A stretch of 30,026 bases of DNA from a virus: IMG/VR virus record IMGVR_UViG_3300035698_014631, positions 1 through 30,026 of that record; one strand, 5' to 3'. Under the pieces are notes generated by a model, which made no database searches, was not told the origin of the DNA, and was given only the letters and a program-made list of their open reading frames with translations. Of this stretch, positions 1 through 30,026 are shown one piece after another (within the stretch, counting starts at the first letter, position 1; every line of letters begins with the position of its first letter). A program made the translations under genes and the position numbers.

Positions 1-198
1 AGCCTTGTGACATGCTGAGCCAGATTTGTTGAAAAACCCCTTGCGTATCTTGTGGTCTTCTCCACAAAAACGGCAGATTGCAATTACAAACTTAGCAGAA
101 CTTTTTCCTAAAGAATCTGGGTGATATCCATATTCAGAAATAGTTTTGTCAACCAGTATTTGCGAGTCAAAATTAAACGTTTTTCTTATTTCTTTCAT
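1..198 (-). CDS. Small zinc-finger-like protein, C-terminus cut by window edge
   Basis: The frame opens with ATG at 198 and runs off the left edge, so only the first 66 residues are visible. They contain C42-x2-C45 and C63, followed by His-Lys, in the context ICRFCGEDHKIRKGFF...SACHK. This looks like the first part of a Cys4-type zinc-binding module. Such modules are common in small phage proteins, including some homing-endonuclease-associated ones, but no catalytic motif is in view and I do not assign a function. The gene lies beyond the strong terminator at 304-334, so it probably has its own promoter in 199-303. That stretch is AT-rich, with no convincing -35/-10 pair. The Shine-Dalgarno is weak: only A-rich sequence precedes the ATG. 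Confidence 0.6.
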   Translation of the reverse strand, partial: MKEIRKTFNFDSQILVDKTISEYGYHPDSLGKSSAKFVIAICRFCGEDHKIRKGFFNKSGSACHKA

Positions 199-303
199 TT
201 TTTCAAAATACCACAATCAAAAACACATGATGCATGAGGAAGTCCTTATCCATAGTATGAGTAAATATTCTAATATACGAAGAAGAAGCCCTTGTTTTAA
301 ATT

Positions 304-334
304 AAAAAAAGACCAGCCCCAAAAGAGGCTGACC
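304..334 (-). terminator. Rho-independent terminator after the major capsid gene
   Basis: On the minus strand a 10-bp stem, GGTCAGCCTC/GGGGCTGGTC (three G-U pairs), closes a TTTT loop and is followed at once by seven T residues. It starts 27 bases after the stop codon of the capsid gene. It should end the head operon and separate it from the small gene at 198-1. Confidence 0.9.
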
Positions 335-361
335 TTTCGTAAAACCTTGTTTATAAAGGGA

Positions 362-1222
362 TTATGTCGAAGAAACGACATCGATCTTGGAGACTGCATA
401 ATCATTGATTACGACAATTCCCACTTCTTCGTAGATGACCCAGCCAAGACGAATCTTCTTGGGGTCATCTGCGGGAAGAACCGTAATCTCTTGACGAATT
501 GGGAAGGCCCCAACAGTCTCAGGAGAAGCGGTTAGAAGGACAGTGCCGGTAGGCATTCTGGAGGTAACGTGAAGGTCAGCCGTCCAGAGGTGGCCATACA
601 GACCCGTTGTTAGGATTTCACGCTGAGTTGCCTCATCGTAGAAGTCCTTTCCGAAAGTTCTAAATGCAGCGTACTGAGTAGCATGCATGGTGATCTTTGC
701 GGTAACAAGGTCGTGGGTTTCGATGAATCTGAAAGCGGTGTTCAGAGAGTTGGTTGAGAGGGCTCCAACATTGGTAACAACCTGATCGCCTCTGTTCGTG
801 GCAGCATTGATCAATGCGTTGAAAATGTTGGTGTCTTCTTCCTTCTGAATAGCTTCCTTAGCCTTGATCTGGGCTCTGTCTACAATGTAGAACCTACGAG
901 CTTTGATTTCAGACAGACGGATGGTTGGGTTAGCTGCGATCTCAAACGTAGGAACGAGAATTTCTTCGCCTTCCGTGATTTGGTCAGGTACAGCACCTCT
1001 GCGGGATACAACGTGAGCTACGGAAGCTACGTCTCTCTCGTATCGGGCCAAAGCTCCCTGAGGAAGCTCGTCAACCATAAGAAGCTTACGGCCAACAGCT
1101 TGATACTCTAGTGCTCTACGAATTGGCTCAACCATTGCCTGAGCCAAGGCAACTCTACCTTCGTCAGTTTCAAGAGCTTGAGCAATTACCATTTGCTTTT
1201 CTTCATTGTTCAGTTTAATCAT
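362..1222 (-). CDS. Putative major capsid protein
   Basis: This 286-residue protein probably forms the shell of the head. The call rests on position and architecture. It is the last gene of the head block, directly after protease-scaffold and decoration genes, has an excellent Shine-Dalgarno (AAGGAGATC), and is followed by a strong terminator, as expected for a very highly expressed gene. The N-terminal 45 residues are helical and charged. A loop-like stretch (RGAVPDQITEGEEILVP, about 74-90) precedes a long helix (DRAQIKAKEAIQKEEDTN, about 114-131) that resembles the spine helix of HK97-fold capsid proteins. At 286 residues it is at the short end for the fold. No Gly-His-Glu motif like that repeated in the scaffold is present, so I see no clear processing site. 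The alternative is another abundant head protein. Confidence 0.7.
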   Translation of the reverse strand: MIKLNNEEKQMVIAQALETDEGRVALAQAMVEPIRRALEYQAVGRKLLMVDELPQGALARYERDVASVAHVVSRRGAVPDQITEGEEILVPTFEIAANPTIRLSEIKARRFYIVDRAQIKAKEAIQKEEDTNIFNALINAATNRGDQVVTNVGALSTNSLNTAFRFIETHDLVTAKITMHATQYAAFRTFGKDFYDEATQREILTTGLYGHLWTADLHVTSRMPTGTVLLTASPETVGAFPIRQEITVLPADDPKKIRLGWVIYEEVGIVVINDYAVSKIDVVSST

Positions 1223-1287
1223 TTTTGATCTCCTTGGTTTAGCTGAATTCGGTACTTCAAATATCAGCTTATTGGTTATCGCTCAAA

Positions 1288-1860
1288 TTAGACGCGAAGG
1301 TGGATTGTTAGGTAGGTTCCTAGGGAAATACTTCCATCAGCAGTGTCCGCTCCGGGTACGCCGGAAGATTCGCTATGAGGAGCAGCGGTGCAGACGCCAA
1401 CGACAGGCTGGGCTGCAAGAGCAGAGTCGTTCGTCAACTTACCGTTTGAAGATGAGCGAAGGCTATCTCCGGGGTTGTAAGTCAAAGTTGCTCCGCCAGC
1501 TTCGTTCAAGGACTCGTACTGGTCCGTGTGGAACTTGCCGCCGTTGTTGTAAACGGTAAGCATGCCAGAAGCGAGAGTTTCATCAAACAGGTCAGAGACT
1601 CTGTTTTGAGTGTTTCTTGTAGCTCCAGCACTGTTTACAACGAGTGCATCTTGGTAAGGGGTGTTGTTTTCTCCAGTTTCCGTTTCCTCAGCAGAGTTGT
1701 CGCCAGCAAGGCCGAGAACGTGTCCGGGGCTAGAGTCTGCAACCTTTACATATCCGCTTGAGTTGAGGTTTACAACCTGCCCTTCCGTAACGTTGGGGTT
1801 GGTGTTTGGGTCAACTGGATACATATCGGCTGTAACGTGTTGTACTTCGATAAGTGCCAT
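1288..1860 (-). CDS. Putative capsid decoration (head-stabilisation) protein
   Basis: This 190-residue protein lies between the protease-scaffold gene and the major capsid gene, where many phages encode a decoration protein. The sequence is rich in Gly, Ser, Asn and Thr and in predicted beta strands: VTEGQVVNLNSSGYVKVADSS resembles the early beta module of DUF2190-like and head-decoration proteins, and HVLGLAGDNSAEE follows. It ends in a hydrophobic strand, LGTYLTIHLRV. It is acidic and has no signal peptide or membrane segment. The ATG at 1860 follows the upstream stop by about 25 bases. The role is inferred from context and composition. A head fibre or minor capsid protein would look similar. 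Confidence 0.55.
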   Translation of the reverse strand: MALIEVQHVTADMYPVDPNTNPNVTEGQVVNLNSSGYVKVADSSPGHVLGLAGDNSAEETETGENNTPYQDALVVNSAGATRNTQNRVSDLFDETLASGMLTVYNNGGKFHTDQYESLNEAGGATLTYNPGDSLRSSSNGKLTNDSALAAQPVVGVCTAAPHSESSGVPGADTADGSISLGTYLTIHLRV

Positions 1861-1885
1861 TGTATTGGTCTCCTAATAAGGCTTT

Positions 1886-4800
1886 TTAGCCTTGTCCAAA
1901 GGTTTTTCTGATATCAGTATCAGGGTTGTCCGACGCTACATTGTTTCTTCTACTCAGAGTAAACAATGCTTCAAGCTTGTTCTTCATCTCGCCCTGCCGA
2001 TCTGCGGCAGTCTTGACTTCGATTGCTTGACTACGGTCGTTTGAAGCCTCATTTACGATAAGGGGGCTTTCAATTCCTTCGGACGCCGCGGCGAGTCCCT
2101 TGCGAGTCGCAAACATAGATTTCTCTAGGTCTTTGATCTGGCTAAGCTCGTATTTTTGCAATTCGTTTACCTTGCTTTCAAGGTCGCTTGCTTCGATGAT
2201 TCCTGCGGAGATCATCTTTCCTGCCAAGCTGAATGCTTCTTTATTTCGAGCCTTGGACTCCTCATTACCTTTTGCAATGACGGTGCCTTTGTTCTTGGTT
2301 TGTTTTTCAGGTCCAACTTCTGAACCTTCTTCATGCCCCATTAGGGCGTTGTCTGCGGGAACTTCGGGATGATCTTTCGGAGAAGTAGGTCTATCTCCCA
2401 AAGTTTCATTCTCGTGTCCCATCATGCTTTCGTTTCCGCTTCCCTCAACATTGTCGGGGTCAGCAGCAGAGAAAGCTTCTTCATGCCCAAGCGAACCATT
2501 GTTCTTTACAGGGGCAATGTCTTTATCTTCTGAAACAGCCTTGCTTTTTTCAAGCTTGCCTGCTTGAGCCATTAGTCTTTGAGCAAGATCATCAGTTCTG
2601 TCTTTTGAGTTTCCAGCCATTCCTCTCATTGCGGAGAGTTCTTTGAAAAGCTGTTTTTGAGCAGCAGCTTCTTTTCCGCTGGCATCGGCTTCTCCTGCTC
2701 CTGACATCCCGCCAGTAAGCCTTACATCTCCTCCTTCAAGACTGACTTCGTCTTCATGTCCCATTGTTCCCTTATCGGAAGGGATATGAGGAAGCTTCTC
2801 GTCTTTATCAATGCTGTCGCTTTCGTGACCCATTCTTGCATCTGATCTAGGAGCAGATGGTTTAGTTCCTTCTGCAACGCTTTCTCCTTCATGTCCAATC
2901 AGGCTAGAAGATTTTCCAGATTCAGGGTCTCCTGCGGAAACCTGTCCGATATCATCGGCCTTTTGGGCTAGCTCTTGCTTAACTTCTTTTTCGCCAGCAA
3001 TCTTCTTCAAGGTTGCAACAACGCTAGACAAGTCAAGCTCTACTTTTCCTGATTCTCCGAAGGATGATCTCATGTTCCTTGCTTCCTTGTATTGGAAAGA
3101 TTCGTCAGAGCCTGCATATGCTCCCATTCCGCTCATGCCGCTCATATCATCCGTTCCTTCTTCAAACTTAAGGTCGTTCTTATCTTTTACGATAATTTCC
3201 GGGACGATTCCTTCATTTTCTTCTAAATTACCGCCGTCGCAAGGAGACATTTCATCTTCCAAGTCGGGGCTCATTTCATCTCCAGCAAGTTCGCCAAGAC
3301 CTTCGCCCGGAACTTCTTCCGAAATTTCATCTAGAGTTTCATCTGTGTGGTGTCCCTCATCAGCCAAATCTTCAACCCCGTCGCCAAGGGCAACATCAAG
3401 TTGAGCGTCTAGCTTTTCAGCAGCATCAGCATCAAGTTCGATAGTTACAGTATCTCCTCCCATGCCTGCGTCCATGTCTCCATCAAAAGGGTCAACATCA
3501 TCTACAGGTTCTCCGCCGTCTGGGCCATCATCGAAAGGATCATTGTCAAAATCATCATCCATTTCTAGTTCTTCTGTGAAGAACTCTTCGTCGGAAGCAT
3601 GAACTTGCTTCAAGGAAGTGCAGACAACAGCAGCATTTCTAATGGAAAGTCCATTACGAACCTGATCTTCAATGCAATCCTCTGATCCATCTCTGTCGCT
3701 CCAGATAGAAGCTACCTTGATTGCGAGACCATCGCTGTATACATTTGCCTTCTTGAGAGAATTGCAAACGCATTCATGGATTGGCTTTCCTTCGCAAGGC
3801 CCGCTTAGGGCGAGAGCGTTCTCTCCGTAGCGTCTTGCTAGTTTTTCGTAGCATGATTCAGTTGGGAAGTTGTCTCCAAATTGACCATATGCCTTTTTGT
3901 AATCTGCCAGAACAGAACCAGTCTTAGAAGCAGTTTTGATTTGCTTCAAAGCTCCGGCTTCTTTCATTGCAACGATAGTCTCAGATTTAGCAGCAACAGG
4001 CATCGCGTCGAATTCTGCTTCGCTTAGGCCGAAAGTCTTGAGTTGCTGAGCAAATATTGTTCTTGCTCTTGAGCAGCTTGGGCAAACCTTGTCAGGATTT
4101 CTTGGAGTCCATTCCCATTGAGCAAATGCCTGAGCCCCATCTGATGAAACTGCATTCTTTACTCTATAGGCTTGTCCAACAGCCAAGTCTACATACTTCC
4201 CGTTTGCAACCTTGACAGTCCTTGTTCCGCCGGTAATAGGGCTGATCCCTCCAAGTTGAACGCCAGATGCCAATGCTTCCAAGTTTTCTCTGCTGATTCC
4301 ATGTCCGCCTTCGGAAACAGAAGCAGTCATTCTGGATAATCCTTTTTCATCCTTTGCTTCAATCTTTTCTTTGGCCATTTTTGCAACTTTGGCTACTTTT
4401 TCAAGAGCCTTAGGATGCAAGCGAACCATAGCAGCAACGGGCATATCGGGAGCTAGGGAGGGGTCTTCTCCAAGATCAAATCCTTCGCCAGCAATGCCTT
4501 CATCGTCTCCAAGGTCATCATCTGCACCCTTGGTTAGATTCGCCCATTCTTTGATTTCAAGAGAAACCTTGATGGTTCCCTTGCTCGCACAGTTGTTGCA
4601 AGTAAAGTCTCCAGCAACAACATCAACGTCAGTTGAGGTGCAAACAGGGCAGCTTGTTCCGGGAGGCTTAGGAAGAAGGGCGTCAGCTTCTGCTTCGCCA
4701 AATTCATCGCCGCCCATATCAGAGAAGTTTTCTACAGGTGCGGTTGGGTCCATTTCTGGATTAGGCAAGCTAGCTCCAGCACCCGGTGCTTGGGATGCTC

Positions 4801-7800
4801 CGCCTTGCCCGCCCATTTCTCCGCCAAGCAATTGAGCTTTCTTTCTTAGAGTTTCTCTTCTGGCTTTGGCTAGTTTTACTGCTTTACTGTCTCCAGCTTC
4901 TTTTTCAGCTTTTTCAGAGCCTTCTGCAAGAGCAGAACAGCTTGACTCGTCTTCAAGTCCATCGTCTTCAAGTCCGCCGTCCTCATTTGCTGGATCGACA
5001 TCGACATCATTTTCGAAATCATCAGCGAAATCGAACCCTTCGACATCGACATCGTCTTCTGAACCTTCGGTGCCTTCTCCTACCTCAACAATGAGAGCCC
5101 CAGAGCCCTTATCAAACTTGATAGAGATCAATTCAAGGCTGTCATCTTCTGCAAACATTTGGGCTTTCTTCTTACATGCCTGAACAACAGACTGTCTGTT
5201 GCTAAAGTCTGCATCGATATCATCTTTTGTCATTTGAACTCGAACGCCATCGAGGGCTTCAAGGGCATCAGAGATAGCAGCGGCCTTAGTAACCTTGCCT
5301 CCAATTGTCCCATCGCTTCCAGCCAATGCATCAGAAGCAAGCTTCTCTGCTTTGGCCAATGCATTAGCATTGTTTAGGACGCTAGAGACAGCGTCAATAA
5401 GGTCGTCAGATCGAAGTCCAGATACTCCTGCTTGAGCAGAAGCCAATATCAAGGCGTCGAGATTGTCAACAACTGGATGGGTAGAAGCTTTCTTCAAGAA
5501 GTATTGAGATTTGCTAGCAAAAGCTTCTCTACTCTTATTTTTGGTTGGCAAGGAGTTGATAAGAATAGCCTTAGCTGCTTTATCTCTTTTCTTGCTATTA
5601 TCTGTAATAGATTCAGCAGTAGCTCTTAGTTCATCTGGAGTTTTTCCATATGAAGAAATAGCATTTGCAATTGCCTGAGTCGCTGCCTTGACAAGCTTTC
5701 TTGAGTATCCTGCGGATGCCCATCGGCTAATACCCCAATCTTGCCCCTTGAGTTGGTCTTCGGTAATTGTTTCATATGAACCAACAAACACATGGTTATC
5801 AAGAAGGTCGCTTAGCTGAGCATCGGTAATCCTTTCGGTCCAGTCGCTTGGAAGTTCAGCATGAACATCCTTAGAGAAGTCTGTCCACTGTTTTTCAGTG
5901 ATGACTTCGGGAATACTATTCCATCTGACAATTTCGTTGCCAGCAGCGGTAGCAAGCTGATCTTCGGTGATTGTTTCATAAGAGCCCTTTCTGTTCTGAG
6001 GAGAATCAGATGTGGTATCTTTCATCGCTAGAGATTCATCTCCAAGCTGGTCTTGCGTAATCGTTTCATACGAATCACTTGTTCTAGGATGCAAGGTTGG
6101 AGCATTCTTGTTGAACTGCTTTTCTGTAATGGCTTCTTGCTGAGAAGCATCTCCTCCCCCCTGCGGTCCAACTTGAGCGGTCTTTTGATTATCTGTCATT
6201 TTGTTAGACTCCTTAACCTGTCTATTTAGAATTTGAGAAGCAGCTTCCTTTGGATTTTGCTTGTAAGATTCTTGCCAATCTTCTGGCATATCTTCCAGTC
6301 TCGAAACCGAGATAATTTTATCTCCAGAAGCTTCTGTGATAAATTCCTCATCAACCATAACGTTTCGGCTTTCGGGGTCATTTTCATTCGCCCAAACATG
6401 TATGCAGGATTTTGCCACTTTATTAGCTCCTTTTAAATTTGTTTGTAATTTGAGGTTTCTTTCTCTCAAGTTCCATGCTTTTTTATAAAAATCCTTCTTT
6501 TCTTTCAAAAAAGAGGCGGATGCTGGCTTCGTAACAGAACTTAGTCCATTGAGTAGTTCTGTAGTAGAAGTATTTCCATTGTTTGTAGTTGTGACAGGGG
6601 TTTGTCCTTGTTCCATTCCTATCGGCTGTTTTTCATCCATTAAAGGAGCAGCCGTATCAATAGAGGCCTGTCCAGTTGCCTTAACATCTGGAGGGCTTGG
6701 CAGGTTGGAATATCCCATTTCTGTTAGTTCATCAACGGTTTCTTGTATTTTTTGCATTGCCTCAACAATATCGGATACAAATTCCAAATCGACATGGTCT
6801 TTCTGAGAGAGCATGCTCTTTGTTACACTTTCCATGTTTTCCATAGAAGACTTGAGAAGATCAATTTCTACCCTGCCTGCTTCTTTGAGGGCATCTCTGT
6901 TTTGAGAAAGCTTAATAATAGAATCTTTAAGCTTCGCTACTTTTTTAGTCATTTCTCCAGTGTGAAGAATACAAGAAACGCCGCAGTCATGGCAGGCGGG
7001 ATTGACAACAAAAGAGTTCTCAATGAACTTGAGGCCATAGTTGTACTCAAATACGCTTTCCTCATCATGCTCAATAGAAGCTCTGTTTTCTTTAGAGCAT
7101 TTACATACAGGGCAGTCACCCTCTGGGTTTCCGGGGCTATCATGGAACTTACATGGCATTTTGCCGCTGAATTTTCTTGTTTTGCTATTTTTGATATGAG
7201 AACAATAGTCATCTGCCGTGTATGCTTTGTTGTGGCAGATTGAGCAACAACTATGGTCCACACTACATCCCATTGATGTATTGCTTACAGCCAAATGATT
7301 GACGCAGTAAGTATGGTCATCTTCTACTTCTATGTCATATACAGTGCCATTGTAATCTTTTTCTTCTACATTTTTTACTCTCCTGAGAGTAAAGTTTTCT
7401 AAAGAGTGCCAGTCAGCAGCATTATTTTTACTCGTGTCTGCTTTTTTATATAGCAATCTATCTCTAAAAAAGTCAGGTACAGTTTTTGTTCCGAATGTTA
7501 CTTCGTGTACCGGCTTGTATCCCCATCTCCCATTTTCTTCAGTGATTACTTTGTAGTTTGTTCTTACTCCTATTTTTTCTAATAGAATTCGAAGTTGGCT
7601 TGTTAGTTTTTCTCCTACTATTCCAAACCCATAGCTTTTTTTCTTTACATTATATCCATCGCCTTCCATAAATCCGGCTAACAAAGATGCTGTTTTCTCT
7701 TTGCTAAGCTTCATCAATTTTTCATTGAGAATTTTTCCATCGCTATATTCTCCGCAACGCTCATAAAACCAGCTAGCTACATCTTTCCCGTAAAGAGAAA

Positions 7801-8916
7801 CCCTCGATTGTGATGCTTCGGGATAGTAGTTTACGGTGGGACTATTTCTGTGTGATGCAAATACGCTTTTTAGTTTTTCTTCACAATGAAATGCCAATGT
7901 TTCTAGTTCTGTATGAGCAAAACTAAAGATTGCGGCGTGGCGTTCGCCTTTTCTCTTTTCGTAGCTTCCTTCGGCAAGAAAGAGTCCGATTAAAAATGCT
8001 TCTTCTTCCGAAACATAATCATCGCAACTTTCATCAATAAACTTGGGCTCTACTAAAAAGTCTCCATCTTTGAGTTCATATGCTTTTATTTTTTGTATAT
8101 GTTCGTGGTTGAACTCTGGGGCTTCTCCCCTTGCATTATGACCAGTTTTGAATTTCCTATTGAACGTTTTTGCCGTTATTCTAGCGTCTTTTTTTATCGC
8201 CAATTCTTCTTCGCAACCGCAAGCACAAATTTCTGGAAGCCTGTAAACCATAATATTGTGATGAGAAGTACATACAAGTGGGGTTTTCAGGCCCTCAACC
8301 TTGATAGAAAGCAGAGGGAAGTTATATCCTCTTTGCCTAATGCCTAATACTCTTTTGATATTTCCTTTACCAGAAATTACCTCATCACCATCTTCAATAT
8401 CACATATGTTTTTTCTGTTCCATCTGCCATTAGAACAGGGGCATCCGGCGGGAAACATCCAGTAGCATATCCTTCTTCAATACTCCGTGCCAATCTGGGG
8501 TACGCAGCCTTGTCTACTTTTGCAATGATAAAAATGCCTTGAGCTTCTTTGTCATACCAAGAGTGTACGCAGTTGCCTTTTGCTCGCTCAATATCATCAT
8601 TTTCGTGATTTGTAAAGATAGGGACTCCGACAAATGTATCAGCAGATTTTTTCAGTTCTGCTGCCGAGAAATAGTCTCCATTGTCATTTATCTCATCTTC
8701 TTTGATTGCAAAAATCTTTACATACAGATGTTCGGGGTTCTTCTCAATAGCAGCTTCGAGATCAAACCCGCACAAATCTTCTGATTTGTTGTCTTTTGAT
8801 ATAGATGCCGTTTTTTTCAAAGAGCTTAAGTTTATCTCACCCCAATTGTTTGGGGTATTGAGAGCAACAATGCTCTTTTTTGTATTTTCACTTGTAGCTT
8901 GTTTTTTGAAAGCCAT
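1886..8916 (-). CDS. Prohead protease fused to a giant scaffold-like region; intein-interrupted, with a -1 frame break
   Basis: The gene starts at ATG 8916 (Shine-Dalgarno AGAGGA). Residues 60-153 match the herpes-assemblin/HK97-type prohead protease fold: FTNHEND carries the likely catalytic His104, and after the intein the extein resumes as TSMGCSV, whose Ser fits the catalytic S-x-G motif. A Cys-rich stretch follows (SVDHSCCSICHNKA, CPVCKC, CHDC). The rest is long, acidic and low in complexity, with six ITExQL-type and six GHE repeats and a CPVC...CNNC zinc ribbon, as expected of a scaffold or core. The first frame ends at 8377, and the second is open from upstream of 8458 to 1886. They join by a -1 shift in the A-run at 8409-8414. 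After shift and splicing the product would be about 1,950 residues, very long for a protease. The protease call is strong. The scaffold role is inferred from position and composition. Confidence 0.8.
2325..2910 (-). repeat. Six [LIM]-G-H-E peptide repeats in the scaffold C-terminal region
   Basis: The copies are SLIGHEGES, ARMGHESDS, GTMGHEDEV, GSLGHEEAF, SMMGHENET and ALMGHEEGS. They are separated by about 20 to 90 residues of disordered acidic sequence. Most are followed by Asp/Glu/Ser-rich residues. Confidence 0.9.
5750..6134 (-). repeat. Six degenerate E-x-I-T-[ED]-x-Q-[LFW] peptide repeats in the scaffold region
   Basis: In coding order the copies are EAITEKQF, ETITQDQL, ETITEDQL, EVITEKQW, ERITDAQL and ETITEDQL. 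Three are preceded by [DG]SY, giving SYETIT[EQ]DQL. Spacing is irregular, so this is a short linear motif repeated within disordered sequence, not a tandem domain. Confidence 0.9.
7280..8457 (-). mobile_element. LAGLIDADG intein in the prohead protease, out of frame by one base
   Basis: Splicing block A begins with Cys1 (CFPPDAPVLMADGTEK), block B has LVCTSHHNIM (Thr and His), and block F/G reads VYDIEVEDDHTYCVNHLAVSN with terminal Asn followed by Thr+1. The usual penultimate His is Ser. Two LAGLIDADG helices of a homing endonuclease are present: LIGLFLAEG and LLAGFMEGDG. With one extra base in the A-run at 8409-8414 the element is 393 residues long. The insertion point is one residue before the predicted catalytic Ser of the protease, a typical intein target because the site is conserved. 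As sequenced, the frame breaks about 16 residues into the intein. Confidence 0.93.
8409..8414 (-). other. A6 run where the protease/intein frame shifts by -1
   Basis: The coding strand reads ACA GAA AAA ACA TAT. Continuing in this frame gives a stop after 10 more codons. A -1 slip of the AAA codon gives GAA AAA AAC ATA TGT, which restores the conserved intein block A (DGTEKNICDIEDGDEVI). It is not a canonical two-tRNA slippery heptamer in this phase. A natural indel or a missed base in the homopolymer would look the same. Confidence 0.75.
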
Positions 8917-8930
8917 AATGGTCCTCTAGC

Positions 8931-9428
8931 TTAGTCTGAGTAGTTTACGCTCCATTCTCCATCAATATTGATAGAAAGAAAAACTGTAATGTTTTTTTCA
9001 TCTATTCTTTGATGACTAATTGAATATTCTGGTTCTGGTTGTTCAGCCATCCTGTCTAAATCGGGCGGAGTAATTTCTTTCAACCACTTGTTTACCACAT
9101 CAATATCTATGGTTTCTGGCCATCTCTGTATCCATCCCTCAATTGTTTTGTCAACAGGGTGGATTGCTTCAAATTCCACAGGGTAATACATCTTTGCAGA
9201 AAAGTATGCCGCTGAAAACTTATAAACAGTTCCTTGACTTCTGTCTTCGTGATATGAAAGCTCGTTGTGTCCGCCACGAGACATTGTTTCGTTTGGAGTA
9301 AAATTACCCTCTTCATCTTTTGAGTCAGCAATTCTCCATGTCGCCTCAGAAAGAGACTCATAAACCTCATTCTCAATAGATGCTATAGCTATCTTTTTTT
9401 TGTAGTTTTTACTTTGAATAATTCTCAT
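8931..9428 (-). CDS. Hypothetical protein between portal and protease (165 residues)
   Basis: I do not recognise this protein. I place the start at ATG 9428, because GAGG lies five bases upstream; the GTG at 9434 would overlap that ribosome site. The N-terminus is basic (RIIQSKNYKKKIAIASIENEV), the middle is polar with GGHNELSYHEDR, and the C-terminus is strand-rich (NITVFLSINIDGEWSVNY). No transmembrane segment or signal peptide is visible. It ends 14 bases before the protease start and follows a 70-base gap, so it belongs to the head block. A virion or assembly role is likely from position only. Confidence 0.8.
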   Translation of the reverse strand: MRIIQSKNYKKKIAIASIENEVYESLSEATWRIADSKDEEGNFTPNETMSRGGHNELSYHEDRSQGTVYKFSAAYFSAKMYYPVEFEAIHPVDKTIEGWIQRWPETIDIDVVNKWLKEITPPDLDRMAEQPEPEYSISHQRIDEKNITVFLSINIDGEWSVNYSD

Positions 9429-9498
9429 AAACACCTCTGATTTATGGCGTAATGTTTTATTTACAATATTAAAGTCAAGATATCCTCTATTAACACGC

Positions 9499-9915
9499 TT
9501 ACCCTTTCATATGTCGAGGGATATCTATGTTCGTTAGCTCCCTAGCGTGATAGTTTTGTTGACCCCTTGGGAAAGGAACGGCCCACTTATCTTGAGCGTG
9601 AGATAAGGCCGCATTCATGCTCATAAAATAATCGCCATAGGGAGCGTATACTTTTGCTTCGGGGTCATCAGGTAGTTTTTTTATTCCAGCAAAGAATCTT
9701 TTATGGTCTCCCTGAGTTATAGCAGGTCCAACAACAACAAAATAATCTGAGTTTGTTGTATAATCATGACCCTCCCATCGGATGTATGCTCCCGGCCCAA
9801 TCTGAGAATCAAACCTCTCTTTCAGGGGTTGACTTTTTTCTCGATATTGTTCATTCCAATCAATACCTCTGTCCTTGATTCTTGTTCTGCCTGCTTTCTT
9901 GTAGTTGTATTTCAT
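9499..9915 (-). CDS. Hypothetical protein following the portal (138 residues)
   Basis: The ATG at 9915 overlaps the portal stop codon as TAATG, so translation is probably coupled to the portal. The N-terminus is strongly basic (MKYNYKKAGRTRIKDRG). The rest is a compact mixed sequence with many aromatics (YIRWEGHDY, DYFVVVGPAIT, KVYAPYGDYFMSMNAALSHAQDKWAVPFP). I do not recognise the family. Tight coupling suggests a partner of the portal or another head-neck component, which is inference. Confidence 0.82.
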   Translation of the reverse strand: MKYNYKKAGRTRIKDRGIDWNEQYREKSQPLKERFDSQIGPGAYIRWEGHDYTTNSDYFVVVGPAITQGDHKRFFAGIKKLPDDPEAKVYAPYGDYFMSMNAALSHAQDKWAVPFPRGQQNYHARELTNIDIPRHMKG

Positions 9916-12900
9916 TAGTCAGTCCCCACTTCAATGACATATCCTAAGCTGCCGTAATCAACAATGTTGTACAGCATGTCTTTTGCAAACTCTGGTCTCG
10001 AAACAGATTGCATGGAATTTGCCAGCTTTATTAGATTATTTTCATCGCCGGATGCCTTCTTGATGCTCTTTACTGCTTCTTGTACATTTTGATATATAAT
10101 GCTCTTTACAGAGTCAATGTGGTCTTCAATTGCATTTTCATCAAATCTCAAAATTCTCCATCCAACATTCGCAAGCTTTTGATCTCTCATCTGGTCTCTT
10201 TGCTTGAGGTCATTTCTTTGGTGCCATATGGCACCATCTGCTTCGACGCCTAGTGCAATTTCTGGAAAAGCAAAATCAATAACATACGGCTGTTTGTGTC
10301 CGGGTAGATTTACTGTATATTGTCCAAAAAGCTTATATGGAATATTAGCAGACTTGATAGCATTTAGCGTCTTTGCTTCTAGAGCAGTGAGCTTCAATTG
10401 GCTTGGCTGTGGAACTTCTTCTTCGCTTTCTTTTTTCTGTTTTCCCTTTTTCATAATGCGAGGAAGTTGTTCTGCTCCGGCTTCCATGCCTCCCATTCCG
10501 CCGCCACCCATCATATCTCCACCCATCATATCTCCACCCGGCGGTGGAGCCATCGGGTCGCCGCCCGGCGGCGGGGCTCCGCCTCCTCCCATTGGACCTC
10601 CTCCCATTGGACCTCCTCCCATTTCCCCGCCCGGTCCCGGAGGCTGTTGCTGAATCATTCCGGCACTGTTTGTAAGGACAGATTCTTCTCTCTTCCTTTC
10701 TATTTCTGTGTCGTAATCCAAATCTATATATTCAAGAAGCGTTCTTTCAGAAACAATTTCTTTATCATGTAGCTGAGCAATGAACTGAGCCATCTGAGTT
10801 TTATCTCTCAGGTTCAGGTCTTCCCATTTGAGCTTTGGGTATAGGTATACTGTTTTTCCAATCCTTTTAGACTTCTCTTCATCAACAAAACCCTGCATCA
10901 TGGCAACAGGCTCAAAGATTCTTTTCTCAACCCATTTTTTAAGCTTGTTTCTCCAGCTTTCTAGCCTTCTCAATAAAACTTCAACTCCAACAGCAGCAGA
11001 ACTGTATGAAGACATTTCTCCATTCAGCAATGCTTGGTTGAGCATGAGTCCATCCAATATCTCTTTTCCTATTTGCTCAACTTCAGCAGTAATATTGTGT
11101 ATTCTGCCTGTGTTTCCCTGAATAGCAATCCTTCCGTTTCTCTCGGTTACAAAGAATCCTGTTGAGGTTTCGAAACACCAAACCTTGCCTTTGTATGGAA
11201 GGAAGGATATGTGATTGTCTTTTACTCTCGAAAAACGCCCTTTGCCGTCGCCAGTCATGTTGCAGCTTATTACATATTGTTTGGATTCTTTTTTGAATCT
11301 ACTGATAGTAGGAGCATATCCAGCTTTAAATAATATCTCCAGTAAATCATGTGCCAACTGCTTGCTGTTTGTTCCAGCTTGCATATAATTTGTGTTTTTA
11401 AAGTATTGTCTGCTTCCGTCTCCGTTTATGTATGACTCAATAAGGATATCGAGTTTTTCTTTTTCCAAGTTTTTTATAAAGCTTGGGATACGCTTGCTAG
11501 AAGATGAAGAGCCAAACATGTTTTTTATTTCTTTGACAATATCCTTTCTCAATATGTCCCATGTTGTAGCCCTTCCATCATATTCATATTTGTGAAAATC
11601 AAAACCAAGACTGGACATGTTGTCATCTATATCTTCACAGTAAATAGGATTTTTTACTGGACATTGAGATATGGATGTTCGATATTGTCTTTTTTCAGAA
11701 TTAAAAACAGAGTATCCTTCAGATATATAATATCCTGCAAATTTCAAGAAAGAATCAATAGGAACTTTATATCCGGCAATATCAACATATTCTAAATTAG
11801 ATTCTTGTTTGTAATCAGCAACAGCCCTAATGTACCTGTCACACTCATTTAACTTTACGAAATCTTTTGCTTGCAGGGCATATCCAGTTGACTTGTCTCT
11901 TTTGTATCCCAACATAGTGTGGTTTGGAGTTATACAAATGTCTGATTTTTGTCCTTCAATACTTACCATAAAATCATTGTAGTCATAGTCATGAAAAGCA
12001 AGAGGGCTTTCGTATCTGGATTCTCCTGTCTCTGAGTCGAATACCAATATTTGCAAATCTTCTATGGCGACTCCCTCGTTCATCACCTTTTTTAATTCAC
12101 TATATGTCATATGGCCTCGTTCTTTCTCAAAAAATGAGGTTTTTTCATCATAGCAAGCTCCATGCCAATCGTAGTCAAACGCATGGTGAGTAACAATGGT
12201 TAGGTTCGGGTCGTTGGTCACGTTGGATAGCTGATTAACTACATCTTGAATGTCATCAGGAGTGGCAGGTCTGTCCTTGTCTCCAACCTTCACAACTCTA
12301 ATGGGCAAAATCAGTCTTTCAGCGACGATCCAGTTCGCTGTCATCAATTTTGTTTTGTAAGCAAGGACTGTAAAAAGCCTTCTTAGCAAGGAGTTTCCGT
12401 ATGTTCCATACCCTGATGGATTATGCTTCAGATGGCTTACGCATCTGTTGGATAGCTTGATTGGTCTCCCGGTAAGAGCGGCTTCTATAACGCTGGGATC
12501 GAGATTTTGATAAATGTGGGTAGGGTATTTTTGCTGAACTATTCTTTTCAGTTCTTCGTCTGGGCGAAGCATAATCACGGGTTCCCCAGCCAGAACATTG
12601 TCTTCTACATCAATGTAGTCTGGGTTTAGAACTCTAATAGATTTGAATGTCCCGTTAGCATGGGTCGATTTTTCTCCATCCTTTAGAACTTTTTCTCCTC
12701 TGGTCTCTGGAGAGTCAATCTCTAAGAATGGATATACATCTCCAATCATAAAGTAGTCATGGCTGATAATTTTCAACCATTCTTCTAAATCAAGATCATC
12801 AACCAGTTGTTCGTAAAACTCTAGAATTGTTCTATCTGGGCATTCTAGTTTGAAGCCGTTGATTGGGAAATATGCATAGAAGTCTATGCCTGCTCCTACC

Positions 12901-14417
12901 TTCGGCTCGTTCTCATAATAGAAGCGGCAGTTAGAAATTGAAAAACCAGAAGATACAAACGTCCTTTCTGGGTCAATTTGAAGGTCATATCCTTTTCCTG
13001 TGTGAAAGAACTCTCGAATTTTGCTGATAGGTTGTGCTAGATAGCTTACCCCATTCTCTTCGTATATGAACCTGAGTTCTCTTTGAGTTTTTGGACTGAA
13101 AGAACTAGGTATCTTATTGCTCCTCATGTATGGTTGAAGCTTAGGAACCTCAGAAGAAGGAATGGTTATTCGATAGCAGCATTCACTGCTTGTTTCAAAA
13201 TGATCTCCATACAAAGGTATTTTATTCAAAGATGCGTTTATGCCAACAGAAAGAAGCATAGAATATATCTGATCAGCCATATCGCATGAATAATTATTTG
13301 CGATTAGCTTTGTACTGACTGGATTGAAGTGTCCGTCTCCATCAAAGTATCCGCCTAAAACATGTAGCCGAGATTCTTTATCTAGCTCTAGTATATTTTT
13401 TGTAAATTTCTTTTTAGATAATTTTCCAGAAATATATTTATCAAAAAACAACCAAGCTTTTTTGCTATATTTTGAAACTCTTTTTCCTCGACCTTCTCCG
13501 TGCTTCCTTTCTCCAACATGCTCCCCCCATTCATGCTCGGATAAACAGGAAACAAGTTCCTCTGAATGGTGCTCATCTTGATCCATTGTAAAATGAACGC
13601 TACGAGCATATATTTCTTTGCTAATACAGCCATCTGCTATGCAAACTCCGATCATCCATGCCTTATCTTCATCTATAGATTTGATTCCGGCTTGTACTAT
13701 GGGGGTAAGTAAATAATCTTTTTTGCTTACTGTTTGGGCTTCTTTTTTAGTTATTAGAGATTCGGGGATTTTTACTTTTTTTACTCCATTTGACTTTACT
13801 CCCTTTTTTTCTCTATATTCTTTACTTGATTCTATTTTTTTCTTCTTTCTATACATTTCCCCATCTAGAACGACTATTTTGTGTTCTTCGGAAACCTGAA
13901 CCTCTCTCCAGTAACCATGTGCAGATATCCCAAAGCATCTTTTATTTTTGCAATCTCTGGCAGAAAAATGCACAGGATTTCTTAGGTTTCCCTCTCCTGA
14001 AACAATGGCTTCTGATTCGATATTCTGATAAAGAAGGCCTCCAGTTATGACGTCTTCAATTATATCATCTGTATAAAAAGGAAAATCCTCAATAGGAACA
14101 TATGTCCCATCTTCTTGCAAAAGTTCTTGGCCCGGAAGATTTAGCCACTGATAGACCTCAAATCTCTTCGACGCAATTTGCCAGTTTTGGGGCGTGTGCA
14201 TAGGAGAAAAGAACATTGGTTGCGTAAAAACAACGTTTGCTCCAGTTCCAGTGAATTGAGCACTTTTTGTAATATCCATATGAACGGATTTTGCTCCGCC
14301 ATATTTTTTATCTATTGATCCGGTTTTGTTTAAAGGAGACATTGTTCCGCTAGAAACGATGTTCTTGCCTCTATTGGCGTCTCCGGGATTGGGAGTATTC
14401 ATTTTGATGGTTGCCAT
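9915..14417 (-). CDS. Portal protein with two inteins and a C-terminal Vsr/DUF559-type nuclease domain
   Basis: The portal ring is the DNA entry channel and docks terminase. The extein parts show the portal pattern: W91 joins CRFYYENEPKVGAGIDFY, followed by LEEWLKIISHDYFMIGDVYPF, GYGTYGNSLLRRLFTVLAYK, then KKWVEKRIFEPVAMMQGF and YLYPKLKWEDLNLRDKTQMA. The 1,500 residues contain an intein at 92-496 and another at 755-1102, leaving 747 residues after splicing. A Gly/Met/Pro-rich linker (about 1260-1315) leads to a nuclease-like domain (about 1342-1441) with D1381, E1392, D1394, H1399 and GWRILRF. A tail of about 60 residues follows. Start ATG 14417 has Shine-Dalgarno AAGGA. The portal call is firm. 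The fused nuclease is unusual, and its activity is inferred from motifs. Confidence 0.9.
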   Translation of the reverse strand: MATIKMNTPNPGDANRGKNIVSSGTMSPLNKTGSIDKKYGGAKSVHMDITKSAQFTGTGANVVFTQPMFFSPMHTPQNWQIASKRFEVYQWLNLPGQELLQEDGTYVPIEDFPFYTDDIIEDVITGGLLYQNIESEAIVSGEGNLRNPVHFSARDCKNKRCFGISAHGYWREVQVSEEHKIVVLDGEMYRKKKKIESSKEYREKKGVKSNGVKKVKIPESLITKKEAQTVSKKDYLLTPIVQAGIKSIDEDKAWMIGVCIADGCISKEIYARSVHFTMDQDEHHSEELVSCLSEHEWGEHVGERKHGEGRGKRVSKYSKKAWLFFDKYISGKLSKKKFTKNILELDKESRLHVLGGYFDGDGHFNPVSTKLIANNYSCDMADQIYSMLLSVGINASLNKIPLYGDHFETSSECCYRITIPSSEVPKLQPYMRSNKIPSSFSPKTQRELRFIYEENGVSYLAQPISKIREFFHTGKGYDLQIDPERTFVSSGFSISNCRFYYENEPKVGAGIDFYAYFPINGFKLECPDRTILEFYEQLVDDLDLEEWLKIISHDYFMIGDVYPFLEIDSPETRGEKVLKDGEKSTHANGTFKSIRVLNPDYIDVEDNVLAGEPVIMLRPDEELKRIVQQKYPTHIYQNLDPSVIEAALTGRPIKLSNRCVSHLKHNPSGYGTYGNSLLRRLFTVLAYKTKLMTANWIVAERLILPIRVVKVGDKDRPATPDDIQDVVNQLSNVTNDPNLTIVTHHAFDYDWHGACYDEKTSFFEKERGHMTYSELKKVMNEGVAIEDLQILVFDSETGESRYESPLAFHDYDYNDFMVSIEGQKSDICITPNHTMLGYKRDKSTGYALQAKDFVKLNECDRYIRAVADYKQESNLEYVDIAGYKVPIDSFLKFAGYYISEGYSVFNSEKRQYRTSISQCPVKNPIYCEDIDDNMSSLGFDFHKYEYDGRATTWDILRKDIVKEIKNMFGSSSSSKRIPSFIKNLEKEKLDILIESYINGDGSRQYFKNTNYMQAGTNSKQLAHDLLEILFKAGYAPTISRFKKESKQYVISCNMTGDGKGRFSRVKDNHISFLPYKGKVWCFETSTGFFVTERNGRIAIQGNTGRIHNITAEVEQIGKEILDGLMLNQALLNGEMSSYSSAAVGVEVLLRRLESWRNKLKKWVEKRIFEPVAMMQGFVDEEKSKRIGKTVYLYPKLKWEDLNLRDKTQMAQFIAQLHDKEIVSERTLLEYIDLDYDTEIERKREESVLTNSAGMIQQQPPGPGGEMGGGPMGGGPMGGGGAPPPGGDPMAPPPGGDMMGGDMMGGGGMGGMEAGAEQLPRIMKKGKQKKESEEEVPQPSQLKLTALEAKTLNAIKSANIPYKLFGQYTVNLPGHKQPYVIDFAFPEIALGVEADGAIWHQRNDLKQRDQMRDQKLANVGWRILRFDENAIEDHIDSVKSIIYQNVQEAVKSIKKASGDENNLIKLANSMQSVSRPEFAKDMLYNIVDYGSLGYVIEVGTD
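10095..10394 (-). other. Vsr/DUF559-like endonuclease domain within the portal reading frame
   Basis: The segment reads as LTALEAKTLNAI (N-terminal helix with conserved Glu), then YVIDFAFPEIALGVEADGAIW, His, a helix with RDQMRDQKL, and GWRILRF. This is the order of conserved positions in the DUF559/very-short-patch-repair-like branch of PD-(D/E)XK nucleases: D, E-x-D-G, W-H, R-D, L, G-W, R-F. All expected acidic residues are present, so it need not be a dead remnant. Confidence 0.8.
10478..10640 (-). repeat. Gly/Met/Pro-rich linker coded by short 15-base repeats
   Basis: Two copies of catcatatctccacc (plus strand, about 10509-10538) and nearly three of cctcctcccattgga (about 10582-10623) encode GGDMM and GGGPM repeats. 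The local GC content is far above the surroundings. The repeats code for a flexible linker between the portal body and the nuclease-like domain. Confidence 0.85.
11112..12155 (-). mobile_element. Second portal intein, canonical, with LAGLIDADG endonuclease (348 residues)
   Basis: It begins with Cys1 (CYDEKTSFF) directly after extein HGA. Block B is DICITPNHTML, with Thr and His. The endonuclease helices are FAGYYISEG and IESYINGDG. It ends WCFETSTGFFVTERNGRIAIQGN before Thr+1 (TGRIHN). The penultimate residue is Gly instead of His, which is common in phage inteins. All residues needed for class 1 splicing are otherwise present. Confidence 0.93.
12930..14144 (-). mobile_element. First portal intein, LAGLIDADG type, with Leu at position 1 (405 residues)
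   Basis: The insertion lies between W91 and CRFYYENEP of the portal. Block A is LNLPGQELLQEDGTYVPIEDF and aligns without gaps to the protease intein CFPPDAPVLMADGTEK, placing Leu (CTA) where the nucleophilic Cys belongs. Block B is VQVSEEHKIVV (Ser and His179). The endonuclease helices are MIGVCIADG and LGGYFDGDG. The end is YDLQIDPERTFVSSGFSISN followed by Cys+1. Start is 14144 if Leu is residue 1, or 14141 if Asn is. Confidence 0.9.
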
Positions 14418-14429
14418 AGTTATTCCTTA

Positions 14430-14954
14430 TTAGCCGTCGATCTCTAAAGACCTTGCAGACATATCTATATCTTCGTCAAAATGCGGGGGTCTTTTCGCAC
14501 TTTTCATGTCTTCTTCAAATTCTTTAAAGTACCAATCTTTATCTACTTCTTTTTTGATAGCTGGTTTGAATTCTTTTGACTTGTATCCATCGAGCTTGTA
14601 TTGCTCAGGACCAAATTCATTTTCTCCCTTTTCTTTCCACCTTCTTCGCCTTCGAACCATTTCATCTACTTCGCTATCTTCCGAGCTTGAGACCTTGACC
14701 TTGCTATATTTTTTTGTCTTACTGTCGAAAATTACTTGAGTGCTAGCAAGCTGAACATTTGTGTTGGGAATGAGTCCTTTTTGTTTTTCTTGGTCTGGAG
14801 CAAACTTCGGTTGGAACTCTTTAGGCTGATTGAAAGCAAATCCGCAATTTTGACAGGTTCCTGATCCAGTAGCGTTGGCATCAAGAGTTCCGCCGCAATT
14901 CGGGCATGTCTTTGTTGTTAGGTTGATTTCGCCTGAAGAAGTATCTCCGGGCAT
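14430..14954 (-). CDS. Zinc-ribbon protein upstream of the portal (174 residues), possibly also made as a -1 fusion
   Basis: The N-terminus has C17-x2-C20 and C34-x2-C37 (TCPNCGGTLDAN...GTCQNCGF), a zinc ribbon. The remainder is charged and probably disordered, with DEMVRRRRRWKEKGENEFGPEQY and an acidic C-terminus. The function is unknown. The ATG at 14954 has only a moderate AGGG ribosome site, and that site lies in one arm of a perfect hairpin (14958-14972). The same frame is open upstream, without a stop, to the A10 run at the end of the preceding gene. A -1 slip there would fuse the two proteins into about 754 residues. It ends 12 bases before the portal start. Confidence 0.82.
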   Translation of the reverse strand: MPGDTSSGEINLTTKTCPNCGGTLDANATGSGTCQNCGFAFNQPKEFQPKFAPDQEKQKGLIPNTNVQLASTQVIFDSKTKKYSKVKVSSSEDSEVDEMVRRRRRWKEKGENEFGPEQYKLDGYKSKEFKPAIKKEVDKDWYFKEFEEDMKSAKRPPHFDEDIDMSARSLEIDG

Positions 14955-14957
14955 TTT

Positions 14958-14972
14958 GACCCTAAAAGGGTC
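14958..14972 (-). promoter_or_regulatory. Perfect 6-bp hairpin covering the ribosome site of the zinc-ribbon gene
   Basis: The minus strand reads GACCCT TTT AGGGTC just before AAAATG. The AGGG that would serve as Shine-Dalgarno is in the downstream arm. Such a fold could lower independent initiation at 14954. There is no poly-T tail, so it is not a rho-independent terminator. Confidence 0.5.
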
Positions 14973-15037
14973 TTGTCTTGGCCTTCCGCCAGTATTTTTG
15001 TTGCCATATCCGGTATAGCCATTATACTGAGCTTCAA

Positions 15038-16693
15038 CTAACTTTTTTTTTTAGAAGAAGCGTGCCGTCCTCTATGGTTATGTGTGCCTTCCGGCCCAAA
15101 TTTTTGATCCCAAGAATTTTGATGAGAAACCTCTTGAGAAGGATGGTTTTGAAAAGACTGATCATCGCTAGGTCCATCGTAATTGTTTCTGATAGAATCT
15201 ATTTGCTCTATAGCTTTGTGCAATGAAGTGGTGTTTCCATATACAGAGTCATCTGTATCGCTGTAATATTCATAAAAAATGTTCTCTGACTCAGGTGATG
15301 ATGTGTAGCTATCAGGACTCAATACAATAGTATAGTCCCCATATCTCCATTCATTTGGGTTGACTTGCTCTAATGTTTGCTTAGCGATCTTGGATTTTTT
15401 TTTTGAATTAGCCATAGCATCAACCAATTCTTTTGTATTGGCTGTCTTATTCATCTTCTTGCGGGCTTTAGCCGTAGTCCAATTGAAAGGCTTGTCCGTG
15501 TTTGTTTCCGGCCCATATCCTCTATCGTTTTGCGATCTCATATGCTGCATGCGTGTTTCAAGAGACTCGTATTGAGGAATTCTTGGCTTTCTGATTTGTC
15601 CCGGTAGCAACTGCATATTATTTTTTTCAGGAATATTTTTGTCTACCTCAAATCTTTTCTGGATATATCCGCCAATCCATTCTCCCGTTTTGCTATCTCT
15701 GTATGGACGAGAATACTTGTCCATGACAGTTCCTCTCCAGATAGCTTCCCAATCGATATTCCAAACGCCATCAACATCTTGCCCAAACCCCTTGTTTCTT
15801 TCTAAGATATGCCAATCAGAAACTGGCTGGCCTCTAAGGAATGGGTCAGGTCTTTTCTCGCTAGGACCATAAAGAATTACGTTTTGATCTGTATGGTGTT
15901 GTGCGGTCTTCTTTAGGTTGAAGGACTTCTTTTCGCTAGCGGTTTTCTTCATAGCATGCTGCTTTGCTAGCTTCTTGATACGGTCATTTGTTTCTGCAAT
16001 GATGTCTTGATTCATATTATTACCCTCAAAAGAATTCGCATGAGGAGCCTGTATAGTGACAGAATCATCATCAATGCTAATCAAATCATATATTTGTTTA
16101 GCGGCATTGAGCTTATCTTCTTCGCTCATTGCGTCCATGTCTTCATAGAAAACTTTGACCATTTTGGTAAAATCTTCGTAGTTTTGCCCAGAAAGGTCTC
16201 CTAGTTTTTGAATAGCATCTGGTGCAGTTAGAAGCTCAGTCATGAGCATTTGCAGAAGTTCTGCATGGCTATTCGGATTTTGGATAGTCTCGTGTTCTTG
16301 GTACTCTTGACCTTGATCATATGCATCATCTGCTTCCATTAGGTCATCTTCTAGCAGGAGATCGTCTTCTTCTGTTTCATCGAACAGGGGGTCTTGCATC
16401 GGTGGCATTGCTTGAGCTTTCTTGAAGTTGTATGCTTTTGACTTTGCCATTTGTGTTGCTTGTCCTAGTTCGTTAGTCATTTGTGCTTGTTCTATAGCTC
16501 CAACCATTTGCTCTTTTTGCTGAGTCAGCAAATCTGCATTAGAAATATCGCTTTGAAGATTGTCGATGATTTCTTGAGCTTTATTAGGATCATACATTCC
16601 GTTTTCATCAAATACTTGTTGAAGCAAAGAAACATCTCCTCCCATTTGGGAGATCATGTTTTGTGCTTGTTCCATATTGATAGGAGAGATCAT
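15038..16693 (-). CDS. Hypothetical head-region protein (551 residues) ending in an A10 run
   Basis: I do not recognise a family. Residues 1-110 are Gln/Met/Asp-rich and helical (NMEQAQNMISQMGGDVSLLQ; acidic LLLEDDLMEADD). The centre has HANSFEGNNMNQDIIAE, and two Lys-rich motifs of the LKK-A kind (AYNFKKAQAM, SFNLKKTAQHH). The second half has a conserved-looking block, WNIDWEAIWRG, then YRDSKTGEWIGGYIQKRF. The C-terminus includes a strand-rich YGDYTIVLSPDSY. The start ATG 16693 lies 8 bases after the stop of the frameshift-extended upstream gene. The last codons are TCT AAA AAA AAA AGT TAG, a slippery run that may allow fusion to the next gene. No signal peptide or membrane segment is visible. 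Confidence 0.82.
   Translation of the reverse strand: MISPINMEQAQNMISQMGGDVSLLQQVFDENGMYDPNKAQEIIDNLQSDISNADLLTQQKEQMVGAIEQAQMTNELGQATQMAKSKAYNFKKAQAMPPMQDPLFDETEEDDLLLEDDLMEADDAYDQGQEYQEHETIQNPNSHAELLQMLMTELLTAPDAIQKLGDLSGQNYEDFTKMVKVFYEDMDAMSEEDKLNAAKQIYDLISIDDDSVTIQAPHANSFEGNNMNQDIIAETNDRIKKLAKQHAMKKTASEKKSFNLKKTAQHHTDQNVILYGPSEKRPDPFLRGQPVSDWHILERNKGFGQDVDGVWNIDWEAIWRGTVMDKYSRPYRDSKTGEWIGGYIQKRFEVDKNIPEKNNMQLLPGQIRKPRIPQYESLETRMQHMRSQNDRGYGPETNTDKPFNWTTAKARKKMNKTANTKELVDAMANSKKKSKIAKQTLEQVNPNEWRYGDYTIVLSPDSYTSSPESENIFYEYYSDTDDSVYGNTTSLHKAIEQIDSIRNNYDGPSDDQSFQNHPSQEVSHQNSWDQKFGPEGTHNHRGRHASSKKKS
15043..15052 (-). other. A10 run: candidate -1 slip site joining two genes
   Basis: In the zero frame this is A_AAA_AAA followed by AGT and the TAG stop. 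A -1 slip reads AAA AAA AAG TTA GTT and continues for 30 residues (LVEAQYNGYTGYGNKNTGG...) straight into the zinc-ribbon gene. A modest hairpin, GCTATA-CCGGA-TATGGC, lies about 24 bases downstream, farther than usual for a stimulator. Transcript slippage on A10 is an alternative route. Confidence 0.5.
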
Positions 16694-16701
16694 GTTGTAT
16701 T

Positions 16702-17492
16702 TTATTTCCCTAGTAGATTCTTCAAGAAATTATCCATTACATCGTTGCTGGTTAGAGATTTGCCGTTTTCTCTCCAAGATTCATCTTTTTGAGATTTTTC
16801 TTCTGCAATCCTTTTTGATAGTGCTTCTCCTTCTGTTGCTTCTACAATTCCTCCAAATGCTTCGCTATCAAAAATACTGTTGCCTAGCTTGCTTGGCTTG
16901 TACTTTTCTCCCGAAACAGCGGGGCTTAGCGGAGCAATGTCAGATTTTGTTCTCTGATCTACATCTTGAAGCTGAGCAACGAGATGGTCGGTAAGCTCTT
17001 GTTTTTGTCGTTTTTTCTTTCCAGCCTTTCTTGTTTTTCTTCGGCTGTCTTTTCTTTTGAAGTTTTCTGCCCTTCGCTAATAATCCTTTCCAGTTTTTCT
17101 GCATCCCAAATCGAGTTAGATGACTCGCTTCTGATATGCTTGTTAGGTCCGCCTGTATCTAGTATTGATCCCGACATTGCAGAGGAGATAACCGAAGAAT
17201 TATTGGCAAAGGACATCTCGGGTTTATCGAGTTTCTTTGCCGAATTTTCTTTTGCAATTACGGGTTTTTGGACTGCGGCCTGTTCTGGCTCTGCTCCTTC
17301 AAGAAAGAGCATTTTGTTTTGAGCCTGCTGGCTGTATAGATTGTTCGATCTCGGCTTGCTGATCTCGTTTCTTTGATCAAGCTTAGAACCATTGTATTTG
17401 TCATCAATAGCTTCAACTTCTTGAGCGAGCTTAGAGAAATCCATTCCTAAATGGCCGATTCGGTTTTCATCTGAAATTCTTTGTAAGGCCAT
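16702..17492 (-). CDS. Hypothetical protein with a -1 frameshift (177-residue short and 263-residue long forms)
   Basis: The ATG at 17492 overlaps the preceding stop as TAATG. The zero frame gives 177 residues ending at 16959. At 17010-17016 the coding strand reads AGA AAA AAC, a canonical A_AAA_AAC slippery heptamer. Slipping by -1 opens 102 more codons down to TAA at 16702. The extension contains QELTDHLVAQLQDVDQRT, then SIFDSEAFGGIVEATEGEAL and a C-terminal helix DVMDNFLKNLLGK. It has no credible start of its own and fills an otherwise empty 257-base gap, so it must be read from this gene. The body is charged and helical (LERIISEGQKTSKEKTAEEK). The function is unknown. Frameshifting is known for phage tail chaperones, but nothing here resembles one. 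Confidence 0.8.
17010..17016 (-). promoter_or_regulatory. Canonical -1 slippery heptamer A_AAA_AAC
   Basis: It is in the correct phase relative to the start at 17492 (AGA AAA AAC GAC). An AAAGG resembling a Shine-Dalgarno lies about eight bases upstream, reminiscent of the internal stimulator of bacterial frameshift sites. I see no strong stem-loop just downstream. Confidence 0.65.
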
Positions 17493-18115
17493 TATTTAGC
17501 TCCTAGTATTTTTTGTAGCTTGTTGGCAAGCTGCGTGTTGTTGGCTGTGACAATTTCTCTCATGGTAGAAGCAGCTTTCGCTGAATCCGAAGAAGGCTTG
17601 CAGAAAACTGTATCCAAAATGTCTCCCGGACCTGCTTCCATTTCTGCTTTGGCAGATTCATCTTCTGATGAAAAAGAAAGCTCTAGTTTCAGGTTTGACC
17701 TGTTATAGTCCATGAAAGACAATCCAAATTTGCTTTCGATCTGAGATACAAGTTCTTTGAGCATTTTTTTAGGAATCTGCGATTCTTGCCCGTAGATTTG
17801 GTCAGGTACAGTTATATTGTACTTGCTTGGTTGACCCTTAGCACCTTGCTCTTTTACAAATTGCCCCTTGAATTCTTGAAGCCGCCTTGGAGGATATCCG
17901 AGATTAGCAGACAAAAACTCAAACAAGAATTTAGTTAGAGACGCAGAGCCCCCTTCTGTTTCTTGCTCCGCTTCTTCTAGATCGCTTGCAACATCTTCTT
18001 GATTGAGAAAATCTGTAGGGACTCCCTCTAGTCCAAGATCGACATCCTGAGCGGCTTGCTCAGGCATGGCTTGGGCTTGCATAAGCCTTCTTTTTCCAGC
18101 AGGGATAATTGACAT
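17492..18115 (-). CDS. Hypothetical protein (207 residues)
   Basis: The start ATG 18115 has Shine-Dalgarno GGAG. The N-terminus, GKRRLMQAQAMPEQAAQD, leads to an acidic stretch. A folded-looking part follows from about residue 60 (SLTKFLFEFLSANLGYPPRR, KYNITVPDQIYGQESQIPKK, KFGLSFMDYNRSNLKLELSF). The C-terminus is helical (ASTMREIVTANNTQLANKLQ). No family is recognised. It is translationally coupled to the frameshifted gene downstream, so the two may act together. Confidence 0.82.
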   Translation of the reverse strand: MSIIPAGKRRLMQAQAMPEQAAQDVDLGLEGVPTDFLNQEDVASDLEEAEQETEGGSASLTKFLFEFLSANLGYPPRRLQEFKGQFVKEQGAKGQPSKYNITVPDQIYGQESQIPKKMLKELVSQIESKFGLSFMDYNRSNLKLELSFSSEDESAKAEMEAGPGDILDTVFCKPSSDSAKAASTMREIVTANNTQLANKLQKILGAK

Positions 18116-18143
18116 AACTTCTCCAGTTGTTTATGAGCAAGAT

Positions 18144-18734
18144 TTACTTGTCAGCCAAGACAGCATCTACATACTCTGAAGGCCAGTAGCTTTCCAAGTA
18201 GGTTCTCATTTTAGCTTTGTCGGTTTTATTTAGGTTAGCTACCTTGACGAACTTGACATCTTTTTGGCTGGCCTCCTTGGTTTTATCTTCTTCTTCTTCT
18301 TCTTCTTCTTCTTCTGTTTCTTCTTCATCAGAATCATCGGCAGAAGCTTCTTCCTCTTCTTCTGGATCGTTGTTGTTTTCTTGCTTACCTTCCCACTCGG
18401 GCTGGCCGCTATCATCGCCGTCTTCGCACTCAGCCTCAGCCTCTTTTTTAGTTGCCTTTGTAGATGCTTCTTTTTCTTTCTTGGAATCATCTTCGGTGTT
18501 AGAATCAACCTTGGCTTTCTTCTTACCTTCTTCGCCCTTGTGGGGGCTAGGGGTAGACTCGCCTTCTTGGTGTAGAGGCTCGACTTCAAGCTGGCCACTG
18601 CTGACTTCTTCTTCGGAAGCAGTTTTTACGACTGCCTTCTTAGTAGAGGCCTCTTTCTTGACCCTAGCTTCTTCAACCAAATCTGCTAGAGACTTGGTTT
18701 TTCCTAATGGAATACTGTTGGTGAAAAACTTCAT
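18144..18734 (-). CDS. Acidic low-complexity protein with poly-Glu tract (196 residues)
   Basis: The start ATG 18734 follows AGGAGA. The N-terminal 25 residues are basic and helical (GKTKSLADLVEEARVKKEAS). The middle is dominated by Glu, Lys, Asp and Ser, including nine Glu in a row coded by GAA repeats. The C-terminal 35 residues look like a small helical unit, NLNKTDKAKMRTYLESYWP followed by SEYVDAVLADK. Acidic low-complexity proteins in head operons are often scaffold or core components. That role is inferred from composition only. Confidence 0.8.
   Translation of the reverse strand: MKFFTNSIPLGKTKSLADLVEEARVKKEASTKKAVVKTASEEEVSSGQLEVEPLHQEGESTPSPHKGEEGKKKAKVDSNTEDDSKKEKEASTKATKKEAEAECEDGDDSGQPEWEGKQENNNDPEEEEEASADDSDEEETEEEEEEEEEDKTKEASQKDVKFVKVANLNKTDKAKMRTYLESYWPSEYVDAVLADK
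18286..18315 (-). repeat. GAA/TTC triplet microsatellite
   Basis: About ten uninterrupted copies of tct/ttc on the plus strand encode nine consecutive Glu. Its length can vary in steps of three without breaking the frame. Confidence 0.9.
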
Positions 18735-18790
18735 TCGGTTATCTCCTATTGAATAGAAAGTTTGTAAGTTAATAAGTAGTCAATTTTTGA

Positions 18791-20206
18791 CTAAAACCCT
18801 TCTTTTTTATTTATTCTTCGCATAACTTGTGCCAATGCGATTCGTCCAGCCGGATCATTTTTAGCTGCTCTTGCCGTATTCCCATTGGGGTTACTTGCGT
18901 ACTGGTTTGCAAGCCGATCAATATACTGTCTCAATTTTGCAAGAGATATTTCTCCTCTTGGAGACCCGTCCGGCTTTGTTCTTTGGTTTTGCTGTATCCA
19001 ATTTTGCAAATCGCTCCAGACTGTAGGAGCGTCAGCGGCAGTTTCCCCAGAGTCCGGCTGGTCGAGATTATATGTCCCATCAGCAGGTTCTTCATAGTTT
19101 TGCTGATTCAGTTCATATGTTCCGTCTTGTCCCATTCCTTGAGTTTCTTCTGGAAAATTCAGATCATAAGGTTCGCTTTGCTGGCCATCGCCGGAATCCA
19201 ATCCTCCCATTTCCTCGTTGGCCTGCGGCTGAGGCTGAGCAGCTTCCGGTGCCGGATTCTGTGTTTGAGGCTGCTGGCTAGCAACTCCCTTTGTTGCATC
19301 TAGTGCAGTTTGCAAGCTATTGAGTTGCGTAATTCTCTGTCCTTCTGGAGCAGAAACAAACCCTTGTAACTGAGTGGTTAATTCTGGATACCTATTTTGT
19401 AGCTTTGGCAACCATTGTCTTGTTTTGTTTTGAAAATCAAGGACATCGCTTTTGTAAGCTTGAAAATCCTGAGGGTTTCTTGATGCTCTAAAGGAGTTCC
19501 AAAGAGTTCTTAGTTGACCGACTTCTTGACGAATTGCATCAAGCTCATCGTTTGCTTGCATCCCTGTTGGAGAAACCTTGTTCCATTGATTTCTCATCCA
19601 GTTTCCAATATCTGATTGATACTGACTTTCTCTCAAAAGCTTGAATACTGAATGGGCCGCTCTTTCAGCTAGTTTTTTGTGGCCAGATTTCATTAGGCTT
19701 TCTGAAATAGAAGCTAATTTATCTGCTTGATTTCTGAGGTTTTTGCCATGCTGGTTTTGGCTATTTTCAATGATATCAAATACAGCAGTTGCTGTATTCC
19801 AGTCTTTATCTTTTCTATTTTTGAGTTCCTTATTGAAAAGCTCCGCTTCTTTTTTGATAATCTTTTCAGAATTATTGATGGCAGCAACCTTTGTCATGTT
19901 GCCTGTATCTCCAGCATACTTATTCCATTTTGCATTATTGTTGTTTATAGATTCAAGGTATTCTTCGTGGCATTTTGTCCAGACTATTTGTGCTGGCATT
20001 TCTTTATTTTGGGCTCTTTTTTGCCTATAGCAATTACTCCAGCATCTAGAATTCCTGATCCAGTATCCCTGAGAGCCGACATATTGAGCAGTTTTGATAC
20101 TTAGCACATTAGCTGTAAGAGAGTCAACACTAGAAGCTATTTTTTCTAGGTTATTATCTTCTAGCTCTTTTGCTAAATCTAGTAGTTCTAAGATTGTTTC
20201 AGACAT
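18791..20206 (-). CDS. Hypothetical protein with helical N-terminus and Gln/Pro-rich repeats (471 residues)
   Basis: The start ATG 20206 has Shine-Dalgarno GAAGGA. Residues 1-300 are mainly helical. They include a Cys-containing patch (YWIRNSRCWSNCYRQKRAQN) and heptad-like stretches (AERAAHSVFKLLRESQYQSD; DAIRQEVGQLRTLWNSF). A Gln/Pro linker (about 310-340) leads to three related motifs, PYDLNFPEE, GTYELNQQN and GTYNLDQPD. A helical C-terminal domain follows (SLAKLRQYIDRLANQYASNP, GRIALAQVMRRINKK). No known family is recognised. The layout of two helical parts joined by a disordered linker suggests a structural or assembly protein. Confidence 0.83.
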   Translation of the reverse strand: MSETILELLDLAKELEDNNLEKIASSVDSLTANVLSIKTAQYVGSQGYWIRNSRCWSNCYRQKRAQNKEMPAQIVWTKCHEEYLESINNNNAKWNKYAGDTGNMTKVAAINNSEKIIKKEAELFNKELKNRKDKDWNTATAVFDIIENSQNQHGKNLRNQADKLASISESLMKSGHKKLAERAAHSVFKLLRESQYQSDIGNWMRNQWNKVSPTGMQANDELDAIRQEVGQLRTLWNSFRASRNPQDFQAYKSDVLDFQNKTRQWLPKLQNRYPELTTQLQGFVSAPEGQRITQLNSLQTALDATKGVASQQPQTQNPAPEAAQPQPQANEEMGGLDSGDGQQSEPYDLNFPEETQGMGQDGTYELNQQNYEEPADGTYNLDQPDSGETAADAPTVWSDLQNWIQQNQRTKPDGSPRGEISLAKLRQYIDRLANQYASNPNGNTARAAKNDPAGRIALAQVMRRINKKEGF

Positions 20207-20220
20207 TGGTTTTTCCTTCG

Positions 20221-20271
20221 TTAAAATAGCTTGAAGTCTATTCTTATTGTTATTTCCAAGTAATCGGCCAT
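20221..20271 (-). CDS. Possible 16-residue leader peptide
   Basis: An ATG at 20271 preceded by AAAAGGAAA opens a frame, MADYLEITIRIDFKLF, ending in TAA fifteen bases before the next gene start. It fills the otherwise empty gap between the DUF192 gene and the 471-residue gene. It may be a translated leader or chance. Nothing independent supports expression. Confidence 0.25.
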   Translation of the reverse strand: MADYLEITIRIDFKLF

Positions 20272-20292
20272 TTTCCTTTTAGTTCTTGCCGT

Positions 20293-21189
20293 TTAAGCTT
20301 GAACTGCAAACTTTTTATCGAAATTTTTATTAGCAAAAGCATAGTTCATAATATTGTCAACAATAAATGCTCTAATTGCTCCAACCGTTTCGTCAAAAGT
20401 CACAATGATATTGTTGCCAGTTGTATGTGCTGCAACAAAGCCATGCGGCTCTACAATTCTTTTAACATTGTTCCCATGAATCGTGTCGTAATCTATCCAA
20501 ATAGATTCTTGGTTTTTGACTCCCCAAGATAGAGCCTCATAGATACTAGAAAACTCTGGATAGTCTTTTTCAGGAGCAGGAGGTTCTATGGGCATTTCCT
20601 TCTCGCCATCAAAAACAGGGTCTTGGTCAGGGTTTTGCTGAATCGTAGGGCTGTCAGTAGTTTCTTGATCATCATTTAGAAACAGCTTGTCTTCGCCCTG
20701 ATCCATCTGAAATTGATTGTCATCGATGTCGTCGTAAAGATATTCTCCTACATTGTTTTCATCAATGATAGGATTATCCCAATCTACAATAGACTGAGCC
20801 AGCTTGTTGAGTAGGTCTCCTCTGGAGTGTTCTTTTTTGAAACTCACAACTCCATAACTAGAATCTTGATCATCTAGCTCAACCCTATCTCCAACCTTTA
20901 TCCTATTTGCATCAAAATATCCAATATTAGCCTCAATAGCCATCTTGCATGGAATTGAACATCCCACCATCTTGTCAGACATGGGGTTTATGTGAGATAT
21001 TTTTTGTATGATATTGTTTTCATCTACGAAAGCGATATCGAGAGGAATGAAGGTATTAGCTCCCCAAAAACTTAGATTTTGAGAATACTTAAATACAAAA
21101 GCCATTCCGGCATCTTCGGAAAGCTTTTGCCTAAACATTAGTCCTTGTGCTTGGGCTGATGGAGATCGTGCTATTTCTACTCTTAGCAT
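20293..21189 (-). CDS. DUF192 domain fused to a WYL-like domain (298 residues)
   Basis: Residues 3-105 match DUF192: QGLMFRQKL, GMAFVF, then SFWGANTFIPLDIAFVD, and a closing IKVGDRVEL. DUF192 proteins are small, mostly uncharacterised beta proteins. A disordered acidic linker (about 140-212) leads to residues 215-282, which resemble the WYL/WYL-like ligand-sensing fold (IYEALSWGVKNQESIWIDY, VKRIVEPHGFV, RAFIVDNI). The usual Arg, Glu-Pro and terminal Arg-x-Phe positions are present. The ATG at 21189 overlaps the upstream stop as TAATG. No signal peptide is seen, unlike many cellular DUF192 proteins. The DUF192 call is good and the WYL-like call moderate. A function in the virion or during infection is not known. 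Confidence 0.82.
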   Translation of the reverse strand: MLRVEIARSPSAQAQGLMFRQKLSEDAGMAFVFKYSQNLSFWGANTFIPLDIAFVDENNIIQKISHINPMSDKMVGCSIPCKMAIEANIGYFDANRIKVGDRVELDDQDSSYGVVSFKKEHSRGDLLNKLAQSIVDWDNPIIDENNVGEYLYDDIDDNQFQMDQGEDKLFLNDDQETTDSPTIQQNPDQDPVFDGEKEMPIEPPAPEKDYPEFSSIYEALSWGVKNQESIWIDYDTIHGNNVKRIVEPHGFVAAHTTGNNIIVTFDETVGAIRAFIVDNIMNYAFANKNFDKKFAVQA

Positions 21190-21560
21190 TAGTACCTGTA
21201 CTTTAGTTTATTCATTCTAAGTTCGTCTATAAAGCCATCAATTTCATTTTGGGGGACTAGGAAATAGATGCTTTTGTCTGTTAAATAATTGATTCTGCTT
21301 TTGCTATCTATTTTTCGTTCATATTCTTCATACCATTTTTCGACTTCTTTTATGCAATATGTGGTTTTTTCTTTGTATACAGTTTGGGCTTTAGGAATGG
21401 ATTCCCATATCTTATCTTTCCAGTTGTATTTGCTTTCCAACTCTATATGAGTTCCTTGCATTTGTACCATCTCTTTGTTTTTATGATCATACCAGACTAG
21501 CTCATTATTGATTGGCTCTCTGGATTGATTGATTGGTGCATAAACCTCTACTTCTTCCAT
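21189..21560 (-). CDS. Hypothetical protein (123 residues)
   Basis: The ATG at 21560 lies 13 bases inside the end of the preceding gene, and its stop overlaps the DUF192 start. The protein is charged, with many aromatics (NELVWYDHKNKEMVQMQG, CIKEVEKWYEEYERKID). Its C-terminal half (IYFLVPQNEIDGFIDELR) could form a small alpha-beta fold. No family is recognised. The coding strand has an AGAAAAAAC run at about 21363-21371, identical to the core of two frame-break sites, but the frame continues normally across it. Confidence 0.78.
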   Translation of the reverse strand: MEEVEVYAPINQSREPINNELVWYDHKNKEMVQMQGTHIELESKYNWKDKIWESIPKAQTVYKEKTTYCIKEVEKWYEEYERKIDSKSRINYLTDKSIYFLVPQNEIDGFIDELRMNKLKYRY

Positions 21561-21985
21561 TCCTTACTCGCTTTCTTCCACCAATTATCTTCAAGAAGAT
21601 CATTGAGGGATTTTTTTTCTGAAAGTTTTGGCATTGATTTTGAACGAATTTCAGCATAAGCAGGTGTTCTGCTATTCTTGTCAAAAGAACATGAATCATC
21701 TCCAAGTGCCATAACTCTTATGATTTCAGAGCCTTTTTCGGTTATCTGAATGTCTGACCCTATTCTCTTGACCAGACCTTCATCCTGAGCTTTGTCTATT
21801 TTGTCTTTGGATAAGGTTGGCGGTCTGGCGTAAACCCTGTCTCCGATATGAGAATCAGAGGATTTCCATATCTCGTATAGTGCATCAGCCGCAGCCGATG
21901 ATGTTCTATTGCTGATAGACTTCACTCTTAGGCCGGGTAAAAGCTCTAAAAGATAATCTGCTATTGTTGCTTCGTTGTCAGGCAT
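21548..21985 (-). CDS. Small winged-helix-like protein (145 residues)
   Basis: I place the start at ATG 21985, with GAGGTGG six bases upstream. The GTG at 21994 would overlap this ribosome site. The region from about 30 to 95 reads like a compact winged helix: AAADALYEIWKSSD, then TLSKDKIDKAQDEGLVKRIG and a wing strand IQITEKGSEIIRVMAL. The spacing and the closing I-T-x-K-G-x-x-I-I pattern are typical of such DNA- or protein-binding domains. The C-terminal 45 residues are Lys/Trp-rich (LEDNWWKKASKEWKK). It could be a regulator or a structural adaptor. I cannot choose from sequence. Confidence 0.75.
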   Translation of the reverse strand: MPDNEATIADYLLELLPGLRVKSISNRTSSAAADALYEIWKSSDSHIGDRVYARPPTLSKDKIDKAQDEGLVKRIGSDIQITEKGSEIIRVMALGDDSCSFDKNSRTPAYAEIRSKSMPKLSEKKSLNDLLEDNWWKKASKEWKK

Positions 21986-21986
21986 A

Positions 21987-22772
21987 TTATCCACCTCTTA
22001 TGAGTACGTTTCTGTGCGGGTATGGAGAGTCTTCTTCAAGGTTGTCCCAAGCATAAGGTTCATTACGAATCTCTCTCCAGTAGTGTCCTTCTTGAACCTC
22101 CTCTCCGTTGTATGATTCCATTCCTTTTTGATATCTTGGTTGGTTTCGAAGCTCTCTATCTCTGCTTCTAAAGTTGGCATCTTCCTCTTCCCAAGCCCAA
22201 GTTCTTTCTCTGATGGGGAGGTCGAGCCTAGACCAAGGCCCAGATATCGCTGCTGTTTTGTCTGGCATTCTTTTAACGGCTTCCCTGCCCTTAGCTGCGA
22301 ATTGAAGGAGCCTTCTAATATACATAAGCCTAGATATAAGCCTATGCGTCCATTCAACAGAAAGAGCAAGCTCAATAATCTCAGAGGTTTGACTTCTGTC
22401 AAAAACGCTAATATCTTTCTCTAATGTTTTCTCAATGATTTTTTTTATATTAGAGTTGTCTTTGTCTGGAAACATGTTTAGGAACTTAGCTAATCCCTTA
22501 ACATTGTGAATGAATAAAACAACTGTATCTCTATCTATGGTTTTGTTTTGTTCGGTAGATTCTGATTGAAGTGTAGTTCCTATTTGAAGAAAAAGTTCAG
22601 ACAGAAGAGATTTGTTTTCTTTTATCTCGGAAGTTAAAAATCTAATGACTTCAATAATATCTTTTGATACTAGGTTATTTGATTCAGAGTATGCGGATAC
22701 TCGACCGTCACCTTTGACAAGGTATCCCATTTCTGCTAGTTCAGCAATCAAGATTTCCCAAGAATCATTCAT
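21987..22772 (-). CDS. Hypothetical protein (261 residues)
   Basis: The ATG at 22772 overlaps the upstream stop (ATGA), so translation is coupled. Residues 1-170 are helical, with SKDIIEVIRFLTSEIKENKS and VVLFIHNVKGLAKFLNMFP. The C-terminal 80 residues are very rich in Arg, Trp, Glu and Tyr (WSRLDLPIRERTWAWEEEDA, GHYWREIRNEPYAWDNLEED) and probably extended. No family is recognised, and no membrane segment or catalytic motif is visible. Confidence 0.82.
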   Translation of the reverse strand: MNDSWEILIAELAEMGYLVKGDGRVSAYSESNNLVSKDIIEVIRFLTSEIKENKSLLSELFLQIGTTLQSESTEQNKTIDRDTVVLFIHNVKGLAKFLNMFPDKDNSNIKKIIEKTLEKDISVFDRSQTSEIIELALSVEWTHRLISRLMYIRRLLQFAAKGREAVKRMPDKTAAISGPWSRLDLPIRERTWAWEEEDANFRSRDRELRNQPRYQKGMESYNGEEVQEGHYWREIRNEPYAWDNLEEDSPYPHRNVLIRGG

Positions 22773-23302
22773 GTAGGCATTACTGCAACGGTTATGTGAA
22801 ATTCATGACCATTCAGTTTTTTAGAAAGGCCATATCTGTCTCGTATTGTTTCTAATTCTTTAGATTCCACTTCTACGAACCAAACCCTTTCCATTTCATC
22901 CCATCCCTCAGGATTTACATACCACAATCCTTTTACTATATACTCTATTTCTTCCCCAATTTCTTTGAGTTCTATTTCATGCTCTTTGATTTCGTCTGCA
23001 TAAAACACAGAAATATGAGCCCCTACATTGTTGTAGTCTTTTTTGAAATAAGGAGCTTTTTTGGCTTTTGAATCTGTCTTTTTTACCAGATCATAAAACC
23101 CATCTATAAAAGTATTTTGAATATCAACATAAGTAAAGCCATCATCTGCTTGTTTTAGTTTTCCTTTGCAAACAAATTCTTTTTTATCATTACTTGCATA
23201 TCTGGTAGGAATAGCGGAGCTACTAAGTATGCTTGTTGGTCTTGTAGAATAGATTTTATTTATGTTAGATATACTGTATTGGCTAGAGCTTATGATCTTC
23301 AT
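22769..23302 (-). CDS. 2H phosphoesterase-like protein (177 residues)
   Basis: Two H-x-[ST] motifs frame the domain: GAHISVF (H96, S98) and HEFHITVAV (H169, T171), each at the end of a beta strand. This is the signature of the 2H phosphoesterase superfamily, whose two His residues act on 2',3'-cyclic phosphates or other phosphodiester bonds. Supporting segments are GFTYVDIQNTFIDGFYDL and VWFVEVESKELETIRDRYGL. Length fits single-domain members. Some phage 2H enzymes (the Acb1 family, including T4 gp57B) cleave the cyclic nucleotide signals of CBASS defence. The layout here is compatible, but substrate cannot be read from sequence. It overlaps both neighbours by four bases and is thus expressed with head genes. 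Confidence 0.72.
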   Translation of the reverse strand: MKIISSSQYSISNINKIYSTRPTSILSSSAIPTRYASNDKKEFVCKGKLKQADDGFTYVDIQNTFIDGFYDLVKKTDSKAKKAPYFKKDYNNVGAHISVFYADEIKEHEIELKEIGEEIEYIVKGLWYVNPEGWDEMERVWFVEVESKELETIRDRYGLSKKLNGHEFHITVAVMPT

Positions 23303-24225
23303 GCAAAATCAACCTCTGAATTGTTGTCTTTTTTATTTTTCAGAGTGGGATTTTGTTCTACTCTTTGTTGATCTTGTTCTTGGTCTACAAAAGAAACATC
23401 TTCTGTTGGCCTTGGGATATCAATAATTGGAGGCGGAGTTTCTTGAATTTCCGGCTTTACATTGCCTACAGGCTTGATGGTCTTTGAGACCTTAGTTTTT
23501 TTCTTGCCTTTCTTTGAAGAAACTTTTCTTGCTTTCTTCTTTACTTTTTTCTTTACAACCCTTTTCTTTTTGCTAGCTGTTTTTTGTTCTGGTTTTGGAT
23601 CGGATTCTGGCTCTAGCCCATCTGCCCATTTGACTTCTTCTTGATTGTGGTGGCTATGGTCTTGCCCTGTAACTTTTTTGTTTGATTCATCCTTCATCAG
23701 ATTTTTTTGTTCATACGGAGACCATGCCTGCATTTGCGTTTCAGGTTCAGTTGGTGGCGTAGGGTCTTCTGTCTCTGATGATTCGTCAACGTCTTCTTCA
23801 ACAGGTTTTGTCTTTTTTGTTTTTCTTGTTTTTGCTTGAATCTTATTAGGCTTTTTGCCCTTAGGAGCATTCTGACTAATTTCTTCAACTTCAAGCAGAT
23901 TGGCTTCGATTGCTGCACGGATTTGCATAGAGGCAAGTTTATCTTCTGTCAAAAACATAGAAGCGTTTCCTTCTATCGAAAAGTCTCCAATATGAAGGTG
24001 GGACTGCGTTGTATTTTTGATTTTGAAAAGCTTGATATCTGGCTCTTCTTCTCTAAAACCAGCTTCTACATACTCTATATATCCTCTTGCAAGGCCGTCT
24101 TGAATATCGTTATTGTAGTAATTTTCTTTAGATATAGAAACCCTATCTCCAGCAGATGCAGCATATCCTATAGTTGGAAAAGTGATTTGACCATTCTTGA
24201 TCTTATCTGTTATTTGAAGTATCAT
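23299..24225 (-). CDS. Hypothetical protein with Lys-rich tail (308 residues)
   Basis: I choose ATG 24225, preceded by AAAGGG, over a TTG at 24288 that lacks a ribosome site and would overlap the upstream gene by 86 bases. Residues 1-115 form a compact region (LQITDKIKNGQITFPTIGYA, LARGYIEYVEAGFREEEPDI, LHIGDFSIEGNASMF). The rest is disordered, with Glu/Pro-rich and then strongly Lys-rich blocks (KKKRVVKKKVKKKARKVSS). The basic tail would suit DNA or RNA binding, or an internal head protein. That is inference from composition. Confidence 0.8.
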   Translation of the reverse strand: MILQITDKIKNGQITFPTIGYAASAGDRVSISKENYYNNDIQDGLARGYIEYVEAGFREEEPDIKLFKIKNTTQSHLHIGDFSIEGNASMFLTEDKLASMQIRAAIEANLLEVEEISQNAPKGKKPNKIQAKTRKTKKTKPVEEDVDESSETEDPTPPTEPETQMQAWSPYEQKNLMKDESNKKVTGQDHSHHNQEEVKWADGLEPESDPKPEQKTASKKKRVVKKKVKKKARKVSSKKGKKKTKVSKTIKPVGNVKPEIQETPPPIIDIPRPTEDVSFVDQEQDQQRVEQNPTLKNKKDNNSEVDFA

Positions 24226-24820
24226 GCAATTTCCCTTTTCTTTGTTTAGAGCGAACTTTACTAAAGATACTATCGTCAGATTTGTCAATAGGTTCTTTTA
24301 GCTCATCAACATCGGATAAGGGCAATTTTGAGTTTATTGATCCTGAATCATTCCCCTGCTGGTCTCTGCGATTCTTTTCTTCAAAACTAAACGTATCGCC
24401 ATCATGAGACCACCTCGAATCTGCATCATAAAAATCATCATGGGGTTCGTCCATGAGCGTATTTTCGTGAGGTAAATCGTTTTTAGGAAAGTCTTTAGAA
24501 TCGTCATCTTCTTTTGAATCAGAATATCCTGTTGGGTAGTTTCTGTCTCTGAACCTAGTTCCAAATCCAGCATCTTCTCCCGGAGTTACAAGCTTCCATC
24601 CATCCCCTGTTCCATCCCAAGGCTTTCTTTTTTGACGCAAATATGGGTCTTCTTTGTATGGGTCAAAGGCCCTTGGGGTATTGCCTCTTTGAGAAACAAT
24701 AAAAATAGAATTCCCGCACACCGAGCAACCATTAGATGCAGATCGATAATTCGTTTTCTGGTTGCATTTATCGCAAACAAAAATAGATTTAGACGAAAAT
24801 TTTGACAAGTTGAAACTCAT
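24203..24820 (-). CDS. Zinc-ribbon protein with acidic tail (205 residues)
   Basis: It starts at ATG 24820, directly after the upstream stop. C16-x2-C19 and C32-x2-C35 (FVCDKCNQ...GCSVCGNS) form a zinc ribbon. The rest is hydrophilic and low in complexity, rich in Asp, Ser and Arg (WKLVTPGEDAGFGTRFRDR, RWSHDGDTFSFEEKNRRDQQ). The N-terminus MSFNLSKF resembles MPFNLKKT of the 364-residue gene upstream. The function is unknown. Confidence 0.8.
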   Translation of the reverse strand: MSFNLSKFSSKSIFVCDKCNQKTNYRSASNGCSVCGNSIFIVSQRGNTPRAFDPYKEDPYLRQKRKPWDGTGDGWKLVTPGEDAGFGTRFRDRNYPTGYSDSKEDDDSKDFPKNDLPHENTLMDEPHDDFYDADSRWSHDGDTFSFEEKNRRDQQGNDSGSINSKLPLSDVDELKEPIDKSDDSIFSKVRSKQRKGKLHDTSNNR

Positions 24821-24823
24821 ATC

Positions 24824-25072
24824 TTAGTGCAGTTCCGTCAAATCTTGAAAAGAAGCATCAACATTGATTCCTGCATCTCGAATGGCCTGTAGAGATTCTG
24901 TAACTATTTCCATAGCAGCATCGTATGGATCGCCGTGCTCAGAATTGTCAATAAATATTTTCAAGTCAATAAGACCTTTAAACTGAGTAGCGGGGACTCG
25001 GGTTCCGTCATGCTCGGTATAAAAACTTTGTCCAAGTTTATCGAATCGGTCGCTGCTAATGATTTTTTTCAA
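24824..25072 (-). CDS. Small hypothetical protein with TTG start (82 residues)
   Basis: The likely start is TTG at 25072. An AGGAG lies eight bases upstream, inside the end of the previous gene, and no earlier or nearby ATG fits. The sequence contains KGLIDLKIFIDNSEHGDPYD, then AAMEIVTESLQAIRDAGINV, a plausible small alpha-beta fold. It is tightly packed between its neighbours, so it is part of the operon. No family is recognised. Confidence 0.75.
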   Translation of the reverse strand: MKKIISSDRFDKLGQSFYTEHDGTRVPATQFKGLIDLKIFIDNSEHGDPYDAAMEIVTESLQAIRDAGINVDASFQDLTELH

Positions 25073-25073
25073 T

Positions 25074-26168
25074 TTAAAAACTCCTGCTTACTTGAGAAAA
25101 AATCTCATTCTCTTCTTTATCTGTCAGATTGTGAAAGTGAACAGAGTGTCTGGTTTCTTCTCCAGTTCGAAAATTCTGTTCTGCATCTGGAGTTGTATAC
25201 CACGTTCCATGTCCTCCAGATGAATTGCTGGGCGAGGAAGCTCCATATTTCTCAATAAGATTTAGAGCCAAAAGAGTTTTAGGTGAAATGCCCCTTTCCA
25301 TTGCTTCCTCTATGTCATATTTATCAATAGGAGTAAATTCTTTTTCAATAAGAAATCCGTTGTCGCTAAAATCTCCTTCTATTGCCGATTCTGGGCTTAC
25401 TGTATCGTAAGTTACGGAAAAAAGAAGGCCCCCTGTATCAGTTTGAGCAGATTTGATTTGCGACAAAGCTCTTGCTTTTCCGCTATTGATATCTCTAACG
25501 ATTTGTTCTTCTATCTCATTTGGCTCTCTGCCCTGAGAATATGCCTTAGAATACACATGGAACAGCATCGCATCGGCTGTTTTTAGCTGAGCCATAACGA
25601 GTTTGTCGTGGTTATTATCCTTGTTCATCATTTCTAGATTTTTTCTATGATCCTGATGAATTGGCATTTTGTTTTCCCAGCCGGAGTGGCGATCAATATG
25701 ATTAGGAATTTGAGAAGGCTGAACATTATTTACAATCTTCTTCCTTTCTCCTTCCATTTGGTCTCCTACAAAAGAATCCCAGAACCTTGTGTCTCGGTCT
25801 TCTGCATTTTCTGCTTTTTTGAAATCTTCATTTCTTTTTTGCTCAAAAGCCTCAGACATCATATCATTCGCCTTCATGTCAGATGTCCAAGCTTTATCAT
25901 TTCTTTTTTTATAGAATTTGTCTTCGCTTGTATTGAGTTGATTCTCAATAGTTCTAGCCTTCGCTCCTTTATGCCCTTGGCTTAGTTGAGCGTTGACAGT
26001 TTGATCAACTTCTTTTTCTTTATGAGTCTTTTCAAGATTTTTGATCTCATAATCGATACTTCCGGGATTTGGATTAGCTTTTCGGTCCAATTCCTTATTG
26101 TTGTCAATTAGGTGCTTCTCATATATTTGATCAGCTTTCTTTTTAGTTTTCTTTAAATTAAAAGGCAT
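25074..26168 (-). CDS. Hypothetical protein following the terminase (364 residues)
   Basis: The start ATG 26168 has an AGAGGA ribosome site. Residues 1-200 are very charged and probably coiled or disordered (KKTKKKADQIYEKHLIDNNK, NKELDRKANPNPGSIDYEIK). A better folded C-terminal half contains KTADAMLFHVYSKAYSQGRE, GGLLFSVTYDTVSPESAIEG and HGTWYTTPDAEQNFRTGEET. Position directly after the terminase is where small terminase or head proteins may lie, but no DNA-binding helix-turn-helix is evident. The function is unknown. Confidence 0.82.
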   Translation of the reverse strand: MPFNLKKTKKKADQIYEKHLIDNNKELDRKANPNPGSIDYEIKNLEKTHKEKEVDQTVNAQLSQGHKGAKARTIENQLNTSEDKFYKKRNDKAWTSDMKANDMMSEAFEQKRNEDFKKAENAEDRDTRFWDSFVGDQMEGERKKIVNNVQPSQIPNHIDRHSGWENKMPIHQDHRKNLEMMNKDNNHDKLVMAQLKTADAMLFHVYSKAYSQGREPNEIEEQIVRDINSGKARALSQIKSAQTDTGGLLFSVTYDTVSPESAIEGDFSDNGFLIEKEFTPIDKYDIEEAMERGISPKTLLALNLIEKYGASSPSNSSGGHGTWYTTPDAEQNFRTGEETRHSVHFHNLTDKEENEIFSQVSRSF

Positions 26169-26240
26169 AATTCATTCCTCTAGAAGTTGTTACAAGTAAT
26201 TTTACATATTTTAGCCCGAAGTCCTCTATCTTGAGCCGTC

Positions 26241-28148
26241 TTATTTCCCAAAGTTTCTTAATCGACTAGGATAGGAACTTCTTCTTTCTAGGCCGCTCTG
26301 GACTGCCCCAGCCGGGCCAACACCCATAACTCCAGATGGACTACGCCAAACTTGTTTAGTGTGGTCATTCGCTGGAGAAAAGGATTCAACAGTTTGAGAC
26401 CTAGGCAGTCTGTTCATAGCTCCCTGAACGCAAGAATAGATTGCTCCAGCCAAAGCATCACAGATGTCATCGGTTTTTACGCCAGACCCCTCATTTTGAG
26501 GATATACCTTGAAGCCCCGTGCATCATATCTTCTTTGAAGTCCCAACAATTCTGCTCTTAATAGAGGATGTAGGGGGATATGCAGCCTTTCTCTTATAAG
26601 CAAATGCTCCAGTTCAGAGTATATCTGCATTTTGTAGTTTCTGTTGAACGAAGTTCTTTTTGCAGGGATTCCATTTTTTCTCATCTTTTGAATACTGCTT
26701 GCACTGTTCCAAGCGTCATATGTAACGAGTCCGATATGGAATCTTCTCCTTAGAGATATTAAATATTCATCTACTTCTTCAACATTGATCTGCCTATCTG
26801 CATTGGGGGACCATACCTTTACATGGTCAACGACAATATTAAAGTCCGCTTTATTCGTGTCTTTATTTAGAAATGTTTCTTTGTGCAGTAGGACAAGAGC
26901 ATAATTATGACTGTTAATGGCGGGGTCAAGGTGTGCAAAGTATATTTTCCCCGGCTCTCCAACTTCTCTTAGTTGCAAGTTGTTTTGAAAGGCAGCTTCG
27001 ATAACTTCTTTTGGAAAGAAAGAAGAACCCGCTGTTCCTGAAAAATCTGCTCCATATTCCATAGCAAATTCTTCATCAGTCATGTTTGGTTCAAATTCTC
27101 TTAGAGACTCCTTGGTATGCTGAGTGTTTACATCCCAAGTCGGAAGCCTAAAGCCAATCATCTCTTTGCTTTCTGGCTTTTGCTCAGCTTCATACAGGTT
27201 GTAGAGCTTCCCTTCTTGGCCTCTGGGCGATGATATAGAAATAACCTTACCATCATATCTTCTATCAAAAACCTGTTTGCCTTTTTCATCAAGGATTGGC
27301 TCGCCTGTCTCATCAGTTTTGGGAGTAAGCTTTACATATGTAGCCATAGCAGGCTTGATTAGCTGGAAAATTCTGTCTCCAGTGGAGGGGCCTCCGGTTC
27401 CTGCCCTATAAGATGCGACTTCGTCAAAAATTGCACATATAGCAGATTTACCTACAAGAGTATCGGGGTTAGAGTGTCCAACTTCGATTTTAATAGAGCC
27501 TTTGTGGGGGGATATCCCTTTTTCCTTGTACGCCTTGTTCATTTCTTTGTCGCTTGGAGTAAGCAGATATATACTGTCAGCCCCAAGCCCATCTCCAATA
27601 AACTTGTCTTGAAAATATGGAGACTTGAGAATCTTATCTTTCATCTCATTGAAAGCTAGTTTTGCTTGGTCGGAAGATGCGGCAATAGTAAGAATAGATA
27701 TAGGTTGGCCCGCTCCGAGTCCATAATATTCATATGGGTTGCCGCCGGGTATTTCTATGAGCTTCATAGCTTCATAAACAGCAATGATGGACGCCAAAAA
27801 GTCCTTACCCGATCTGCGGCCTAAGATCAATACAAGCTCTCTGAAAAGAGTATCGTTATTGAACTTCTCAATAATATTCCCCTTGTATGGGTCAGCATTA
27901 TTGTTTAGGCCAAGGCTGATACATACTTCTATTTCTTCATCTGTAAGAAATGTATTTTCATTCCCTCTTGATCGCCTGTAGAAAACTTTAAGTATGAGTT
28001 TTTGAACAGGGTAAAGGGTCTTGATGTTTAGATATTTGTCATCTTCTATGAACTCTATAATATCTGGAACATACCCGGAGGCGTTTGCAGGCCCCAGCGT
28101 GGAAGACATTTGATTTAGAAGATCGCCTATTTTTTTCTTTTTCGCCAT
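26241..28148 (-). CDS. terL: Terminase large subunit (packaging ATPase-nuclease)
   Basis: This motor drives DNA into the prohead and cuts the concatemer. The 635 residues show both domains. The ATPase has Walker A at 110-116 (LILGRRSGKDF) and Walker B ending in D242-E243 (AICAIFDEVAS), with a likely coupling motif at VISISSPRG. The RNase H-like nuclease has D408 (IYFAHLDPAINS), D478 (LVTYDAW) and D560/D561 (KTDDICDALAGA). The length is normal and no intein is present, unlike the portal and protease. The start ATG 28148 has a weak ribosome site and is preceded by a 56-base AT-rich gap. The Arg/Ser-rich C-terminus probably docks to the portal. Confidence 0.95.
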   Translation of the reverse strand: MAKKKKIGDLLNQMSSTLGPANASGYVPDIIEFIEDDKYLNIKTLYPVQKLILKVFYRRSRGNENTFLTDEEIEVCISLGLNNNADPYKGNIIEKFNNDTLFRELVLILGRRSGKDFLASIIAVYEAMKLIEIPGGNPYEYYGLGAGQPISILTIAASSDQAKLAFNEMKDKILKSPYFQDKFIGDGLGADSIYLLTPSDKEMNKAYKEKGISPHKGSIKIEVGHSNPDTLVGKSAICAIFDEVASYRAGTGGPSTGDRIFQLIKPAMATYVKLTPKTDETGEPILDEKGKQVFDRRYDGKVISISSPRGQEGKLYNLYEAEQKPESKEMIGFRLPTWDVNTQHTKESLREFEPNMTDEEFAMEYGADFSGTAGSSFFPKEVIEAAFQNNLQLREVGEPGKIYFAHLDPAINSHNYALVLLHKETFLNKDTNKADFNIVVDHVKVWSPNADRQINVEEVDEYLISLRRRFHIGLVTYDAWNSASSIQKMRKNGIPAKRTSFNRNYKMQIYSELEHLLIRERLHIPLHPLLRAELLGLQRRYDARGFKVYPQNEGSGVKTDDICDALAGAIYSCVQGAMNRLPRSQTVESFSPANDHTKQVWRSPSGVMGVGPAGAVQSGLERRSSYPSRLRNFGK

Positions 28149-28204
28149 AATATATACTCGTTAAATATACGAAGTATCTATTATATACTACAAAAAAAAG
28201 AAAA
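28149..28204 (-). promoter_or_regulatory. AT-rich gap before the terminase with TATAAT and an imperfect hairpin
   Basis: After the upstream stop the minus strand shows a T-run, then GTATATAATAG containing a perfect -10 hexamer, and an imperfect stem ATACTTCGT/ACGAGTAT around a 7-base loop close to the start codon. There is no good -35. It could be a phage-type promoter or an RNA structure affecting terminase translation. Confidence 0.3.
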
Positions 28205-28585
28205 TTACTCTATATTTGATAAAGAAATGGAATATCCAACAGCTTCGCTCAGGTCGGCATAGTTCTGCGTGACCATCATGCTGCGGCTTTCTAGATATGC
28301 ATCTATGCTCTCATATTCATGCAATATATGTAAAGAAAGCTTAGTTACAAAATCAGCTATTTGCGGAGTTAGGAAAACATGATTCTGTCTAGCTGTCTCT
28401 ATGGCCGAGGATATCCTAGCAAGCAAAAGCTGCTTTTTTGGATCAGTAGATGCTCTTTCATTTTCTGATATATTGGCTTTTGCATCTTGCAAAGAGTTAA
28501 ATATAAAAGGGCCTACAGCATAAGCCTCGCCTAAACGGTCGGCGATATATTGAAACTCAAAATCGCTAAGTCTATAAGAAGGCAT
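28205..28585 (-). CDS. Hypothetical protein upstream of the terminase (126 residues)
   Basis: The ATG at 28585 overlaps the preceding stop as TAATG. The protein is almost wholly helical: DFEFQYIADRLGEAYAVGPF, KKQLLLARISSAIETARQNH, FVTKLSLHILHEYESIDAYL. Its size and position just before the large terminase recall small terminase subunits. However, I see no N-terminal helix-turn-helix, and in this operon it is coupled to the gene before it. I leave the function open. Confidence 0.8.
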   Translation of the reverse strand: MPSYRLSDFEFQYIADRLGEAYAVGPFIFNSLQDAKANISENERASTDPKKQLLLARISSAIETARQNHVFLTPQIADFVTKLSLHILHEYESIDAYLESRSMMVTQNYADLSEAVGYSISLSNIE

Positions 28586-30026
28586 TATGAGTAAACGATC
28601 TCCACCAATTCCCTTGCATCAACAGAGTAAGTCGTTAGCTGATCTTTCTGAGTCAATTTTAGATAAAGAATCAAGTTCCTGTCCAAATACTCGGAGGAAG
28701 GACTAACGTACCTAACTCTATTTCCAACAAATCTAGATGAAACTCCTTGCGATGTCATGTCTACAAATTGATTTTTTTCAGATTCATACTTCCATCCGCC
28801 CTGACTTGATACACTATCTAGAGTTGTTATGATGTTTGCAAAGTCTGGATCAGATGCAACAATCAATTCAAAATGGTAAAAAGCAAAAACACCAGCGTTG
28901 TCTTCAATGGGCAATTCAAAAGACCATTGCCCCTCAGGCAAAATACGGGCTGCGGGGATAGAAGTAGATGGAACCATATCAACAACGTTCTGACTGATTT
29001 GGTATGAATTCGTAACAAGCCAGTTTGAAACAGACGGTTCTGAATTTAAATTGAATGTGCTTCTATTGATAGATTTGATGTAAAAATAAACATCCTGAAC
29101 AACAGTTTGGAATTCTTGTTTTGTCCTTGCTGTAGATTCTTTGTTATTGAATTTGTTTGCTGTTCTGAGCAGGTCTGTTTCTGTAGGGATATTGCTGCTT
29201 GCAACAATCTGATCAAGAATCTCGCTTGAATCTTCTTCTTTGATTCTCTTATATGCTATTGCTTTGGCAATATTAATAAGGGCAAGCCGGATGCTTTCGT
29301 TTTCCTCAGTCGGAGGATCGGCAAGAACTTCTTCCTCTGCTGGAAAAGAAACCCTTAGCAAGGGGTCGCCTAGAAGGGTGATAGGAGAATCATAAAATGG
29401 CAGAGAGAAAAGATAGGCCTCGCCAAGACTTCCTCCTCTTAATAGTGTCTCAAAGAATGGTTTAGGAAGAAGATGAGCATCATAGCCGGGAGACGACATC
29501 GCTCCCGCAGTTGCAGCATATTCATTTACGAGACTTAGGATAGGCCATCGCCTTTCGTTCAGGTCTCTTATCTTTTCTGCACCATCATCATCAGCGTTGT
29601 AGAAAAAGACCCTAGAAGTATTTGACTCTTTGAAAAAAGTATTAGAGCCCCTATCCGTATACCAAGACCAAACAAAAGAATCATCTGTAACAGAGGGAAT
29701 AACAACATCCGTATAGGGGTCCAAGAACGTTGTTGTGAAATCATCAAGATTCAGCTTGGGCAAAGTCGTTGATCTAAAGTCTAATAAAGCCTCTGTATAC
29801 TCTGTGGCTCCAACGCCATGCCTGTCTGAGTATGGGTCTAAGTAGAATGTTCCATTGATAATGAATTGTTGGAAGATTCTCTCATTAAGTTCTATTAGAT
29901 CAATGCAAAAATCTGATGTTGGGCCATCGATTTGAGAGCAAATCAGAGCTTTTTCAGAATCTTCGCTAGAGTACAGCGTGAAATTTTGCCTATTGAATAG
30001 CTCGCTGTTTGCCTTGTAGTCTAATC
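28585..30026 (-). CDS. Large virion-like protein with a TIGR03790/gingipain-like segment, N-terminus cut by window edge
   Basis: The frame is open from the right edge to TAA at 28585, giving 480 visible residues. A TTG at 29763 could be mistaken for the start, but the frame continues upstream without a stop and with ordinary coding sequence (RIFQQFIINGTFYLDPYSDR). A segment around visible residues 160-225 reads RRWPILSLVNEYAATAGAMS, then LRGGSLGEAYLFSLPF and LLGDPLLRVSF. The G-x-S-x-x-E-A and G-D-P-L pattern is that of TIGR03790-like and gingipain-related proteins. The C-terminal 200 residues are strand-rich (GQWSFELPIEDNAGVFAFYH, FVGNRVRYVSPSSEYLDRNL). Its place ahead of terminase suggests a tail, neck or fibre component. 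The catalytic residues of a peptidase, if any, would lie in the missing part. Confidence 0.7.
   Translation of the reverse strand, partial: LDYKANSELFNRQNFTLYSSEDSEKALICSQIDGPTSDFCIDLIELNERIFQQFIINGTFYLDPYSDRHGVGATEYTEALLDFRSTTLPKLNLDDFTTTFLDPYTDVVIPSVTDDSFVWSWYTDRGSNTFFKESNTSRVFFYNADDDGAEKIRDLNERRWPILSLVNEYAATAGAMSSPGYDAHLLPKPFFETLLRGGSLGEAYLFSLPFYDSPITLLGDPLLRVSFPAEEEVLADPPTEENESIRLALINIAKAIAYKRIKEEDSSEILDQIVASSNIPTETDLLRTANKFNNKESTARTKQEFQTVVQDVYFYIKSINRSTFNLNSEPSVSNWLVTNSYQISQNVVDMVPSTSIPAARILPEGQWSFELPIEDNAGVFAFYHFELIVASDPDFANIITTLDSVSSQGGWKYESEKNQFVDMTSQGVSSRFVGNRVRYVSPSSEYLDRNLILYLKLTQKDQLTTYSVDARELVEIVYS

Follow-up and report, generated by a model that had tools for sequence, protein, structure and literature searches.

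In the reviews on which we rely, class 2 inteins are known only from KlbA orthologues, which combine Ala at residue 1 with Ser at position G:6 (PMC4031507; 2020 review PMC7765530); KlbA needs both His B:10 and Asp F:4, with Cys+1 as the direct nucleophile (PMC4031507). Among the open-licence papers that we searched, none described class 2-like inteins in phages. Here we describe an intein with Leu at residue 1 in the portal protein gene of our window, i.e., the whole stretch of DNA analyzed (a 30 kb viral contig record; 30,026 nucleotides), together with its relatives in a viral collection.

The portal gene and its Leu1 intein

The features on which the analysis rests are as follows, numbered by position in the window.

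9915..14417, minus strand: portal protein gene, carrying two inteins and, C-terminally, a DUF559-like domain (1500-aa ORF, extein similarity)
14145..14417, minus strand: portal N-extein, 91 aa, C-terminal end NWQIASKRFEVYQW, kept in carriers and in intein-free homologues
14147-14145, minus strand: Trp-1, directly before Leu1
12930..14144, minus strand: portal intein, 405 aa, from Leu1 to Ser-Asn (in-frame insert with LAGLIDADG motifs)
14142..14144, minus strand: residue 1, Leu (CTA), where a Cys/Ser nucleophile is usual (codon and structural alignment)
13881..13883, minus strand: block B His (B:10, His88), invariant in 17/17 (family alignment)
13629..13658, minus strand: LAGLIDADG motif 1, WMIGVCIADG, residues 163-172
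13332..13361, minus strand: LAGLIDADG motif 2, VLGGYFDGDG, residues 262-271
12984..12986, minus strand: block F Asp (F:4, Asp387), invariant in 17/17; Cys would be expected here in class 3
12930..12935, minus strand: Ser404 (G:6) and Asn405 (G:7), invariant in 17/17
12927..12929, minus strand: Cys+1, the proposed direct nucleophile (Cys/Ser in all carriers)
12156..12929, minus strand: portal middle extein, CRFYYENEPK...DYDWHGA (ORF, similarity to viral loci)
11112-12155, minus strand: second portal intein, 348 aa, Cys1 to Gly-Asn, followed by Thr

The portal exteins match 58 viral-contig loci, most of them at 54-66% identity, and are ~32% identical to gp14 of Bacillus phage G, which is annotated as a portal protein. 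The C-terminal part of the gene (10137-10340, minus strand) has Pfam matches to the DUF559 / MTES_1575 restriction-endonuclease-like families (E=3e-10), and such a fusion of a nuclease-fold domain to a portal is unusual; the portals of loci L002 and L003 have tails resembling this part. The site of the second portal intein (GA/xGK) is occupied in L052 and L157 too, and the portal gene of L001 (from 3785) holds at least 4 inteins at different sites, one of them within its DUF559-like tail. The portal of L054 (1811-3028 and following) has two inteins only five extein residues (CRFYQ) apart, with similarly tight spacing between the site of the Leu1 intein and the next intein in L020 and L053.

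Evaluation of the insert itself revealed that it meets the intein criterion, with a HINT fold, blocks A, B, F and G, and precise insertion in a host protein. An AlphaFold model of the intein with 14-residue flanks (mean pLDDT 88) shows a LAGLIDADG domain set into a HINT domain, and the intein matches Pfam LAGLIDADG_3 (E=3e-8). In structural alignments, the first aligned model residue is 15 (Leu1), paired with residue 1 in each of PI-SceI, PI-PfuI and Mtu RecA and, for hedgehog, with residue 258. Block B reads SEEH, such that Ser85 occupies B:7 and His88 occupies B:10. Sequence searches against solved structures with the portal intein gave matches confined to the endonuclease, and the splicing domain alone as query found nothing relevant among solved structures; the KlbA intein was not among the sequence or fold matches, which is uninformative for homology either way.

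A first-pass annotation, made from sequence alone, had placed the intein at 12930-14144 with Leu (CTA) as residue 1, and both held exactly. Its ungapped alignment of block A to the intein of the prohead protease held as well (CFPPDAPVLMADGT / LNLPGQELLQEDGT), as did its block B His, terminal Asn, Cys+1 and two LAGLIDADG motifs, and its statement that no single base error explains the Leu, given that every base of CTA would have to change to give either Cys codon. It was silent on the penultimate Ser in place of His, an informative residue. The prohead protease gene (7280-8916, minus strand) carries a canonical Cys1 intein (8457-7280, ending Ser-Asn before Thr) whose N-terminal part lies in a different frame, with the shift in or next to a poly-A run around 8410; this frameshift could be real or could reflect a sequencing error.

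The position of the N-terminal junction is shown by portals that lack the intein. The 43 distinct intein-free alleles read NWQIASKRREIYQW, then a single variable residue (Ala in 30, Ser in 7, Cys in 4, Val in 1 and Asn in 1), then RFYYENEPK, so the first inserted residue is the one after Trp, independent of any block A alignment. The intein-free portals of L015 and L016 have Val at +1, showing that the portal itself can do without Cys or Ser at this position. An alternative is that the true junction lies a few residues away at a Cys, Ser or Thr and leaves a short tag in the portal, and some relatives do have a Ser or Thr among their first six residues. We regard this as very unlikely and reject it: residues 1-13 of the window intein, like the first eight of L001, include no Cys, Ser or Thr, and intein-free portals have no insertion between W and +1, which fixes the junction between W and L.

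A portal-intein family with a freely varying first residue

Scans of the viral collection for relatives at the same site gathered 17 distinct inteins on separate metagenome-derived contigs, the window included, and these form one previously unnoticed phage family of at least 17 members. Residue 1 is distributed among them as follows.

Leu (six): window, L055, L065, L075, L117, L157
Gln (two): L001, L003
Thr (two): L050, L054
Met (two): L112, L148
Glu: L022
Lys: L064
Ser: L068
Asp: L069
Val: L074

Residue 1 is thus neither Cys nor Ala in any of the 17 members, and 14/17 have no Cys, Ser or Thr there; the window, with Leu1, does not meet the class 1 criterion. The position has changed at least 10 times on the family tree, also when the first six residues are left out, and lies among the 3.4% most variable alignment columns; L064 (Lys) and L065 (Leu) differ here despite 75% identity. 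A refutation check proposed in the first-pass annotation, namely that homologues might reveal a true junction elsewhere with a Cys or Ser, was run on the intein-free homologues and on these relatives, and the claim held: the junction is exactly at W/X and no family member has Cys1. The suggestion that a bulky first residue is a special feature failed, as residue 1 is simply unconstrained across the family.

Other positions show the opposite pattern. His88 (B:10), Asp387 (F:4), Ser404 (G:6), Asn405 (G:7) and Trp-1 are invariant in 17/17 members, and B:7 is Ser or Thr in 16/17 (His in L003). The +1 residue is Cys in 15/17 and Ser in two (L055 and L157), such that Cys/Ser at +1 is found in 17/17 carriers vs 11/43 intein-free alleles (p=5.5e-8), in which +1 is mostly Ala; for Cys alone, on a 16-member count, the figures are 15/16 carriers vs 4/43 (p=1.4e-9). 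With Cys or Ser at +1 throughout, the family does not meet the criterion for bacterial intein-like (BIL) elements, i.e., absence of a +1 nucleophile. A tblastn search did not find the family in named phages, and a scan of genome contigs gave only one distant partial match (residues 157-274). We also considered the conserved D31-xx-T34-x-G36 as a new catalytic motif and set it aside; its Thr34 column is Ala in one member, and we take it to be the common 'DxxTG' hairpin of inteins.

The same W/X site holds a second set of inteins, in which residue 1 is Ser in 10/10 (L008, L013, L018, L038, L046, L051, L061 and L126 complete; L142 and L146 partial). These form their own clade with 100/100 support. 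They share the host gene and insertion point with the window family, are alignable to it over the full length at 22-29% identity (22-25% for the three that were aligned with the window intein itself), and have the same invariant His B:10 and Asp F:4. Unlike the window family, they have Ser1 throughout, a variable penultimate residue and a terminal Gln, which in the eight complete inteins is followed by Cys or Ser. Because this sister clade keeps Ser1 in 10/10, the free drift of residue 1 belongs to the window clade. We infer from this conservation pattern that, at one site in one protein, one lineage needs a residue-1 nucleophile and the other does not. Kinship with the Ser1 clade makes an independent loss of the nucleophile plausible, a possibility that we leave as such while the root of the tree is not established.

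Evidence for maintained function and the proposed splicing route

Given these patterns, we evaluated whether the inteins appear to be maintained. Between L050 and L054, dN/dS was 0.06/0.33 for the N-terminal and 0.025/0.34 for the C-terminal splicing region, and 0.21/0.71 for the endonuclease, above the splicing regions. In the latter, nonsynonymous changes are greatly outnumbered by synonymous ones. Two further members have decayed in the endonuclease: L112 (255-1250, minus strand) has lost its first LAGLIDADG motif, and L055 (2909-3997) has a changed second motif plus an internal deletion, with all splicing residues kept in both. The N-extein beside the junction (QPMFFSPLHTPQNWQIASKRREIYQW) is as conserved in carriers as in intein-free portals. 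Each of 14 carrier contigs has a single portal locus, so the portal gene must be matured, with the caveat that contigs may be incomplete; within the same caveat, none of the 14 holds a further portal copy that could make up for a dead intein. Conservation of the N-extein, the +1 Cys/Ser, purifying selection and decay confined to the endonuclease together suggest that the portal intein is functional, which we consider likely in the absence of a splicing assay.

Three alternatives bear on this conclusion. The first is that the intein is a pseudogene or artefact, with the Leu codon an assembly error or the intein dying, and the frameshifted protease intein on the same contig does indicate that errors or decay occur in this record. 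This is very unlikely considering that three base changes separate CTA from Cys, that the frames are open and under purifying selection in a single portal locus, and that 16 further contigs also lack Cys1, only one of them having Ser1, which refutes an artefact at the family level. Second, the insertion might be removed as an RNA intron rather than from the protein. LAGLIDADG endonucleases live in introns too, though no result here favours this reading, and it is all but excluded by the in-frame HINT fold with all splicing blocks and by the lack of any Rfam match in 12700-14417. The third is that there is no full splicing, such that Asn cyclisation (C-cleavage) merely frees the C-extein, and the N-extein is dispensable or works unligated. 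In favour of this, other inteins can uncouple their C-terminal cleavage (PMC7765530), and all published non-conservative residue-1 changes in class 1 inteins block splicing (PMC3196547). We nonetheless find it unlikely, as the N-extein beside the junction is conserved, His B:10 and Asp F:4 are invariant, and Cys/Ser+1 is strictly kept though useless for C-cleavage alone.

Our preferred reading, to which we assign a probability of roughly 0.74, is an active intein with a class 2-like splicing route. The data show the sequence, junction, family, conservation pattern, selection and fold; no splicing assay stands behind the route, and every chemical step described below is inferred. The window has the class 2 residue set of Ser404, Asn405, His88, Asp387 and Cys+1, with Ser85 replacing Thr at B:7. 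Because the family keeps this set without a class 3 triad, the class 2-like route is the best reading. Class 3 itself is rejected, as B:12 is Ile, Met, Leu, Val or Ala and never Trp, F:4 is Asp in 17/17, and G:5 is mixed with no consistent Thr. The first-pass annotation had likewise seen no class 3 set in the window, which held and now extends to all 17 members, and its guess of a class 2-like route is supported and strengthened by the kept KlbA residues, the mechanism remaining an inference.

In the proposed route, His B:10 (with Ser/Thr B:7 in 16/17) would strain and protonate the peptide bond between Trp-1 and residue 1, and activation of the +1 side chain would fall to Asp F:4. Cys+1, or Ser+1 in two relatives, would then attack that bond directly and take up the N-extein to give a branched (thio)ester. 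Asn G:7 would cyclise to free the intein, and the ester would rearrange to a peptide bond, yielding a portal that reads ...YQW-CRFYYENEPK.... The residue-1 side chain would have no chemical part and would have drifted freely within the clade. These portal inteins thus probably splice by omitting the usual first chemical step.

Three observations weigh against this route. Ser G:6 occurs in the window's Cys1 protease intein too, so its support is weak; B:7 is His in L003; and Ser+1, as in L055 and L157, is a poorer nucleophile and would, by inference, mean a Ser hydroxyl attacking an amide directly. It has also to be weighed against a rival by analogy with class 3, in which an internal hydroxyl or thiol other than an F:4 Cys receives the N-extein before +1. 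Candidates exist family-wide, the Thr14 (16 Thr, 1 Ser) and Ser404 (17/17) columns being the only ones in the splicing domain with a hydroxyl or thiol side chain in every member. We hold this unlikely: the family has no conserved Cys column, Thr14 sits in an ordinary DG[T/S] turn after block A, and Ser G:6 is shared with the Cys1 protease intein and with KlbA, in which the direct nucleophile is Cys+1 (PMC4031507). A bolder reading, which is possible, is that the family represents a new mechanistic class, phage-borne, from an ancestor with a residue-1 nucleophile, tolerating any residue 1 and without KlbA descent; this would require either a highly activated +1 (Ser or Cys) or an unprecedented internal nucleophile (Ser G:6 or Thr14).

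The 17 diverse relatives, with nine different residue-1 identities and a Ser1 sister clade, amount to a mutational scan made by nature, through which the question can be tested. If the family splices, its members would be useful tools that leave the choice of the intein's first residue free, and some versions may be thiol-independent (Ser+1).

Comparison with known intein classes

Class 1 LAGLIDADG inteins (TliVMA, PI-SceI and PI-PfuI) are like the window intein in their HINT plus endonuclease fold (Z 20-31), and unlike it in using Cys1 and in sharing only ~13-17% sequence identity. Class 3 inteins of the mycobacteriophage Bethlehem DnaB type (WCT) resemble the family in lacking Cys1/Ser1 and in being phage-borne. 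Differences from class 2 KlbA inteins are that the family host is a phage portal, that the LAGLIDADG domain is large, that two members have Ser+1, and that residue 1 is L, Q, T, M, E, K, S, D or V rather than Ala, with no biochemical proof for the family. The archaeal class 2 inteins (M. jannaschii KlbA and orthologues) are like the family in Ser G:6, Asn G:7, His B:10, Asp F:4 and Cys+1, and like the window intein in pairing a non-nucleophilic residue 1 with the absence of a class 3 motif, such that a single-branch route would be expected.
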